Source: Phycisphaerae bacterium
GTDB lineage: Bacteria > Planctomycetota > Phycisphaerae > UBA1845 > UTPLA1
Direction: 5' to 3'
DNA length: 64,000 nt
Assembly (NCBI GenBank): GCA_023150615.1
Contig: JAKLKO010000014.1
Coordinates: 1 to 64,000, forward strand
Shown: positions 1 through 64,000 of the stretch, one piece after another
Position numbering within the stretch: position 1 is the stretch's first letter
Layout: each line of letters opens with the position of its first letter
Translations under genes and position numbers: made by a program
The notes under the pieces: generated by a model
What the model was told of the DNA's origin: nothing
The model's database searches: none
The model's input: the letters and a program-made list of their open reading frames with translations, nothing else

Positions 1-205
1 GGACGCTCGCGCGATGCGCCGTAAGATCTCGCCGAATTTCGGAGGATTTCACGTGGCTGAAATCTCACCCCCGGAAAGACCCGGGCCATCTGCGAGCACT
101 CCACGACGCCCGACGCTGCCGATCGCCGCGGATTCTCGGACCCGATGCACGCGAGAAACCCGACCGCCTCGCGGCGTACAATGAGGTACGGAAGGGAGAG
201 TCGCC

Positions 206-718
206 ATGGGGGTCTATTCGCTCCGGCGCGGCCGCGGCCGCGCCGCAGTCGTGTCCATCGTCGTCTACGCTCACAGCGCCGTCGCCAGCGCCGTCATCTG
301 CCCGAGCGCGTCCAACCAGACGGTCATCGTCCAGCCCGGAATCGCCACGCCGTTCCGGCTCAACGTCGCCAACCTCGGCGCGCAGACGGTCTCGATCTTC
401 CAGTACACCAGCGATGGCTCGATCATCTCGGCCGGCACGCCACTCGACTATATCTTCCTGCCGAACTTCGGCTTCGCCGGGACGACCTCGGCCTCGTTCC
501 GCATCAGCAAGCCGACGGAATGCACCGGCGCGCCGCTCATCGCCACGGTCACCTTCGTCGTCTCCGGACCGGGCCAGTCGAGCGTCGATCTCAGCGGCGA
601 CGTCGGCGTGCGACCGATCATCTGCGGCGCGGACTTCGTGCCCGTGGTCATCCCCGCGGTCTGCGGATTCATCGCCGGTCGGACGATCGTCCGGCGGCGG
701 CGAAACCGCGCGGCTTGA
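206..718 (+). CDS. Secreted beta-rich protein of unknown function with C-terminal hydrophobic/Arg tail
   Basis: This is a 170-residue protein that I do not recognise. The N-terminus is Arg-rich (residues 6-12) and followed by a hydrophobic stretch ending in an Ala-Val-Ala-Ser-Ala type cleavage site, so export is likely. The middle is rich in Val, Ser and Thr with three Cys, which suits an Ig- or cadherin-like beta fold. The last 27 residues are a hydrophobic stretch (VVIPAVCGFIAG) followed by RRRRNR, the layout of a C-terminal sorting or anchor signal, although the Pro-Glu-Pro of classical PEP-CTERM is absent. The ATG is preceded by a GGGAG site 7 bases upstream. The stop overlaps the -35 box of the tRNA-Gln promoter. 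Confidence 0.55.
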   Translation: MGVYSLRRGRGRAAVVSIVVYAHSAVASAVICPSASNQTVIVQPGIATPFRLNVANLGAQTVSIFQYTSDGSIISAGTPLDYIFLPNFGFAGTTSASFRISKPTECTGAPLIATVTFVVSGPGQSSVDLSGDVGVRPIICGADFVPVVIPAVCGFIAGRTIVRRRRNRAA

Positions 719-743
719 CCGTCCGGCGGGCCCTTCATATAGT
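715..743 (+). promoter_or_regulatory. Sigma70-type promoter for tRNA-Gln
   Basis: TTGACC at 715-720 and TATAGT at 738-743 are separated by 17 bases. Each hexamer matches the consensus at 5 of 6 positions. The predicted transcription start near 750 lies about 77 bases upstream of the tRNA. The -35 box overlaps the stop codon of the preceding gene. Confidence 0.6.
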
Positions 744-826
744 CCAAACAACGATTCCGACGGCTGCGATCGGGTAACGGTCCAGAGGCGTTGCCGGCCG
801 GTTGACGGCGTGCGCAGTCCGTTCAC

Positions 827-897
827 TGGGGATTAGTGTAATGGTAGCACGACTGGCTCTGGACCAGTTAGTCGGGGTTCGAGTCCCTGATCCCCAG
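827..897 (+). tRNA. tRNA-Gln (anticodon CTG)
   Basis: The acceptor stem TGGGGAT pairs with ATCCCCA at 890-896, with G897 as discriminator. The anticodon stem ACTGG/CCAGT encloses the loop CTCTGGA, giving anticodon CTG, and the T arm carries GGTTCGAGTCC. The U1-A72 first pair is typical of bacterial tRNA-Gln. The 3' CCA is not encoded (GCGT follows), so a CCA-adding enzyme is needed. An intrinsic terminator follows 6 bases later. Confidence 0.95.
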
Positions 898-903
898 CGT
901 CGA

Positions 904-940
904 GGCCCGCGGCCGACGCCCGTCGCCGCGGGCCTTTTTT
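904..940 (+). terminator. Rho-independent terminator after tRNA-Gln
   Basis: A 10-bp GC-only stem (GGCCCGCGGC with GCCGCGGGCC) with an 11-base loop is followed directly by six T residues. Confidence 0.9.
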
Positions 941-989
941 ACCGCCCTCCGAACGCGCCCGCATGCCGTCGCGGACGGTCGCAGGCGAC

Positions 990-1017
990 TTGAGAACCTC
1001 CGCGCAGCCGATACAAT
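990..1017 (+). promoter_or_regulatory. Sigma70-type promoter for rpmE-prfA
   Basis: TTGAGA at 990-995 and TACAAT at 1012-1017 have 16-base spacing. The predicted start near 1024 leaves a leader of about 33 bases before rpmE. Confidence 0.6.
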
Positions 1018-1056
1018 AGCGCGGCTGCGGAGGCCCCGATCGACGGGTGACGAACG

Positions 1057-1305
1057 ATGAAGAAGGACATCCATCCGAACTACGTGGAATGCGTCGTGAC
1101 GTGCGGCTGCGGCAACACGTTCAAGACCCGCGCCACCAGGCCCAAGATCAACATCGAGATCTGCTCTCAGTGCCACCCGTTCTTCACCGGCTCGCAGAAG
1201 TTCGTCGACACCGCCGGCCGCGTCGAGAAGTTCCAGCGCAAGTACGCCGGCGACTACTTCAAGGACCCCAAGGCGGCCAAGAAGGCCGCCGTCAAGAAGG
1301 CTTAG
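1057..1305 (+). CDS. rpmE: 50S ribosomal protein bL31, zinc-binding type
   Basis: This 82-residue protein is ribosomal protein bL31 of the large subunit, which sits at the central protuberance and bridges to the 30S. The N-terminus MKKDIHPNY is the family signature. Cys16, Cys18, Cys36 and Cys39 form the CxC...CxxC zinc site, so this is the zinc-containing paralogue rather than the Cys-free zinc-starvation form. The tail is a Lys/Ala-rich extension (residues 72-82) beyond the usual 66-75 residue length. prfA follows 99 bases later, the rpmE-prfA order seen in many bacteria. A candidate GGGTGA ribosome site precedes the ATG. Confidence 0.96.
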
Positions 1306-1323
1306 CGTCCCGCGAAGCGTCCA

Positions 1324-1366
1324 CGCCGCGCGTCGGGCCGATCGGCTCGTCCGCGGCGTTCGTCTT
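1324..1366 (+). terminator. Possible terminator/attenuator between rpmE and prfA
   Basis: CGCCGCG (1324-1330) can pair with CGCGGCG (1352-1358) around an inner GCC-GGC hairpin, and a T-rich run (TTCGTCTTTT) follows. The loop is large and read-through to prfA is likely. Confidence 0.35.
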
Positions 1367-1404
1367 TTCCGATGCCATGAGGCGCGACCGGTGTTGGTGC
1401 TGAC

Positions 1405-2511
1405 GTGATCGATCTTGACCCGCTTCTGGTAACCCGGCTCGAGGACATCGTCCGGCAGTACGACGAGGTCACCGCGCAGTTGAACGATCCGGCGGTGGCG
1501 TCGAGCGCCGCGCGCATCGTGCAACTCAGCAAGGAGCACGCGCGGCTCGGCCGGACCGTCGAGTCCTACCGCCGGCTCCAGGCACTCGGCCGCGAGATCG
1601 CGCAGACGAAGGACCTGATCGAGGCGGCCGACGGCGACGACGAGATGCGCCGCATGGCCGAGAGCGAGTTGGAGGAACTCCGCGAGAAGGGCCGCGCGCT
1701 GGGCGACGCGCTGATCGACGAACTGCTGACCGGCGACGAGGCCGACGTTGATTCGATCATTCTCGAGATCCGCGCGGGCACGGGCGGCGATGAGGCCGCA
1801 CTGTTCGCCGGCGACCTGATGCGCATGTACGAGAACTACGCGCGGGCCCGCGGGCTGCGCTGGGAAGTGCTCGACGCGTCGTCGTCCGATCTCGGCGGGT
1901 TCCGCGAGGTGATCATCAGCGTCAAGGGCGCCGGCGTGTACCAGTTGCTCGGCTACGAAGGCGGGGGACACCGCGTGCAGCGCGTCCCGGAGACCGAGGC
2001 GCAGGGCCGCATCCACACCTCGGCCGCGACCGTCGCCGTCCTGCCCGAGGCCGAGTCGACCGACGTCAAGGTCGACTGGGACAAAGACGTCATCGAGCAC
2101 GTCAGTTGCGCCGGCGGTCCGGGCGGGCAGAACGTCAACAAGGTCGCGTCGGCGGTGCGGCTGGAACACAAGGCGACCAGGATTACCGTCAGCATGCGGG
2201 ACGAGCGCAGCCAGCACAAGAATCGCGACCGTGCGCGGCGCGTCATGATGGCCCGGCTGCGCGACTACTACCAGCAGCGCGACAAGGGCGCCCGCGACCG
2301 GCAGCGCCGCTCGATGATCGGCAGCGGCGACCGCAACGAACGCATCCGGACCTACAACTTCCCGCAGGACCGCTGCACCGATCACCGACTCAACGAGAAC
2401 TTCCCGCTTTCGTCCATCATCGAAGGCCGGCTCGATCCCCTGATCGAAGCCCTGCGCCGCTTCGACCGCCAGCAACGACTGAAGAACCTGGCTCCCGTCC
2501 CCGTCAAATGA
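1405..2511 (+). CDS. prfA: Peptide chain release factor 1
   Basis: This 368-residue protein terminates translation at UAA and UAG. The GGQ loop (PGGQN, near residue 240) promotes peptidyl-tRNA hydrolysis. The P-x-T tripeptide that separates RF1 from RF2 is seen as Pro-Glu-Thr near residue 195, in the usual HRVQRVPETEAQGRIHTSA context. Length is normal for RF1 (about 360). The start is GTG at 1405. Its Gln-methylating enzyme gene prmC lies 1.6 kb downstream. The last 8 bases overlap the end of the convergent thioesterase gene. Confidence 0.96.
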   Translation: MIDLDPLLVTRLEDIVRQYDEVTAQLNDPAVASSAARIVQLSKEHARLGRTVESYRRLQALGREIAQTKDLIEAADGDDEMRRMAESELEELREKGRALGDALIDELLTGDEADVDSIILEIRAGTGGDEAALFAGDLMRMYENYARARGLRWEVLDASSSDLGGFREVIISVKGAGVYQLLGYEGGGHRVQRVPETEAQGRIHTSAATVAVLPEAESTDVKVDWDKDVIEHVSCAGGPGGQNVNKVASAVRLEHKATRITVSMRDERSQHKNRDRARRVMMARLRDYYQQRDKGARDRQRRSMIGSGDRNERIRTYNFPQDRCTDHRLNENFPLSSIIEGRLDPLIEALRRFDRQQRLKNLAPVPVK

Positions 2512-2950
2512 ACCGCTCCGGGTCGAACGCCGACAGGATCGCCGCGGGCACTCGCGTCGGCCGGCCGGACGTCACATCGACGAAGGCCCAGGTGTTCACG
2601 CCGCGCGCGATCAGTTCCCCGTCGCTGCGCCGCACGATTTCGTGCCGCCTCTGCGCCGTCGCGCCGCGCATCAGGCTCGGCCACGTCGCGCACAGCAACT
2701 CGTCGCCGAGCCGCGCCGGGCGGAGATAGTCGATCTCGTGACGCTTCACAACAAAGAAACCGCCCGCCTGCCGATAGGCCGCCGCGTCGTAACCCAGCGC
2801 CGCGGAGTGCGCGATCGCCGCCTCGTTCATCCACGCCAGCACCGCCACGTTCGACGCGTGGCCCTGCGCATCGATGTCCGCGTGCCTCACCGTCACCGGC
2901 AGGACAAACGGCCGGCGGACCGAGAACCGACCCGGATTCGATTGAGTCAT
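2504..2950 (-). CDS. Acyl-CoA thioesterase, YbgC/4HBT hot-dog family
   Basis: This 148-residue protein (from ATG 2950) has the single hot-dog fold of acyl-CoA thioester hydrolases. The start of the fold reads VRHADIDAQGHASN, where the Asp near residue 28 matches the active-site Asp of the 4-hydroxybenzoyl-CoA thioesterase group. It continues with the hydrophobic helix VAVLAWMNEAA and the strand pattern VKRHEIDYLRPARLGDEL. An in-frame upstream ATG at 2962 and a longer 162-residue form are possible; no clear ribosome site decides it. The gene converges on prfA with an 8-base overlap. The substrate cannot be inferred. Confidence 0.85.
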   Translation of the reverse strand: MTQSNPGRFSVRRPFVLPVTVRHADIDAQGHASNVAVLAWMNEAAIAHSAALGYDAAAYRQAGGFFVVKRHEIDYLRPARLGDELLCATWPSLMRGATAQRRHEIVRRSDGELIARGVNTWAFVDVTSGRPTRVPAAILSAFDPERFI

Positions 2951-3043
2951 GACCATGCGCATCAGCAAACCCGGCCGCGTTCGCCGTGTCAATTCGCCAC
3001 CCGTTGCCGGCCGAGTCGAGAGCCAGGCGACCGGCGTCCCGGC

Positions 3044-3072
3044 TTGGCCGGCCGCGCGCCGGGAGCTAAAAT
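3044..3072 (+). promoter_or_regulatory. Sigma70-type promoter for the fbp-prmC-GT9 run
   Basis: TTGGCC at 3044-3049 and TAAAAT at 3067-3072 are spaced by 17 bases. The region lies between the divergent thioesterase gene and fbp. A GGAGGT ribosome site stands 8 bases before the GTG start of fbp. Confidence 0.5.
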
Positions 3073-3128
3073 GCGGCGCCTCGTCGCGGAGGTCAGCGCG
3101 CCGGCGGCGCGATCGGAGGTAGCAGACG

Positions 3129-4139
3129 GTGGCCGAACGCGATCCGGATCAGATCATCACCATCCAGCAGCACATCATTGAACAGCAGCGCAAGCACCCG
3201 ACGGCCAGCGGCGAGTTCAGCTGGCTGCTCTCGGGCATCACGCTCGCGGCGAGCATCATCCAGGCGAAGGTCCGCCGCGCCGGCCTGATCAACATCCTCG
3301 GCGAGACCGATACCGACAACGTTCACGGCGAGCGGCAGCAAAAACTCGACATCTTCGCGAATCAGATCATCGAACGCTGCCTGGCCTTCCGCGGAAACGT
3401 CGGCGTCCTCGGCTCCGAGGAGCTGCCCGAACCGATCATCGTCCACAGCCGCGAAGGACACGGTAAATACGTCGTACTGTTCGATCCACTCGACGGCTCC
3501 GGCAACATCGACGTCAACGTCTCCGTCGGAACAATCTTCTCCATCTACGAACGCGTGACCAGCGGCCCGATCACCGACGGCGGCCTGAAGGACGTGCTGC
3601 AACCCGGCGTCAACCAGCTCGCGGCCGGCTACATCGTCTACGGCTCGAGCACCGTCATGGCCTACACGACCGGAGACGGCGTGCACCTGTTCACGCTCGA
3701 TCCGGCGACCGGCTCGTTCATGCTCGCCGACGAGCACGTTCGCATCCCCGAGAACGGCAAGATCTACAGCGTCAACGAGGCCAACTTCGACTCGTTCCCC
3801 AAGGGCGTGCAGGACTGGATCCACTGGGCCCGCACGAAGGAGGCCGGTCCGTTCACTTCGCGCTACATCGGCTCCATGGTCGCCGACGTGCATCGCACGC
3901 TCATCAAGGGCGGCGTCTTCATGTACCCCGCGACGGCAAAAAGCCCGAAGGGCAAGCTGCGCCTCATGTACGAGGCCAACCCCATGGCGTTCATCATCGA
4001 GCAGGCCGGCGGACTGGCGACCGATGGGAAGAACCGCATCATGGAGCGCGTTCCGACCGAACTGCACGAGCGCACGCCGCTGTTCATCGGCGGCAAGCAC
4101 GAAGTCACCGCGATCATGGAACGCCTGGCCCGCGGGTGA
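3129..4139 (+). CDS. fbp: Fructose-1,6-bisphosphatase class I
   Basis: This 336-residue cytoplasmic enzyme hydrolyses fructose 1,6-bisphosphate to fructose 6-phosphate in gluconeogenesis. The metal- and phosphate-binding block is complete: GSEELPEP (around residue 97) and VLFDPLDGSGNIDVNVSVGT (around residues 116-135). The C-terminal block LRLMYEANPMAFIIEQAGG closes the active site. Length matches class I enzymes. The start is GTG at 3129, chosen because GGAGGT lies 8 bases upstream. prmC begins 10 bases after the stop, so they are probably co-transcribed. Confidence 0.95.
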   Translation: MAERDPDQIITIQQHIIEQQRKHPTASGEFSWLLSGITLAASIIQAKVRRAGLINILGETDTDNVHGERQQKLDIFANQIIERCLAFRGNVGVLGSEELPEPIIVHSREGHGKYVVLFDPLDGSGNIDVNVSVGTIFSIYERVTSGPITDGGLKDVLQPGVNQLAAGYIVYGSSTVMAYTTGDGVHLFTLDPATGSFMLADEHVRIPENGKIYSVNEANFDSFPKGVQDWIHWARTKEAGPFTSRYIGSMVADVHRTLIKGGVFMYPATAKSPKGKLRLMYEANPMAFIIEQAGGLATDGKNRIMERVPTELHERTPLFIGGKHEVTAIMERLARG

Positions 4140-4149
4140 CGGAGCGCGC

Positions 4150-5040
4150 ATGACCCAAGCCGCGGCGGACGCCTGGACCATCGGCCGACTGCTGACCTGG
4201 ACCCGCGAGTTCCTCGCTTCGCGAAGCGTCGATGAGCCGCGGCTCTCGGCCGAGCTCCTGCTCGCTTCCGCGCTCGAGTGCCGCAAGATCGACCTGTACA
4301 CCCGCTTCGACCAGGTCCCGCCGGTCGATCGCATCGAACGCTTCCGCGCCCTGGTGCGCGATGCGGGCCGGCACACCCCCATCGCCTACCTCATCGGCCG
4401 GAAGGAGTTCTACTCGCTCGAGTTCGAGGTCAGTCCCGCGGTGCTCATTCCGCGACCCGAGACCGAGCTGATCGTCGAACATGCGGTCGCGCTCGCACGG
4501 CAACTCGGCGCCGATCCGTTCCACGTGCTCGACATCGGCACGGGCAGCGGCTGCATCGCGATCGCCATCGCGCGGTTCGTACCCGCCGCGCGCGTGATCG
4601 CCACGGACGTCTCGCCCCAGGCGCTCGACGTCGCCGCGCGAAATGCCGCTCGCCTCGGCGTTGCAGAGCGCATCACGTTCGTCCACGCCGACGCCGTGGA
4701 TGTTCCACCCGAGACGCGGCCGGTCGGCGCGTTCCACGTCATCGCCTCGAACCCGCCGTACATTGCAGAGGACGCGATCGCGTCGCTGCCTGCCAACGTG
4801 CGGGACTTCGAACCGCGGATCGCGCTGGCGGGCGGCGCCGAAGGGCTGACCGTGCTCCGCCGGATCGCACAAGGGGCACGGTCGTTACTGACGCGCGGCG
4901 GGCGCTGCTGCGTCGAGGTCGCGTCGGGCCAGCATGAGGCGGTCGCGCGGCTCTTCGAGGACGCGGGTTGGCGTCGCGTCGCGACGGCCCGCGACGGCGC
5001 CGGGATCGAACGCATGCTCGCCTTCGAGTCGCACGCATGA
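4150..5040 (+). CDS. prmC: Release factor glutamine methyltransferase PrmC (HemK)
   Basis: This 296-residue SAM-dependent enzyme N5-methylates the Gln of the GGQ motif of release factors. The N-terminal five-helix substrate domain (residues 1-90) ends in PIAYLIGRKEFYSLEF. The SAM site DIGTGSGCIAIAIA and the hallmark NPPY motif (SNPPYIAEDAI) follow in order. The ATG at 4150 is 10 bases after fbp. The reading frame is open further upstream, but that part is antisense-like sequence inside fbp. The stop overlaps the start of the next gene (ATGA). Its target gene prfA lies nearby. Confidence 0.95.
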   Translation: MTQAAADAWTIGRLLTWTREFLASRSVDEPRLSAELLLASALECRKIDLYTRFDQVPPVDRIERFRALVRDAGRHTPIAYLIGRKEFYSLEFEVSPAVLIPRPETELIVEHAVALARQLGADPFHVLDIGTGSGCIAIAIARFVPAARVIATDVSPQALDVAARNAARLGVAERITFVHADAVDVPPETRPVGAFHVIASNPPYIAEDAIASLPANVRDFEPRIALAGGAEGLTVLRRIAQGARSLLTRGGRCCVEVASGQHEAVARLFEDAGWRRVATARDGAGIERMLAFESHA

Positions 5041-6125
5041 ACGAACTCGCCACGCGCGACTTCCAGCACATTCTGCTGATCAAACCCAGCTCGCCCGGAG
5101 ACATCATCCACGCGCTGCCGGTGCTGCACGGCCTGCGACGCCGCTATCCGCACGCCCGCATCGCCTGGCTGATCGCCACGCCCTTCGCCGATCTCGTCTC
5201 CGCCGACCCCGCGCTTGACGACGTCGTGCCGTTTGATCGCCAGCGCTACGGGCGGCTGGCGCGGAACGTCGTAATCACCGCCGAGTTCGTGCGCTTCGTG
5301 CGCTCGCTCCGCAAGAACCGATTCGATCTCGTGATCGACCTTCAGGGACTGTTCCGCAGCGGGTTTCTCGCCTGGGCCGGCGGCGCGTCGGTCCGCATCG
5401 GTTTCGCCGAGGCCCGCGAGCTGGCGCCCATGTTCTACACGCACCGCCTTCCCCGGCCGGACGCCGACATGCACGCCGCCGATCGGAACTACCGCGTCGC
5501 GCGATGGCTCGGCTTCGACGACGCGCCGATGGACTTCCGCATCCACCTGACGCACGATGACCGCACGGCGGCGACGATGTTGTGCCGGGAGGCGGGCGTC
5601 GAGGCGGACAGCACCTACGTCGTGCTCGTACCTGGCACGCGATGGGAAACGAAGCTCTGGCCCGCCGATCGCTTCGGCCGCGTCGCGGCGACGATCTTCG
5701 ATGCCTGCGGGATGCGAAGTCTACTGGTCGGCGGCCGAAGCGACCTGTCGCTCGGCCGACGGGCCGCCGATGCCTCGCGCGGCGCAGCGCACAACCTCTG
5801 CGGGCGGACGTCGCTCCGCGAACTCGCCGCCCTGATCGAGTCGGCCGCCGTCGTCGTCACCGGCGACTCGACGCCCATGCACATGGCCGCCGCCTTCGAC
5901 CGGCCCCTCGTCGCCCTGTTCGGTCCGACCAACCCCGCGCGGACCGGGCCGTACGGCCGGCGCGGCGACGTCGTGCAGCTCGGCGTCTCGTGCGCGCCGT
6001 GCTACTACCGTCGACTGCGGGATTGCCCGTACGATCATGCCTGCATGCGGCACCTCGACGAAGAGGTAATCGTGCGGGCCGCGCTGGCGCGACTGGAGAC
6101 GCCGTTGCGGGCCGCGGGACGATGA
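5037..6125 (+). CDS. Glycosyltransferase family 9 (lipopolysaccharide heptosyltransferase-like)
   Basis: This 362-residue GT-B enzyme resembles WaaC/WaaF/RfaQ, which transfer heptose onto the LPS inner core at the cytoplasmic face. The N-terminus ILLIKPSSPGDIIHALPVL carries the acceptor-side loop with the conserved Asp. The nucleotide-sugar half has LVPGTRWETKLWPADRFG (around residue 205) and the donor site VTGDSTPMHMAAAFDRPLVALFGPTNP. A Cys-rich C-terminus (CAPCYYRRLRDCPYDHACM) is common in the RfaQ-type branch. It overlaps prmC by 4 bases and the next gene by 4 bases, suggesting translational coupling. The exact acceptor is unknown. Confidence 0.88.
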   Translation: MNELATRDFQHILLIKPSSPGDIIHALPVLHGLRRRYPHARIAWLIATPFADLVSADPALDDVVPFDRQRYGRLARNVVITAEFVRFVRSLRKNRFDLVIDLQGLFRSGFLAWAGGASVRIGFAEARELAPMFYTHRLPRPDADMHAADRNYRVARWLGFDDAPMDFRIHLTHDDRTAATMLCREAGVEADSTYVVLVPGTRWETKLWPADRFGRVAATIFDACGMRSLLVGGRSDLSLGRRAADASRGAAHNLCGRTSLRELAALIESAAVVVTGDSTPMHMAAAFDRPLVALFGPTNPARTGPYGRRGDVVQLGVSCAPCYYRRLRDCPYDHACMRHLDEEVIVRAALARLETPLRAAGR

Positions 6126-7618
6126 ACAAGCACCGACTCCATCCCGGTCCACGCGTACCGCGATGCGCCATCGCCGCGATGCTCGTCGCGACGGCGCCGA
6201 TGCTGCCCGCTGCATCGGGCCAGTTGCTGCCCGAGCCGCCGCCAGCGGCGCAGCCAAGTCCGCCGGCGTCTCAACCCGCGTCGAGCCGGCCGGCGGATTC
6301 GTCGGCGTCTCCGGACCCGGCGGACCTGCCGCCGCTCTACACCGTGCCCATCAGCGCGGGCAGCGTCTCGTCGGTGGATGAGTCGCGGCGGATCATCTCC
6401 GTCCGTTTCGATGGCTCGGCCGACCTGGAGTTGCATCAGCCGATCGTCGTGACCGCCAGCGGGGCGCCGATCTCGCTGGGCGAGTCGTTCGCGCACACGC
6501 GGGATCGCGCCGCGTTCCGGCCGACGTGGAGCGACGTGATGCCGTCGGCCGGGTTGCGGGCGATCGCGCTGCCGGTCGATCTGGCGGCGCGGATGCGGCC
6601 GATCCTGCCCGAGTCGTGCTCGCTGTGGACGCGCGTGATCGACGTCGAGTCTGACCACAGGCGGTGCCGGCTCGATCCGCGGATCGCGGCGTCGCTCCGG
6701 CCGCACGATGCGCTGGTGATCGTCCGCGCCGGGTTCCCGATCGCGCGGGCTGACGTTGTTGAAGTGCTGGCCGACGCCGTCACCGCCGATTTGTCGCCGC
6801 TCGTGGCGAACGCGACGCCGCGGGCCGGCGATCTCGGGCGACTCGAACAGACCGACACCGCCCGGCGGACCGGACGCCTGCGCAGCCGGATCCTGAAGGC
6901 CGCGCCGCGCGGCGCGGAACAGGAGGTGTGGTTCCCGCTGCGCGAGTCGGACGGCGCCGCGCCCGGCGACCGCTGGGAAATCCGCCGCAAGGGCGAGTAC
7001 GTCGGGCTGGCGGAACTGCGGGCGTTTCGTCCGCCGTTCGCCATCGGCACGGCGCTCGCCGCCTTCGCGCGGACGCCCGCCGCGCCGGGCGACGACGTGA
7101 TCCGGCGCACGCGGCAGGACGTCGCCAGCGGCGAGGCCGCGCTGCGGATCTTCCGCATCGAGGACGACTACTGCCTCGTGAACGCCGGCGAGTCCGACGA
7201 CATCCTCCGCGGACAATCGCTCGTCGTGCTCCGCGAGGGCAAGCCGATTGCGACGCTCACCGTCACCACCGTGAAGGTCGACTACTGCGGCGCGGCGATC
7301 CACGTCGATCCCGGCCAGGAGCGCGCGCCCGACCTGCGCGTCGGCGAAATCGTCCGCTCGCGGATTCCGGTCGGCCGCGCCGTCGCGATCGGCCGCACGA
7401 CGAACGTGAGAGCCGATGGACGGCTCGTCACGATTGCGCTGGACGACGCGGCCCACGCGCCACCGGACGGGAGCGTCGTGGAGCTGGCGAGCGCGACACG
7501 CGCAATCGGTGCCGTCGCGCTGACGACGAGCGACCGCACGACGACGGCGTATGTTCCGCCGGAATGCGCGGATGCCGACGTTGAAACCGGAATGATCGTG
7601 CGGCTCCGACGGCGGTAG
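6122..7618 (+). CDS. Secreted protein of unknown function with Pro-rich linker
   Basis: This 498-residue protein starts at the ATG overlapping the GT9 stop (ATGA). An N-terminal signal peptide (hydrophobic AIAAMLVATAPMLPAASG) is followed by a Pro/Ser/Ala-rich linker (residues about 38-66). The rest is a series of short beta-rich modules with repeated R-x-D/E-V and G-D-x-W-E-I-R type strands, for example EVWFPLRESDGAAPGDRWEI. I do not recognise a family. Coupled translation with the heptosyltransferase suggests an envelope role, but that is inference only. Confidence 0.6.
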   Translation: MNKHRLHPGPRVPRCAIAAMLVATAPMLPAASGQLLPEPPPAAQPSPPASQPASSRPADSSASPDPADLPPLYTVPISAGSVSSVDESRRIISVRFDGSADLELHQPIVVTASGAPISLGESFAHTRDRAAFRPTWSDVMPSAGLRAIALPVDLAARMRPILPESCSLWTRVIDVESDHRRCRLDPRIAASLRPHDALVIVRAGFPIARADVVEVLADAVTADLSPLVANATPRAGDLGRLEQTDTARRTGRLRSRILKAAPRGAEQEVWFPLRESDGAAPGDRWEIRRKGEYVGLAELRAFRPPFAIGTALAAFARTPAAPGDDVIRRTRQDVASGEAALRIFRIEDDYCLVNAGESDDILRGQSLVVLREGKPIATLTVTTVKVDYCGAAIHVDPGQERAPDLRVGEIVRSRIPVGRAVAIGRTTNVRADGRLVTIALDDAAHAPPDGSVVELASATRAIGAVALTTSDRTTTAYVPPECADADVETGMIVRLRRR

Positions 7619-8104
7619 GCCGGCGCCCGGGGCGATCGGGACACGAAAAAAGCGGCCGATTGCGGACGACATTTGTCTGAATTCACTTGGGGGATCCGGC
7701 CGAGGGAAGTCCGGCCCGCCCGGCGCATCGCACCCTGCTCTCGCTGCATCTCCGACGCCCGAGTGACAACCTGTTGGCACTGAGCGCGCAAGAATCCGCT
7801 CGAAAACGACAAAAGTACGCACTTCCATGTCGATAATCCCGCGCGGGTCGTACGAAAATATTCATGGCAGCGACGCGTCTCGGCGCAGTGCGCAGACGAA
7901 CGTGGACCCCCGACCGGCACTGTGTTGTGACGACCGAAGGGTCCGGTGGCAACACCACCGCACCCTCTGCCAATCCTGGGCAAGCGCGACGCCGTTGCGA
8001 AACCAGTCCATCCGCGCCGACGCAAACCCGCGAATCCATCAAGTGACTAATACGTCGCACCGCCGCGTTCGCTCACCGGCCGTGACAGCGCTTATCATTC
8101 CGGG
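7619..8104. other. 486-bp intergenic region without a recognised gene
   Basis: I see no convincing protein frame, tRNA or terminator here. A GAGGGAAGTCCGG string near 7700 recalls the start of RNase P RNA, but the other conserved RNase P elements are absent. The region is less GC-rich around 7800-7870 and may hold the mutS2 promoter. Confidence 0.5.
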
Positions 8105-10009
8105 GTGGACACCCACAGTCTCGACATCCTGGAATTCGATCGCATCCGGCAGCTCGTGGCGGCGGACGCGCGCTGCTCGCTCGGCCGGGAGCTGGCGCGC
8201 GGACTCCAACCCTCCGGCGACGCGGACTGGGTCATCGTCCGCGCGCAGGAATTCCGTCAGTTCGCACGGCTGGCGGCCGAGCGCGGCCTGCCGCCGTTCG
8301 GCGGGATCACGGACGTTCGGCCGCTGGTCCGCGCGGCCGTGCCGCCGCACACGCTGGAGCCGGAGGATTGCGGTGCGCTGGCCGACGCGCTGCGCGGACT
8401 GGCGGCGCTGCGGCTTCACCTGCGCGAGCTCGGCGCGGAATTCGACCTGATCGCGGCGATTGTCGAGCCGATCGGCGATTTCCGCGCGATCGCCGACCGT
8501 ATCGACGCCATCATCGACGATCGCGGCCGCGTCCGAGACGACGCCTCGCCGCGCCTGTCGCGCATCCGCGGGCGGCAGCAGGAGCTGCGACAGGAACTGC
8601 ACGTCGTTTTCGAGCGTCTGCTGCGCCAGTCGAGCATCACGCGGCTGCTGCAGTACCCGAGCAGCACGTTTCACGATGATCGGATGGTCCTGCCGCTCAA
8701 GGCCGAGCATCGCGGGCGGATCCCCGGCGTCATTCACCGCAGCAGCGACAGCGGCCAGACACTCTTCGTCGAGCCGACGGCCGCCGTCGAGCTGAACAAC
8801 GCGCTCATCGGGCTCGCGCAGGACGAGCACGACGAGATCGGCCGCATCCTCTGGGATCTGACGCACCTCGTGCATCTCAACCAGGCGGCGCTGCTCGATT
8901 CGCTCGACCGCGCGGCGCAGCTCGATCTACTCACGGCGAAGCTCGTGTTCGCGCAGCGGTATCGCATGACCGTGCCCGGGATCGAACCCGTCGGGCCGCT
9001 ACAACTCCGCAACGCGCGGCATCCGCTGCTGTTGGCGATGGCCGACGAGCGCCGCGCGGCCGGCGACGAGCCACCGCCCGTCGTGCCGATCAGCCTGCGG
9101 CTGGGCGAGGACTTCGACGTGCTGATCGTGACGGGTCCGAACACGGGCGGAAAGACGGTCGCGCTCAAGACGGTCGGCCTGCTGGCGTTGATGTCGCAGT
9201 GCGGCCTGCCGATCCCGGCCGAGGAGGGCTCGACGCTGCCGGTGTTCGACGACGTGCTGGTGGACATCGGCGACGAACAGAGCCTCCAGCAATCGCTCAG
9301 CACGTTCAGCGCGCACCTCGCGCGGACGCTGGAAATCGTCCGCCGCGGATCGCCGCGGACGCTGGTGCTTATCGACGAACTCGGCGCGGGGACCGATCCG
9401 GACGACGGCGCGGCGCTCGGGCGGGCGATCGTCGCGCGGCTGCTCGAGCTGGCCTGTCCGACGATCATCACGACGCACCTCGGGGCGCTAAAGACCGTCG
9501 CGTACGAGGAGCCGCGCGTCGACAACGCCGCGGTGCAGTTCGACTACGGCACGCTCCAACCCACCTACGAATTGCGGATCGGCGAACCGGGCAACAGCAA
9601 CGCGCTGATCATCGCCGCGCGACTGGGGATGCCGACAGAGATGGTCTCCGCCGCGCAGCGGTTCCTCGACGAGCGCGACACGGCGTTGGCGCGGGCAATC
9701 GCCGGCACGCTCGAATCACGGCGCAGCGCCGAGCAGGCGCGCCAGGCGGCGGAGGAGACGCGCGCCGCGGCGGAGCGGCGACTGGCCGAGGCGAGATCGT
9801 TGCAGGCGCAGCTCGAGGCGGAGCGGACGCGGTATGCGCGATGGCTGGAGCGGATCATGAACCTGCGGCCGGGCGAATCGGTCCGCGTGAAGCGCTTCGA
9901 TCGCGAGGGGCGGGTCGTGTTTGTCAACGTGCACAAGCAACTGGTGCGCGTTGCGATCGGCGCAATCGAGATTGAGGTGCCGCTGTCCGAGATCGTCGTG
10001 CCGGATTGA
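8105..10009 (+). CDS. mutS2: MutS2-family ATPase lacking the Smr nuclease domain
   Basis: This 634-residue protein has the MutS2 layout. A core/lever region (residues 1-300) includes the signature KAEHRGRIPGVIHRSSDSG. The ABC-type ATPase follows, with Walker A GPNTGGKT (near 344-351), the signature stretch QQSLSTFSAH and Walker B LVLIDELGAGTDPDDGAALG. Next come a long charged coiled coil (about 515-590) and a KOW-like beta domain (ESVRVKRFDREGRVVFVNVH). The chain then stops. Typical MutS2 is about 780 residues with a C-terminal Smr domain, which is absent here. MutS2 is linked to recombination suppression and, in Bacillus, to collided-ribosome rescue. The start is GTG at 8105. Confidence 0.88.
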   Translation: MDTHSLDILEFDRIRQLVAADARCSLGRELARGLQPSGDADWVIVRAQEFRQFARLAAERGLPPFGGITDVRPLVRAAVPPHTLEPEDCGALADALRGLAALRLHLRELGAEFDLIAAIVEPIGDFRAIADRIDAIIDDRGRVRDDASPRLSRIRGRQQELRQELHVVFERLLRQSSITRLLQYPSSTFHDDRMVLPLKAEHRGRIPGVIHRSSDSGQTLFVEPTAAVELNNALIGLAQDEHDEIGRILWDLTHLVHLNQAALLDSLDRAAQLDLLTAKLVFAQRYRMTVPGIEPVGPLQLRNARHPLLLAMADERRAAGDEPPPVVPISLRLGEDFDVLIVTGPNTGGKTVALKTVGLLALMSQCGLPIPAEEGSTLPVFDDVLVDIGDEQSLQQSLSTFSAHLARTLEIVRRGSPRTLVLIDELGAGTDPDDGAALGRAIVARLLELACPTIITTHLGALKTVAYEEPRVDNAAVQFDYGTLQPTYELRIGEPGNSNALIIAARLGMPTEMVSAAQRFLDERDTALARAIAGTLESRRSAEQARQAAEETRAAAERRLAEARSLQAQLEAERTRYARWLERIMNLRPGESVRVKRFDREGRVVFVNVHKQLVRVAIGAIEIEVPLSEIVVPD

Positions 10010-10060
10010 CCGCGCCCGGACCGGGACGGGCCATGCACGCTCCGACCGGGCGACGACGGG

Positions 10061-11881
10061 CTACTTTTGCCGGATGATGCTCAGGCCCAACTCGCGGAGC
10101 TGCGCATCGGACACGTCGCTGGGGGCTTCGGTCATCGGGCAGACGGCGCGGGCGTTCTTCGGAAACGCGAGCACGTCGCGGATCGACGAAGCGCCCGACA
10201 GCAGCATGGCCGTGCGGTCCAGCCCCAGCGCGATGCCGCCGTGCGGCGGTGCGCCGTAGGACAGGGCCTGCAGCAGGAAGCCGAACTTGACTTTGGCCTG
10301 CTCGGGCGTGATGCCGAGGATCGAAAAGACCCGCGATTGCACGTCGGCGCGGTGGATTCGGATCGAGCCGCCGCCCAACTCGGTGCCGTTCAGCACGATG
10401 TCGTAGGCCTTGGCGCGGACGCGCAGCAGTTCGTCGCGGGACGGAAGCTCCTCTCGACCGAGCTGCAGCAGCGGCAGATCCTCGTCCTTCGGCGACGTGA
10501 ACGGATGGTGCATGGAGAAGACCGACTTCGTTTCTTCGTCCCAGCCGAACAGCGGGAAATCGACCACCCAGCACCAGGCGTACCGGTTCGCGGGGATCAG
10601 GTTTCGCCGCCGCGCCACTGTCTCGCGCAGCCACGCCAGGTGCTTGCAGACATCGTCCGCCGCGCCGGCCGCAAAGAGGATCAGGTCGCCGACGGCCGCG
10701 CCGCACGCCGAGAGCAGATCGCCGATGATCGCGTCGCCGGCGAAGAACTTCGCGATGCCGGTCAGCAAGACGGTCTTTCCGCCCTCATTCGCCACCTTCA
10801 CGAGCGGCAGGCCACCGGCGCCGATGCCCTTGATTTCCTCGGTCAGGCCGTCGGTCTCCTTGCGCGTCATCTCGCCGCCCTTCGGCACGACGATGCAGCG
10901 CACGCAGCCGCCGGCCGCCAGCGCCTCGCGGAAGATATTGAACTCGGTCCGGGCGGCGACGGCCGACACGTCGCGGATTTTGATGTCGTAGCGCAGGTCG
11001 GGCCGGTCGATGCCGTAGTCGCGCATGGCGTCGTCGTACGCGATGCGCGGGATGGGCAGCGGGATGTCGACCCCGACGACGGTGCGCATGACGTCGGCCA
11101 TGCACTGCTCGACGTGGTGCATGACGTTTTCGCGCTGAACGAAGGCCATCTCGACGTCGATCTGCGTGAATTCGGGCTGGCGGTCGGCACGGAGGTCCTC
11201 GTCGCGAAAGCAGCGCGCGATCTGCATGTAGCGATCGAAGCCCGAGATCATGAGCAGTTGTTTGAATATCTGAGGCGACTGCGGCAGAGCGAAGAACCTG
11301 CCGTGCTGGAGCCGCGACGGCACGAGATAATCGCGCGCGCCTTCCGGCGTGCTCTTGGTGAGCATCGGCGTCTCGATGTCGAGGAAGCCGTGACGGTCGA
11401 AGTAGTCGCGGATCGTCTTCGTGATGCGGTGCCGGGTGATGATGGCCCGCTGCATCGGCGCGCGGCGCAGGTCGAGATAGCGATACTGCAGCCGGGTGTC
11501 CTCGTTGGTCTGGAGGTCGTCGACGATCTCGAACGGCGGCGTCTCGGCGCGGCCGAGCACGTCAATCTCGCGGACGTTGACCTCGATCTCGCCGGTCGGC
11601 ATTTTGGGGTTGACGTTCTTCGGTCCGCGCGGCGCGACCTCGCCGCGGACTGCGATCACGTCCTCGCTCCGCAGTGAGCGCGCAACCTCGTGCGCCTTCG
11701 GGTCCGTGTCCGGGTTGAACTTGACCTGCGTGATCCCGCCGCGGTCGCGCAGGTCCACGAAGACCATCCCCCCGTGATCGCGCGCGACCGAGACCCACCC
11801 GCACAAAACGACGGACTTGCCCACGTCCGCGGCCCGCAACGCGCCGCAGTCGCACGTGCGCTCTTCATACGGAACTGCCAC
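10061..11881 (-). CDS. aspS: Aspartyl-tRNA synthetase, probably non-discriminating (AspRS/AsxRS)
   Basis: This 606-residue class II synthetase has the bacterial AspRS layout. An OB-fold anticodon domain (residues 1-105) precedes class II motif 1 (HGFLDIETPMLTKSTPEGARDY), motif 2 (FRDEDLRADRQPEFTQID), a GAD-type insertion (about 290-430) and motif 3 (GIALGLDRTAMLLSG). In the anticodon domain, the position that is Leu in discriminating enzymes is His36 (ARDHGG), the residue known from AspRS that also charge tRNA-Asn. That predicts a non-discriminating enzyme used with GatCAB. The gene converges on mutS2. Confidence 0.95.
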   Translation of the reverse strand: MAVPYEERTCDCGALRAADVGKSVVLCGWVSVARDHGGMVFVDLRDRGGITQVKFNPDTDPKAHEVARSLRSEDVIAVRGEVAPRGPKNVNPKMPTGEIEVNVREIDVLGRAETPPFEIVDDLQTNEDTRLQYRYLDLRRAPMQRAIITRHRITKTIRDYFDRHGFLDIETPMLTKSTPEGARDYLVPSRLQHGRFFALPQSPQIFKQLLMISGFDRYMQIARCFRDEDLRADRQPEFTQIDVEMAFVQRENVMHHVEQCMADVMRTVVGVDIPLPIPRIAYDDAMRDYGIDRPDLRYDIKIRDVSAVAARTEFNIFREALAAGGCVRCIVVPKGGEMTRKETDGLTEEIKGIGAGGLPLVKVANEGGKTVLLTGIAKFFAGDAIIGDLLSACGAAVGDLILFAAGAADDVCKHLAWLRETVARRRNLIPANRYAWCWVVDFPLFGWDEETKSVFSMHHPFTSPKDEDLPLLQLGREELPSRDELLRVRAKAYDIVLNGTELGGGSIRIHRADVQSRVFSILGITPEQAKVKFGFLLQALSYGAPPHGGIALGLDRTAMLLSGASSIRDVLAFPKNARAVCPMTEAPSDVSDAQLRELGLSIIRQK

Positions 11882-12196
11882 GACGTCCTCCTGGAGTCGA
11901 TTCCACCCGGTCCGACCGACGCCCTCGTCGCCCGGCCGACGGGCGCGACCGCCATCGTACTTCGGTCATTCGAGCCCCAGAGCGTAGTGCAGAGCGTCGA
12001 ATCCGGCCAGTCGCGTGAACGGGGCGAAACGTCCGCGGAACCGGCGAACCGACCGGGCGTCCAATGGACTGCCCGGCCATCGTGCTTCCTCGCGAGCGAA
12101 GATCGGTATAACTAACGGCGGGCGGCGGTCGTCGTCCCCGCGCGCCGCCGGCGATGATCCCGCGGCTCGGTGACTCGAATTCCAGGAGAAACGCCC

Positions 12197-14254
12197 ATGC
12201 ACGCTTCCATCGACGGCACCCGATCGAACCACGTTCGCCGCGTCGCACCGGCCCTGATGGCGTCCGCGATCCTGATCACGTCGCGCGTCGCACCGGCCGA
12301 GGAGCTGAAGCTCTCGCGGATCGCGATGTTCTCGTCCGGTGTGGCCTACTTCCAGGTCAGCGGCGCGGTCGAGGGTAACGCGACGAGCGAGCTTCGCTTC
12401 CGCACACCGCAGATCAACGACATTATCAAGTCGCTCGTGCTCCAGGACTTCGACGGCGGAACGATCCGCGCCGTGCAGTACCCCTCGCGCGATCCGATCG
12501 AGAAGACCCTCCGCAGCTTCGGCGTTGACATCACCGGCAAGCCCACGCTCGGCGAGCTGCTTAACCAGCTCCGCGGCGTGCCGGTCGAGACCGCCGCGCC
12601 GACCGCGGCGCGCGGCCTGATCCTCGGCGTCGAGAAGCAGAAAATGGCCGTCGACCAGCGCCTCATCGACATCGAGGTGCTGACGATCGTCACGGATGGC
12701 GGGCTGCGATCGTTCAAGCTCAGCGAACTCGGCGGCATCCGGATCCTCGATGCCAAGATCGACGGCGAGCTGCGCAAAGCGCTCGAGACGCTCGCCACGA
12801 GCCACGACGCCGACAAGAAGACGGTCACGCTCGAATTCGCCGGCCAGGGCAAGCGCCGCGTGCAGGTCGGCTATCTGCTCGAAGCTCCGATCTGGAAGAC
12901 CAGCTACCGACTCGTGCTGTCCGACGACAAGAAGCCCTACCTCCAGGGATGGGCCACGATCGAGAACACAACCGAGGAGGACTGGAAGGACGTGCGGCTG
13001 TCGCTCGTGTCCGGGCGGCCGATCTCGTTCATCATGGATCTTTACACGCCGATCTACGTACCGCGGCCGAAGGAGGAGCTGGAGCTCTACGCGAGCCTGC
13101 GCCCGCCGACGTACGAGGGCGCGATGGAGCAGGCCGGCGAAGCCGTCAATCGCCAGGCCGGCGATTCGGCGAAGAAGGCGCGTGCGGCGCGGGCTTTCAG
13201 TTTTAGTGTGGCCGCCGCCCCAGCGGCAGAGGAGCCGACCTCCCATGAATTGGATCTCAAAGAGGACGGCGTCGTGTCCGTCGCCACTGCTCAGTCGACG
13301 GGCGAACTGTTCACGTACGACATCCCGACACCCGTGTCGCTCGCGCGGCAGCAATCGGCCCTGCTCCCCATCGTCACAGGCGAGATCGACGGCGCGAAGC
13401 TCTCGATCTACAACCCCGCGACGCACTCGAAGTACCCGCTTAACGGCGTGCAGATCACGAACACGACCGGGCTGAATCTCATGCAAGGCCCGGTCACGGT
13501 CTTCGACGGGAACCTCTACGCCGGCGATGCCAAGCTGCCCGACCTGCGGCCCGACGAGAAGCGTCTGATGAGCTACGCGCTGGACCTGGCCGTCGAAGTG
13601 GAGCAGGTCATGCAATCGCAGCCCGAGGAAGTGGTCAAGCTCCGCATCGCGAAGGGCACGCTGTGGTACCAGCGCAAGCTGGTCGATGGCCGGACGTACA
13701 ACGTGAAGAACAAGGACCGCAAGGCCCGCGCGGTGCTCATCGAGCAGCCGTACGGTCCGGATTGGACGCTGATCGAGCCATCGGAGCCGTTCGAGCGGGC
13801 GACCAACCTCTATCGCTTCAAGCTCGACGTGCCGCCGGGTACGACCGGATCGCTCAAAGTCGTGCTGGAGCGCTACGTCGATTCCACTATCGTGCTCGCC
13901 TCGGCCGGGCTGGATCAGATCCAGTGGTTCCTGCGGCATCGGACCGCAAGCCCGGCCGTACGGAAGGCGATGGACGAGGTGATCGTCCGCCGGACGACAC
14001 TCGATCAGATCATCGCGCGGCGGAACGAAACGGAGCGGCAGGTCTCGACGATCGAACAAGACCAGAGCCGGATCCGCGAGAATCTGAAGTCGCTGCCGGC
14101 CACCAGCGACATCGCCCGGCGCTACCTCGCGAAGCTCGATCAGCAGGAGACGCAGCTCGAAGGCCTGCGCAAGCAGGTCGATGACTACCGGCGTCAGGAA
14201 CAGACGGCCCGCGAGGAACTGGAGAAGTACCTGCTCGGCCTGGAGGTCGAGTGA
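12197..14254 (+). CDS. Secreted DUF4139-domain protein with C-terminal coiled coil
   Basis: This 685-residue protein starts at ATG 12197, chosen because AGGAGA lies 9 bases upstream and a signal peptide follows directly (ending near ALA/VAPAEE). The central part matches the DUF4139 pattern: a strand pair KTSYRLVLSDDKKPYLQGWA then IENTTEEDWKDVRLSLVSG at residues about 235-275. A second beta region lies at 380-560. Residues about 590-685 form a heptad-rich coiled coil full of Gln, Arg and Glu. Members of this family in other bacteria are annotated near mucoidy inhibitor A, but their biochemical role is unknown. Location is probably periplasmic. Confidence 0.7.
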   Translation: MHASIDGTRSNHVRRVAPALMASAILITSRVAPAEELKLSRIAMFSSGVAYFQVSGAVEGNATSELRFRTPQINDIIKSLVLQDFDGGTIRAVQYPSRDPIEKTLRSFGVDITGKPTLGELLNQLRGVPVETAAPTAARGLILGVEKQKMAVDQRLIDIEVLTIVTDGGLRSFKLSELGGIRILDAKIDGELRKALETLATSHDADKKTVTLEFAGQGKRRVQVGYLLEAPIWKTSYRLVLSDDKKPYLQGWATIENTTEEDWKDVRLSLVSGRPISFIMDLYTPIYVPRPKEELELYASLRPPTYEGAMEQAGEAVNRQAGDSAKKARAARAFSFSVAAAPAAEEPTSHELDLKEDGVVSVATAQSTGELFTYDIPTPVSLARQQSALLPIVTGEIDGAKLSIYNPATHSKYPLNGVQITNTTGLNLMQGPVTVFDGNLYAGDAKLPDLRPDEKRLMSYALDLAVEVEQVMQSQPEEVVKLRIAKGTLWYQRKLVDGRTYNVKNKDRKARAVLIEQPYGPDWTLIEPSEPFERATNLYRFKLDVPPGTTGSLKVVLERYVDSTIVLASAGLDQIQWFLRHRTASPAVRKAMDEVIVRRTTLDQIIARRNETERQVSTIEQDQSRIRENLKSLPATSDIARRYLAKLDQQETQLEGLRKQVDDYRRQEQTAREELEKYLLGLEVE

Positions 14255-14318
14255 AGTCCCGGTCGCGCGCCGCCACACGGCTCGAACGATCGGCGCGGTT
14301 CGCGGATAGTGTGTACGG

Positions 14319-17039
14319 GTGCGCTGCGTGATTTCCGCTGCGTTGGTTGTACTCGTGCTGTCGACGGCCGTCGCCGCCGGTCCGCTGGATTCCTCTGCGG
14401 GCACGCACTCGACGATCATCTTCGAACCGCTTGATGCGGCGACGATCCGCCTGGTGAATTGCGTTCGGGACGAGAGTTTCGAGGTCGCCGGGACCGACGC
14501 GTCGCCGTGGCGTCCATACGGCGCCGGCTACAAGATCGACACGGGCGCGGTGCGTTCGGGACGGCACGCGGTGCGCTGCGAGGCCTTCGATGCGCGGACG
14601 ACGTGTGGCGCGGTAGCGCGTATCCGGCTGAATCAGAAGGAGCCGCGACCGGTCCTCATCGAGGCGTGGACGCGCTGCCGCGGCGTCGAGGTTCCGCCTT
14701 CGCCGGAGTACAGTCTCTACGCGGACGTTACGTTTCGCGATGGCTCGCGAGTCTGGGCGCAGTATGTCGCCTGCCCGACGGATTCCGGCGAGTGGCAGCG
14801 CGTGCAGCGGACGATCGACCTGCACCGGCCGATCGAGTCGATCGAGCTGCATTGCCTCTTCCGAAACACGATCGGCACGGCGTGGTTTGACGACGCGGCG
14901 TGCTACGAGCTCGATCCAAGCCAGGCGCGCAAGTTCGACGGCCAGTTCGTCACGCAGCGCACCGCACCACGACCGCCGACGGCAGAGGGAACGCCGCACG
15001 GTGATCTCGTGCTGTTGATCCAGGTCCACAATGACGCCGGCCGAGTCGTGCAACCCGTGCTCCGGTCGGCCGACCGACGCCGCGCCGCGACGCAATCGGC
15101 CGACGCGACTGGCGACATGACCGCGACGTTCGCGCTGCCCGAGTACTCGATTCACGGCGACATGATCGCGACCGCCGGCGCGATGACAGACTCATCCGAC
15201 AAGTCGGGGACCGTCGTCGTCCAACTGCGAAACGACGGGACCGAGCCACGGCCCGTCACGATCTACGTCGGGCGTCGCTTCGACGCGATCGGTGGAGGGT
15301 GGTGGGACGATGGCTGCCGGCGACGGCAGATCGCCGCGGACGCCAGCTACGACTCGCTCGTCTGGGCCGGCGCTGGAAAGACCGGCTGGGTCTCTCGCTA
15401 TCCGCTCGCGGTGATGGAATCGACCGATCAAACGCTGCTGCTGGCCTGCGGAAGGGAGATCGGTCCGCCGGAGCCGAAGCTCGTGCGGTTCGGCTACGAC
15501 GCGCCATCGCGACTTGGCTACGCCGCCTGCGACGTGCTGCTGGCCAGCCGCGACGAGCCGCCGGTGCAGCGAGACTTCGGCGGAATCAGATCAGAGCGCC
15601 AGGCCGCGCAGTTCGTCGTCAACGCGCGAGTTTCCCGCGGCCGGTCCGATTTCCGCACCGCGTGGGAGCCGTTTGTCGATGCTCTGCGGACGCCGCCCGA
15701 GTCCGCGTACGGACTCTGGATGCCCTTCGCGGCGATCAGCCGCATTGAGCGGGCGGAGGACTTCGGCTTCGCGATCAAGGAGGGCGTCGAGGACCTGTCG
15801 TACGACAACGCCCACGGCATCTTCACGTTCCGATACACCGAGCCGCAGAGCTTCTGGCTGAAGATGCCGCCGGAAGCGGCCCGCGACTACGCCGCGTGCG
15901 TGGCGGCGCTCGAGCAGGCGGCCCGGGATGAGAAGCACCCGCAGCATCGCGAGGCGTCGGCCGCAAGAAACTCGGCCTGCAAGACGCGGAGCGGCCGCTA
16001 TTACGTCTGGCCGCGCGACGAGCCGTGGTGCAGGGGCGCGGTCTTCGCGCTCAATCCCGCGCCGAGCGTTCCCGGCGACGCGACGAAGGCGCGGCTGAAT
16101 TTCAACCGCTCCGAGGCCGCGCGGTACTTCCACGACGGCGTCGATGGCGAGTACCTCGACTCGCTGGATGGCTGGTCTGACCTGCTCAATTTTGATCCGG
16201 CGCACCTCCGCGTGGCCCGCGTGCCGTGGACCTTCGACCCGCAGACGCGGGCGGCCGGACTGCTGAACGCGTTCTCGATCTGGGAGTACGCGCGGTCGCT
16301 CCGCGATGAGTTGAACGAGCACGGCAAGCTGATGATGGCCAACTTCTGCCCCACGCGCTACTGGTGGATGGCGCCGCTGTTCGACGTCTGCGGGCAGGAA
16401 GTGGATTGGAAGCCGGACGGCGCGTGGTCGCCGATGTCGCACGAGGAGATGTGGTACCGCCGCGCGGTCTGCGGGCGGCGGCCGTATCACCTGCTGATGA
16501 ACGCCGACTTCGAGCGCTGGACGGCGGCGGACACGCAGCGTTATTTCGAGCGCTGCCTGGCCTACGGATTCTTTCCCGGCTTCTTCAGCCACGATGCCGC
16601 GACGCGGCAGTACTTCGAGAACTCGCGCTGGTACGAACGCGATCGCCCGCTGTTCCGTCGCTACGTGCCGTTGATCCGTGCAATTGCGCGGGCGGGCTGG
16701 GAGCCGGAGCCGCGTGCGCGCGTGACGCCGGACACGTTGCTCGTCGAGCGCTTCGGCGGTTCATCGCGGGTTGAGTACTGGACCGTTCACAACCCGACCG
16801 ACCGGCCGATCGACGCGGTGATCGAGCTGCGGTCGACGCGGCCCGTCGATGCCGGTTCGGTGCTGATCGTCGAGCCGGGTGGGACCCGACCGGCGATGCA
16901 ACGACGCGGCGACGCGATCGAGGCAACACTCTCGCTTCAGCCAGCGCAGACGCGCGTGGTGCGGTTTGCGGCGACCGATGGACCGGATGCGCCGGACTCG
17001 CCGGGCGATCGACCGGGCGGACGCAACAGCCCGCGTTAG
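14319..17039 (+). CDS. Large secreted glycoside-hydrolase-like protein
   Basis: This 906-residue protein has a signal peptide (AALVVLVLSTAVAAG) and a GTG start. Residues about 45-200 look like a carbohydrate-binding jelly roll (RDESFEVAG, GRHAVRCEAFD, AWFDDAACYEL). A middle beta domain follows. Residues about 460-800 resemble a TIM-barrel glycosidase: YHFDGV-type motif (YFHDGVDGEYLDSLDGW, with candidate acidic residues Asp, Glu and Asp), then MMANFCPTRYWWMAPLFDV and FSHDAATRQYF. The C-terminal about 90 residues form a small beta domain. I cannot assign a family number; GH101-like or GHL clans are possibilities. The stop overlaps the end of a convergent 35-codon gene by 4 bases. Confidence 0.6.
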   Translation: MRCVISAALVVLVLSTAVAAGPLDSSAGTHSTIIFEPLDAATIRLVNCVRDESFEVAGTDASPWRPYGAGYKIDTGAVRSGRHAVRCEAFDARTTCGAVARIRLNQKEPRPVLIEAWTRCRGVEVPPSPEYSLYADVTFRDGSRVWAQYVACPTDSGEWQRVQRTIDLHRPIESIELHCLFRNTIGTAWFDDAACYELDPSQARKFDGQFVTQRTAPRPPTAEGTPHGDLVLLIQVHNDAGRVVQPVLRSADRRRAATQSADATGDMTATFALPEYSIHGDMIATAGAMTDSSDKSGTVVVQLRNDGTEPRPVTIYVGRRFDAIGGGWWDDGCRRRQIAADASYDSLVWAGAGKTGWVSRYPLAVMESTDQTLLLACGREIGPPEPKLVRFGYDAPSRLGYAACDVLLASRDEPPVQRDFGGIRSERQAAQFVVNARVSRGRSDFRTAWEPFVDALRTPPESAYGLWMPFAAISRIERAEDFGFAIKEGVEDLSYDNAHGIFTFRYTEPQSFWLKMPPEAARDYAACVAALEQAARDEKHPQHREASAARNSACKTRSGRYYVWPRDEPWCRGAVFALNPAPSVPGDATKARLNFNRSEAARYFHDGVDGEYLDSLDGWSDLLNFDPAHLRVARVPWTFDPQTRAAGLLNAFSIWEYARSLRDELNEHGKLMMANFCPTRYWWMAPLFDVCGQEVDWKPDGAWSPMSHEEMWYRRAVCGRRPYHLLMNADFERWTAADTQRYFERCLAYGFFPGFFSHDAATRQYFENSRWYERDRPLFRRYVPLIRAIARAGWEPEPRARVTPDTLLVERFGGSSRVEYWTVHNPTDRPIDAVIELRSTRPVDAGSVLIVEPGGTRPAMQRRGDAIEATLSLQPAQTRVVRFAATDGPDAPDSPGDRPGGRNSPR

Positions 17040-17143
17040 AAGAGCGAAGCCCCCAGGATGCGGCCGACCTCGCGCAGGCACGACCCGAGTGCCAGCGAAC
17101 AAGTCATTGAAGAAAGCGCCAGCCAGCGGAATTTTCGACGCAT
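17036..17143 (-). CDS. 35-residue putative lipoprotein
   Basis: This short gene has an unusually good start: AGGAGGT lies 4 bases before ATG at 17143. The peptide begins MRRKFRWLALSSM, a charged N-terminus plus hydrophobic core, and contains a lipobox-like ALGSC, so Cys22 could be lipidated. Only 13 residues follow (LREVGRILGASLF). It sits between tRNA-Ser and the large secreted protein and overlaps the latter's stop by 4 bases. The function is unknown. The evidence is the ribosome site plus signal; the peptide could be missed by ordinary gene finders. Confidence 0.55.
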   Translation of the reverse strand: MRRKFRWLALSSMTCSLALGSCLREVGRILGASLF

Positions 17144-17157
17144 GCCGACCTCCTGAA

Positions 17158-17180
17158 CCCCGGCGTCCCGCTTGCCGGGG
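17158..17180 (-). terminator. Stem-loop directly 3' of tRNA-Ser
   Basis: CCCCGGC and GCCGGGG form a perfect 7-bp stem with a 9-base loop immediately after the tRNA on the minus strand. There is no T run after the stem, so termination or processing rather than a classical terminator is likely. Confidence 0.4.
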
Positions 17181-17184
17181 AAAA

Positions 17185-17271
17185 CGGAGCGGGAGGGATT
17201 CGAACCCTCGGTACCCTTTCGAGCACACCGCATTTCCAGTGCGGTCCCTTCAGCCACTCGGACACCGCTCC
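17185..17271 (-). tRNA. tRNA-Ser (anticodon GGA)
   Basis: The acceptor stem GGAGCGG pairs with the 3' strand CCGCTCC, with G as discriminator, as is usual for serine. The anticodon stem CCGCA/TGCGG encloses CTGGAAA, giving anticodon GGA. A long variable arm (about 17 bases) and the T arm GGTTCGAATCC confirm a class II tRNA. CCA is not encoded. Confidence 0.95.
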
Positions 17272-17284
17272 GGGACCGGTGGTC

Positions 17285-17312
17285 ATTCTGCCGCCGACCC
17301 GTGACCTGTCAA
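17285..17312 (-). promoter_or_regulatory. Sigma70-type promoter for tRNA-Ser
   Basis: On the minus strand, TTGACA (17312-17307) and CAGAAT (17290-17285) are spaced by 16 bases, just upstream of the tRNA. The -35 is a perfect match. Confidence 0.5.
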
Positions 17313-17424
17313 CGCCGACCGCGACGCCGAATCCGATCGAACGGGCCGCGGATCCCCCAACCGGTCGATCGGATGGTATGCTAGCACGCGCGAGACCCGT
17401 CGGACTCCAAGCGGAGCGCGAACC

Positions 17425-17709
17425 ATGATTACGGTCGGAATGAACTACGTCGTCCTGCCCGGCAAGGAAGCCACGTTTGAGAACGCCTTTCGCAAGGTGA
17501 TCGAGGCGATGAAGGGCATCGCCGGCCATCGCGAGTCGCACATGTACCGCGACATCGACCACCCGCGCTCGTACGTCATCCTCTCCGACTGGGGCGATCG
17601 CGCGGCGTTCGAGGCCTTCATCGCGTCGGACACGTTCCGCGCCGTCGCGAACTGGGGCCGCGAGCAAATTCTCGAAGGCCGGCCGCAGCATCGATACTAC
17701 GAACACTGA
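17425..17709 (+). CDS. Antibiotic biosynthesis monooxygenase (ABM) domain protein
   Basis: This 94-residue single-domain protein has the dimeric alpha/beta barrel fold of the ABM family. It opens with a strand (ITVGMNYVVLPGKEATFENAF), then HRESHMYRDIDHPRSYVILSDW and AFEAFIASDTFRAV. Members include haem-degrading IsdG-like enzymes and small quinone oxygenases; nothing here tells which. A Trp in SDWGD and the C-terminal RYYEH are typical. The next gene starts 25 bases downstream. Confidence 0.8.
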   Translation: MITVGMNYVVLPGKEATFENAFRKVIEAMKGIAGHRESHMYRDIDHPRSYVILSDWGDRAAFEAFIASDTFRAVANWGREQILEGRPQHRYYEH

Positions 17710-17734
17710 CGACCGTTCCTCGCGTGCATCGGCC

Positions 17735-18220
17735 ATGAACGAACCCGGCGGACCCGACGCGCGATCGTGGCCGTTCTTCAACACGCCGCTGCGCGTCTTT
17801 CTGGCGGTGGTCGCGCCGATCAGCGCGCTGATGGCGCTGCTGGCCACGTTTACGAGCCGCGCGTCGATCCGCTACTCGGCGATCGCGGTGCTTGCGGTTT
17901 CGATCTACGCGGCCGTTCGGGGCTACGCCTGCCGCGTGCGCGTCGATCCGCGGGGCGTCGAGTACCGCGCGCCCTGGCGGACGATCCGCATCGAGTGGTC
18001 GCGCATCCGGGCGATCGATCGCTACACGCCCGGCGTCGGGGGCGCGGGCTACGTCTTCATCACGACGCACGACGGGCCGCCGGCCGGGCGGTGGGACGTC
18101 GACGCCGAGACGATCCAGATTCAGGAGCGCGATGGGCTGCTGGCGGCCCTGCGCGAGGCACACGCGCGCTGGACGCGGAGCGCGTCCGCCGAACCGTCGG
18201 ACCCGTCCCCCGGTTCATAG
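17735..18220 (+). CDS. Small membrane protein with PH-like cytoplasmic domain
   Basis: This 161-residue protein has two hydrophobic segments (residues about 18-38 and 45-63) followed by a basic beta-rich domain (CRVRVDPRGVEYRAPWRTIRIEWSRI) of the kind found in bacterial PH-domain membrane proteins. It ends in a short amphipathic helix and a Ser/Pro tail. It follows the ABM gene by 25 bases, so the two are probably co-transcribed. The function is unknown. Confidence 0.55.
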   Translation: MNEPGGPDARSWPFFNTPLRVFLAVVAPISALMALLATFTSRASIRYSAIAVLAVSIYAAVRGYACRVRVDPRGVEYRAPWRTIRIEWSRIRAIDRYTPGVGGAGYVFITTHDGPPAGRWDVDAETIQIQERDGLLAALREAHARWTRSASAEPSDPSPGS

Positions 18221-18228
18221 CTTTTGAT

Positions 18229-19056
18229 TCAGTGCGCTGACCGCCGCCGGCGACGATGCGCGAGAATCGGCAGCGCCGCGCCCAGCAGCGCGAGCGTACC
18301 GGGCTCCGGCACGGCGAGCTTGAAGTTGATGACGACCTGGCTGATCGTCACATTGCCCGAGGTCGTGATGTTGTACTGGAAGCCCAGCGTCGGCGTGCCC
18401 TGGCCGAAAAAGTTCGTATCGACCGGAGGGGGCGACACGACAAGAACGTTTCCGAGCGTATCGCGCAGAGTGTAGTTAATCGTCGCGCCCGGCGCGAGGA
18501 CCATCGGAGTGCCCGCTGGCCCGCCGTAGATGTCCTCGAACTCCAGTCCCGTGAAGCGCACGATCGCCGCACTGCCTGCCGGATCAAACAGCGACGCAAA
18601 GCCGGTGCCGTTCGTGCCGAGGTTGTTGATCGTAATGGTAATCGCGTCGAATCCGGGCGTGCTCGGCATGACGCTCTCGAGCACCTCCACCGGACCGGCG
18701 TTGTTGTTACCGCCGGGGAACACGTCGGCGAGGTTGCCGGCGAGCAGATCGAAGACCACGTCGCCGGCCTCACGCGAGAGCACGGTGTTGTTGGGCGGCC
18801 GGCCGGCTTCGGTACGGATCTCGACGTTGTACAGGTGGCCCACGTCTCGGAGCCGCTGAGACGCCGACGGGACGAGCAGATCGGACATCGGCGAGGTCGC
18901 CGCGAGCGCCGACGATGCAGATGCGCAGAGCGACAGCGCGGCGATGGTCGCCGCGAGACGACACGGTCCGCGCTGGCGCAGAAACTCGCGCACCAGACAC
19001 CTCGACGGGCGCAGCATCCGTGCGCCCGAACGGCTGTCGGCCCTTGCGCGCACCAT
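18229..19056 (-). CDS. PEP-CTERM sorting domain protein
   Basis: This 275-residue exported protein has an N-terminal signal (LAATIAALSLCASASSALA, about residues 34-52) and a classic C-terminal exosortase signal: VPEPGTLALLGAALPILAHR followed by RRRR. The body is beta-rich with many Asn, Gly and Thr. PEP-CTERM proteins are cut and anchored by an exosortase, which is not encoded in this window. A GGAAAAGGG site precedes the ATG at 19056. The next Met (14 residues in) is an alternative start. The gene converges on the small membrane protein with an 8-base gap. Confidence 0.85.
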   Translation of the reverse strand: MVRARADSRSGARMLRPSRCLVREFLRQRGPCRLAATIAALSLCASASSALAATSPMSDLLVPSASQRLRDVGHLYNVEIRTEAGRPPNNTVLSREAGDVVFDLLAGNLADVFPGGNNNAGPVEVLESVMPSTPGFDAITITINNLGTNGTGFASLFDPAGSAAIVRFTGLEFEDIYGGPAGTPMVLAPGATINYTLRDTLGNVLVVSPPPVDTNFFGQGTPTLGFQYNITTSGNVTISQVVINFKLAVPEPGTLALLGAALPILAHRRRRRSAH

Positions 19057-19171
19057 GCGCGCAATCCCTTTTCCTGATTCATCTTACAGGTTTCTGCCCA
19101 GGCGATTCAAGCACGGCCCGGTTTCGCCGGCAAGACCCTGACTGGCAAGCAGTTACGACCGAACGGGCGGA

Positions 19172-19822
19172 TCAGCGCTTCGGGTCGAGCTTCTTCCAAT
19201 CCGCCAGGAACCGCTCCAACCCGATCGTGGTCAGCGGATGATCCAGCAGCTTGCGGAACACGTCGTACGGCATCGTGCCGACGTCGGCGCCGGCCTTGGC
19301 GGCCTCGACCACATGCAGCGGGTGGCGGAGGCTCGCGGCGAGGACCTGGCAATCGAAGGCGTAGTTGTCGTAGATCTGCCGGATTTCGTGGATCAGCGCC
19401 ATGCCGTCGTGACAGATGTCGTCGAGCCGTCCGAGGAATGGCGAGCAAAACGTCGCGCCGACCTTCGCGACGATCAGCGCCTGCGCGGGCTGGAATATCA
19501 GCGTCATGTTGACCTTGATCTGCTCATCCACGCAGCGCTTCAGCGCTTTGACTCCCTCGGGGATTGTCGGCAGCTTTACGACCACGTTCGGCGCCAGCGT
19601 TGCCAGTTCGCGGGCCTCCTTCATCATCTCGTCGGCCGTCACCGAGACGACCTCCGCCGAGACCGGCCCCGGCACGATCGAGCAGATCTCGGTGATGAGC
19701 GGACGGAATTCGCGCCCTTCCTTAGCCACCAGGCTCGGATTCGTCGTCACGCCGTCAAGGACGCCCAGGTCCCGCGCGGCCCGTATCTGATCGAGATTGG
19801 CAGTATCGAGAAAGAACTTCAT
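19172..19822 (-). CDS. Transaldolase / fructose-6-phosphate aldolase family (TalC/FSA type)
   Basis: This 216-residue protein is of the short transaldolase class. It opens MKFFLDTANLDQIRAA, then GVTTNPSLVAKEG, with the Schiff-base Lys in NVVVKLPTI (near residue 84) and the decisive stretch ATFCSPFLGRLDD. Both transaldolase (pentose phosphate pathway) and fructose-6-phosphate aldolase have this length; the exact reaction cannot be set by eye. The short length argues against the 320-residue TalB type. A GGGAGG ribosome site lies upstream of ATG 19822. Confidence 0.92.
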   Translation of the reverse strand: MKFFLDTANLDQIRAARDLGVLDGVTTNPSLVAKEGREFRPLITEICSIVPGPVSAEVVSVTADEMMKEARELATLAPNVVVKLPTIPEGVKALKRCVDEQIKVNMTLIFQPAQALIVAKVGATFCSPFLGRLDDICHDGMALIHEIRQIYDNYAFDCQVLAASLRHPLHVVEAAKAGADVGTMPYDVFRKLLDHPLTTIGLERFLADWKKLDPKR

Positions 19823-19896
19823 CCGCCCGGCCTCCCGTCAAGCGCGGGCATTCTACCCGAGGCGGCGGCGGCGTGTGAACCACACGGGCGTGAGGC

Positions 19897-20802
19897 TCAG
19901 AAGGCCCGGCGAATCAGGTTTTTGAGCAGCAGGCCGAGCGGCGAGCCCTTCGGGCCTGCGCGGAATCCGACGAGTACGTAGGTTACGTCATCATGCGACG
20001 GCGAATCCGTTCCGGTGAACTCCGCAAGCGCATCGTGGAGCATCGCGCCCAACTGGGCACATGACGCCCGTCGATGCGCGTGCAACAGGGCATCAATCCG
20101 CGAATCGCCGAAAAGTTCGCCGCGCGGATCGCGCGCCTCGAGAACACCGTCGGTCAGCAGCAGCAGCCGATCGCCCGGCTCGACGCTCAGCAGTGTGCGA
20201 TCGTACGAAGTGGCCGCATCCACGCCGAGCGGCAGGTTGGCGAGACCGCCGTCCAACGAACCCTCGCGCACGATGACGCGCGACCATCGATCCTCGCCGC
20301 TCCGGAAGAACCACGCGGGCGGATGTCCGGCGTAACTGATCGACAGTCGACGCCCGATGGCATCGTATGTCGCGACGGCCGCCGTCGTCATCGCGCGGAA
20401 GCCGATCTGCTCCAGCCGCCGGTTCACGGCCGACAACACACGCCGCTGATCGGGCGTGTTCATCGCCCGTCGCAGCAGCCGGTGCGCCTCGGCGCTGAAG
20501 GTCGCGACGGCCTCGCCGTGCCCGACCACGTCGGCGATGCACAATCGCGACAGGTATCCCGCGCTGCAAACCGACAGGTAGTGCACGTCGCCGCCCCGGC
20601 CGCCGTCGCACGGCCGGGAGTAGATCACGCCGGCCATGCCGGGCAGCTCCACCGGCCGTTCGATCGCGCGATTGCCGCCGGCGATTTCGGAACAGACGAG
20701 GCGCAGCGCATTCGATGTCCGGCCGGGCACGTCCGGGGCGTCGGACGGCGCGAACGCCGCATCCGCGAGCATCTGCACCGTGTTCAGCGTCGAGGTCCGC
20801 AT
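19897..20802 (-). CDS. PP2C-type SpoIIE-family serine phosphatase
   Basis: This 301-residue protein has the metal-dependent phosphatase fold of SpoIIE/RsbU. Motifs are RPCDGGRGGDVHYLSV, CIADVVGHGEAVATFSAEAH (the D-x-x-G-H-G motif), ISYAGHPPAW and LLLTDGVLEARDPRGELFG, ending in SPSHDDVTYVLVGF. No sensory domain is attached; the N-terminal about 50 residues are short and unassigned. Such enzymes usually dephosphorylate anti-anti-sigma factors. No partner anti-sigma gene is nearby. Confidence 0.85.
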   Translation of the reverse strand: MRTSTLNTVQMLADAAFAPSDAPDVPGRTSNALRLVCSEIAGGNRAIERPVELPGMAGVIYSRPCDGGRGGDVHYLSVCSAGYLSRLCIADVVGHGEAVATFSAEAHRLLRRAMNTPDQRRVLSAVNRRLEQIGFRAMTTAAVATYDAIGRRLSISYAGHPPAWFFRSGEDRWSRVIVREGSLDGGLANLPLGVDAATSYDRTLLSVEPGDRLLLLTDGVLEARDPRGELFGDSRIDALLHAHRRASCAQLGAMLHDALAEFTGTDSPSHDDVTYVLVGFRAGPKGSPLGLLLKNLIRRAF

Positions 20803-20932
20803 GGCAGGTTTTCCGGGAACAGCGTTCCGTCGCGCAGGTTCGATGGGCAGCGGCGACGCCTCGGCGGCGATGCTGCGAGTCGAACCTCCGCTCCGGAATA
20901 GGATGCGGCCGGACCGGCGAGGGTTACATGCG

Positions 20933-22510
20933 TCAGCGGGCGTATTCGACGGCGCGGACCTCGCGCAGCAGCGTGACCTTGATCTCGCCGGGGTAGGTCA
21001 TCTGCTCCTCGATCCGTTTGGCAATTTCGCGGGCGATCCGCATGGCGTTGTTGTCGTCGATCGAGTTGGCATCGACGATGACGCGGACCTCGCGACCGGC
21101 CTGGATGGCGTAGGCCTGGGTCACGCCCGGAAAACCGGTCGCGATCGACTCCAGCTCCTCCAGCCGCTTGATGTAGCGCTCCAGCGATTCGCGCCGACTT
21201 CCCGGTCGCGACGCGCTGATCGCGTCGGCGGCGGCGACGAGCGGCGTGTACGGGCTGGTTGCGGGCACATCGCCGTGATGTCCGGCGACGGCGTTGATGA
21301 CTTCCTCGCGCTCCTGGAACTTGCGGCAGATTTCCGCGCCGATGGCGGGATGGCCGCCTTCGACCTCGTGGTCGACGGCCTTACCGAGGTCGTGCAGCAA
21401 ACCGCAGCGTCGCGCGAGCGCGCCGTCGAGCTTCAGCTCGTCGGCCATGATCTGGCACATGTAGGCTACCTCGATCGAGTGGCGCAGGACGTTCTGACCG
21501 TAGCTCGTGCGGTAGTGCAGTCGTCCGAGCAGGTCGAGGATCTTGCGGTTCAAGCCGGGCACGTTCGCCTCGATGCTCGACTTCTTGCCGATCTCGAGGA
21601 TGTTGCGCTCGACCGCCGCGCGGGTCTCGTTGACCACGTCTTCGATCCGCGTCGGGTGGATCCGGCCGTCCTCGATGAGCTTCGCCAGCGCCTGCCGCGC
21701 GATCTCGCGGCGCACGGGATCGAACGCGCTGACGACGACCACGCCCGGCGTGTCGTCCACAATCACGTCGACGCCGGTGGCCTTCTCGAAGGCGCGGATG
21801 TTGCGCCCTTCGCGACCGATGACGCGGCCCTTCATCTCGTCCGAGGGGATGTCCACGGTGCTGACGGTGGAATCGGCCGTGTGTTCGGCGGCGTAGCGCT
21901 GCAGCGCGGTGACGACGATCTCCCGCGCCTTGTGCTCGGCCTGGTCCTGCGCTTCGGCGATCCGTTTCTGGACCATTTCGCCGCACTCGCTGGCCAGCTC
22001 CTGCTCCAGTCGCTGAAACAGCGCGGCCCGCGCCGCCTCGACCGACATGTTGGAAACGCGCAGCAACTGATTGCGCTGTTCCCGGAGCGTCTCCTCGACC
22101 TGCTGTTTCATCGCCTCGACGGACCGGGCGGTTTCGCGCAGGCGGGCCTCGCCGGTCTCGATCGCCTTTTCCTTGGCGATGAGCGTCTCGAGCTTGAGGT
22201 TCAGCAGGTCCTCGCGCTTGTCCTGCCGCTTTTCGATTTCGCGCAGCTCGACCCGCGTCTCCTCCGTCTTGCGCTCGAATTCCTCCTGGCGTTTCAGGAA
22301 GACCGCCTTCGACTCGACCTCGGCCGCGCGGACGACGTCCTCGGCCCGACGCGCCGCGTCTTCGCCGATCCGTTTCGCCTCGGCCCTCGCAAGCAGGATG
22401 TTGCGACGCCCGATCCACTGAAGGACGAAGTAACAGCCGATCGCGCCGGCGGCCAGTCCGGCGATGAGCGGATACCAGGTCGAGACCTCGGCCAGGATCA
22501 GGGGCCCCAT
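20933..22510 (-). CDS. rny: Ribonuclease Y
   Basis: This 525-residue membrane-anchored endoribonuclease initiates mRNA turnover. It has one N-terminal transmembrane helix (residues about 13-32) and a long charged coiled coil (40-195). A KH domain follows, with [21 protein letters not shown]. The HD domain has [18 protein letters not shown], then [15 protein letters not shown], giving the HD metal pair. The C-terminus EVRAVEYAR is the standard RNase Y end. Length matches the family (about 520). A sigma70-type promoter lies about 560 bases upstream, suggesting a long leader. Confidence 0.96.
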
Positions 22511-23067
22511 GGGTCTGCCTTTCGCGGAGGCGATGACGCTTCAGTGCCGCTGCAGGATCGGGCGCAGAATCAACCCGGAGAGCATGCACGCACGGCCCAG
22601 ACCCGGCCGAGTCGCAGGTGGGTGATCGATGAGACGACCGATATCGACGCGCGCCAGCCCGTCGCGCAGGACTAGTTTGAGCGGTCACTCCTTCGAGCGC
22701 CGCGTTGCGCTGTATGCGTTTCCGGAGATTGTGCGATCTGCCGCCGCCGGTCGAATGACGAACGGATGGAAATGAAATGAGTCAACCGCCGCGTATACGC
22801 CATGAATCCCGGATCCTCGCTGTTGGCCGCCGGGGGTCGTGCTCGAACGACATCCGTGTGCGGACGCCGTTGCGATCACTCGACCCGTCGCGGTGTCCGA
22901 CCGTGCCAAGCCGGACCACTGTGCACGTCCCACCTTGCGCCCGCCTGAGACGGACGAAGGTCAACGTTCTCCTTTCTGAACAAAGCCCGAACTTGCGCGA
23001 AGCGCCGTTCGTCGGGCCTCGTGAAAAACGTTTCAGTATCCGGGGCATTTACAGACGCCCCGACTCC
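22511..23067 (-). ncRNA. Long untranslated leader of rny or a separate small RNA
   Basis: About 560 bases lie between the rny start and the strong minus-strand promoter. No convincing protein frame is present. The 5' end would carry a hairpin GGGGC-N10-GCCCC, and a second larger stem-loop (22985-23017, GCCCGA with TCGGGC around an inner GCGC-TTC-GCGC) followed by TTTGTT, which looks like an attenuator. A few bases on is AAAGGAG followed by a TTG, which could start a short frame, but the resulting 60-residue peptide is unconvincing. RNA family is not recognised. Confidence 0.35.
22985..23017 (-). terminator. Attenuator-like stem-loop in the rny leader
   Basis: GCCCGA and TCGGGC arms enclose an inner GCGC-TTC-GCGC hairpin. 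TTTGTTC follows on the minus strand. It lies about 55-80 bases after the predicted transcript start. Confidence 0.4.
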
Positions 23068-23074
23068 GCATTCT

Positions 23075-23102
23075 AGTATACGGGAATCGACCGCGCCGTC
23101 AA
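23075..23102 (-). promoter_or_regulatory. Strong sigma70-type promoter upstream of rny
   Basis: On the minus strand, TTGACG (23102-23097) and TATACT (23080-23075) have 16-base spacing; both match consensus at 5 of 6. Transcription would start near 23068, pointing to rny and away from the dsbD-like gene. Confidence 0.6.
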
Positions 23103-23265
23103 CGGAATTCCGATCCGGACGGAACAAGGAAGCTTCTGGTGCGTCTGGATTTATGCGTATGTCCTCGGGTCGCGGACGTCTCGGAGGTACCGTAACCTCG
23201 CAGCCGACCCTACCATCGTACTACCGTCGCGACCCGACCGGGTCGGACTGGGGAGTCGCCGTCTG

Positions 23266-25791
23266 ATGTCGCTCCGACCCCTGCTGATCAACGCTCTTGC
23301 CATCGCCTTGATCGCGGCCCCCGCGGTCGCCGCCGAGTCCTCCGCCCGCGGACCGCACGTCAAAGCGACGCTGCTGGCGGATCGCGCGGCGGTACGGCCG
23401 GGCGAGACATTTACGCTGGCGCTGCTGCTCGATCCGGACCCGGAATGGCACATCTACTGGCAGTATCACGGCGGGTCGTCGGGCATGCCGACCGACGTTC
23501 GCTGGGAGGTGCCGAAGGGCTGGACGGCCGGCCCCCCGCTGTTTCCGGTCCCCAAGGCCAAGCTCGACGAACTCGGCGAGATGACCTACATCCTCGAAGG
23601 CCGGGTCGTCATCCTCGGCGAGGTCGCGGTCGCGGCGGATGCGCCGATCGGTACTGCGGCGACGATCGGTGCGCGGGCGTCCTGGCTCGTCTGCCGGAAG
23701 GAGTGCATCCCTGGCAACGTCGCGCTGACGATGTCGCTGCCGGTCGAGTCCACGTCGCGCAACGCAGTCGAGGAAACCGGCAAGCTTATCCAGCGCGCGC
23801 GACGCGCCCTGCCGCTCGCGAGCGACCAGGCGAAGTACCTTCGCATTCGTACGGAGGCCGGCGCTGGCCGGATCAGGCCCGGCGATCGCTTCGAGTCGAA
23901 GCTCATCCTCGATATTCAGAAGGGCCACCACATTCAATCGGCGAAGCCATCGGAGGCTGGATTGATCGTCACCGAGGTCTTTGTCGCCCCGCCGACCGGG
24001 TTGATCCCATCCGCGCTGAAGTATCCGCCCGGCAAGGAGCGGACCGTTCCGGGACTTGGAAAGGTGAGCGAGTACGACGGCACGGTCACGATCGGCGTAC
24101 CGCTCGAGGCGACGGAGGAGCTGCCCTCGACCCCGATCGTCCTCACGGGCGTCGTCCGCTACCAGGCCTGCACCGACTCGGGCACGTGCTATCCACCGCT
24201 GGCCGTGCGCTTCGAGATTCCGTACTCCCCCGCCGCCGCGGCCGCCCGGGCATCGTCCGACAAGTCGGCTGCACCGACGGGCGATGCGCCGCACGCTGCG
24301 TCGCCACAGCAATCATCGGCGGTCCCCGCTCCCCCCGGGCAAGACGCCGCCGTCAGCCGCGCGCCGACGAGGTTTAAGACGAGCGACAACACCCCGGGAA
24401 CCTGGCTCGACCGCGCGCAGCGCTTTTTCCTGCGATTCGGCATCTTCGGGTACCTCGCGATGGCGGCCATCGGCGGATTCGTGCTCAACTTCATGCCGTG
24501 CGTCCTGCCCGTGATCTCGATCAAGGTTCTCTCCTTCGTCAACCAGGCGCACGAGCACCGCTGGCGCGTCATCCTGCTCGGACTCTCGTTCGCCGCCGGC
24601 ATCATGGTCTCCTTCCTCGCGCTGGGCATCCTGATCCTCGGGCTGGAGAGCCAGTGGGGCGGGCTGTTTCAGCGCCCGCGCGTGGTGATCGGCCTGGCCG
24701 CCGTCGTCACGGCGTTCGCACTCAGCCTGTTCGGCGTCTTCTCGCTCAATCCACCGCGCGTGGTGAACGAACTCGGCGAGAAGGCCCGCGGCGAAGGGGC
24801 CGGACACGCCTTCGCGATGGGGCTGATGGCGACGTTGCTCGGGACCGCGTGCACGGCGCCATTCCTCAGTGCGGTCGTCGCCATCGCCGTGCAGCAACCG
24901 CGCGCGATCGGAATGGCGATCTTCCTCGTCGCCGGGTTCGGGATGGCCTTCCCGTATGTCCTGCTCGCCGCGAATCCGAACTGGCTGCGGATCATCCCGC
25001 GACCGGGTCGGTGGATGGAGACGTTCGAACGCGTGGTCGGCTTTGTTCTCCTCGCCACGGTCGTCTGGCTGCTGAATCCGCTCGGTTCGCAGATCGGCCC
25101 GGTCGGACTGCTCTGGACGATCGTCTTCCTGCTGCTCGTGGCGGCGGCGGGGTGGGTGTACGGCCGGCTCGGCTTCGACGCGCCCGTCGCGCGGAAGGTC
25201 CGCGCGTGTGCCACCGTCGCTCTGCTCGTCGTCGGTGGATGGTACTTCTGCTTCCGCTGGGTCGCGCCGATCGATCGTCTCGTCGCCGAGCAGATCGAGC
25301 TGCGCAAGAAGCTCGCCATGGCGTCGTGGGTCGGCGGAGACGGCCGGGCGCCGGCACGCATCCGCGTAGATTGGAAAGACGGCTCGGAGATTCCGTGGCA
25401 GACGTACTCGCGCCAGGCGATGGAGCTTGCGGTAAAGGCGGGCCACACGGTGTTCGTCGACTACACCGCCGACTGGTGCGTCAACTGCAAGGCGAACGAA
25501 AAGCTGGTGCTCAACACGGCCGAAGTCCGGCAGGCGATGCGCGACCTCGGCGTCATTCCCTTCAAGGCCGACTTTACGTCCGAGGACCCGGAGATCACCG
25601 CGGACCTCGCGCGGTACGGCCGCAGCGGCGTGCCGATGTATCTCGTCGTTCCGGCCCGTGCCCTGGACCGGGCGGTCGTGCTGCCCGAGGTGTTGACGAA
25701 GGGGCTGGTCATCGACGCGTTGCGCAGCGCCGGAGCAAGCGATGCGAAGCCGGACCGCGTGGCGATCCGGCGCGACGAGGTCCGCGGATGA
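23266..25791 (+). CDS. Thiol:disulfide interchange protein, DsbD/ScsB type
   Basis: This 841-residue protein carries reducing power across the inner membrane. After the signal peptide (INALAIALIAAPAVAA), two periplasmic beta domains follow (DsbD-alpha-like, with the paired Cys SWLVCRKECIPGN at about residues 142-152). A Pro/Ala/Ser linker (330-365) precedes eight or so transmembrane helices starting at FVLNFMPCVLPVISIKVLSF, whose Cys pairs with GTACTAPFLSA. The C-terminal thioredoxin domain has DYTADWCVNCKANEKLVL. The long duplicated N-terminus is more like ScsB than E. coli DsbD. A ferritin-like gene follows by 70 bases. Confidence 0.9.
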   Translation: MSLRPLLINALAIALIAAPAVAAESSARGPHVKATLLADRAAVRPGETFTLALLLDPDPEWHIYWQYHGGSSGMPTDVRWEVPKGWTAGPPLFPVPKAKLDELGEMTYILEGRVVILGEVAVAADAPIGTAATIGARASWLVCRKECIPGNVALTMSLPVESTSRNAVEETGKLIQRARRALPLASDQAKYLRIRTEAGAGRIRPGDRFESKLILDIQKGHHIQSAKPSEAGLIVTEVFVAPPTGLIPSALKYPPGKERTVPGLGKVSEYDGTVTIGVPLEATEELPSTPIVLTGVVRYQACTDSGTCYPPLAVRFEIPYSPAAAAARASSDKSAAPTGDAPHAASPQQSSAVPAPPGQDAAVSRAPTRFKTSDNTPGTWLDRAQRFFLRFGIFGYLAMAAIGGFVLNFMPCVLPVISIKVLSFVNQAHEHRWRVILLGLSFAAGIMVSFLALGILILGLESQWGGLFQRPRVVIGLAAVVTAFALSLFGVFSLNPPRVVNELGEKARGEGAGHAFAMGLMATLLGTACTAPFLSAVVAIAVQQPRAIGMAIFLVAGFGMAFPYVLLAANPNWLRIIPRPGRWMETFERVVGFVLLATVVWLLNPLGSQIGPVGLLWTIVFLLLVAAAGWVYGRLGFDAPVARKVRACATVALLVVGGWYFCFRWVAPIDRLVAEQIELRKKLAMASWVGGDGRAPARIRVDWKDGSEIPWQTYSRQAMELAVKAGHTVFVDYTADWCVNCKANEKLVLNTAEVRQAMRDLGVIPFKADFTSEDPEITADLARYGRSGVPMYLVVPARALDRAVVLPEVLTKGLVIDALRSAGASDAKPDRVAIRRDEVRG

Positions 25792-25861
25792 GGGGGGCGA
25801 TCCGATGCCGCGCGGAACAGGTGACGGCTTGTGACGCGCGTCCACCGCGGCGATAATCCAT

Positions 25862-26377
25862 GTGACTGAGCCGCAATCGGCCAAGAAGCTGCGCACCATG
25901 CAGAAACCGCTTCCCGAGCTGCCACACATTGGTCCCGACAAGGCGCTGGCCATCGGCACGTATGGCGAGACCGTCGCGGCGTATCGGTACCTGCTGTTCG
26001 CCGAGCGGGCCGAGTCGCCGCGGCTGCGCGATGCCTTCGCCGCGATGGCCGACGAGGAGCAGGACCACAAGCAGCGGCTGCAGCGTTTGTTCGCCGAGCT
26101 GTACGCGGATTCGACGTTTTTCCTGACCGAGGACGACAAGCAGATGGTCTGCGTCGGACCGCGACTGGTCGACGTGCGCGACGCGGCACACTTCGCCGAT
26201 GCGCTGCGGTTGACGCTGGAATCGGAGCAGCGGGCGTCGGCGTTCTACCGGCGGCTCAGCACGCGCGTGGAGGAAAACCGTCTGCGGGCCCTGTTCGCCG
26301 AGCTGGCCGAGGAAGGCGTCGAGCACTACCAGCGGCTGCGCGAACTCGTGCGGGACGTGGGCGCCGGCGGCCATTGA
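25862..26377 (+). CDS. Ferritin-like/rubrerythrin-type helical protein
   Basis: This 171-residue all-alpha protein is read as a four-helix ferritin-like domain. Acidic residues sit in the right spacing: AIGTYGETVAAYRYLLFAE, then ADEEQDHKQRLQRLF (E-x-x-H), and later ESEQRASAFYRRLS and AEEGVEHYQRLREL (E-x-x-H). The two E-x-x-H motifs fit a di-iron site. No rubredoxin Cys are present, so it is not a full rubrerythrin. The start is GTG 25862. It follows the DsbD-like gene by 70 bases and may share its transcript. The substrate (peroxide or iron storage) is unknown. Confidence 0.72.
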   Translation: MTEPQSAKKLRTMQKPLPELPHIGPDKALAIGTYGETVAAYRYLLFAERAESPRLRDAFAAMADEEQDHKQRLQRLFAELYADSTFFLTEDDKQMVCVGPRLVDVRDAAHFADALRLTLESEQRASAFYRRLSTRVEENRLRALFAELAEEGVEHYQRLRELVRDVGAGGH

Positions 26378-26392
26378 ATCCGCGCGAACGGG

Positions 26393-27175
26393 TCACGCCC
26401 GACCGTCCCCGGGTCCGCCGCGGATCGCGAACTCGCGCTGTCGCGCGAGGTACGCCAGCAGGCGGCGAACATCCGCCGGTGACGCCACGCGGAATCCGGC
26501 GCGCGTATCGCCCGGCCCGACCTTCACGCCGACGTCCGACTCGCGGAGCACGCCAAACGCATCCTCATCCGTCGCGTCGTCTCCGAAAAACACAACCCCG
26601 TCCGCCTTCAAGCGGTCGCGCAGCATCGCCAGCGCATCGCCCTTGTGCGACGCGACGACGCTCAATTCGATGATCCGCTTGCCCTCGCGGACGAAGATGC
26701 CCGGCCACGACCCCGGTCCATCCAGGACCGCGCGCCACGCGTCGGACTCGGACCGCGCATCGCACGCGCGAGTGTGCAGCGCGACGCCCGACGGTTTCTC
26801 CTCGGCCCACGCGCCCGGAAACCACTCGGTCAGCGCCCCGACGGTTTCGATGATCTCCCGACGCAGGGCGCGGCGTTGCGGCGTCATTTCGCCGACGATG
26901 TCCGGTTCGAACTCGCTCCCGTGACTGCCGACGAGGATCAGTCCGCCCCGTTTCGGCAACCGCGCGTCGAGGTCCCGCCAGGATCGCCCGGAGATGATCG
27001 CGGCGCACGTTCGCGGGAGCGCCACGAGGCGATGCAGCGCCTCGAGCGATTCGGGATCGGCACGCGCGTCGTCTGCGCTTTCGACGATCGGCGCCAGCGT
27101 TCCGTCGAAATCGCAGCCGACCAGCAGCACGCCTGCTCGCGACAGTTGATCGAGCCGATTCTCCAGCATCGTCAC
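26393..27175 (-). CDS. otsB: Trehalose-6-phosphate phosphatase
   Basis: This 260-residue HAD-family enzyme makes trehalose from trehalose-6-phosphate. The catalytic DFDGTLAPI (residues 22-30) carries the two HAD aspartates. It continues with AIISGRSWRDLDARLP, GLILVGSHGSEFE and the C-terminal metal site FFGDDATDEDAFGVL. The start GTG at 27175 overlaps the otsA stop (GTGA), so translation is probably coupled; the ATG two codons on is the alternative. Confidence 0.93.
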   Translation of the reverse strand: MTMLENRLDQLSRAGVLLVGCDFDGTLAPIVESADDARADPESLEALHRLVALPRTCAAIISGRSWRDLDARLPKRGGLILVGSHGSEFEPDIVGEMTPQRRALRREIIETVGALTEWFPGAWAEEKPSGVALHTRACDARSESDAWRAVLDGPGSWPGIFVREGKRIIELSVVASHKGDALAMLRDRLKADGVVFFGDDATDEDAFGVLRESDVGVKVGPGDTRAGFRVASPADVRRLLAYLARQREFAIRGGPGDGRA

Positions 27176-28584
27176 TCGCGCATCGCCTTCAGGAAGGTGT
27201 CGGCCCAGAAGTGCACGTCGTGGCGCCGCACGTTCATGCGCAGGATGGACATGCGCTTGCGCGACTCCTCGTTCGCCATGCGCAGCGCCGTCCGCAGCGC
27301 GCGGACCATTCCGTCCGTGTCGTGCGGATTGACGATCAGCGCCCGACGCAGTTCATTCGCCGCACCCGCGAATTCGCTCAGGATCAGCACGCCCGAGTTG
27401 TCCAGCCGCGTTGCCACGTACTCCTTGGCCACGAGGTTCATGCCGTCGCGCAGCGGGGTCACCACCATGATGTCGGCCGCGAGGTAATACGCCGCCAGCT
27501 CGCGCCGCCCGAAGCTCCGCCGAAAGTAGTGCACCGCGACGAAGCCCGGGACGCTGTAGTCGCCGTTGATCCGCCCCACGATCCGCTCGATCCGCGTGCG
27601 AATCTGGCGGTACTCCGACACCGTCTCGCGGCTCGGAACGGCGATCTGGATGAACACGCAGTTCTCCGCCGAGGCCTGGCGACGCCCAAGCAGTTCCTCG
27701 AACGCCAGCAGGCGCGACTCGATCCCCTTGGTGTAGTCCAGCCGATCGACACTCAGCAGTATCCTGCGGTGCGAACCGACACGCCGGCGGATCTCGCGCG
27801 CGGCGGCCTGGACTTTCGGATCGGCCGCGATCTGCTCGAATGTCGCGGTCTCGATCGAGATCGGATACGCGCCGACGCGAACGGTCCGGCCGTCGAACTC
27901 GATCCCGGCCTCGGACGGCTCGGCCGCCGCGAAGCGGCGCGCGGCGCCGCGGAAGCTGTTGGCGTCGCTCTGCGTCTGAAACCCGACGACGTCCGCGCCC
28001 AGCACACCCTCGACGATCTCGCGCCGCCACGGCAGCCAGGCGAACAGATTCACCGGCGGGAACGGAATATGGAGGAACAAACCGATCCGCAGGTCCGAAC
28101 GTATCTGACGCAGGAATTGCGGAACCAACTGGAGCTGGTAGTCGTGGACCCAGACCAGGTCCCGCGGCCGGGCGAGATTCGCGACCGTCCGTGCGTAGCG
28201 GCGATTCACCTCGACATAGGATTTCCACCACGAGCGGCGGAAGACCGGCGCGACAATCCCGTCGTGATAGAGCGGCCAGATCGTGCGGTTCGAAAACCCC
28301 CCGTAAAACCCCTCGATCTCGCTTGCCGACAGACCGATCGGCCGGATGCGGATGCCCTCATGAAGGAAGGAGCGGCCCTGCGCACCGCTCGTGCCGGTCC
28401 AGCCGACCCAGCTCCCGCCGGTCCGCTTGAGCAGGGGCAGCAGCGCGCTGACCAGGCCACCGGGACTGACGTTCCAACGCGGGCCGGCCCCAGGGCGCTT
28501 CGCCCGCTGCACCGGCAGCCGGTTGGCGACGGTGATCAGACTTCGCGGTCGCTTTCTTCGCCTTACCCCATGGGCATCCACCAT
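27172..28584 (-). CDS. otsA: Trehalose-6-phosphate synthase (GT20)
   Basis: This 470-residue enzyme joins UDP-glucose and glucose-6-phosphate. The start ATG at 28584 gives the normal beginning (RSLITVANRLPVQ); the frame is open 24 codons further. Motifs are GGLVSALLPLL, WVHDYQLQLVPQFLR, FLHIPFPPVNLFAWLPWR, RLDYTKGIESRLLAFEELL, and the C-terminal DGMNLVAKEYVATRLDNSGVLILSEFAGA. AAAAAGG lies before the start. It forms an overlapping operon with otsB, pointing to compatible-solute or trehalose production. Confidence 0.94.
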   Translation of the reverse strand: MVDAHGVRRRKRPRSLITVANRLPVQRAKRPGAGPRWNVSPGGLVSALLPLLKRTGGSWVGWTGTSGAQGRSFLHEGIRIRPIGLSASEIEGFYGGFSNRTIWPLYHDGIVAPVFRRSWWKSYVEVNRRYARTVANLARPRDLVWVHDYQLQLVPQFLRQIRSDLRIGLFLHIPFPPVNLFAWLPWRREIVEGVLGADVVGFQTQSDANSFRGAARRFAAAEPSEAGIEFDGRTVRVGAYPISIETATFEQIAADPKVQAAAREIRRRVGSHRRILLSVDRLDYTKGIESRLLAFEELLGRRQASAENCVFIQIAVPSRETVSEYRQIRTRIERIVGRINGDYSVPGFVAVHYFRRSFGRRELAAYYLAADIMVVTPLRDGMNLVAKEYVATRLDNSGVLILSEFAGAANELRRALIVNPHDTDGMVRALRTALRMANEESRKRMSILRMNVRRHDVHFWADTFLKAMRE

Positions 28585-28658
28585 CCTTTTTGAGCAACTC
28601 CATGGCAAACCTATGTTACACCCGGTGGCCGGTCGATGCGACCATTCTAGCGTCATGT

Positions 28659-28687
28659 TTGAATTGGGATCGAAACGGTACTATATT
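28659..28687 (+). promoter_or_regulatory. Sigma70-type promoter for mrp
   Basis: TTGAAT at 28659-28664 and TATATT at 28682-28687 are separated by exactly 17 bases. The predicted start lies near 28694, about 50 bases before the mrp ATG. Confidence 0.6.
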
Positions 28688-28744
28688 TGCGCGATGCGCG
28701 CCCGCGGCGACCGCCATCGCCCACGGATCAGCGAGGTGCAGAGC

Positions 28745-29824
28745 ATGACGAGCGTCACCCGCGACCAGGTTCTCGACGCCTTGCGTCGCGTTCACGATCC
28801 CGAGCTCCGCAAGGACCTTGTCACGCTGAACATGGTCAAGGACATCGCGGTGCGTGAGGGCGACATCCGCATCGGGATTGAGCTGACGACGCCCGCCTGC
28901 CCGCTCAAGGACGCGATCCGCTCCGACGTGGAGCGCGAGGTGCGCCGCCTGCCTGGCGTGCGATCGATCGACATCGACTGGACGGCACAGGTCCGCGCGA
29001 CGATACGATCGCAGAACGCGCTGCCGGGCGTCAAGAACATCATCGCCGTCGGCGCGGGTAAAGGCGGCGTCGGAAAAAGCACGATCGCGGTCATCCTCGC
29101 CGCCGGTCTGCACCGCAGCGGCGCGCGCGTTGGATTGCTCGATGCCGATGTGTACGGGCCATCGATCCCCAAGATGGTCGGCCTCGAGAACGAACGGCCG
29201 AGCGTCCGCGGCGAGAAGATCCTCCCGCTGACCGCCGGCGGCGTCTTCGTGATGAGCATGGGCTTCATGGTCGAACCGGAGCGGGCCGTGATCTGGCGCG
29301 GACCGATGGTCCACGGCGTGATCAAGCAGTTCCTCGACCAGGTGGAGTGGGGCGAGCTGGATTACCTAATCGTCGACCTGCCGCCTGGGACCGGCGACGT
29401 CCCGCTGACGCTGTCGCAGTCGATCCCGATGACCGGCGCCGTCGTCGTCTGCACACCGCAGGACGTGGCCTTACTCGACGCCATCAAGGCCCTGCGGATG
29501 TACCAGCAGCTTAACGTCGACATCCTCGGCATCGTCGAGAACATGAGCTACTTCATCGCGCCCGACACGGGCAAGGAATACGACATCTTTGGCCGCGGCG
29601 GCGCGGAGAAGGCCGCCGCGCGGCTCAAGGTCCCCTTCCTCGGCGCGATCCCCCTTAACGTCGCCATCCGCGTCGGCGGCGACACGGGCAATCCGCTCAC
29701 CGCCTTCGACGAGACGGATCCGGCCACGGCGAAGGCCGTCGACGCCTTTGTCCGCACCGCCGCCGGACAGGTCAGCATCCGCAACGTCCTGCGGCCCGCG
29801 CCGCTCGATCTCAAGATCACCTGA
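28745..29824 (+). CDS. mrp: Mrp/NBP35-type Fe-S carrier ATPase (ApbC) with N-terminal MIP18 domain
   Basis: This 359-residue P-loop ATPase is thought to hold and pass on Fe-S clusters. Residues 1-85 are the MIP18/DUF59 domain (DPELRKDLVTLNMVKDI). The deviant Walker A is GKGGVGKST (about 105-113). Downstream motifs are DADVYGPSIPKMVG, LIVDLPPGTGDVPLTLSQ and VENMSYFIAPDTGKEYDIFG. At the last site the CxxC that binds the cluster in E. coli Mrp is replaced (Ala-Pro-Asp-Thr). The ATG at 28745 is chosen for GAGGTG 6 bases before it; an earlier Met at 28694 lies at the predicted transcript start. Confidence 0.93.
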   Translation: MTSVTRDQVLDALRRVHDPELRKDLVTLNMVKDIAVREGDIRIGIELTTPACPLKDAIRSDVEREVRRLPGVRSIDIDWTAQVRATIRSQNALPGVKNIIAVGAGKGGVGKSTIAVILAAGLHRSGARVGLLDADVYGPSIPKMVGLENERPSVRGEKILPLTAGGVFVMSMGFMVEPERAVIWRGPMVHGVIKQFLDQVEWGELDYLIVDLPPGTGDVPLTLSQSIPMTGAVVVCTPQDVALLDAIKALRMYQQLNVDILGIVENMSYFIAPDTGKEYDIFGRGGAEKAAARLKVPFLGAIPLNVAIRVGGDTGNPLTAFDETDPATAKAVDAFVRTAAGQVSIRNVLRPAPLDLKIT

Positions 29825-29887
29825 CGGGCGTCGCGGCGCGGCCTCGGACGCCTTCAATCCGCTTCCGCGGCACGTTACGATTCGACC

Positions 29888-30133
29888 ATGCCGCGCGTCC
29901 GCGTCAGATTCCTCGGACCTTCCGCCGACATCGCCGGCGCGCAGGACTGCGCGCTCGATGTCGCTGACGGAGCGACCGTCGGCGCGCTGGCGGGAAAGAT
30001 CGCTGAACAGCATCCATCGCTCGGTCGCGCGCCGGGCGTGCGACTGGCCCTCAATCGACGTTTCGTGGCGCTCGATACGGTCGTGCGCGACGGGGACGAA
30101 GTGGCCGTGATCCCGCCGGTGTCCGGCGGCTGA
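29888..30133 (+). CDS. moaD: Molybdopterin synthase small subunit MoaD
   Basis: This 81-residue ubiquitin-fold protein carries the sulfur for molybdopterin synthase. It ends in GG (PPVSGG), the thiocarboxylate-forming tail. It opens with VRVRFLGPSADIAG, typical of MoaD, and DGDEVAVIPPVSGG closes the fold. moaE starts 15 bases downstream, so they form one operon. Other molybdopterin genes are not in the window. Confidence 0.93.
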   Translation: MPRVRVRFLGPSADIAGAQDCALDVADGATVGALAGKIAEQHPSLGRAPGVRLALNRRFVALDTVVRDGDEVAVIPPVSGG

Positions 30134-30147
30134 GGTGGGAGCGGATT

Positions 30148-30678
30148 GTGGCACGCAAGGAGTTCATTCGGGGCAGCGCAGCGGGCACGCCGGTGGAGGC
30201 CGCGTCCGACGCGCCGCCCGTTCGCGTCGATCCATCGCGTGTGTTTGCGACGCGCGAACCGATCTCGGCGACCGCGCTCGTGGAGGCGCTGCGGCGCAGT
30301 GACGCGGGTGCGGTCGCGACGTTCGAGGGCACGGTTCGAGCCGAGCGCGACTCGGCGGGCGGGCGGGAGCTCGCCGCACTGGAGTATGTCGCCTACGAGG
30401 AGATGGCGATCGAACAGATGGCGCTGCTTCGCGACAAGGCGCTTCGGGAATTCGCAGTGCTCGACGTTGCGCTGGCCCATCGGCTCGGGCGACTGCCGCT
30501 CGGCGAGGTCTCGGTCGCGGTCGCGGTCGTCGCGGCGCATCGGGCGGCGGCCTTCGACGCATGCCGTTGGCTGATCGACACGCTGAAGGTCGACGTGCCA
30601 ATCTGGAAGAAAGCCGTGTGGTCGGACGGGGGCGCGAACTGGACCGATCCTCTGGCGGATGCGGGCGCGGAGTCCTGA
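30148..30678 (+). CDS. moaE: Molybdopterin synthase catalytic subunit MoaE
   Basis: This 176-residue subunit converts precursor Z to molybdopterin with MoaD as sulfur donor. After a 25-residue N-terminal extension it has GAVATFEGTVRAE, LEYVAYEEMAIEQM, ALAHRLGRLPLGEVSVAVAV and AFDACRWLIDTLKVDVPIWK followed by K, where the paired Lys residues are catalytic. The start is GTG 30148. nth starts 4 bases after the stop. Confidence 0.93.
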   Translation: MARKEFIRGSAAGTPVEAASDAPPVRVDPSRVFATREPISATALVEALRRSDAGAVATFEGTVRAERDSAGGRELAALEYVAYEEMAIEQMALLRDKALREFAVLDVALAHRLGRLPLGEVSVAVAVVAAHRAAAFDACRWLIDTLKVDVPIWKKAVWSDGGANWTDPLADAGAES

Positions 30679-30681
30679 ACC

Positions 30682-31479
30682 GTGGCTTCGATCGGCAGGA
30701 AGTCTGCGAGGGGCGAGTCTCCCGACGCTCGCGCATCCCGCGCGCGACGGATTGTGCAGGAATTACACCGGCTCTACGTCGACGCCGACTGCGCGCTGGA
30801 GCACCGCGGCGCGTGGGAGTTGCTCGTCGCGACGATTCTCTCGGCGCAGTGCACCGACGAACGCGTGAACAAGGTGACGCCGAACGTCTTCGCGCGTTAC
30901 CCGACCGTCGCCGAGATGGCTCGCGCGGAACCGGGCGAACTCGAAGCGATCATCCAATCGACGGGGTTCTTCCGGAACAAGGCGAAAAGCCTGCGCGGCG
31001 CTGCGCAGGCGATCGTCGAGCGCTTCGGGGGCGAGGTGCCGTCGAACATGGAAGGGCTGTTGACGCTTCCAGGCGTCGCGCGGAAGACGGCGAACGTGAT
31101 CCTCGGCACGTGGTTCCGGAAGAACGAAGGCGTCGTCGTCGATACGCACATCGGGCGGCTGGCACATCGGCTCGGCCTGACGTGGCGCTCGCGTAATGAC
31201 AAGGACGCGGTGCGGATCGAGCAGGACCTGATGGAGGTGCTCCCGCGATCGGAATGGACTTTCGTCGGGCATGCGCTGATCTGGCACGGTCGCCGCGTGT
31301 GCGCCGCGCGAAAGCCGAATTGCGGCGGATGCACGCTTGCGAAGTGGTGTCCATCCGCGTTCTCGTTCGAACCGACGCCGAAGCAAACCCGGAAGGAGCC
31401 CGGTCACCGGGGTGCGAAACCCCGGCGGGCCCAACGCGCTAAGTTGAAGGGCGCCAGCAAGTTACGAACAACCCCATGA
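30682..31479 (+). CDS. nth: Endonuclease III
   Basis: This 265-residue DNA glycosylase/AP lyase removes oxidised pyrimidines. The helix-hairpin-helix LLTLPGVARKTANVIL supplies the catalytic Lys, followed by Asp in VVVDTHIGRLAHRLGL. A [4Fe-4S] site C-x6-C-x2-C-x5-C is seen in CAARKPNCGGCTLAKWC. A basic C-terminal tail (KQTRKEPGHRGAKPRRAQRA) of about 40 residues extends beyond the usual 211. The GTG start comes 4 bases after moaE. Confidence 0.95.
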   Translation: MASIGRKSARGESPDARASRARRIVQELHRLYVDADCALEHRGAWELLVATILSAQCTDERVNKVTPNVFARYPTVAEMARAEPGELEAIIQSTGFFRNKAKSLRGAAQAIVERFGGEVPSNMEGLLTLPGVARKTANVILGTWFRKNEGVVVDTHIGRLAHRLGLTWRSRNDKDAVRIEQDLMEVLPRSEWTFVGHALIWHGRRVCAARKPNCGGCTLAKWCPSAFSFEPTPKQTRKEPGHRGAKPRRAQRAKLKGASKLRTTP

Positions 31480-31504
31480 TCGCGACGATCGCGCGCCGAA
31501 CGCC

Positions 31505-32383
31505 CTACTCGACTTGCACGGCCTCAAAACCCCTCGCGCCCTTCGAGATGCGCCACGTGCTCCAGTGCGGATCCTGCCCGAACACGACCGTCCAGCCGCT
31601 CTGCGCGCACTCCTCCAGGACGCGCTGCTTGGTCCGCATGTTCTCGTAGGGAAGCAGATCGTAGGCCATGTTGTAACGCAGGCCGAGGTGGGCCGCGGTG
31701 GGGATCAGGTCCGCGACGTGCAGCAGGCCGCGGTCGGCATGATGAATCAGCACGCCCTGCTGATGCCGCGTATGGCCGGGCAGCGAACGGACCGAAACTC
31801 CCGGCGCGACCTCCGCCTCGCCATCGACAAGCTCGAGTAGACCGGCGCGCTCCAGCGGTGCGAGGTTCTCCTCGCGATACGTCGCCGTCATCACGAAGTA
31901 CCCGGCGCGGGAATCGTCCCATTCCCCGCGCGGCACGATGTAGCGCGCCCGAGGAAAGGTCGGCCGAGCCCCGCGTCCGTCGGGATCAAACGTCCCTCCG
32001 CCGGCGTGATCGAAATGCAGGTGCGTGAGGATGACCACGTCGATGGATTCGGGATCGATCTGCACGGCCCGCAGCGAGTCGAGCAGCCAGGTCTCGGACA
32101 GCGCGAAGATCTCTCGATCGCGGGCCTCGTACTTATTCCCGATGCCGGACTCGACGATGATCCGCCGGCCGGCCGTCTCGACGAGCAGGCAGGTCGTCGT
32201 CAGCTCGATCCGATTGAGTTCGTCGGCGGGCGCGAGCCGTTGCCAGAGCGGCTTCGGGATGATGCCGAACATTGCCCCGCCGTCGAGCTTCAACCGTCCG
32301 CCATTGAGAAACGACACCCGCAGGTCGCCGACGTGCAGCGGCGGTCGTGCCCAGCCGGGCGACTGTGCATGATGCTTCTTCAT
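31505..32383 (-). CDS. Metallo-beta-lactamase-fold hydrolase
   Basis: This 292-residue hydrolase has the zinc motif LTHLHFDHAGG (HxHxDH) plus LPGHTRHQQGVLI and LLHVADLIPTAAHLG, giving the metal-binding His and Asp set. Its closest style is the quorum-quenching or AttM-like group of general MBL hydrolases; the substrate is not predictable. It converges on nth. The C-terminal extension (FGQDPHWSTWRISKGARG) is normal for this subgroup. Confidence 0.85.
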   Translation of the reverse strand: MKKHHAQSPGWARPPLHVGDLRVSFLNGGRLKLDGGAMFGIIPKPLWQRLAPADELNRIELTTTCLLVETAGRRIIVESGIGNKYEARDREIFALSETWLLDSLRAVQIDPESIDVVILTHLHFDHAGGGTFDPDGRGARPTFPRARYIVPRGEWDDSRAGYFVMTATYREENLAPLERAGLLELVDGEAEVAPGVSVRSLPGHTRHQQGVLIHHADRGLLHVADLIPTAAHLGLRYNMAYDLLPYENMRTKQRVLEECAQSGWTVVFGQDPHWSTWRISKGARGFEAVQVE

Positions 32384-32656
32384 GAGCGAAGCTTACCGCG
32401 CCGCACGGAGGGCGGCAGTCCGTCCGCGCACCTGAATCTGGCGCGAGAACCGGAGCGGCGCGCCCGAAATGGGCGTCGCGTTCGATCCGGATAACCGTTA
32501 CACTTGGACTCGATGGACTCGAACTCGCTTCGAGGCAGGTAGTCCTTGCCAGGCCGGATGACGCGACCTACGATAGGGCGTCTCCCAGTCCAAGGCGCCG
32601 ATCGCGCGCATCCCTCGCATCCGGCGCCTGGGGAAGCTGTCTCGCTCCAGCAGCGA

Positions 32657-34501
32657 ATGTCCAACGGGCTCATGACAAGACCTGTCGAAATGGCACAGTC
32701 GCTCAGCCTGCGCCCGTCCGTTGCGCCCGCCGCGGAGTCTGCCGCGATGCTCGAACAGGCCGGACTGCGATGGTGCGTCCAGCCCGGCGGCGAGCGGCTG
32801 ATCGCATCCGACCGCATCGACTGGTCCGCCCTGCGCGACGGTCCAGGCCTTGCGCGAATCAAGCGGAACGGGCACCGCGACGTCTGGCGGCTGCGGCTCG
32901 ACGACGGCGAGTACTTTATCAAGCGCTACCGCCTCGACACGCTCGCGGCGCGGCTCAAGGCGATCTGGCGCGGGCCGGTCGCCGGACTCGAATGGAACGC
33001 CGGACATTACGCCGCCGAACACGGCATCGCCGCCGTCTGGCCGATCGCCTTCGGCTGGCGGGCCTCGGGGAGCGGCCGCGGGGCGTCGATCCTCGTGACG
33101 CGGGCCGTTCCGGGCGCGCAGCCGTTGTGCGACTACTGGATGGCGGTCCGCGACGACCGGCCGCGCGCGTTGGCGATTGTCGCGCAGGTCGCGCGGCTGA
33201 TCGCGCGGGCGCACCAGTGCGGGTTCCACCATCGCGACATGCACGCGGGCAACATCATCGTGCAGACCGAGCAGTGCCCGCAGCCGGCGCCGCTGTTCGT
33301 CGACCTGCACGCGGTGACGATCGGCCGAAGCGTCGAGCCGCGCGAGATCATCGCCAACCTCGCGCAGCTCAACCAGTGGTTCCGACGCCACGCGACGCGA
33401 ACGCAGCGGCTGCGATTTCTGCGGGCCTATCTGGCGGCGCGGGACGAATTTGCGCAGGCCGGCGCGCCCGCAAGGAACTGGACGATCGATCCCCGCGAGC
33501 TGCTGTCCGTGCTCGACGCCGCTGCGAGGCGACACGCCAACCGACTCTGGTCGAAGCGCGACCGGCGGTCGATGCGCACCGGACGCTACTTCTCGCGGAT
33601 CCGGCCCGCGCCGGGGTGGCGCGGCCACGTGCTGCTCCAAAGCAAGCACGCGCGCGCAGGGTCGCGGGCTTCACAACTCGTCTTCGACCGTGCCGAGTGG
33701 AAGCGATGGCTGTCGGACCCGACGGCGTGGGCGGATCCGGACGGCACGCAACTTCTTAAGGACTCGCATAGCGCCCTCGTTTGCCGTACCGAACTTCCCA
33801 CGCAGCCGCCCCTGCCGGTCATCTGCAAACGGCCGCTGCCGCGAAGCCTCTGGAAGCGCTTTCTGTACGCCGTCGGCCCGTCGCGGAACCTGCGGGCCTG
33901 GCGCCGAGCGAACATGTTGCTCAATCGCGATCTTCCCGCGGCCCAGCCGTTGGCGGTAGCGGAACACTGGTGGGGACGACTGCTGCGGGTCGACAGCCTC
34001 CTCATCACGGAGGTGGTCGAGGACGCCGTCGATCTCGAGACGTTTCTCGTGCAGCGCGTCACACGGCTGGCGCATCGCGAGAAGCGCGACGTGCTGTTGC
34101 TCCTGACGGACGCGCTGGCCGAACTGGTCCGCGACCTGGCCGACCGGGGCTTCGTGCACCGCGATTTCAAGGCGGCAAACGTCCTGGTCCGCTACGACCC
34201 GGCCCGGCACCGAAGGCCGGAACTGATCCTGATCGACATGGACGGGATCCGCCACCGGGATCGACCCGCGGCCGACGCCGTCGACCGGGCCGTCGTCCGG
34301 TTGCAGGTCAGCCTGTCGACATGCCCCGCGCTGACGCGGACCGATCGGCTGCGGTTCCTCCGCCGCCTGATGATCGCGACGCGCCGGTCGGTGCGAGATT
34401 GGAAGGCCGAGTTCCGTCGGCTTGCGGCGCTGGCGGAGGCAAAGCTGACGATCAAGGAATCCCGCCGCCAGTGGAAGCTGGCCCGCTACGGGCGGGAATA
34501 G
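32657..34501 (+). CDS. Tandem WaaP/InaA-type lipopolysaccharide kinase (two kinase domains fused)
   Basis: This protein of about 614 residues has two complete protein-kinase-like domains. The first has the Lys motif DDGEYFIKRYRLD, then FHHRDMHAGNIIV (catalytic loop) and LFVDLHAV (metal-binding Asp). The second has VICKRPLPRSLW, then FVHRDFKAANVLV and LILIDMDGI. Each matches the InaA/Kdo kinase fold that phosphorylates inner-core LPS sugars. The fusion is unusual, as family members normally have one domain. The start is uncertain: TTG 32546, ATG 32558, 32657, 32672 and 32690 are all in frame. A MBL hydrolase gene is divergent upstream. Confidence 0.75.
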   Translation: MSNGLMTRPVEMAQSLSLRPSVAPAAESAAMLEQAGLRWCVQPGGERLIASDRIDWSALRDGPGLARIKRNGHRDVWRLRLDDGEYFIKRYRLDTLAARLKAIWRGPVAGLEWNAGHYAAEHGIAAVWPIAFGWRASGSGRGASILVTRAVPGAQPLCDYWMAVRDDRPRALAIVAQVARLIARAHQCGFHHRDMHAGNIIVQTEQCPQPAPLFVDLHAVTIGRSVEPREIIANLAQLNQWFRRHATRTQRLRFLRAYLAARDEFAQAGAPARNWTIDPRELLSVLDAAARRHANRLWSKRDRRSMRTGRYFSRIRPAPGWRGHVLLQSKHARAGSRASQLVFDRAEWKRWLSDPTAWADPDGTQLLKDSHSALVCRTELPTQPPLPVICKRPLPRSLWKRFLYAVGPSRNLRAWRRANMLLNRDLPAAQPLAVAEHWWGRLLRVDSLLITEVVEDAVDLETFLVQRVTRLAHREKRDVLLLLTDALAELVRDLADRGFVHRDFKAANVLVRYDPARHRRPELILIDMDGIRHRDRPAADAVDRAVVRLQVSLSTCPALTRTDRLRFLRRLMIATRRSVRDWKAEFRRLAALAEAKLTIKESRRQWKLARYGRE

Positions 34502-34571
34502 CCCGTCGCCGCCGATCCTCGCGGCAGACCGCCTCGATACTCCCCCGTTCCGATTCGAGATTTCGCCGAAG

Positions 34572-34607
34572 AAAAAGGCCCCCCGGACCTGCGGTCCGGG
34601 GGGCCTT
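34572..34607 (-). terminator. Strong rho-independent terminator of the 2338-residue gene
   Basis: A perfect 15-bp stem (34575-34589 with 34593-34607) has a 3-base loop. On the minus strand it is followed by TTTTTC. It has no T run on the plus strand, so it belongs to the minus-strand gene. Confidence 0.92.
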
Positions 34608-34673
34608 GGACTTGCACTTACCTGTACCCGATCCGACGCCGCTCGGGCGGTCGGATGCGTGCACGTGCCTTTG

Positions 34674-37600
34674 TTACGGGCACGCCACGTTCGGGTCGCC
34701 GATGCCGAGCAACTTGTTCACGAACAGCGTCAAGTCGACACCATCGACGTCATTGTCATCATCCATGTCGGCACAGGCACAACCCGTGGCCGTACACGTC
34801 CCGGCGATGCGGCACTCGACGAACTTGCGAATGTCGCGGCCGTTGACCCGGTTGATGTCGGAACCCGAATCAACCAGGTTGCCCGGGCAGGACGGCGGCG
34901 GACACGCGCAGCCTTCACACGCATCGGGCACGCCGTTCTCGTTCGTGTCGGCACCGGTCGCACCGGCGTCGTACGCTTCGAACTCCAACATCGTGATGTT
35001 GTCGATCGTGATCGCGCCCGTATCGATGTTCGGGTTGACCGCGGCCTTGCGGTTGTTGCTCACCAGGAACATCTGGCGGATGTTCGAGGAGAACGCACTG
35101 ACCCGATTCGTCTGCTCGAGCGAGCCGTTGTAGTCCGCGTCGATACCGATCAGGAGATTGTCGCCGTCATAGCGGCTCTCCGGATCGGGCGTCGTGAACT
35201 CGTCCCGGCACAGGTCGGTCTCGAGGACGAGGCGGAAGCACGAGTCCGTCGGCCACGTCATGGGCGTCGGGAAGCTGCCCCAGATCTCGTCACCGTTGAC
35301 ATCGAACCCGGCCACGAACTGAACCTCGTTGCTGGCCAGGGCGCCGATCGGATCGAGGTTCGAATCGACGTCGTCGGGATAGTCGATGCCCGCACGGACC
35401 AGACGAATGATCTGGACGAGCAGCGAATCACCCTGGGCGCCGACGACACACATCGTCTCGCCCGCATCCATGCGGACGTCCATGACGAGCTGCTGGCGGC
35501 TGAGCTGCACGGCGTCGTCAAGTTCGCCGTACAAGCCGGACAGGATGCCCCAGCCTTCCGACCCGTCGATGGGCTTGTTCACCGGATCGGTGTCATCGAC
35601 GAGCATGCCGATGCACTGGTTGTTGCCCACCTGCACCGGACAGGCACCGACGGTCGCCACGACCGCGAAGGCCGTCGCCGGAGCGAACAGGTCGAGGCTG
35701 CTGATGCGGCCACCGACGAAGTCGTAATCCGGATCATCGGCCACGTTGTCGTTGTCGCCGTCGGCCGCGAGCGGATCGTCGGTCGGCTGACCGGCGATCG
35801 TCTGACCGGCGACGAACGTTGGATCGATGCCGTCATTCTCCATGTCATGGAACATGTTGATCCGATCCGATGCCGGGAACGGACCGGCGATCGGCACCTC
35901 GCAGCCGTCCGGGATACCGTTCGGCTGACAATCCGGCTCGCACGGCTGGCTGGCCGGGCCGCCGAAATCGGTCAACTGGTTGCCCGGAGCGGCCGTGCCG
36001 GCGCTGGCGACGCAGCCCGGTGCGATGTCGCAGTTGTCCGTGCGCCCGTTGCAATTGCAATCGAGCGACGGCATGTCGCGAACCTCGCAGCCGTTGGCGA
36101 TGCCGTCGAGATCGCAGTCCTCGAGGGCCACGTCGAACGGCGTCGACTTGCGGAACCGGGCGTTGTCGAAGTAGACCGGATTGTCGGTCACGGGCAGCGG
36201 CTGCTTGTTGGTCATGCACAGCCAGTACACGTTCGGATTGGGCACGATCGTGCTCAGCGGCGGCAACTGTGCGATGTCAACGAACACGGCGCCCGGCAGG
36301 GCGGCATTCGTCGGCAGGGCCACGCCGTCGATGTCGTAGCGGACCTCGAGCACGCGGCTCGGGTCGGTCAACATGCCAAGCGTGAAGCAGGTGCCTTCCG
36401 GAACGAAGTTGCTCAGGAAGAACAGGCTGCCGATGCCGCCGAACTCGGTTGCCTCGCCGACCAGGATTTCGACCTGGCTGGTGGTGTTCAGGCGCGTGAA
36501 GAGCGCCAGGTTCACCGCGTAGGTCGCGTTGTCCTGCGACGTGATGACCATGACCGTGTCATCCGGCGTGAAGTCCGTCGGAATCCACATGTCGATCTGG
36601 GCGTAGGTCATCAATCGCGTATCGGAGTGCATCTTCGGACTGACCATGGCGTAGTCGAAGAAGTCTCCGACGCCGGCGTTGGCGTCCTGCTTGAGACGCA
36701 GGGCGCCGCCGCTCATGCATCCCGGCATGTCGGGATCCGACACGGAGTTCACGATCTGCGCCGCCGCCGTCGACGGCTGGTTGTTGGTCGTGAGGAAACC
36801 GAACGCACTGAAGAACCCGGTGTCCCAGTTCTGCTGGCCGACGCCGGTCGTTCCGCTCGGATCCATCGCGCCCGCCACGTACGGCGGATCGTTGAAGTCG
36901 ATCAGACCACCGACGATGGCGCTGAACGGCGGGTTCGGCTCATTGGCCGGGGCCACCGGGGCCTCGCCGCCGACGGTCTGACAGCAGTCAGGCACGCCGT
37001 CCGCGTTGCAGTCGCGGGCGCACGTGCTGTTCGGGTTCGGGGCACACGGATTGCCAATGGAGCCGACGCACGAGCCACCCTCGCTGACGGCGATCTCGCA
37101 GGCATCCGGCAGGCCGTCGTTGTCGCAATCGGCCTCACACTCGTCCGGAATGTTGTTCGCATCGCAGTCTTCGCTGGTGTTGCCCGTGATGTCGCACGGA
37201 TCGGCAATGCCGTTATCGTTACAGTCGGGCTGACAGTTGTCCGGCACGCCGTTGTTGTCGCAGTCATTGCCGGTGAGCTGACACTCGTCCGGAATGCCGT
37301 CGACGTTGCAGTCGGTGGACGTGCCTCCGGCGATGTCCAGATAGTCCTGGATGCCGTTGTTGTTGCAGTCCTTCTCCTGCGGCTTCACGTACATGACGAA
37401 CTGTCCGACGCTGGAGATCGGCGGCAGCGGATCCTTGAGCTGCAGGTTCTCGTCGAGCGGCGCCTCGTCGCCCGTACTCGGGAGCGTCCGTTCCAGCGCG
37501 ATGCCGAACGCATCGAGGTTGTTGTGCAGCACCGACCCGGCCGCGGAGGCCGTGTTCGGCGAGTCGTACTCCGTACCCGGGCCGTTCTCGCCGGTGATCG

Positions 37601-40600
37601 GCGCCATGCGGCACACCTGCTGGATGATGCCGCCCACGAGCGGGCTGTCGAAGTGGAACTTCGTGCCGAACACGTGGTTGACGACGCCGGTCGTCGGAAT
37701 GGACTGGAACAGTTCGTTGAGTTGACACGTGTAGTCCGGATCCGGGTTCGGGCCGCCCTGCGGCTTGCCCATCTGAGCCAGGACCGACAACAGTGCGTTC
37801 ATCACGACGGGGTTGGGCGAGCCGTCCACGTAGGCCGGGGCCGGCATGCCCGTCATGTTCATGATGAACTCGTCCTTCGACGGGGCCGTCACGTCGATCC
37901 AGCGGTTGCGGAAGAAGTTCGGACCGACCTTGGTCTCGATGCCGTTAATGATCACCGTACCGGTCGTGTCCGGATTCCCCGAGACCAGGTAGCTCAGGCC
38001 TGAGGCCGGAGCGCCCATGCAGTCATCCGCGATGCTGTCGCCGCAATAGAGCTTTGCCTGACCGACGGCCAACTCGTACAGAATGTACGCGCGGTTGACG
38101 CTCGTCAGCTGGACGTCGAAGTTGCGGAAGTCGATGAGGACACCCCAGATGCGACCCTCGTTCTCGTCGTCGCTGGTGTTGGTCCAGCGATAGCGGCTGA
38201 AGGAGAAGTCGCCCGGTTCGCCGGTGTCGGGCAGCAGCGTGTCGGTGTTGTTGTAGATCGCGATCCACCAGCGACCCGGCCCGAGCGTCGGACCGGAGAA
38301 GTCGGCGGCGTAGTCGTACTCGGGGCCGCCGGTGAACGGGTGGAAGGTGCCGCGGAACGTACGTCCGGCGTCACCGATGAACTGCGAATAGACCAGGCCG
38401 GCCGGACTGATGTCCGGATTCGGCGGGTCGACGCCGGCGTCCTCGTAGATCTCGATCGTGAAGAGGTCTTCGAGCGCAGGGTTGATGTCGGTCACGTCGG
38501 TGCCGTTGCCCGGAGAACCGTAGGTGCCGGTCCACTCCGCGCGGGCCAGCGTCACGGTACGATCGAGCAAGAACGCGTCGGCCGAGACGATCTCGAGACC
38601 GGGCTTGCGGTCAGAGGTCGTCGCCATTCGAGCCGACGTGCCTTCGATGACCGGGCGGACGCCGGCGAGCGGCTGATGCGCCTCGGGCATCGCCGGCCGA
38701 TAGGAACCGAGACCCCAGCTTCCGCACACGAGGTTGCAGGGCAGGTCTTTCTCGGTCGCCGGCGGGTTGGGACAGTTCGGAATCGCGATCGGCGGGCGCA
38801 TGCCCCACGCTGCGTAGTTCCGGTTGTACAACGCTCCGTCGAAGCCGGAATGCGCGGACTCGGCGAGGTTGAAGTTCGGGCCGGCCGTCACGTTCGGAAC
38901 GAAGTCGGCCTGATTGCCCAGCAACGTGGTGTTGGCATCGAACGGGATGATGCCGTTCGGGTTGGCCCCGAGGGCGCCGCCGTTGCGGGCCGGGTCGTTT
39001 ACGTAGGAGACGACGCCCGCGCCCGGCGTGCCGGTGGTCAGCTCGATGAAGAGACCCTCGGCCAGCGTCAGGTCGCGGCGGACGCGGTCATCGCAGGCCC
39101 GCGTGAAGATGAGCCGCGGCCGGATCGCGAGGCGCGACCAGTAGGTGCCGTTCGTGGACGTGGCGACCGCGCCGATCGGGTAAAGGACGATTTCGCCCAG
39201 CGGCTGGGCCGCGCCGTCCTCCACCATGTTGACGTTCCAGTCCTCGGCCCAAGTGCGGTCCGAGTACGTCACGTGCACCGGTTCGCAACTGATGAGGTTC
39301 ATGTCGCTCAGGACGTAGTCCGTGCCCGAGCCGTTGGTATCGAGGTTGATGGCCTGCGGTCGCTCGAACTCCGTGTCGTAATCGGAGATCGTGGTATTGA
39401 TCGGCTTGCCCTCGAAGCGGATCCGCTGCTGAACCGGACTGCTGCCCAGATCGAAGAAGTTGGCCGGGATGGCCGGGATGCGGAGCAGCGCCGGCGGCGT
39501 ATGGACGCCGGACGGAGCGCCGACCGAGAAGTAGGTTGCGCCGGTCGAACCGATCGGGCGACAGCTCAGGGTCTTGTAGCGGTCGGAGGCGGCAGGAATA
39601 AAGCCCTGCACCACGTTGCCGAGGTCGACGTGCACGGCCCAGTTCATCCACGTACCGGAATCGCCGGAGCCGAGATCGATGATCCGCATGCGCCATTCGC
39701 CGGGTCCCGTCCCGTCGCCGACGTAGGTACCGCCGTACACGCGGCCGTTATACGTCGCGAGCGGCGATGCCGGCTTGTAGCGGCCGAAGACCTGGAAGTT
39801 CGAGCGGACGTTGCGGAATTCGAGCGTTGAACCACCCGACGACTGGCCGTCGTCGAAGAGGGCCCTGACGCCCTGGTCCGGCGAGTTGCCGGTCGTGCCG
39901 TTCCACGGTCGGTTCATGAGCGTCGCGGTCAGGCCCGCGTGAATGAAGGTCACGACGTAGTCGCCGTTGGCGATGTTGTCGTTCGGCGTGGCGTTGTTAC
40001 GCAGCTCGAACGAGATGTTCAGGTCGGCGATGCCGTTCTGCGGCGAGAGGCTTCCGAACTGCCGCGGGTTGGTCCCGCCGATGGCGTTGTTGTCGATCAC
40101 GTCATGCGGCAGGTTGCGGGCCACCTCGGGGAACGGAACGGTGAGACCGCCGCCGCCGGATGAGAACTGGCGGAAGCGCTGCGGATTGCAGCTCTGGGGA
40201 TTCGGCTCGGCGCCGGAGATGACGCCGCCCGTGGTACCACCCGAAAACGCCGGCACGCGGCACATGAAGAACGTTTCCCAGTCGCCGCAGTCGACCTTCC
40301 CGTTTCGGTCAATGTCGGCACACTTGTACGGCTCGGTGCCGGTGACGTTGGCGTTGAAGTTGGCGTTGATCAGATTAACCAGCGTGTCGCGATCGTTCGT
40401 GTCGATGACGCCGTTTCCGACCGCGTCGCAGTCCGTGTTGTCCACGTCCGCGTCGTCGATGTCGCAGGCGAACGGCGCGGTGTAGCTGCCGTGCGTGGTC
40501 GACACACCCTGCGGCGGAGTGGGGAAGTCCTTGCTTTGCAGCGAGAACCAGATGCCCGCCCAGGCGCCGAGGCCGACCGGGCCACCGCACGTCGTCGGAT

Positions 40601-41690
40601 TGTCGCAGATGCGCATACAGTTGGAGTTGCCGTTGTCGTTCAACTGGCCGGACGACGTGTTGCCCCGCGCGGCGAAGATCAGGCCGCCGAAGTCGTTCGG
40701 CGCATCATTCGTCTCGACAAAGATCTGGTAGGTGAACGCACCGGCCGGCATGGTGAACGGGAAATCCGTTCCGTTCGAATACGACGAGAACTTGAGCTGG
40801 ATCGTTCCGTCGTCTGAACCGGGGGCGCACCAGGTCAGGTCCTTGAACGGGGCGTTCAGGTTCGGAAGGCTGCCGTTGGAGCAGGCCGGCGCGAAGCCTT
40901 CCGTGTAGATGCGGACGCGGAACTTGACGAGGTCGGGCGAGTCGGTCGCGTAGCCGATCGTGATGCTGTGGACGTTGCAGGCGACGGCCATGTTTCCGTC
41001 GTCGAGGGTGCCCGGCGCGGTGGTGCCGACGTTGACCTCGGTGAAGCCGAGCGTGGCCTCGTGGAACCAGCAATCCTCGCCCATCTCATCGGCGAGCTGG
41101 TCATTCATGGTGCAACCGTTGGCCCGCGGCGTCGCGCCGGCGCCCGGCAGGGCCTCGGCGGCGTTGGGGTTGTTCGAGTTGAACGCGCCCGGAGGAACCG
41201 GGAACCACTTGAGCTGCGGCCAGTCCTTGGTCGCGCGGTTGACGATCGGGGCGTCGGCGCGGAACTCTGCATCGCGCTCGGGCGAGACGCGCTTGTCGAC
41301 CTGCGGCGTCGGCGCGGCGGCCTGCACGTTGTCCTGCGGCTGCTGCGGCTGCACGTCCTGCGGCTGCGGGACCGGATTCAGAGGTCGGAACGCGCGCTGT
41401 CGCGGCGTTTGATTCGTCGCGTCGGCCGGGACGACCTGGCGCTTGGTGATGTCCTGTGCCGGGACGAACTGTCGCAGATTCGAAGTGGCTGCGGCCGCTT
41501 CCGGCGCCGGCGTCGCCGGCTTCGCATCGATCGGGGTCAACAGATGCCCCGCCTTGGGCGAGAGACTGAGGACCGACTTGCTGTCGGGAGTCGCTTGTCC
41601 GGTCGGACGGCTGAGTCCCGCCGCGAATCCGAACAATGCAACGGCCGAGGCCAACGCGATACCGTAGCTCGCAGCCTTCTTACCTGTCAT
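34674..41690 (-). CDS. Giant secreted multidomain protein with P-domain, TSP3-like repeats and dockerin-like segments
   Basis: The 2338-residue chain starts at ATG 41690, where AAGGAG lies 9 bases upstream and a signal peptide follows (IALASAVALFGFAAG). A Gln/Pro-rich linker runs to about residue 130. A Cys/Asp-rich dockerin-like segment lies near 407-455 (VDNTDCDAVGNGVIDTNDRD). A proprotein-convertase P-type beta domain covers about 500-700. Further beta domains follow. Two blocks of D-C-N-x-N-G-x-x-D-x-C repeats lie near 1437-1577 and 1857-1930, read as calcium-binding thrombospondin-3-like repeats. A second dockerin-like end (DMDDDNDVDGVDLTLFVNKL) closes the chain. Probably a cell-surface scaffold or adhesin; the function is unproven. 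Confidence 0.8.
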   Translation of the reverse strand: MTGKKAASYGIALASAVALFGFAAGLSRPTGQATPDSKSVLSLSPKAGHLLTPIDAKPATPAPEAAAATSNLRQFVPAQDITKRQVVPADATNQTPRQRAFRPLNPVPQPQDVQPQQPQDNVQAAAPTPQVDKRVSPERDAEFRADAPIVNRATKDWPQLKWFPVPPGAFNSNNPNAAEALPGAGATPRANGCTMNDQLADEMGEDCWFHEATLGFTEVNVGTTAPGTLDDGNMAVACNVHSITIGYATDSPDLVKFRVRIYTEGFAPACSNGSLPNLNAPFKDLTWCAPGSDDGTIQLKFSSYSNGTDFPFTMPAGAFTYQIFVETNDAPNDFGGLIFAARGNTSSGQLNDNGNSNCMRICDNPTTCGGPVGLGAWAGIWFSLQSKDFPTPPQGVSTTHGSYTAPFACDIDDADVDNTDCDAVGNGVIDTNDRDTLVNLINANFNANVTGTEPYKCADIDRNGKVDCGDWETFFMCRVPAFSGGTTGGVISGAEPNPQSCNPQRFRQFSSGGGGLTVPFPEVARNLPHDVIDNNAIGGTNPRQFGSLSPQNGIADLNISFELRNNATPNDNIANGDYVVTFIHAGLTATLMNRPWNGTTGNSPDQGVRALFDDGQSSGGSTLEFRNVRSNFQVFGRYKPASPLATYNGRVYGGTYVGDGTGPGEWRMRIIDLGSGDSGTWMNWAVHVDLGNVVQGFIPAASDRYKTLSCRPIGSTGATYFSVGAPSGVHTPPALLRIPAIPANFFDLGSSPVQQRIRFEGKPINTTISDYDTEFERPQAINLDTNGSGTDYVLSDMNLISCEPVHVTYSDRTWAEDWNVNMVEDGAAQPLGEIVLYPIGAVATSTNGTYWSRLAIRPRLIFTRACDDRVRRDLTLAEGLFIELTTGTPGAGVVSYVNDPARNGGALGANPNGIIPFDANTTLLGNQADFVPNVTAGPNFNLAESAHSGFDGALYNRNYAAWGMRPPIAIPNCPNPPATEKDLPCNLVCGSWGLGSYRPAMPEAHQPLAGVRPVIEGTSARMATTSDRKPGLEIVSADAFLLDRTVTLARAEWTGTYGSPGNGTDVTDINPALEDLFTIEIYEDAGVDPPNPDISPAGLVYSQFIGDAGRTFRGTFHPFTGGPEYDYAADFSGPTLGPGRWWIAIYNNTDTLLPDTGEPGDFSFSRYRWTNTSDDENEGRIWGVLIDFRNFDVQLTSVNRAYILYELAVGQAKLYCGDSIADDCMGAPASGLSYLVSGNPDTTGTVIINGIETKVGPNFFRNRWIDVTAPSKDEFIMNMTGMPAPAYVDGSPNPVVMNALLSVLAQMGKPQGGPNPDPDYTCQLNELFQSIPTTGVVNHVFGTKFHFDSPLVGGIIQQVCRMAPITGENGPGTEYDSPNTASAAGSVLHNNLDAFGIALERTLPSTGDEAPLDENLQLKDPLPPISSVGQFVMYVKPQEKDCNNNGIQDYLDIAGGTSTDCNVDGIPDECQLTGNDCDNNGVPDNCQPDCNDNGIADPCDITGNTSEDCDANNIPDECEADCDNDGLPDACEIAVSEGGSCVGSIGNPCAPNPNSTCARDCNADGVPDCCQTVGGEAPVAPANEPNPPFSAIVGGLIDFNDPPYVAGAMDPSGTTGVGQQNWDTGFFSAFGFLTTNNQPSTAAAQIVNSVSDPDMPGCMSGGALRLKQDANAGVGDFFDYAMVSPKMHSDTRLMTYAQIDMWIPTDFTPDDTVMVITSQDNATYAVNLALFTRLNTTSQVEILVGEATEFGGIGSLFFLSNFVPEGTCFTLGMLTDPSRVLEVRYDIDGVALPTNAALPGAVFVDIAQLPPLSTIVPNPNVYWLCMTNKQPLPVTDNPVYFDNARFRKSTPFDVALEDCDLDGIANGCEVRDMPSLDCNCNGRTDNCDIAPGCVASAGTAAPGNQLTDFGGPASQPCEPDCQPNGIPDGCEVPIAGPFPASDRINMFHDMENDGIDPTFVAGQTIAGQPTDDPLAADGDNDNVADDPDYDFVGGRISSLDLFAPATAFAVVATVGACPVQVGNNQCIGMLVDDTDPVNKPIDGSEGWGILSGLYGELDDAVQLSRQQLVMDVRMDAGETMCVVGAQGDSLLVQIIRLVRAGIDYPDDVDSNLDPIGALASNEVQFVAGFDVNGDEIWGSFPTPMTWPTDSCFRLVLETDLCRDEFTTPDPESRYDGDNLLIGIDADYNGSLEQTNRVSAFSSNIRQMFLVSNNRKAAVNPNIDTGAITIDNITMLEFEAYDAGATGADTNENGVPDACEGCACPPPSCPGNLVDSGSDINRVNGRDIRKFVECRIAGTCTATGCACADMDDDNDVDGVDLTLFVNKLLGIGDPNVACP

Positions 41691-42315
41691 TGATCTTGCT
41701 CCTTCCGAAAAACCCGTACCAGAACGCGTTCCGAAATCAGAAAAATCGAAATAGACGGGGGCCGCAGCCTGCGACCGACGTCTCAACGTTTATGCTCGCC
41801 CGTGAATCCGATCCGACGCGACCGTGCGTAGCGATAGTTGGTGCACGCGACTGTCGTTTCACCGTGTTGCGCAACCCGTACCCGCACCTGGTCATCCGGC
41901 CGGTTCGAGCGTGCACAAGACAGGGTGATCGCTTCTCCACTCCTCCTCCGGTGCGCATCCGGACGCTGGTCGGTGCGTAGCACGTACGCTGGCCGGGCGC
42001 GCAACCCTTGCTGACTCCTCATTTGACCAAAACCGCGTGTCAGAGTCAAGGCGATTCCGGACCCCCGGACATCGGACGAAATAGTCCGATATGACGCGCC
42101 TGACCGCCTCCACCGGCGTTCGCCGGACGGCGCGACGCATAGAAAGATCGACGCGTCCCGACATGGGTTTCACGTTCAACTTGCGGCGCGACCCAACCTC
42201 AGATACGTCCTGCGCCGTCTGACGTCCCGGTTAGACATGCACGCGGCCGGAAACCTGGCCTGGCCGAGGATTCCCAGCCCGCGTCTCGGTCGCCTAATAG
42301 CTCGTATGGACCGAT
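41691..42315. other. 625-bp intergenic region between the giant gene and the HEAT-repeat gene
   Basis: No convincing gene is visible. The stretch is less GC-rich near 41,700-41,760, as expected for a promoter of the giant gene. An inverted repeat ATCGGAC-N6-GTCCGAT lies at 42071-42090 about 225 bases upstream of the HEAT-repeat gene. Confidence 0.45.
42071..42090. promoter_or_regulatory. Perfect 7-bp inverted repeat, possible operator
   Basis: ATCGGAC and GTCCGAT arms flank GAAATA. It lies in the divergent intergenic region, so it could serve either neighbour. No regulator is identified. Confidence 0.3.
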
Positions 42316-43212
42316 ATGCCGGAAAGGCAAGTCCGAGATTCCGAGAATCTGATTATTCGCAAGCGGACGTTCGCGACCATCGCCGCGATCGCCGCCATGC
42401 TGATTGCCTTCGCGTGCGTCGTCGCTGGACGGCAGCACCTGCGGGCGTGGTGGTGGGCACGCGCACTGGCCACCGCGACGGAGCCGGGTGCGATGGCCCG
42501 ATACGCCGGTCGCCTTGCCGCGGAGGGCGACGCGGCGATGGGTGCGATCGGTGGATTGCTGGATCACTCGCGACAGGATGTTCGCATGTTCGCGGTCCTG
42601 TGCGCGGCGAACATCGGAAGCCCCGCGGCGATCGACGCGCTGGTGCGGGCCATGGGCGATGCGGATGCCGAGGTCCGCCTGACGGCAGGGACGCAGATCG
42701 GCATTCGATTCGGGTCGCCCGCTCGGGAACGCCTGCAACGGCTCGCGGCGGCCAGGCCGCGCGATCGCGCGATGGCCGCGGTCGTGGCGTTGGAGCGGAG
42801 CACCGATCCGGCCGCAACGGCGGATCTCTGCGCGATTGCAGGGGCAGCCACGATCGATACGACCGTTCGAGCGCAGGCCGCGGACAGCCTCGGCCGGCGA
42901 GGCGACGCCGTAGCGGTCCCGGCGCTGACGGCACTTCTCGGCGTCCGTGATCCGATTTCGCCGCCGCTGCTGAACGCGATTCGGGACGAGATTGCCACGC
43001 GGCGGATTGCGGCCATACAGGGTGCTGGCGGTCCGACGGGCCGACGGGACGACTCAATTGCGACGCTGGCCGATGCGGCGGCGGGGGCGCTGCGACAGAT
43101 CACCGGGCGCGACTGCGGGTATCACGCGAGGCTTTCCGACGCGCAGCTCGCGGAGGTGACCGAGTGCTTTCGGGCCGGTGCCGCAACGAAAGCGAGCGAT
43201 GACGCTCGATGA
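42316..43212 (+). CDS. Membrane-anchored HEAT-repeat protein
   Basis: This 298-residue protein has one N-terminal transmembrane helix (TFATIAAIAAMLIAFACVVAG, residues about 18-38). Residues 55-240 are built of Ala/Leu-rich helical repeats such as VRMFAVLCAANIGSPAAIDALVRAMGD and VRAQAADSLGRRGDAVAVPALTALLG, the HEAT/PBS lyase repeat style, so it is a binding scaffold. The enzyme function is not implied. A terminator serving both sides follows. Confidence 0.65.
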   Translation: MPERQVRDSENLIIRKRTFATIAAIAAMLIAFACVVAGRQHLRAWWWARALATATEPGAMARYAGRLAAEGDAAMGAIGGLLDHSRQDVRMFAVLCAANIGSPAAIDALVRAMGDADAEVRLTAGTQIGIRFGSPARERLQRLAAARPRDRAMAAVVALERSTDPAATADLCAIAGAATIDTTVRAQAADSLGRRGDAVAVPALTALLGVRDPISPPLLNAIRDEIATRRIAAIQGAGGPTGRRDDSIATLADAAAGALRQITGRDCGYHARLSDAQLAEVTECFRAGAATKASDDAR

Positions 43213-43243
43213 ACGGGAGGCTTCGTATTCGGCCGGAAATGAC

Positions 43244-43268
43244 AAGGCCGCCCGGGCGGGCGGCCTTT
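43244..43268. terminator. Bidirectional terminator between convergent genes
   Basis: GGCCGCCC (43246-43253) pairs with GGGCGGCC (43258-43265) around GGGC. TTT follows on the plus strand and the complementary AA/TT on the minus strand. It separates the HEAT-repeat gene from the PEP-CTERM gene. Confidence 0.75.
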
Positions 43269-43300
43269 GCTCGAGAAGCGTGGACCGGGCGCGTGCCGGA

Positions 43301-44602
43301 TCAGCGTCGTCGGCGTAGTGCTGCGAGGCCGGCCAGCGCCAAAAGCGACAGCGACGCCGGTTCGGGCGCGATGATCCGCACGATGGCCTCGAACTCCTCC
43401 GCGCCGCCGATCGGACCCAGGCCCAGCTCGATGTAGAGATACCCGTCGTCCGCGAGGTCGAGCGCGGGACCGATGGTCGAGCCGGCGGCCTTGAAGTCGA
43501 AGACCTGGAGGTCGGCGATCATGTCGCCGTTCACGTCCAGCGTGTCGCCCGTTCGCAGGATGAGCGACGACGACGTGTCGAGCGTCGGGCCATCGCCGAC
43601 GAAGAGCGCTTCGACGAGGGACGCGCCACTACCCCAGCCCCAGACGTGGGCGACAAGGTTGCTGTTGTTGATGGACAGGGCGCGGATCGCGGCGCCGCTG
43701 GCGAGCGTCAGGCCGTCCAGCGTATTGCCCTCGCGGACCTTGATCGCGCCGTTGTAGGCGACGGCGATGTCGAACGTCGCGGTGCTCGTGCGGGCCCCGA
43801 ACACGTAATTGCCGGCGTTGTTGATGCCCGGGCTGTTGAAGTCGAGCCAGTTGTCGCCGCTGCCGGTGGCCGTGCCCTCGCGATGGGCCATGACGCCATC
43901 GACGTAGAGGAACAGGTCGGAGGCAGTCGCCTCGGTCGTGTCGAGCACGTGGACGTGGTGCGCGTTGTTGTCGGAGACGTCGAAGTCGAAATCAACTCCG
44001 CTCGATGCCTGGATCGTGAAACCGCCGACCACGTCGCCGGTGGACAGCACGGGGACGATCACCGGCGTCGCGGTGTCGGTGCTGCGATACAGCGTTCGAT
44101 TCTGCGTCGAGCCGCCGGACGTCGCCGAGCGACCCGCGATCCACCACGCCGTACCGTCGGGCTGCATCGTCGGGCGGCTGTTGAACGTGATGAATTGTCC
44201 GGCGAACCCGGGGGCCGGGTCGGTCCCACGGAGCAGCGGACCGTTGTGCGTGTAGACGCCGTCTTCGCCATTGATCGACGGGCTGTAGACGAACCCGCCG
44301 GAGTTGCTGACGCCCATCGTGCCTTCCGCGCCCGTCAGGGTCTGCGCGGCGCTGCCGCTGAAAAAGACCGGACCGGCGTTGTGCCAGATGATCCGCTGTC
44401 CGTCCGCGAGACTGGCGACGAAACCGACACGTCCGTTGCCGTCGGTGAACGGCGAGTTGACGGCGGAAATCGTCGAAGTTCCGACCGGATCGCCGACCTT
44501 TGCGATCATGGCGGCGGGAATCGGCCCGGCCGCACGAGCGCTTGAAGTCGTCAGCGCGGGGACGACGACGATAACAGCAATGCAGGCAATACGAGTTTTC
44601 AC
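43301..44602 (-). CDS. PEP-CTERM sorting domain protein
   Basis: This 433-residue exported protein starts at GTG 44602, where GGAGGGG lies 6 bases upstream, directly before KTRIACIAVIVVVPALTTSS, a signal peptide. The frame is open 10 codons further upstream but without a ribosome site. The body is made of Gly/Asn/Asp-rich strands resembling a beta-propeller. The end is IAPEPASLSLLALAGLAALR then RRR, a classic PEP-CTERM tail. A sigma70-like promoter lies about 100 bases upstream. Confidence 0.82.
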   Translation of the reverse strand: MKTRIACIAVIVVVPALTTSSARAAGPIPAAMIAKVGDPVGTSTISAVNSPFTDGNGRVGFVASLADGQRIIWHNAGPVFFSGSAAQTLTGAEGTMGVSNSGGFVYSPSINGEDGVYTHNGPLLRGTDPAPGFAGQFITFNSRPTMQPDGTAWWIAGRSATSGGSTQNRTLYRSTDTATPVIVPVLSTGDVVGGFTIQASSGVDFDFDVSDNNAHHVHVLDTTEATASDLFLYVDGVMAHREGTATGSGDNWLDFNSPGINNAGNYVFGARTSTATFDIAVAYNGAIKVREGNTLDGLTLASGAAIRALSINNSNLVAHVWGWGSGASLVEALFVGDGPTLDTSSSLILRTGDTLDVNGDMIADLQVFDFKAAGSTIGPALDLADDGYLYIELGLGPIGGAEEFEAIVRIIAPEPASLSLLALAGLAALRRRR

Positions 44603-44703
44603 GTAGACCCCTCCGCCCCCACTCGAACCCACTCTGCCGACTGAACGTCCGATGCCGGGTCAGCCCGGCCGGCGACGCACGGCGGAATCCGCTGGCAGCG
44701 TCT

Positions 44704-44733
44704 ATTCTCGCGAAACTAACGTGCGCTTGTCAA
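44704..44733 (-). promoter_or_regulatory. Sigma70-like promoter for the PEP-CTERM gene
   Basis: On the minus strand, TTGACA (44733-44728) is a perfect -35. GAGAAT (44709-44704) follows with 18-base spacing. The predicted start is about 95 bases before the GTG at 44602. Confidence 0.45.
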
Positions 44734-44792
44734 CTCGATCCGGCCGGCATCTCGGTCATCGCGATGCCCCGGTGTCGCAAGTCTGACGCGAT

Positions 44793-47327
44793 CTACGGGC
44801 AAACGCCTTGGAGCAAACAAGTTATGAACAGACCCGTGTCGGTCGAGTTTCGAAACGTGTCGCCGTTGATGTCCGCGGCGCAAAGCTCGCGCTGCGTGCC
44901 GGTTCCGTTCAGCGTTGCCGCGACGAACTTGCCGATGTCGGCGCCGTCAACCGTGCCGTTGTCATCCATGTCGCCCGGCGAACACGTGACGGTCACGAGA
45001 AACCCGTTCGCGAGCGTCGCCGCCTGCGTGTCCGGGTTCGTGACGACGACGTTCCACGGGCCGATCACCGCGCCGGCGAGATTCAGGCTGCACGTGATCT
45101 GGCCGGCGTTCACGACGTTGACCGCCGTCGCGTTGATGTCGGGCTGGCCGGACTTCGTCAGCCGGACGGTCGCGCCCGATTGGAAGTTCCCGCCGGCGAG
45201 GTTGGTGACGTTGACGATCGAGTCGGTCTCGCCGGTGTTCGGCGTGATGGAGGAGATCGTCGGCGCGGGCAGGACGGACGCCACCTGCCCGGTCACGAGC
45301 AACGCGTAGCCCTGCTTAAGCCCGGTGGTGTTCACGACCGGCGCATTGACGGTGATCGTATACGAACCGGGCGACGGCGCGTTGAGCAGGACCTGCTCGA
45401 CGTTGTTAACGAGATCGGCCGAGCCGCCGGTCGCCGACTGGCCGCCGGAGAAGACGTTTCCGAGATACGTGGCCGGACCCGGCGCGGTGACGGTCAGGTT
45501 GAGGTTGTTGATGTAGGCCGGATTGGCGTTGACGGCGGCGGCCTCCTCGGTCCAGACGAGCGTGACCTTGAGCGGTTCGCTCGAGCCGGTGACGGTGACG
45601 TTGTAATTCGCCGACTGCCCGGTGCTCAGGCCGTTGGCGTTCCACTTGTCATCGAGCACGACGAGCATGCGCGTGTCGCCGGCGAAGTAGAGCGCGTTCT
45701 CGAGCAGGACGCGGCCCCAGCCTTCGCGATTGCTCGGATAGCCGCTGATGCCCGTCATGTCGACGGCCGAGTTGATGAGCATGGCCTTCATCAATGCGCC
45801 CGAGGGGGTGAAGGCATTGCCGGAGACGGCCGCGCCGGACGGATAGAAACCGTCGGTGAAATACTGCCGCACGAGCAAACCGCAGCCGGCGACGGCCGGA
45901 CAGGCCATCGAGTTTCCGGTGAAGCCGGACCCCGTGAAGCCGCAGGTCGTGCCGGAATTCGAGGAGACGGTCGAGCAGCCGGGGGCCGTGACTTCGGGTT
46001 TGCGGCGTCCGTCCTGCGTCATTGCGAAGCCGACGCTGCTGCACTGGCTGCCCTGGTTTGGCGAATCGCTCGTCAGCACGACGGCGAGACAATTCTTCGC
46101 ATTCTCGGGCGTCTTGACGGCGGCGTTGAGGTTGGTGCAGGCAAAGAGAACGAGGTTGTCCTCGTTGTTGAAGCTGAAGACGTCGATGGCGCGGCACCAG
46201 CTCGTGTAGCTGGTCGTGCCGTCGTCACCCCAACTGTTGCTATGGACTCGGCCGCCGTTGCCACCGTTCGCGTTTCGATTCTGGTTGAGGATCGTCAGCA
46301 GGTTCGACGAGCCGACGCTGCTGAGGTTCGTGAACGCCATCCGCGCCATGTAGGCCATGCCGCGGTTGGTCGTGCCGCCGCTGACGGGCTGCTCATCTCC
46401 GAGAAACGTCCCGGCGGTGTGCGTGCCGTGCGGATCGACCGCCGTGCTGCCGAAGTAGGCGACGATTTTGCGATGCGTTGAGCCGATCGGCACGCCGAGC
46501 GGATCGGCAAAGGAACAATGATCAGTACGCACACCGCCGTCGATGTGCCCGCCGACCTGGTTTTCTCCGTGCAGCCCCTTGTTCCACACCGTCGTCGAGC
46601 TCGAGACGTTTGTCTGGAGGATCCAGCGGTTGGTGCTGTTGCGGAGCACGGCCTCCGACGCCTCCTCGATGAATTGCACCGCCGGGATGTCGGCGAGCGC
46701 CGCGTGCGTTCCGGCAGGCAGCGTCATCTCGAAAATGCCGGCTGAGCCGTCAAAGTCCGCGGCGGTGATCACCGCGCCGGGCAGCGCCAGCAGCGCCGCA
46801 AGGCCGGCGTTCACATCCTCGCCGGCGAAGAGCTGCACGGTCAGCTTGACGATGTTCTGCTGCTGAAGGGCGAGCCGCTCGGGCGTCTGAAAGGTCCGCT
46901 GGCCGATGGTCGGATCGAGCTTCCACATCTTGTCGAACGGTCCGACCCAGCGGACAAACGGCGTGTTCGAGAACTTGCCGGAATCGAATCCGGCGGGCAA
47001 GCGCACGACGTAGGCGTTCGCGGGCAGGTACTGACCCAGGGTCACGCCGATGGCCGCGAGCGCGTCGCGCTTCTCGGGTGTCAACGGTCCGTCGAGTTGG
47101 ACGACGAACCGCCCGGCCTGTGCCAGCGGCGCGACGGCCGCGCCGTCACGCGCGCGGTGGATCGACGTCGCGGCGTCGAGGTGGATCGTGCCGGCACGCA
47201 GATGCAGCGCGTGCGGATCGATCGCGCCGATGACGCCCGGCGCTTGCGCGAACGATGCGCCGGCCGCGAAACCCGCGAGCAGCGATGAGACGAGGACTCC
47301 CCTTCCGAAATGCACCCGGGCGCGCAT
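44793..47327 (-). CDS. Secreted S8 subtilisin-like protease with dockerin-like C-terminus
   Basis: This 844-residue protein has a signal peptide (LVSSLLAGFAAGASFA) and an inhibitor-I9-like propeptide (residues 70-235). The catalytic triad is seen as GGHIDGGVRTDH (Asp), DPHGTHTAGT (His) and FTGNSMACPAVAG (Ser). A P-domain-like beta region lies after 530 (VVLDDKWNANGLSTGQSANY). An IPT-like domain follows (TISSITPNTGETDSIVNV) and then a dockerin-like end (DMDDNGTVDGADIGKFVAAT ... DINGDTFRNSTDTGLF). This tail matches the one on the giant protein at 34674-41690, suggesting a shared surface-attachment route. Confidence 0.88.
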   Translation of the reverse strand: MRARVHFGRGVLVSSLLAGFAAGASFAQAPGVIGAIDPHALHLRAGTIHLDAATSIHRARDGAAVAPLAQAGRFVVQLDGPLTPEKRDALAAIGVTLGQYLPANAYVVRLPAGFDSGKFSNTPFVRWVGPFDKMWKLDPTIGQRTFQTPERLALQQQNIVKLTVQLFAGEDVNAGLAALLALPGAVITAADFDGSAGIFEMTLPAGTHAALADIPAVQFIEEASEAVLRNSTNRWILQTNVSSSTTVWNKGLHGENQVGGHIDGGVRTDHCSFADPLGVPIGSTHRKIVAYFGSTAVDPHGTHTAGTFLGDEQPVSGGTTNRGMAYMARMAFTNLSSVGSSNLLTILNQNRNANGGNGGRVHSNSWGDDGTTSYTSWCRAIDVFSFNNEDNLVLFACTNLNAAVKTPENAKNCLAVVLTSDSPNQGSQCSSVGFAMTQDGRRKPEVTAPGCSTVSSNSGTTCGFTGSGFTGNSMACPAVAGCGLLVRQYFTDGFYPSGAAVSGNAFTPSGALMKAMLINSAVDMTGISGYPSNREGWGRVLLENALYFAGDTRMLVVLDDKWNANGLSTGQSANYNVTVTGSSEPLKVTLVWTEEAAAVNANPAYINNLNLTVTAPGPATYLGNVFSGGQSATGGSADLVNNVEQVLLNAPSPGSYTITVNAPVVNTTGLKQGYALLVTGQVASVLPAPTISSITPNTGETDSIVNVTNLAGGNFQSGATVRLTKSGQPDINATAVNVVNAGQITCSLNLAGAVIGPWNVVVTNPDTQAATLANGFLVTVTCSPGDMDDNGTVDGADIGKFVAATLNGTGTQRELCAADINGDTFRNSTDTGLFITCLLQGVCP

Positions 47328-47599
47328 GGTACTTGCCTTCCCTTGTCTGTTCAGGGCGTCCCCGGCCGGACCCGACCGCGGGATGGACTCGATACGTCGA
47401 CTCGAGAGAACCCAGGCCCCTCGAAAACACCGCGAGACGTGCGAGCGCTCCTGCTAGACTAGAACGTTACTCGCGGCCGACTGATTCCCGCGATCCGCGT
47501 TCCGGCTACCATCACGATCGGCTCGGCGACGCACCCGGATCGGCTTCGTTCGGAGCCGGCCGGGCGTCGAGCGGATGATCGAAGCCCGCAAGGGGCTGG

Positions 47600-47638
47600 A
47601 TGGAAGACATTGTGCAGATTGAGGTTATCGGACATTGA
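47600..47638 (+). CDS. Possible 12-codon leader peptide coupled to rluD-like gene
   Basis: ATG at 47600 is preceded by AAGGGG and encodes MEDIVQIEVIGH. Its stop TGA overlaps the TTG start of the pseudouridine synthase (TTGA). It could allow translational coupling for a gene with a weak TTG start. It may also be chance. Confidence 0.25.
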   Translation: MEDIVQIEVIGH

Positions 47639-48789
47639 ACCCGGCCGTTCCGCCTCCTGACGAACTCGACGATGATCTCGCCGATCCCGCGCTCGCGGCC
47701 GACGATGAGCCGGCGCTCGCCGAGTCGCCCGACGACGAAATACTGGATCGTCCGGTCCCCCTCGAACAGGACGGCGTCGGACCGCAGCATGTCCGGCTGC
47801 GCCTCCGCCGCAAGCTCCCCGGACGCCGACTCGACAAGTACCTGCACGGCCGATTCATGCGGCTGTCGCGCACGACCATCCAGCGGTTGATCCGCCAGGG
47901 TTCGATCACGGTCAACGGTAAGCCGACGAAGTGCAGCTACGAGATGGAGGCTGGGGACGTCGTCGACCTGCTCATCCCGCCGCCCGAGCCGTACGAAGTC
48001 ATCCCCGAGGCCATCCCGCTGGACGTGATCTACGAGGACGAGCACCTGCTCGCGATCAACAAGCAAACGGGCATCATCTGCCACCCCGCGCGCGCGACGC
48101 AGACCGGCACCATCGCCAACGCGCTGGCGCACTACTGCCGCTCCCTGTCGCACGGCGATGACCCGTTCCGGCCGGGCATCGTGCACCGGCTCGACAAGAA
48201 CACGACTGGCGTCATGATCGTCGCGAAGACGGACGAGGCGCACTGGAAGCTGGCGCTGCAATTCGAGCGTCGCACGACGCGGAAGACCTACGTCGCGTTC
48301 GCGCACGGCGTCGTGCCCTACGACGAGGACGTCATCAACCTGCCCATCGGGCAGCACCCGACCGTGCACGATCGGTACGTCATCACCGGCCTGGCCGAGC
48401 GACTCGGCGGGCGATTCGCGAAGGGGCTCGGCAAGGAGGCGGTGACGCACTACTGCGTTGTCGAGCGATTCAACGGTTTTACGTTCGTGGAACTGTCGCC
48501 GAAGACCGGCCGCACGCATCAGCTCCGCGTGCACATGAGCCACCTCGGCCATCCGCTCGTCGGCGACCCGTTCTACGGCGGGCGGCACGTGACGCTTCGC
48601 GACCTGACGGGTCGGCCGGAAGACTCGACCGAGCCGATCTTCACGCGGCAGGCGCTGCACGCGTACCGGCTGGCGATCACGCACCCCTTCACGAACCAGC
48701 CGTTGGAGATCACGGCCCCGATCCCCGCGGACATGCAGCGATTGTATGAGCTATTGAAGGCGTATCGGCCGGGGACGACGAAGCGTTAA
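47635..48789 (+). CDS. RluA/RluD-family 23S rRNA pseudouridine synthase
   Basis: This 384-residue enzyme isomerises uridine to pseudouridine in rRNA. An acidic, low-complexity N-terminal extension (residues 1-45, rich in Asp, Glu and Pro) is followed by an S4 RNA-binding domain (LDKYLHGRFMRLSRTTIQRL). The catalytic domain has the motif PGIVHRLDKNTTGVMIVAK, where Asp is catalytic. It ends with TGRTHQLRVHMSHLGHPLVG. The start is TTG 47635, preceded by GAGG 9 bases upstream and overlapping a tiny reading frame. Position on rRNA cannot be told. Confidence 0.92.
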   Translation: MNPAVPPPDELDDDLADPALAADDEPALAESPDDEILDRPVPLEQDGVGPQHVRLRLRRKLPGRRLDKYLHGRFMRLSRTTIQRLIRQGSITVNGKPTKCSYEMEAGDVVDLLIPPPEPYEVIPEAIPLDVIYEDEHLLAINKQTGIICHPARATQTGTIANALAHYCRSLSHGDDPFRPGIVHRLDKNTTGVMIVAKTDEAHWKLALQFERRTTRKTYVAFAHGVVPYDEDVINLPIGQHPTVHDRYVITGLAERLGGRFAKGLGKEAVTHYCVVERFNGFTFVELSPKTGRTHQLRVHMSHLGHPLVGDPFYGGRHVTLRDLTGRPEDSTEPIFTRQALHAYRLAITHPFTNQPLEITAPIPADMQRLYELLKAYRPGTTKR

Positions 48790-48895
48790 GCCGCCGCCTC
48801 GGGACCCTCCGGTACATGTCGAATGCCGATTGGAAACGGCGGCGCGGAAATGCGCGCGGATTCCAATGAACGGTTCGCGGCGCCGGACGATCGCG

Positions 48896-50023
48896 CTACG
48901 GTGAGGGCGCCGCGTGGACCACGGTCGCTCCTTTCGAATCCGTCCGGGTGTCAACGACTCTCCATCCGTCAGGTGTCAACTCCCTCGCGGCGAAGGCCGA
49001 CGACACATCGATGTTGACGGCAACGCGCTCGATCTCGATTCTCTTCTGACTGGTGCGGCGACCGGCCTGATATTCGCTGATCTCTGCTCGCATGGGGTAC
49101 CAGATACCCGCCGCGACCTCGCGGAACTCGTCGCACAGCACTCGCCGCGCTTCGCGACCATCCGCGTCGTAGCATACGATTTCGTGGCATACCGAGGGCC
49201 GGGATGGATCCAGAAAGAACTCGATCACGCACTGCTGCGAGCCGGGAACGCCGATCCGGACGAGGTCGCCGACGCAACCGGTGCTCGAGGTGACACCGCG
49301 CCGCAATTCGATCACACGAAAGAAGCGCGATTGAAGGCTCGAGATCGAGTTTTCCGGATCACTGCGTGCGTCGCGGCGGGCGTCCCGCAGGCTGCGCCAG
49401 AATCGTCCCGCGAAGGCGGGACTGCCGAGCACATCCCAGTTCATGTTCCCAAGCCACGAGGCGTCAATCCGGACGCGTTGTCGTCCGTGGTCGAGATCGT
49501 AGAGTATCGGCTTGGCTTGCGTTCCAGACGCCGCGGCGGCCGGCGCAATGAGAATGAGTGAAACGTCAAACTCCGGCGGCTGGCGATCGGCGCCGCCTTT
49601 CAGGTACGACCTCGGTTCAGGGAGCAAGGTCAGGTAGCGCTGGTCATAGCGAAGCGAGCCATCGTCAGCGGCTCGAACGCGTTCGCGTGCACGAACGTGC
49701 CCCGGCAGCCCGCTCGAAATCACCCGATCCTGCGAAAGCCGATCGAGCAGCATCCGGTCGGGATGATCAGCAGGCGGATTGCCGCCGGGCCAGCGCCGGC
49801 GTATCACGTTCAGGATGTCATCCGTACGGTCCCTCGGCGGAACAGGGTCCTGATCGGTCTCCGAGTTGATTACCACGTCAATTGTACGAATGCCGTTGTC
49901 CGCGGCCAGCGCATCGAACACGGCGCGATCGACCGCCGACTGTGCACTGCCCGACTCGGCGGTGCGATCCACCTGGGTGACGCACGCGCAGCCGAGAACC
50001 AGCAACACGATTGAACCCGTCAT
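48896..50023 (-). CDS. Lipoprotein with LolA-like beta fold, third gene of secreted-protein cassette A
   Basis: This 375-residue protein starts at ATG 50023; GGGAGGT lies 6 bases before it. A lipobox LVLGC follows (Cys near residue 11), so it is lipid-anchored. Residues about 120-370 have the strand pattern of the outer-membrane lipoprotein-sorting fold: CVIEFFLDPSRPSVCHEIVC, then YDADGREARRV and GIWYPMRAEISEY. It is the last of three minus-strand genes (51539 to 48896) in cassette A. The protein at 53419-54414 in cassette B has a similar fold, consistent with parallel cassettes. Confidence 0.6.
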   Translation of the reverse strand: MTGSIVLLVLGCACVTQVDRTAESGSAQSAVDRAVFDALAADNGIRTIDVVINSETDQDPVPPRDRTDDILNVIRRRWPGGNPPADHPDRMLLDRLSQDRVISSGLPGHVRARERVRAADDGSLRYDQRYLTLLPEPRSYLKGGADRQPPEFDVSLILIAPAAAASGTQAKPILYDLDHGRQRVRIDASWLGNMNWDVLGSPAFAGRFWRSLRDARRDARSDPENSISSLQSRFFRVIELRRGVTSSTGCVGDLVRIGVPGSQQCVIEFFLDPSRPSVCHEIVCYDADGREARRVLCDEFREVAAGIWYPMRAEISEYQAGRRTSQKRIEIERVAVNIDVSSAFAARELTPDGWRVVDTRTDSKGATVVHAAPSP

Positions 50024-50092
50024 CGCTCTACCTCCCTTCATGCGAACGCTCCACCCGTCGCGCAAACCGTGCGAAATCCCGACGCGCGATCG

Positions 50093-50722
50093 TCAGCCGT
50101 TCCCGAACCCCGGGTCTTCGTTGGGAGGATTGGGATCGGCCGGCGGAATGGTCTGGGTGCACGAACCGAGCGTTACACAGGAATAGCCGTACCCGCAATG
50201 GGTCACCACCGTTCTTGGGTCGGGATGAGGATAGCATCGATCGATGAATTCGCAGTGCGTCAGACAGGTCTCGCCCCCCGCCGCGACTAGAATGCAGGCG
50301 ATGCAGCCGGGACAGCCTGGGCCGCCAGCGAGACATGCACCGCATGCGGTACCGCATGCAATGTCGCCCAAAATACATGCCACGAAATGGGAATAGTTGT
50401 AGTCCGTCAAGCATGGCCGCGTGAACCCGACCGGGCCGTACATTTCAGCACACTCGTCGCCGCCTCCCTCCGCGAGCGTTGCGCCCTGACACCAGTCCCA
50501 CTCCCAGTGTTCTAGTTGCGACGGACATCCTTGCAGTTCTTCAAAGCACTCGCATGGAATGTCCATCCGGGCTACGTCACACTTCACACACGGTGTCCCG
50601 GGCACGACCCGAGGATCCTGCGTGGGGCACTCATCCACCGCCCGAGCATCGTCGGTACGCGTCACGGCGCAAGCGATTACGGCAATCGCGATCGACAGAA
50701 AGCACGCTACCACGCGCTGCAC
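50093..50722 (-). CDS. Secreted Cys-rich protein, second gene of cassette A
   Basis: This 209-residue protein starts at GTG 50722, with GGAG a few bases upstream. A signal peptide (LSIAIAVIACAVTRTDDARA) is followed by a mature chain holding more than 20 Cys, many in CxxC and CxC spacing (CGTACGACLAGGPGCPGC, CLTHCEFIDRC). The pattern suggests multiple disulfides. The central hydrophobic Cys block is reminiscent of small secreted peptides, but I recognise no family. It ends in a Pro/Asn-rich tail. Confidence 0.5.
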   Translation of the reverse strand: MQRVVACFLSIAIAVIACAVTRTDDARAVDECPTQDPRVVPGTPCVKCDVARMDIPCECFEELQGCPSQLEHWEWDWCQGATLAEGGGDECAEMYGPVGFTRPCLTDYNYSHFVACILGDIACGTACGACLAGGPGCPGCIACILVAAGGETCLTHCEFIDRCYPHPDPRTVVTHCGYGYSCVTLGSCTQTIPPADPNPPNEDPGFGNG

Positions 50723-50807
50723 GGCACATCTCCTTCACAAACTTGAATGCACCTCGCCATGGCACACGCCGCTGCGGCGCAATCCGGGCGCGGAGCAGCG
50801 GGATGCC

Positions 50808-51539
50808 CTATTGCTGTTCGTCGGCCAGCACGACCTCGGAATACCGGACGCGGGCGCAATGACTGCACGTACACCCCCTGTCGTCGCAGCGGCAGCGGCA
50901 GTAGTATCCCGGCGGACACGTGGTTGATGCCCGGCAATCGCCGCCCGGTGGCCCGGCGTACTCACACTCGCAGCGAGTGTTCTCCTCGGAGGTTGATGAA
51001 ACTGCCGCACCACCCGACTGCACCTTCTCGGTGTCCAACGCGGCCGAGAAATCGAAAGTGGCATCAAACTGCTGCTTCGCGCCCTCGACCCGCAGTTGCA
51101 GCAGCCCGGTATCCTGGTCGTAATCGATCTTCGTGTAGCCGGGGATGTCGAAGATGACGCTCTGTCGCGCGGCGTCCGACTCGGTCATCGGGGCAAATCG
51201 ATGGATCAGACCACTCGACACCTGTTCTCGCGTGAACCGGACGACGGCGTCCTCCTCGACAAGCGACAGGCCGATCGTATTGAGCTTGAAGGCGGTGATC
51301 TCATCATGACCGGTCTCGATCATGACCAGGCCATCCGGGCCGATCCAGACCGTGCCGAGGCCGTCGAACGGCAGTTCGACGGAGGGAACGACCGCCTCGC
51401 CGCCGGGGATCGGGCGCGGAGAGGATGGTTCCTCTGCCTGCAAGGCGGTCGGCCCCGCCGATCCCAGCCAGAATGCGGCCACCATTGCGACGGCGATGAA
51501 AACGACCGCAACGCGCATCACCCCGACGGACCGTTCCAT
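50808..51539 (-). CDS. Secreted protein with Cys-rich C-terminus, first gene of cassette A
   Basis: This 243-residue protein starts at ATG 51539, 7 bases after AAGGAG. A signal peptide (VAVVFIAVAMVAAFWLGSAG) precedes a beta-rich body (residues 35-165). The tail has eleven Cys in a short span (CECEYAGPPGGDCRASTTC, CRCRCDDRGCTCSHC). The first four codons (Met-Glu-Arg-Ser) and the whole upstream region lie in the 360-bp repeat shared with cassette B. The function is unknown. Confidence 0.6.
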   Translation of the reverse strand: MERSVGVMRVAVVFIAVAMVAAFWLGSAGPTALQAEEPSSPRPIPGGEAVVPSVELPFDGLGTVWIGPDGLVMIETGHDEITAFKLNTIGLSLVEEDAVVRFTREQVSSGLIHRFAPMTESDAARQSVIFDIPGYTKIDYDQDTGLLQLRVEGAKQQFDATFDFSAALDTEKVQSGGAAVSSTSEENTRCECEYAGPPGGDCRASTTCPPGYYCRCRCDDRGCTCSHCARVRYSEVVLADEQQ

Positions 51540-51887
51540 TGTCAGCTCCTTCAGTTCACACCGCTCCGCCCACCCTTTTAGGTTTTGTTGCCTGTAATCG
51601 GGCCGTCGGTAAGGCGTCGGAGATTCATAAGCTGATTCTGAACAGTATGTTATGAAATTTTTTTTCCTCCGTGATCGTTCACTTAATTCGCCGGCTTTTT
51701 CTGCGAATGCTGGATAATGCCTTCTCCGATTCGCGGGCTCGAACGTAGCCCTGCCACGCCTCGGTCCTGCTCACGGCGGAACGCGAACAACCGATCATGC
51801 GCGCGATCCTTTCAACTGTGATTGAATAGTCGTTCATGCCTGCGGCCGCGTGCACGACCTGGAAAACGCGACCCTCAATCCCTTTGG
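51528..51887. repeat. 360-bp direct repeat, copy A
   Basis: The sequence matches 54791-55150 over its full length with 12 substitutions and no insertion or deletion (about 97% identity by eye). It spans the last about 69 codons of the tandem-HTH gene, the AT-rich spacer, the ribosome site and the first four codons of the secreted gene. Confidence 0.9.
51540..51678 (-). promoter_or_regulatory. AT-rich control region of cassette A
   Basis: This 139-base spacer carries a run AAAAAAAATTT just 3' of the regulator stop, which could act as an UP element. A short frame MNLRRLTDGPITGNKT (16 codons) follows, preserved in copy B with one residue changed. AAGGAG ends the spacer. A clear -35/-10 pair is not obvious. 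Confidence 0.4.
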
Positions 51888-52182
51888 TCCCTCGCCGAAC
51901 AACTTTCGTGTGGCGCCGCCGAGCAACTCCTGTGGCCCGCGCCCGGCGCGGCGACGCCAGAAAGCGCGATCTGTCTCGAAGATAGACCTTCCATGCGAGG
52001 GTCCTCGCGACTCCGCCGACCGAACCGTGACAAAGTCGCGCAATCTCGCGAATCGATCGCCCGAGGTCGCCGCTCGCCCGCAGCTTGGAGATGACCATCC
52101 AAGCCCGCCCCTCCAGCGTCAACGTCCGCAGTTGCTGAAATGGCCTGCCGCGTGAGTTTCTCATATAGCAAGCGCCGATCAA
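51679..52182 (-). CDS. Tandem-HTH DNA-binding protein, putative regulator of cassette A
   Basis: The 167-residue Arg/Lys-rich protein holds two similar helix-turn-helix units. HTH1 covers about residues 43-70 (SIREIARLCHGSVGGVARTL then AWKVYLRDR). HTH2 covers about 121-150 (ITVERIARMIGCSRSAVSRT then EAWQGYVRAR). The endings AWKVYLRDR and AWQGYVRAR show internal duplication. It lies upstream of cassette A in the same direction. The start is unclear: TTG 52182 or ATG 52164. A strong GGAGGTG near 52210 would instead fit another frame, so a frameshift at the 5' end is possible. HTH2 is duplicated at 54942-55150. Confidence 0.55.
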   Translation of the reverse strand: MIGACYMRNSRGRPFQQLRTLTLEGRAWMVISKLRASGDLGRSIREIARLCHGSVGGVARTLAWKVYLRDRSRFLASPRRARATGVARRRHTKVVRRGTKGIEGRVFQVVHAAAGMNDYSITVERIARMIGCSRSAVSRTEAWQGYVRARESEKALSSIRRKSRRIK

Positions 52183-52233
52183 TCTGGAGATGATTCAGTG
52201 CAAACACCTCCATCCCCTTGGAAACCTGTTTTC

Positions 52234-52261
52234 AGCGTAGTCCCCCCCTGAGACGTGTCAA
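52234..52261 (-). promoter_or_regulatory. Promoter of the tandem-HTH gene
   Basis: On the minus strand, TTGACA (52261-52256) is a perfect -35. TACGCT (52239-52234) lies 16 bases downstream. Transcription would start near 52227, about 45 bases before the gene. Confidence 0.5.
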
Positions 52262-52282
52262 GCGGTTATTCGCAGTATCTCA

Positions 52283-52303
52283 AAGTGACATAGGTTGTCA
52301 CTT
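52283..52303. promoter_or_regulatory. Inverted repeat operator candidate upstream of the HTH promoter
   Basis: AAGTGACA and TGTCACTT arms flank TAGGT, a perfect 8-bp inverted repeat. Another GTGAC half-site lies at 52305-52309. The repeat sits about 20 bases upstream of the -35 box, a good place for autoregulation by a dimeric or tandem HTH protein. Confidence 0.45.
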
Positions 52304-52374
52304 CGTGACGCACCAGGTCGGAAACGGAACAATCGTCGATCCCAACCTGTTTGAGCCGAATTCTCGCGCGGCCT

Positions 52375-52656
52375 CTATCGGCCGGCCACGAGCTTGTCGT
52401 AGATACCTTCGTTGAACCCTACGATCAGCGTCCTGCCGCGCCGGATCGTCGGGGCGCGGAGGTTGCCCGTCGGCCCCAGCATCACCGCAAGCAGCTCGGC
52501 GTCACCCGGCCGGTCCTTTGACATGTCGAAGCGCACGACGTTCTTGCCCCGTGCGGCGATGACGACGTCGGCAGCGCGGGCGAGGCGACGGCGAAGATCA
52601 TTGAGGAGCAGTCGGACATCCGGGCGTTCCTCGTCCGCGTGCTGGGCGTGGATGAC
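52375..52656 (-). pseudogene. C-terminal remnant of an ArsC-family (arsenate-reductase-like) protein
   Basis: The open stretch ends at TAG 52375 and encodes about 90 residues. Its last part reads MSKDRPGDAELLAVMLGPTG, then NLRAPTIRRGRTLIVGFNEG, the characteristic C-terminal half of ArsC/Spx-like thioredoxin-fold proteins. The N-terminal half with the active-site Cys is missing: the frame is interrupted by TGA at 52657-52659 and no start is available. The flanking sequence belongs to other genes. Interpretation: a truncated gene left by rearrangement. Confidence 0.6.
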
Positions 52657-52706
52657 TCAAGGCTGCGGGTGTAGCCGCTGCAAGGTCGCCGCGGCGAGGT
52701 TCGGCT

Positions 52707-53399
52707 TCAGGGGCTGGCTGCCGGCTGCGTCGTCGGTGACGCGGCGCTCGGTGCCTGATCCGCCTCGCGGAGACGTGCGGCGAGGGCGTTCGCGCGGCGA
52801 ATCAGCGCTTGGGCTGCGAGTTGCGAGAATCGGTCGACTTGTTCGTCCGAGCCGCTGTTTGCGGCGGCCACGGCACGAAGGCACCGGATGAACTGTTCCG
52901 CGTCGGCGAGCCGGCGCGCGTCAATGGCGGCGTTGGCGCGGCGCTCCAACTCCCGGGACAGCGCGTTGATCGCGTCGCCGCGCTTCCAGATTCGCGGCAG
53001 GCGCCGGTTGCGCTCATCCTGCGTCATGGCCACCGCGTCCCGCTCGGTCCAGCGCGAGATCCGCAGCGTCCCGGCGGGCGACGCGGATTGAACGAGTTGC
53101 ATCAACCCGCGGATCGCGCCGTCGGCGTCGCCGGCCAGCCACCGGTCCACGACCTGGTCGATCGGCATCGCGTCGCCTTCTTCGACGGGCGCGGTCGATG
53201 CCGCGGCAACGGACGGCCCCTCACGGACTGCGGTTTCCGCCGGCGGCGAGTTGCAGGAGCAAGCGGTGCCCAGGCAGCATGCCAACACCAGCAGTCCATG
53301 TGTTTGAAGTGGGCGGAGCCGACTCCGACCATCTCGGACCGCACGACCCAATGCCGAGGGCCACAAGGCTCTGTACCAAGTTGCGTTCAGCGCCGCCAT
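52707..53399 (-). CDS. Putative lipoprotein, third gene of cassette B
   Basis: This 230-residue protein is read from ATG 53399. After about 38 residues comes a hydrophobic stretch LLVLACCLGTACSC, with lipobox-like Cys residues, so the true start may be later. Residues about 80-210 are mostly helical with many Ala/Arg (WTERDAVAMTQDERNRRLPR). The end is a Pro/Ala/Ser/Thr tail. It follows the LolA-like gene at 53419 in the same direction. No family is recognised. Confidence 0.5.
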   Translation of the reverse strand: MAALNATWYRALWPSALGRAVRDGRSRLRPLQTHGLLVLACCLGTACSCNSPPAETAVREGPSVAAASTAPVEEGDAMPIDQVVDRWLAGDADGAIRGLMQLVQSASPAGTLRISRWTERDAVAMTQDERNRRLPRIWKRGDAINALSRELERRANAAIDARRLADAEQFIRCLRAVAAANSGSDEQVDRFSQLAAQALIRRANALAARLREADQAPSAASPTTQPAASP

Positions 53400-53418
53400 C
53401 CTTTGTTGACAAGGCGGG

Positions 53419-54414
53419 CTAGGGCTGCGCCTGAGACACAAATGTCTGGTTTAAGTCATCCCAAACGCGAACCGCCTTCGTCGGGTTGATTTGAAACGTC
53501 GAGACTTGGGTTTCAGGATTGACGGAGATTGCGTTGACTTCAATGACAACTTCGACGCCCGGCGTTTGATCCGGGAGATAGCCGAAGAGCACAATGGACT
53601 GCGGAAAAACAAGAGAAGAGCTCGCCGGTCCCCAAGTCTTATACCCCGAGAAATCCGCTGAACTGAGCAACCGACCATCGGACCCGACGCGTTCGATACG
53701 GCAGGGGCGCAGTTCACTGGCGGGACTCACATAGACGCGGAATACGTAAGCTTGGCCGTGGCACACGCCGCCCGGAAAGTCCGCATACCTGCACGAAACC
53801 GGGGCGTCAGAGTGCGTTTGAGGCGCGTTGGTCCAGGTAACGTTCCAGAACGACTCAGGAACAGAGTCTGCCCGAACGTCCGTGAGGCGAATCTGGACGC
53901 CGTAGTTCGCGTCGGTGACGGGATATCGGAATTGCAGAAACTCGAAGATCGGATTCGGCACTCCCGGCAGAATGGCCGGGCTGTCGGTTGGCGAGACCGA
54001 AAGCGTGCCATCGCTCAGGAGGAGTTGGTATTTTTCCCCATCGTACGCAACATCGCTGTTCAGACCGGGTAGTCGCAGCGGGTCGGTGCATGAAACGTAC
54101 CGATATCGCGAACCCGCAGCCCAGTAGGACACTTGGCCGAGCACGGGCTGTCCCTTGGCTTGTTGGAGTTCGGCCGGATCATCGGGGGACGCGTGGTGAA
54201 TAAGGACGGCCGTCGAGGCGGTGAGCTCAACGCCGATCAGGGCCTGAAACTGGGAAAAGAGGGCGCGCAGCGCGATGGACTCCGCAGGGAGATCGATCGC
54301 GCGTCCCGTTGTCGCTCCCAACAAGATGAGCAGGACAAAGGTCGCGACAGCAGCAACGGCACGCCGCTGCGGTGGGCGGCTTGAAACGTCATTTCTGCAT
54401 GTGCCTCGAACCAT
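53419..54414 (-). CDS. Secreted protein with LolA-like beta fold, second gene of cassette B
   Basis: This 331-residue protein starts at ATG 54414, 8 bases after AGGAGGT. The N-terminus is Arg-rich then hydrophobic (VAAVATFVLLILLGATTGRA), a signal peptide. The body is a long set of strands such as QVSYWAAGSRYRYVSC and YDGEKYQLLLSDGTLSV that fits the lipoprotein-sorting/LolA-like fold, with a second part near the C-terminus (GVEVVIEVNAISVNPETQV). It parallels the cassette A gene at 48896-50023. Confidence 0.6.
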   Translation of the reverse strand: MVRGTCRNDVSSRPPQRRAVAAVATFVLLILLGATTGRAIDLPAESIALRALFSQFQALIGVELTASTAVLIHHASPDDPAELQQAKGQPVLGQVSYWAAGSRYRYVSCTDPLRLPGLNSDVAYDGEKYQLLLSDGTLSVSPTDSPAILPGVPNPIFEFLQFRYPVTDANYGVQIRLTDVRADSVPESFWNVTWTNAPQTHSDAPVSCRYADFPGGVCHGQAYVFRVYVSPASELRPCRIERVGSDGRLLSSADFSGYKTWGPASSSLVFPQSIVLFGYLPDQTPGVEVVIEVNAISVNPETQVSTFQINPTKAVRVWDDLNQTFVSQAQP

Positions 54415-54451
54415 TGTTGAAACCTCCTATCCAAGCCGAACGCCGCTTCGA

Positions 54452-54802
54452 CTAGCAGAATTCGGTCATGAGGGGTGGCCCACATGGGACCCACAGGACG
54501 AAAAGAAAGCGCTTCGCGCCACAGTTACTGGAAACGGTCCCGTGGTCTCCTGGTCTACTCACGTCTACGGCGGGCAACGCGGTGGGTGCCGGGATGCACC
54601 CAGGCGCGATACAAGGGATCGCGACGCCGCAGCGCAACGTGCCAGGTCGGATATAATAGAAATGAAACTCATGGATCGGCGTCTGTGCCTCGACCGCGCC
54701 ATCAGCAACGGCCAGAAGGCATAGCAGGAGAATGCCCATCGCTCCTGTCCTGCAACTGATTCGCCTGGCGGGAAGCGATGAGCGCCGATTGGACCGTTCC
54801 AT
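54452..54802 (-). CDS. Small secreted protein, first gene of cassette B
   Basis: This 116-residue protein starts at ATG 54802 with the same AAGGAG and first four residues (Met-Glu-Arg-Ser) as the cassette A gene, because its start lies inside the 360-bp repeat. Beyond that point the sequence is unrelated. A signal peptide (GILLLCLLAVADGAVEA) is followed by a short mature chain with seven Cys (RCGVAIPCIAPGC, FVLWVPCGPP). The function is unknown. Confidence 0.5.
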   Translation of the reverse strand: MERSNRRSSLPARRISCRTGAMGILLLCLLAVADGAVEAQTPIHEFHFYYIRPGTLRCGVAIPCIAPGCIPAPTALPAVDVSRPGDHGTVSSNCGAKRFLFVLWVPCGPPLMTEFC

Positions 54803-55150
54803 TGTCAGCTCCTTCAGTTCACAGCGTTCCACCCGCCCTTTTAGGTTTTGTTGCCTGTAATCGGGCCGTCGGCAAGGCGTCGGAGATTCATAAGCTGATT
54901 CTGAACAGTATGTTATGAATTTTTTTTTCCTCCGTGATCGTTCACTTAATTCGCCGGCTTTTTCTGCGAATGCTGGATAATGCCTTCTCCGATTCGCGGG
55001 CGCGAATGTAGCCCTGCCACGCCTCGGTCCTGCTCACGGCGGAACGCGAACAACCGATCATGTGCGCGATCCTTTCGGCTGTAATTGAATAGTCGTTCAT
55101 GCCTGCGGCCGCGTGCACGACCTGGAAAACGCGACCCTCAATCCCTTTGG
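54791..55150. repeat. 360-bp direct repeat, copy B
   Basis: This copy of 51528-51887 differs at 12 positions, several of them silent in the HTH frame. Homology stops abruptly at 55150, inside the regulator gene, where unrelated plus-strand sequence begins. Confidence 0.9.
54942..55150 (-). pseudogene. Truncated copy of the tandem-HTH gene (HTH2 only)
   Basis: The frame is intact from 55150 to the stop at 54942 and encodes HTH2 (ITAERIAHMIGCSRSAVSRT) with a few substitutions, but the first HTH and the start are missing. It may be a dead fragment, or could be read from a start inside the repeat (the Met in AAAGMNDYSI). Confidence 0.65.
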
Positions 55151-55327
55151 CGCTCGCTTTGCCCGTGCGACCTCGCTACGCTTGGGCCCGGCCACCGCGC
55201 CGTTCGCGGCGGCGAGCTGGGCGAGGTCTCGGCTGGCAGCGAGCTGGCGGCGCTGACGAAACTGACGGCGAACTGGAAGAGCGTGATCGAAGACGCGATC
55301 AGCCCGCTGGAGCGCAGCGCGCGGTAG
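55151..55327 (+). pseudogene. 3' remnant of an unidentified plus-strand gene
   Basis: From the repeat boundary to TAG 55327, one frame encodes about 58 residues ending LAALTKLTANWKSVIEDAIS then PLERSAR. This looks like a genuine protein C-terminus, followed 42 bases later by the TIGR04255 gene in the same direction. I do not recognise the family. The 5' part has been replaced by the 360-bp repeat. Confidence 0.4.
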
Positions 55328-55369
55328 GAAGATGGACCAGGCCTTTGAATCCTAACGAGGAAACTGCTG

Positions 55370-56128
55370 ATGGGCGTGGATCGGCGATATCGCAAACCCC
55401 CCGTGGTTGAGGCGCTTTGCGAGATGTACTTCGAGGGGTCGGAATGGGACGACACGCTCATTGGGCAGTTTTATGAGCGCGTCAAGGCCCAGTTTCCGCA
55501 AAAGCGGCAACGGGAAATCCAGGAGGCCCAGGTGCGATTTTCGTCGGCCGGCGAGGCAGCCGCAGGCGTGCGCCGGTTGCCCCCACGCATGCAGTTCGTG
55601 ACCGAAGCGGGCGACCGGATGATCCAGCTTGGCCCTGACCTACTGGTCGTGAACCAGCTCAGGCCTTACGCTTCGTTCGAGGAATGGGAAAAGACGCTGC
55701 ATGATGCGCTGGACACCTATCGGGAGCTCGCGCATCCGAAGGGTCTCGCTCGCCTCGGTGTACGATACATCGACCGGGTGATCGTCCGGCAGCCGACGGT
55801 TCGGATGGAGGATTACTTCGCTCTTTACCCCGAGATTCCGCCAGCTGTCGGAACCAGCCACGGGGCTTTCGTGCTACGGGTAGAGTTTCCCGAGCGGCGA
55901 CCCGGGCACAGGTTGCTGGTTACGTTCGGATCGGCGCCGCCTGAAGGACCGGGCACAATGGCGTTCCTACTGGACTATTACGACGTGTGCGAGCCCGGGG
56001 GCGCGACCACGGCGGAAGCCGTGCGGCCGATCGTCCGAACGGCCCACGAGAATGTAATCGAGGCGTTTGAGGCCAGTATCACCGATCAACTACGCTCGCT
56101 GTTCGAACCAGAGGAGAAGCAGTCATGA
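55370..56128 (+). CDS. TIGR04255 family protein
   Basis: This 252-residue protein has the features of the sporadically distributed TIGR04255 family: a start YRKPPVVEALCEMYFEG, the middle FEEWEKTLHDALDTYREL then RLGVRYIDRVIV, and the C-terminal LLDYYDVCEPGG with AHENVIEAFEASITDQLRSL. The biochemical role is unknown, but the family is frequent in accessory and defence regions. CGAGG lies about 9 bases before the ATG. Its stop overlaps the next start (ATGA). Confidence 0.8.
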   Translation: MGVDRRYRKPPVVEALCEMYFEGSEWDDTLIGQFYERVKAQFPQKRQREIQEAQVRFSSAGEAAAGVRRLPPRMQFVTEAGDRMIQLGPDLLVVNQLRPYASFEEWEKTLHDALDTYRELAHPKGLARLGVRYIDRVIVRQPTVRMEDYFALYPEIPPAVGTSHGAFVLRVEFPERRPGHRLLVTFGSAPPEGPGTMAFLLDYYDVCEPGGATTAEAVRPIVRTAHENVIEAFEASITDQLRSLFEPEEKQS

Positions 56129-56379
56129 CCGCGGTAACGGCAAGAGAACTGAACGCCCCCTATCAGTACGTTGTCGTCGAACAAGCGGTGAGCGACGTAG
56201 CTCGCCTGCTCGTGGAGGAGGAGCAGGAAGAGCTGGTCGTTTCCGACTGGTATCGGCGCGTGCGGCCCGGCCCGCACCGGAGCATTCTTGAGCTTGAGGG
56301 GCTGGGGGCCGAAATCTGGGTGGGCGTGGACGCGAGGCAATACGTCGACGAGTTGAGAGATGAATGGAACCATCACTGA
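56125..56379 (+). CDS. Small protein between TIGR04255 and PIN genes, possible antitoxin
   Basis: This 84-residue protein overlaps the upstream gene by 4 bases and the downstream gene by 20. It is acidic (DVARLLVEEEQEELVVSDWY), with no clear DNA-binding motif. A small partner directly before a PIN toxin is often an antitoxin; that is inferred from position only. Confidence 0.5.
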   Translation: MTAVTARELNAPYQYVVVEQAVSDVARLLVEEEQEELVVSDWYRRVRPGPHRSILELEGLGAEIWVGVDARQYVDELRDEWNHH

Positions 56380-56845
56380 TCGTCTGCGCGACGCGCATAG
56401 AGTCCATTTCGACTCGATGACGCTGATCTACCTGATCGAGCGGCACCCATCCTTCGGGCCTCTCGTTCGCGAGGCCTTCGCTCTCGTCGACGCCGGTCGT
56501 TGCGTCGGGCTGTCGTCGTTCGTGACGCTGCTGGAGGTTCTTGTGAAGCCGTTCCAAGACGGACGGGCCGACTTGGCCCAGCGGTATCGGGACGTGCTGA
56601 TTGGTTCGCGCGGCTTCTCGCTCTTTCCGCTTGATCGCAGGATTGCAGAGGATGGCGCAGGCATCCGCGCGCGGTACGGATTCCGTACGCCCGATGCAAT
56701 CCAGCTCGCAACGGCAGTGAGGCACAGCGCGGACGCATTCCTTACCAACGACATAAGACTGAAGAAGTTCCATCAGCTCGATGTTGTTGTGCTCGATGAC
56801 TTCAGCCCCTCGGCGCCCGTGCCGGAGACGGAGGGCGACGCATGA
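56360..56845 (+). CDS. PIN-domain ribonuclease, VapC-like
   Basis: This 161-residue protein has the PIN acidic set: Asp in VHFDSMTLIYLIE (near residue 18), a Glu in TLLEVLVKP, Asp in TPDAIQLATA and Asp in TNDIRLKKF. The fold length and order fit VapC-type RNase toxins. It overlaps the small upstream gene and its stop overlaps the DUF499 start (ATGA), so all four were one operon. Confidence 0.8.
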   Translation: MNGTITDRLRDAHRVHFDSMTLIYLIERHPSFGPLVREAFALVDAGRCVGLSSFVTLLEVLVKPFQDGRADLAQRYRDVLIGSRGFSLFPLDRRIAEDGAGIRARYGFRTPDAIQLATAVRHSADAFLTNDIRLKKFHQLDVVVLDDFSPSAPVPETEGDA

Positions 56846-57215
56846 CCGACGCACGCATCAAACCCTGGATCGAGATCGTCACGCTGCACGCCGACCTGCT
56901 GTCCGAGGAGTTCTCGGAGGACATCTTCGCGCTGGACCTCGGGCCTCCGGCCGACGGCAAGCCGAGCGTCCCGGCCGTGTACCGCGACCCGGAGCACTTC
57001 TTCCGGGCGTCGTAGCTGACGAGCGGGTTGAAGTCGCTGCTCAAGGACGTGCTGGCCCGTATTTAGGGCGCCGCCGGCGCCCGCATGCTGAAGCTCATTA
57101 CGCCATTCGGCGGCGGCAAATCGCAGACGCTGGCCGGGTTGTTTCATGCAGCCAACCGGCGGAGGCCCCGGACGTCGTCCCGGAGGGCAAGGACCTACCG
57201 CGGCCGCCATCAACC
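56842..57215 (+). pseudogene. Broken DUF499 ATPase (anti-phage-associated type), with two in-frame TAG codons
   Basis: Translation from ATG 56842 gives KPWIEIVTLHADLLSEEF then YRDPEHFFRAS, the start of DUF499 proteins. TAG follows at 57013 where a Tyr codon is expected. The same frame continues (LTSGLKSLLKDVLARI) to a second TAG at 57064 and then to ITPFGGGKSQTLAGLFHAAN, an intact Walker A. A change of frame there leads to EAPDVVPEGKDLPRPPS. Homology then stops near 57215. The rest of the roughly 1000-residue protein is missing. The gene is best read as decayed. Confidence 0.65.
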
Positions 57216-57224
57216 GTCCCGGCG

Positions 57225-58186
57225 AGGATGGGATGTGGGACGAGGCGGATGGATTCTACTATGACGTGTTACGACTGCCGAACGGACACGCGCAGCGATT
57301 GAAGGTCCGTTCCATGGTGGGACTGTTGCCGCTGTGCGCCGCGACGGTGATCGAACCCTGGCAACGGGAATTGGTCGCGGAGTCGGTCTCCAGCATGCAG
57401 GAACGTACGCGGCAGATGCCGGACCTGTTCCGGCATATTCACCCGACCGGGCCGGGCCATCTCGGGACAGGGGATCGCGGCATCATCGCGTTGCTCAATC
57501 CGGAGCGACTTCGCCGCATCCTCGCCCGCATGCTCGACGAGCAGGAGTTTCTCAGTCCGTACGGCATCCGGTCCGTCTCGAAATTCCACGAACAGCATCC
57601 CTACGTACTGTACGTTGATGGACAGGAACATCGCGTCGATTACACCCCCGCCGAATCGACGACCGGTACGTTCGGCGGCAACTCCAACTGGCGCGGCCCC
57701 GTCTGGTTCCCGGTGAACGCGATGATCATCCGCGCGCTGCTCAACTACTTCCTCTATTACGGCGACAACTTCCGCGTCGAGTGCCCGACCGGCTCCGGCC
57801 GGCTGATGAACCTCTTCGAAGTCGCGAAGGAGATCGGCGACCGGCTGACGCGGATCTTCCTGCAAGGCGCGGACGGTCGCCGGCCGGTCTTCGGCGGAGC
57901 TGAGAAATTCCAGTCCGATCCGCAATGGCGCGACCATCTTCTCTTCTACGAGTACTTCCACGGCGACAACGGCGCCGGGATCGGCGCCAGCCATCAGACC
58001 GGCTGGACCGGCCTGGTCGCCAAGCTCATCCAACTGTTCGGGACCCTTGATGCGGAGCGGGCGCTGGAGCGAGGAAAGCGCGCCGCCTTCGATCAACGCG
58101 GGGCGCGCGGTGCTCCCGGTCGCGACGAGACTCCGATTTCGCGGCCGACGCCATCACCGACGCCGAAAACAACGAAGCGTCGATAA
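57225..58186 (+). pseudogene. C-terminal part of a GH63/MGH1-like glucosidase, 5' truncated
   Basis: The frame starts inside a conserved glycosidase module (MWDEADGFYYDVLRLPNG). It continues with GNSNWRGPVWFPVNAMIIRA, YGDNFRVECPTGSGRLMNLF and HGDNGAGIGASHQTGWTGLV, as in the last third of large bacterial glucosidases of the MGH1-like group. About 320 of an expected 850-900 residues remain. The first catalytic part is lost at the island junction near 57220. An ATG at 57146 opens the same frame but reads through unrelated sequence first. Confidence 0.75.
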
Positions 58187-58222
58187 CCCCGATCGGATTG
58201 AACCAGCGCGAGGCGCGCGTCG

Positions 58223-59554
58223 TCAGCTCGCGCGATACCGCACGACCTGGCCGCGAAACTCGAACGGCTGACCGCCCTTGCTGGACTTCAGCCAGACTTT
58301 CGCCATCCCGCCGGGCAGATCGTCTGTCTGACTCACGGTCGCCCACACCCCGCGGCCGTACTCGGGAAACTCGCCGTCGGCCTGCACCGTTCGAACCCGA
58401 CAGGCGAACGTCCGGCCGCCGATCGCCAGCGACTCGCGCGGCAACTCGGTGATCTTCGTCGCGCGATTCGTCAACGGATGCGACGCCGGCGTGATCATCG
58501 AATCCACCAGGAAGTGCTGTACGCGAACGGCGTCGGTCGCCCCGCCATCCATCGGCGCGTACGTGCGCTCGACGAGCAGCCGATCCTCGTGCTTGGACAC
58601 CAGTCTGGCCGTCACGCGCATCGGCTGCCGAACACCGGCGACAAGCTGATATCCTTCGTATTCCACCCACGATCCCGGGGCGAAGCGCGACCATCGTTCG
58701 TAGTCCGGGTTGCTCACCTTTCCCCCGAGGGACGCCGTCGTGATGCGCCGCGCCTGGCCGGACATGACAAGCGGCGCGATGTAGTGTTGCACGAACGGCG
58801 CCTTGACCGTGTCGGTGTGCCCGCCGACGTTGCCTTCCGCCTCGAATTCGGGCCGCCAGCGGATGTAGCTGATCTTCGCATATTGGGAGCGGGTCGACGC
58901 CGACGGGCGTGCGGGGGTCTGGAACCCCCGCAGACCGGCCGCGGCCACACCTTCCTGGCGATCGGCCGTGCCCGCCATCGGAACGAGATACGCCAGGACC
59001 GCGTCACTTTCGGAGGTGAAGACGAACATGCGGTTGCGGATGCGCTCAAGCGCCCGCGTCAGGTCGTAGTTCGCCGCGATCGAGGCCCCCAGCAGGATGA
59101 CGTTGTCGACGGGGCAGTTCGCGGGGAGCGCCTCGAGCGTGAAGACGGCCACGGCCGTTCCGGCCGACAATCCCATGATCGTGACCGGCGCACCGGGATG
59201 CTCCTGCGCGTACGCCTGAATCTCCCGCGCGCACTCGGCGGCCCTGGAGCGCTTGTACTCGACGCTCGAGTCTTGATCGGCGACGACACCGAACCCGGTG
59301 TTCCAGCGGAAGATCTCTCCGGCGCCGTCGTAACCCGCGTCGAGCAGTCCGCGTCGCACGCCGCCGGCCCAGTTGCTGATGAGGCCGCCGCCGCCGGCGC
59401 CGTCGAGGTAATAGACGTAGCCGCGCGTCATGCGCTCCGCGCGGTCGGGCATCGGCATCGTGCAGCCGCCGCCCAGCGCGGCCAGCGCGATGAACGGCAA
59501 CCCGCGCCCGCAGCGGGCGAACCAGCCGGTTGAGCTGTCGGTAGGACGCATCAT
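58223..59554 (-). CDS. Lipoprotein with alpha/beta-hydrolase fold
   Basis: This 443-residue protein starts at ATG 59554 after GAGGTGAT. The lipobox ALGGGC (Cys near residue 31) indicates lipidation. The N-terminal domain is an alpha/beta hydrolase with YYLDGAGGGGLISNWAGGVR and the nucleophile elbow VTIMGLSAGTAVAVF (GxSxG), followed by VILLGASIAANYDL and a His in GGHTDTVK. The C-terminal about 180 residues form a separate beta domain (SWVEYEGYQLVAGVRQPMRV). The substrate is unknown. Confidence 0.65.
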   Translation of the reverse strand: MMRPTDSSTGWFARCGRGLPFIALAALGGGCTMPMPDRAERMTRGYVYYLDGAGGGGLISNWAGGVRRGLLDAGYDGAGEIFRWNTGFGVVADQDSSVEYKRSRAAECAREIQAYAQEHPGAPVTIMGLSAGTAVAVFTLEALPANCPVDNVILLGASIAANYDLTRALERIRNRMFVFTSESDAVLAYLVPMAGTADRQEGVAAAGLRGFQTPARPSASTRSQYAKISYIRWRPEFEAEGNVGGHTDTVKAPFVQHYIAPLVMSGQARRITTASLGGKVSNPDYERWSRFAPGSWVEYEGYQLVAGVRQPMRVTARLVSKHEDRLLVERTYAPMDGGATDAVRVQHFLVDSMITPASHPLTNRATKITELPRESLAIGGRTFACRVRTVQADGEFPEYGRGVWATVSQTDDLPGGMAKVWLKSSKGGQPFEFRGQVVRYRAS

Positions 59555-59936
59555 GGGATCACCTCGACTTTGAGCGGCGCTCGCGACGATCGCGGGCGTG
59601 TCCGCATCGTACCGCCGAAGCCGTCGCGGCGTCGTCCCGAGTTCGGACCGATCGTCAGCCGCGCGGGATACTGGCCCGACGCGCGTTCAGGGATATGTGT
59701 GTTACCGAAGCAGCGCACCGTCAATCTTGTGGGACGTTTGTACGCCGTGCAAAACCGAACTCCCTTGATCGCAGCCGGTTAGCGGGTGCGTTGCGGCGCC
59801 GCCCGGACCGGCACGCGACGTGCGGTGCATTTGGGGGTAGCGTTGCAGACCGCGGCGTGCAGGGAAACGTCCGCGCGAAGAACGAAGCGCATCGCCGCCG
59901 TCCTAGGGGCGCGACGGTCACGAAGAGGACGCAAAC
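59555..59936. other. 382-bp intergenic region before the polyphosphate kinase gene
   Basis: No convincing gene or RNA is visible. The sequence is slightly less GC-rich around 59,690-59,760. A promoter for the downstream gene is likely but no clear hexamer pair was identified. Confidence 0.4.
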
Positions 59937-60740
59937 ATGGGAGAGAATGCCTCCGCGCGAGAGAGGTTGAGCCGCAAGGATTACGAGCGCGAGCTGGAGA
60001 AACTCCAGGTGGAACTCTGCGCGCTGCAGGACTGGGTCCGGCAGGAAGGCGAGCGGATCATCGTCGTGTTCGAGGGCCGCGACGCCGCCGGAAAAGGCGG
60101 GCTCATCCGGAGGCTGGTCGAGCGCGTCAGTCCGCGCGTTTTTCGCGTCGTGGCCCTGCCCGCGCCGAGCGATCGCGAGAAGAGCCAGCTCTACATCCAG
60201 CGCTACATGCCGCATTTCCCCGCGTCCGGCGAAATCGTCATCTTCGATCGAAGCTGGTACAACCGCGCCGGCGTCGAGCACGTGATGGGCTTCTGCGACG
60301 AGCAGCAGCACCACCGCTTCCTGGAGCTCTGTCCGATCTTTGAGCGCCACATCATCGGCGCCGGCATCCGGCTCGTGAAGTACTGGCTGGAGGTCAGCAA
60401 TGAGGAGCAGAAGCGCCGCTTCGAGGCCCGCATCGCTGACCCGCTGCGGCAGTGGAAACTCAGCGACATGGACCTTCCGTCTCGGCAGAAGTGGTTCAAG
60501 TACTCACGGGCACGCGACCAGATGCTCGCGGCCACCGACACGGAGTGGGCGCCGTGGTTCATCGTCCCGTCGGACGACAAGCGCCGCGCGCGGCTGAACT
60601 GCATTGCGCACTTTCTGAGCCTGCTTCCCTACGAACCGGTCAAGCGGAAGCGCATCGAGCTGCCCAAGCGGGACAAGGACGACGCGTACGACGATGTCGC
60701 GTCGATCGCCGGGCGACGCGTCATCGAACAGACGTATTGA
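59937..60740 (+). CDS. ppk2: Polyphosphate kinase 2 family protein
   Basis: This 267-residue kinase transfers phosphate between polyphosphate and nucleotides. Walker A is VVFEGRDAAGKGGLIRRLVE (around residue 43-62), the lid/Walker B region is IVIFDRSWYNRAGVEHVMGF, and the C-terminal block is DPLRQWKLSDMDLPSRQKWF. Length and single domain place it with PPK2 class I (short form). It precedes the RND genes by 47 bases. Confidence 0.93.
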   Translation: MGENASARERLSRKDYERELEKLQVELCALQDWVRQEGERIIVVFEGRDAAGKGGLIRRLVERVSPRVFRVVALPAPSDREKSQLYIQRYMPHFPASGEIVIFDRSWYNRAGVEHVMGFCDEQQHHRFLELCPIFERHIIGAGIRLVKYWLEVSNEEQKRRFEARIADPLRQWKLSDMDLPSRQKWFKYSRARDQMLAATDTEWAPWFIVPSDDKRRARLNCIAHFLSLLPYEPVKRKRIELPKRDKDDAYDDVASIAGRRVIEQTY

Positions 60741-60787
60741 CGGCGGGGTCCGCCTGCGGGCCGATCACGAGCGAGTGGAGGCTGAGC

Positions 60788-62017
60788 ATGGGTCGCTATC
60801 GAGGCCGCGTCTGCGTCCTGACGGTCATTACGCTGTGGTGCGGCTGCGGGCCGGACGATCAAAGCGGGACCGCGGCCGCCCCTCCGCCGCCCGAGGTCTC
60901 GGTCAGCGAAGTCGTCCGCCGCGACGTTACGGAGTTCGGTGAGTACACCGGCCGCACTGATTCCGTCGCGACGGTCGACGTTCGCGCCCGCGTCAGCGGC
61001 TACTTGACACAGGTGGCCTTCGTGGATGGTGAGGAGGTCAAGCAAGGCGATCTCCTTTTCCGGATCGATCCACGCCCGTTTGAGGCGGCGCTCAAGCATG
61101 CCGAAGGTCAGAAGGCGCAGTGGCAGGCCAAGCTCGCGCGGGCGCAGGCCGACGTGGCGCGGTACGAAAAGCTGGTCCCGACCGGCGCCGCGACCGCGCA
61201 GGACCTGGACAAGGTCCGCGCTGATCAGGGCGAGGCCGTCGCCGCGATCCAGTCCGCCGAGGCCGCGATCGATCGCGCCAAACTCGACCTGGAGTTCTCG
61301 CGAATCACCGCGCCGATCGGCGGACAGGTCTCGCGGGCGCTGATTACGATGGGCAACCTCGTCCGCGGCGACCAGGATCTGCTCACGACGATCGTCTCAC
61401 TCGACCCGATCTTCGTGTACTTCAGCATCAACGAGCGTGACGCGCTTCAGTTCCGCAACCGGGCGCGGGAGGCGACGCCTCCCGATGCCAGACGGCCGGA
61501 CATCCGATCGATGAACATCCCGGTCTACGTCGGGCTTGCGAACGAGGAAGGCTATCCGCATCAGGGCAGCATCGACTTCGCGGACAATCGCGTCGATCCC
61601 TCGACCGGTACGATCCAGGTTCGCGGGACGCTCGAGAATTCGAAACGAGTGTTCAATCCCGGACTTTTCGCCCGTGTCCGCGTCCCGCTCAGCAAGCCGA
61701 TCCCGTCGGTCCTCGTCACCGACCGCGCCATCGGCACGGACCAGAGCCAGCGCTTCGTTTATGTCGTCGATGACAAGAACATCGCCCAGTACCGCGCCGT
61801 CCGGCTCGGGCGGCTGGAGGACGACGGACTCCGCGTTGTCACCGAGGGCCTGCATCCCGGCGAGCGGGTCGTCGTGACCGGCATTCAGCGCGCCCGGCCC
61901 GGCAAACCCGTCGCGCCCCAGCGCATCGAGATGCCGCGCCTCGGGCCGGCGGCCGACACGCGCCCCGCCGTCATCGTCCCGGCCGGCGCGAACGCTCCCG
62001 CGGAGCACACCCGATGA
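60788..62017 (+). CDS. RND efflux periplasmic adaptor, AcrA/MexA family lipoprotein
   Basis: This 409-residue protein starts at ATG 60788 with GGAGG 7 bases upstream. The signal ends in a lipobox-like WCGCG. A barrel-sandwich/lipoyl domain (SVATVDVRARVSGYLTQVAF, FVDGEEVKQGDLLFRIDPRP) flanks a coiled-coil hairpin (residues about 100-170). It links an inner-membrane pump to an outer-membrane channel. The stop overlaps the pump start (ATGA). Confidence 0.93.
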   Translation: MGRYRGRVCVLTVITLWCGCGPDDQSGTAAAPPPPEVSVSEVVRRDVTEFGEYTGRTDSVATVDVRARVSGYLTQVAFVDGEEVKQGDLLFRIDPRPFEAALKHAEGQKAQWQAKLARAQADVARYEKLVPTGAATAQDLDKVRADQGEAVAAIQSAEAAIDRAKLDLEFSRITAPIGGQVSRALITMGNLVRGDQDLLTTIVSLDPIFVYFSINERDALQFRNRAREATPPDARRPDIRSMNIPVYVGLANEEGYPHQGSIDFADNRVDPSTGTIQVRGTLENSKRVFNPGLFARVRVPLSKPIPSVLVTDRAIGTDQSQRFVYVVDDKNIAQYRAVRLGRLEDDGLRVVTEGLHPGERVVVTGIQRARPGKPVAPQRIEMPRLGPAADTRPAVIVPAGANAPAEHTR

Positions 62018-64000
62018 TCTCGCGCTTCTTCATCGATCGGCCGATCTTCGCGTCGGTCCTGTCGATCGTGATCACGATCGCCGGAATCGTGTCGCTCTTC
62101 GTCCTGCCGGTCGCGCAGTATCCGGAGATTACGCCGCCGACCGTGCAGGTCTCGTGCACCTATCCCGGCGCGAGCGCGGGCGTCGTCGCCGACACCGTCG
62201 CCGCCCCGATCGAGCAGCAGGTCAACGGCGTCGAGAACATGCTCTACATGTCGTCGTCGTGCACGAACGACGGTGCGTACAACCTCACCGTGACCTTCAA
62301 GCTCGGCACGAACCTCGACATGGCTCAGGTCCTCGTGCAGAACCGCGTGTCGATGGCGACGCCGGTGCTGCCGGCCGAAGTGAAGGCGGCCGGCGTGACG
62401 ACCAAGAAGAAATCGCCAAACGTCATGCTGGTGGTCAACCTGTTGTCGCCGGACGGACGGTACGACCAGCTCTACCTCAGCAACTACGCCACGATCCAGA
62501 TCAAGGACGAACTCGCGCGGATTGAGGGCGTGGGCGACGTGCTCTTCTGGGGCCAGCAGGACTACAGCATGCGCGTCTGGCTCGACCCGGAGAAGCTCGC
62601 CTCGATCAACCTCACGACGAGCGACGTCATCCACTCCCTCCAGGAGCAGAACGTCCAGGTCGCCGCCGGACAGATCGGCCAGCCCCCCACGGAGCGGGCG
62701 CTCGACTTTCAATTCACCGTCAACACGCTCGGTCGGCTCACGACGTCCGAGGAATTCGGCGAGATCATCCTCAAGTCCGGCAGCGACGGCCAGATCACCC
62801 GCGTCCGCGACGTAGCCCGAATCGAGCTCGGCGCCAAGAACCGCGACCAGAGTTGCACGCTGGATGGCAAGCCCTCCGTCGGGCTCGCCGTCTTCCAACT
62901 GCCCGGCTCGAACGCCCTCGCCACCGCCGATCGCATCCGCGGCAAGATGGTCGAACTGAAGGAGCGTTTCCCCGACGGCCTCGACTATGCGATCGTTTAC
63001 GACACCACGCCCTTCATCCGCGAGTCGATCGACGAGGTCGTTCACGCGCTGCGCGACGCGTTCATCCTCGTGGCCGTCGTGGTGCTCGTGTTCCTGCAGA
63101 GCTGGCGGACCACGATTATCCCGCTCGTCGCCGTTCCGGTCTCGCTCGTCGGCACCTTCGCCGTCATGACCCTGCTCGGGTTCTCACTCAACAACCTCTC
63201 GCTTCTCGGACTCGTGCTGGCGATCGGCGTCGTTGTCGATGATGCGATCGTCGTGGTCGAGAATGTCGAGCGCTGGATCGAGAAGGGCCTGTCGCCGAAA
63301 GAAGCCTCGTACAAGTCGATGGAGGAAGTCACCGTCGCCGTGATCGCCATCGCCTTCGGGCTCAGCGCCGTGTTCATCCCCGTCGCGTTCATCGCCGGCA
63401 TCACCGGCCAGTTCTACCGCCAGTTCGCGCTCACGATCGCCACGTCGACCCTGATCTCCGCGTTCAATTCGCTAACGCTCAGTCCCGCCCTGGCGGCCAT
63501 CATCCTCAAGCCGCGTCCGGCCGGCGGACACGGGGCGAGCCTCGGCGATGCGCTCCCGCGGCTCGGCATCGTGGTCATTTTGGGGTTGCTCGCGTACCTG
63601 AAGCTGACGCCCTACCTCGCGCCGCTCTTCGGCGTGACCATCGGGAGCGGACACGCCGAAGACCACGGCGCCGCGACCTCCGGCGGCAGCGCGGCGCTGC
63701 TCTGGACAGCCCGCCTGATCGCGCTGGCCGTCGGATGCGCCGCGGGCTGGTTCCTCGCCGGACTGATCAACGGGTTGCTCGCCGGGTTCTTCAGGGGCTT
63801 TAACAGAGCCTTCGCCGCGCTCACGGCCGGTTACGCCCGCGCCGTCCGACTGACGATCCGGGGTTCCGTGCCCGTGCTTGTCGTGTTCGGCGGGCTGCTT
63901 TACGCGACCTACTTCGGCCTCAAGACGGTGCCAACCGGCTTCATCCCGTCTCAGGATAAGGGCTACCTGCTCATGAACATCCAGTTGCCCGACGCGGCCT
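62014..64000 (+). CDS. RND multidrug efflux transporter, AcrB/MexB (HAE1) type, partial
   Basis: This gene starts at ATG 62014 and is open to the window end (662 codons seen; full length about 1050). It begins MISRFFIDRPIFASVLSIVI and has PVAQYPEITPPTVQVSCTYP, the porter domain with VENMLYMSSSCTNDGAYNLT, and the proton-relay Asp pair in VVDDAIVVVENVERWIEKGL. An extra hydrophobic insert with a His-containing loop (about residues 495-575) lies between the fifth and seventh helices. The pump pairs with the upstream adaptor; no outer-membrane channel gene is visible in the window. Confidence 0.93.
   Translation, partial: MISRFFIDRPIFASVLSIVITIAGIVSLFVLPVAQYPEITPPTVQVSCTYPGASAGVVADTVAAPIEQQVNGVENMLYMSSSCTNDGAYNLTVTFKLGTNLDMAQVLVQNRVSMATPVLPAEVKAAGVTTKKKSPNVMLVVNLLSPDGRYDQLYLSNYATIQIKDELARIEGVGDVLFWGQQDYSMRVWLDPEKLASINLTTSDVIHSLQEQNVQVAAGQIGQPPTERALDFQFTVNTLGRLTTSEEFGEIILKSGSDGQITRVRDVARIELGAKNRDQSCTLDGKPSVGLAVFQLPGSNALATADRIRGKMVELKERFPDGLDYAIVYDTTPFIRESIDEVVHALRDAFILVAVVVLVFLQSWRTTIIPLVAVPVSLVGTFAVMTLLGFSLNNLSLLGLVLAIGVVVDDAIVVVENVERWIEKGLSPKEASYKSMEEVTVAVIAIAFGLSAVFIPVAFIAGITGQFYRQFALTIATSTLISAFNSLTLSPALAAIILKPRPAGGHGASLGDALPRLGIVVILGLLAYLKLTPYLAPLFGVTIGSGHAEDHGAATSGGSAALLWTARLIALAVGCAAGWFLAGLINGLLAGFFRGFNRAFAALTAGYARAVRLTIRGSVPVLVVFGGLLYATYFGLKTVPTGFIPSQDKGYLLMNIQLPDAA

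What the first reader, a model, noticed from the sequence alone, without database searches (positions are those of the whole stretch)
51528..55150. Two secreted-protein cassettes, each preceded by a duplicated regulator/promoter module
Seen in sequence: a 360-bp direct repeat (51528-51887 and 54791-55150; 12 substitutions, no indels) carries the second HTH of a tandem-HTH gene, an AT-rich spacer and the start of a secreted gene. Beyond the first four codons the downstream genes differ completely between copies. Both cassettes then run on, in the same strand, through exported or lipidated proteins including a LolA-like one. Inference: a mobile-like or recombining module that places different secreted cargo behind one regulatory start, comparable to cassette switching.
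Basis: partly seen in the sequence, partly recalled or inferred. Interest (0 to 1): 0.72.

Follow-up and report, generated by a model that had tools for sequence, protein, structure and literature searches.

The report
Shuffled secreted-protein cassettes behind one leader
In a bacterium related to Phycisphaerae (Planctomycetes), the same short stretch of DNA (end of a regulator gene, promoter region and gene start) occurs three times, each time in front of a different set of exported proteins, which suggests that gene sets for envelope proteins are swapped in and out of a fixed slot by recombination.

Summary
The 360-bp repeat is real: 12 substitutions, no indels, all genes on the minus strand. 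A third copy, C, lies on another contig of the same genome (C69). There it stands in an intact frame: nuoG – seleno-arsC – [HTH remnant] – leader – cargo C – POP. The window holds a permuted second version of that frame: leader – cargo B – POP 3' fragment, joined by a microhomology junction to arsC 3' fragment – intact tandem-HTH gene – leader – cargo A. The frame DNA shared with C69 is 91-98% identical. Cargo B and cargo C are the same three-gene operon (Cys-rich exported peptide, LolA-fold protein, lipoprotein), but only 31-36% identical in the two larger proteins. Cargo B groups with another genus, and a B+C pairing is rejected (AU p=0.03). Cargo A is unrelated. Best explanation: recombination in shared frame DNA exchanged cargo and inserted a frame-plus-cargo unit at the A leader, pushing cargo A downstream, as in T6SS/Rhs module displacement. 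No recombinase or mobile-element link was found. A regulated 'switch' is not shown: only copy A keeps the regulator. Assembly error at the 360-bp repeats is not excluded.

The parts
51528..51887 (-). Repeat copy A: 3' part of HTH gene, spacer, SD, ATG and first four codons of cargo A
54791..55150 (-). Repeat copy B: same module in front of cargo B; HTH gene truncated at 55150
51679..52182 (-). Intact tandem-HTH regulator gene (167 aa as listed from TTG; an in-frame ATG follows near 52164); the only intact copy in the genome
   Evidence: two homologous halves
52274..52301 (-). Promoter-like site upstream of the HTH gene, overlapping GTCAC/GTGAC dyads (consensus match only)
   Evidence: sequence
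52205..52587 (-). 3' fragment of the ArsC-family selenoprotein gene (without its Sec codon) plus the arsC-HTH intergenic region; 98% identical to C69
52574..52587 (.). Junction POP 3' fragment | arsC 3' fragment; short imperfect homology (about 12/14), no long shared sequence
52574..52674 (+). 3' fragment of a prolyl-oligopeptidase (POP) gene whose intact copy is on C69
50808..51539 (-). Cargo A gene 1: exported protein, 243 aa, Cys-rich C-terminus; homologs in G012 (three), G009, G002
50093..50722 (-). Cargo A gene 2: exported Cys-rich protein, 209 aa; paralog on C23
48896..50065 (-). Cargo A gene 3: 389 aa, putative lipoprotein, weak LolA_like Pfam match (below cut-off); paralog on C23
54452..54802 (-). 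Cargo B gene 1: Cys-rich exported peptide, start ATG supplied by the leader
53419..54414 (-). Cargo B gene 2: LolA-fold exported protein, 331 aa
52707..53441 (-). Cargo B gene 3: predicted lipoprotein, 244 aa
51624..51656 (.). Dyad TTCATAA-N19-TTATGAA in the spacer of copy A: candidate operator (inference)
   Evidence: its conservation is not significant, p=0.17
54887..54919 (.). The same dyad in copy B; also in copy C at C69:68413-68445

Best explanation
An inherited frame (arsC 3' end, tandem-HTH gene, spacer with promoter, SD and start codon on one side; POP 3' end on the other) has had its cargo, a set of envelope or exported protein genes, replaced and re-inserted by recombination. SHOWN: the frame occurs three times in the genome, with cargo A, B and C. 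B and C are anciently diverged versions of one three-gene operon inside nearly identical frames. The window unit is a permuted copy of the C69 frame joined POP 3' to arsC 3'. INFERRED: a unit [leader - cargo B - POP3'/arsC3' - HTH] from a C69-type locus, circular or in tandem, recombined into an older [leader - cargo A] at the 360-bp leader. This left the 360-bp direct repeats at both ends and pushed cargo A downstream. INFERRED, weaker: each cargo is expressed from its own copied leader, possibly with the one intact HTH protein acting on all three.
For: Three copies in the own genome, none in 60 relatives. Frame DNA blocks: 52205-52587 98%, 52574-52750 94%, 54733-55037 92%, 51528-51774 91% against C69. 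Junction 52574-52587. Cargo B/C proteins: LolA-fold 36%, lipoprotein 31-32%, peptide 41% including the shared leader. Cargo tree: B with G002 (another genus), support 94-98; B+C as sisters rejected, AU p=0.031. Three-gene cassette recurs without the HTH frame in G002, G061 (two loci), G037 and G098, with the peptide not seen in the last two. nuoG-arsC synteny also in G010, so C69 is the native place. Within the repeat, the last ~50 bp before the start codon group B with C, while the upstream part groups A with B, as expected of a crossover in the leader; numbers are small.
Against: No second strain was available to show an unoccupied site or a swap in progress. No recombinase. Fragments of arsC and POP and broken HTH genes also fit neutral duplication debris. 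Contigs come from a draft genome (70 contigs), and no reads were available. Only 7 cargo sequences and a handful of leader-proximal variable sites carry the phylogenetic and mosaic tests.
Confidence: 0.6

Rival explanations
1. Neutral segmental duplication: a piece of the C69 locus was copied by microhomology-mediated repair into the window, partly decayed, and happened to land upstream of cargo A. No cargo exchange is selected.
For: Microhomology junction, truncated arsC, POP and HTH genes; 3-bp junction of the HTH deletion in C69.
Against: The leader is fused to the 243-aa gene at its natural start, keeping SD, ATG and frame: its homolog in G012 aligns from residue 1. The cargo inside the copied frame is not that of C69 but belongs to another lineage, which plain copying does not give.
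Confidence: 0.22
2. Assembly artefact: chimaeric joining of strain variants, or a 3.26-kb circle wrongly joined to an unoccupied chromosome (left flank - leader - cargo A) at the 360-bp repeat.
For: Exact matches of 75-89 bp between copies are within reach of short k-mers. The distance between the repeats is exactly 3263 bp, so the alternative path is a closed circle.
Against: 12 substitutions distinguish the copies. The POP/arsC and HTH-deletion junctions have no shared k-mer that could mislead an assembler. The genome is 99.6% complete with 2.0% contamination.
Confidence: 0.13
3. Two ancient complete loci whose flanks were homogenised by gene conversion, while cargo was too diverged to convert.
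For: Would also give similar flanks and old cargo; inference only, no direct support.
Against: The window frame is only fragments of arsC and POP joined to each other, and their intact, syntenic copies are on C69. This points to a recent transfer rather than an old paralogous locus.
Confidence: 0.05

Closest known systems
T6SS effector-immunity module displacement in Vibrio cholerae (PMC5361080)
   Same: A new module arrives with a stretch of the conserved 5' region, replaces or displaces the old one downstream, and leaves fragments; driven by homologous and homology-facilitated recombination.
   Different: Here the conserved 5' part is a regulator end plus promoter and leader, not a secretion-protein domain. 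No toxin-immunity pair or T6SS part is recognised in the cargo.
[quoted passage not shown]
   Same: Constant 5' end, variable downstream cargo, displaced second cargo.
   Different: The constant part codes for only 4 to about 18 residues. Cargo is whole operons of small exported proteins.
Integron gene cassettes
   Same: Different cargo behind one promoter.
   Different: No integrase found among the flanking ORFs; cargo is a multi-gene operon inside homologous frames.
LolA superfamily lipoprotein carriers
   Same: Cargo B gene 2 is predicted to have the LolA/LolB fold (Z 12.8 to LolA3 and 12.6 to LolB of Porphyromonas gingivalis) and stands beside a lipoprotein gene.
   Different: No Pfam or NCBIfam LolA match; patchy operon found in 5 of 114 genomes of the order, so not the housekeeping LolA.

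Membership tests
LolA superfamily (cargo B 331 aa) | LolA/LolB half-barrel fold | tested here: met
   Foldseek E 1e-9 to 3buu; VIA Z 12.8 over 194 residues. Model confidence is low (pLDDT 50, pTM 0.51)
LolA superfamily (cargo B 331 aa) | Sequence match to a LolA family model | tested here: not met
   No Pfam or NCBIfam match; so 'LolA-like fold', not 'LolA'
LolA superfamily (cargo A 389 aa) | Pfam LolA_like above curated cut-off | tested here: not met
   19.1 bits against a cut-off of 30; fold model too poor to judge
Effector-immunity (T6SS/Rhs/CDI) module | Recognisable toxin domain with immunity partner | tested here: not met
   No toxin or immunity family in Pfam, NCBIfam, PADLOC or PHROGs for cargo proteins; unknown toxins remain possible
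Effector-immunity (T6SS/Rhs/CDI) module | Conserved 5' region, exchanged downstream module, displaced older module | tested here: met
   (analogy of mechanism only)
Integron or transposon | Integrase or transposase in or next to the unit | tested here: not met
   None among the ORFs tested between 44.8 and 62 kb
Integron or transposon | attC sites or terminal inverted repeats with target duplication | tested here: inconclusive
   No inverted repeat of 40 bp or more in 48-62 kb; shorter sites and attC not searched
Phase-variable cassette switch | Different arrangements in cells of one strain | not testable with these tools
   Needs reads or isolates

The most novel reading that the evidence does not exclude
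A dedicated cargo-exchange system of this lineage: the tandem-HTH protein controls all three leaders through the TTCATAA dyad, and the 360-bp repeats loop out or reinsert a 3.26-kb circle, so that cells alternate between envelope-protein operons.
Probability: 0.1. Interest if true: 0.75.

Novelty: new variant of a known kind. Interest (0 to 1): 0.42.

Why it matters
It is a clear case of whole secreted-protein operons being exchanged within a fixed regulatory frame in a planctomycete lineage, as known for toxin modules in Proteobacteria. It also defines a three-gene envelope cassette (Cys-rich peptide, LolA-fold protein, lipoprotein) for which no family description was found here. Genes exchanged at such slots are often under selection from neighbours, phages or hosts (general knowledge), so the cassette is a lead for surface competition or recognition in these bacteria.

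Tried and rejected
The 360-bp DNA in 60 relatives: only chance-length matches. HTH in phages, plasmids and viral contigs: nothing. HTH in relatives: one 39% match over 70 aa in G013, beside unrelated genes, and one weak match in G040. The left flank of copy B elsewhere in the genome: no real match. Dyad as a conserved operator: found only in the three modules, but its conservation among A/B/C is not significant (p=0.17). Shared leader between the two cassettes of G061: none, so the frame exchange is not a general property of the cassette. Cargo A 389 aa structure: too poor to use. POP neighbourhoods in seven relatives: no arsC or cassette beside POP. A scan of genome contigs gave two cassette loci only.

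Full report
Observation. The repeat at 51528-51887 and 54791-55150 is exact in extent: 360 bp, 12 substitutions, no indels, identity ending at once at both sides. All features lie on the minus strand. The repeat carries the second half of a tandem-HTH gene (51679-52182), a spacer of 47.5% GC in a 66% GC window, AAGGAG, ATG and four codons. The HTH protein is made of two homologous halves (35% identity over 63 residues), and its closest known domains are HTH and sigma-region-4-like (all below cut-offs).

A third copy. The same genome holds the module again at C69:68294-68541. There the surroundings are nuoG, an ArsC-family selenoprotein gene, a remnant of the HTH gene, the leader, a three-gene operon, then a convergent prolyl oligopeptidase gene (POP), tRNA-Leu and nuoF. 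nuoG followed by arsC also occurs in G010, so this is the native place of arsC.

The window as a mosaic. Window DNA matches C69 in four blocks: leader B 54733-55037 (92%), end of lipoprotein gene plus POP 3' end 52574-52750 (94%), arsC 3' end plus intergenic 52205-52587 (98%), leader A 51528-51774 (91%). The second and third blocks meet at 52574-52587 by a short imperfect homology. In C69 these two blocks lie about 2.4 kb apart in the opposite order. So the window holds a circularly permuted or tandem version of the C69 frame, cut within the leader. This is what integration of a circle, or an unequal crossover, at the leader would leave. In C69 the HTH gene has lost 430 bp between two GTG triplets. 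In copy B the HTH gene is cut at 55150. Only copy A keeps it whole.

The cargo. Cargo B (peptide, 331 aa, 244 aa) and cargo C are the same operon, with protein identities of 41, 36 and 32%, although the frames around them are 91-98% identical DNA. The operon recurs without the HTH frame in G002, twice in G061, and (peptide not seen) in G037 and G098: 5 of 114 genomes of the order, this one included. In trees B joins G002, a different genus, with 94-98 support, and a B+C pairing is rejected (AU p=0.031). The operon was therefore most likely replaced within the frame rather than diverging in place. The 331-aa protein has no Pfam match but its model, of low confidence, finds LolA/LolB structures first (Z 12.8 and 12.6). 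The third gene has lipobox-like starts (read by eye). Cargo A is a different set: a 243-aa exported protein whose homologs stand alone in G012, G009 and G002, followed by a 209/389-aa pair with a paralogous pair on C23. Cargo A thus looks composite too.

Mechanism. Shown: frame sharing, cargo discordance, the POP/arsC junction, truncated HTH copies. Inferred: cargo exchange at a C69-type locus between lineages, then insertion of a frame-plus-cargo-B unit at an older leader-cargo A, pushing A downstream. Within the leader the last ~50 bp before the start group B with C, while upstream A groups with B. That fits a crossover there, but rests on few sites. Less certain: the retained dyad TTCATAA-N19-TTATGAA as operator for the single intact HTH protein; its conservation is not significant.

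Against a mobile element: no recombinase among the ORFs tested nearby and no HTH relatives in phages, plasmids or viral contigs. Against a simple artefact: 12 distinguishing substitutions and junctions without shared k-mers. However, exact stretches of 75-89 bp mean that a read spanning 51.4-55.3 kb is still needed; the alternative graph path would be a 3263-bp circle.

Comparison. The closest described process is displacement of T6SS effector-immunity modules in Vibrio, where a new module with a piece of the conserved 5' region inserts and shifts the old one downstream (PMC5361080), and the Rhs/CDI loci discussed there. It works like these, but is not filed under them: no toxin or immunity family was detected.

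Noticed in passing
L004:7771-8127 (C69:67770-68126): ArsC-family selenoprotein gene with in-frame TGA in HRNGUTSC; NCBIfam NF041106 136 bits against a cut-off of 85. The window keeps only its 3' end, without the Sec codon.
   Followed up: partly
nuoF-nuoG interval in relatives (L070/L086, L078, L079, L084, L004): nuoF and nuoG are adjacent in G007 but split by 2.4 to 8 kb of varied genes in G009, G002 and G012, and convergent with 5.5 kb between them in this genome: a possible insertion hot spot. In G012 the closest homolog of cargo A gene 1 lies in it.
   Followed up: partly
window 55370-56845: TIGR04255 protein (115.7 bits), a small 84-aa ORF and a PIN-domain protein in a row: a probable toxin-antitoxin-like pair beside the repeat.
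   Followed up: no
window 57146-58186: MGH1/GH63-like glycoside hydrolase matching only the C-terminal part of the profile, probably truncated.
   Followed up: no
L102 and L103 (G061, two contigs): A second genome with two divergent copies of the peptide/LolA-fold/lipoprotein cassette, without shared flanking DNA.
   Followed up: partly
L062:7594-9226 (C23): Paralogous pair of cargo A genes 2 and 3 without the leader module.
   Followed up: no
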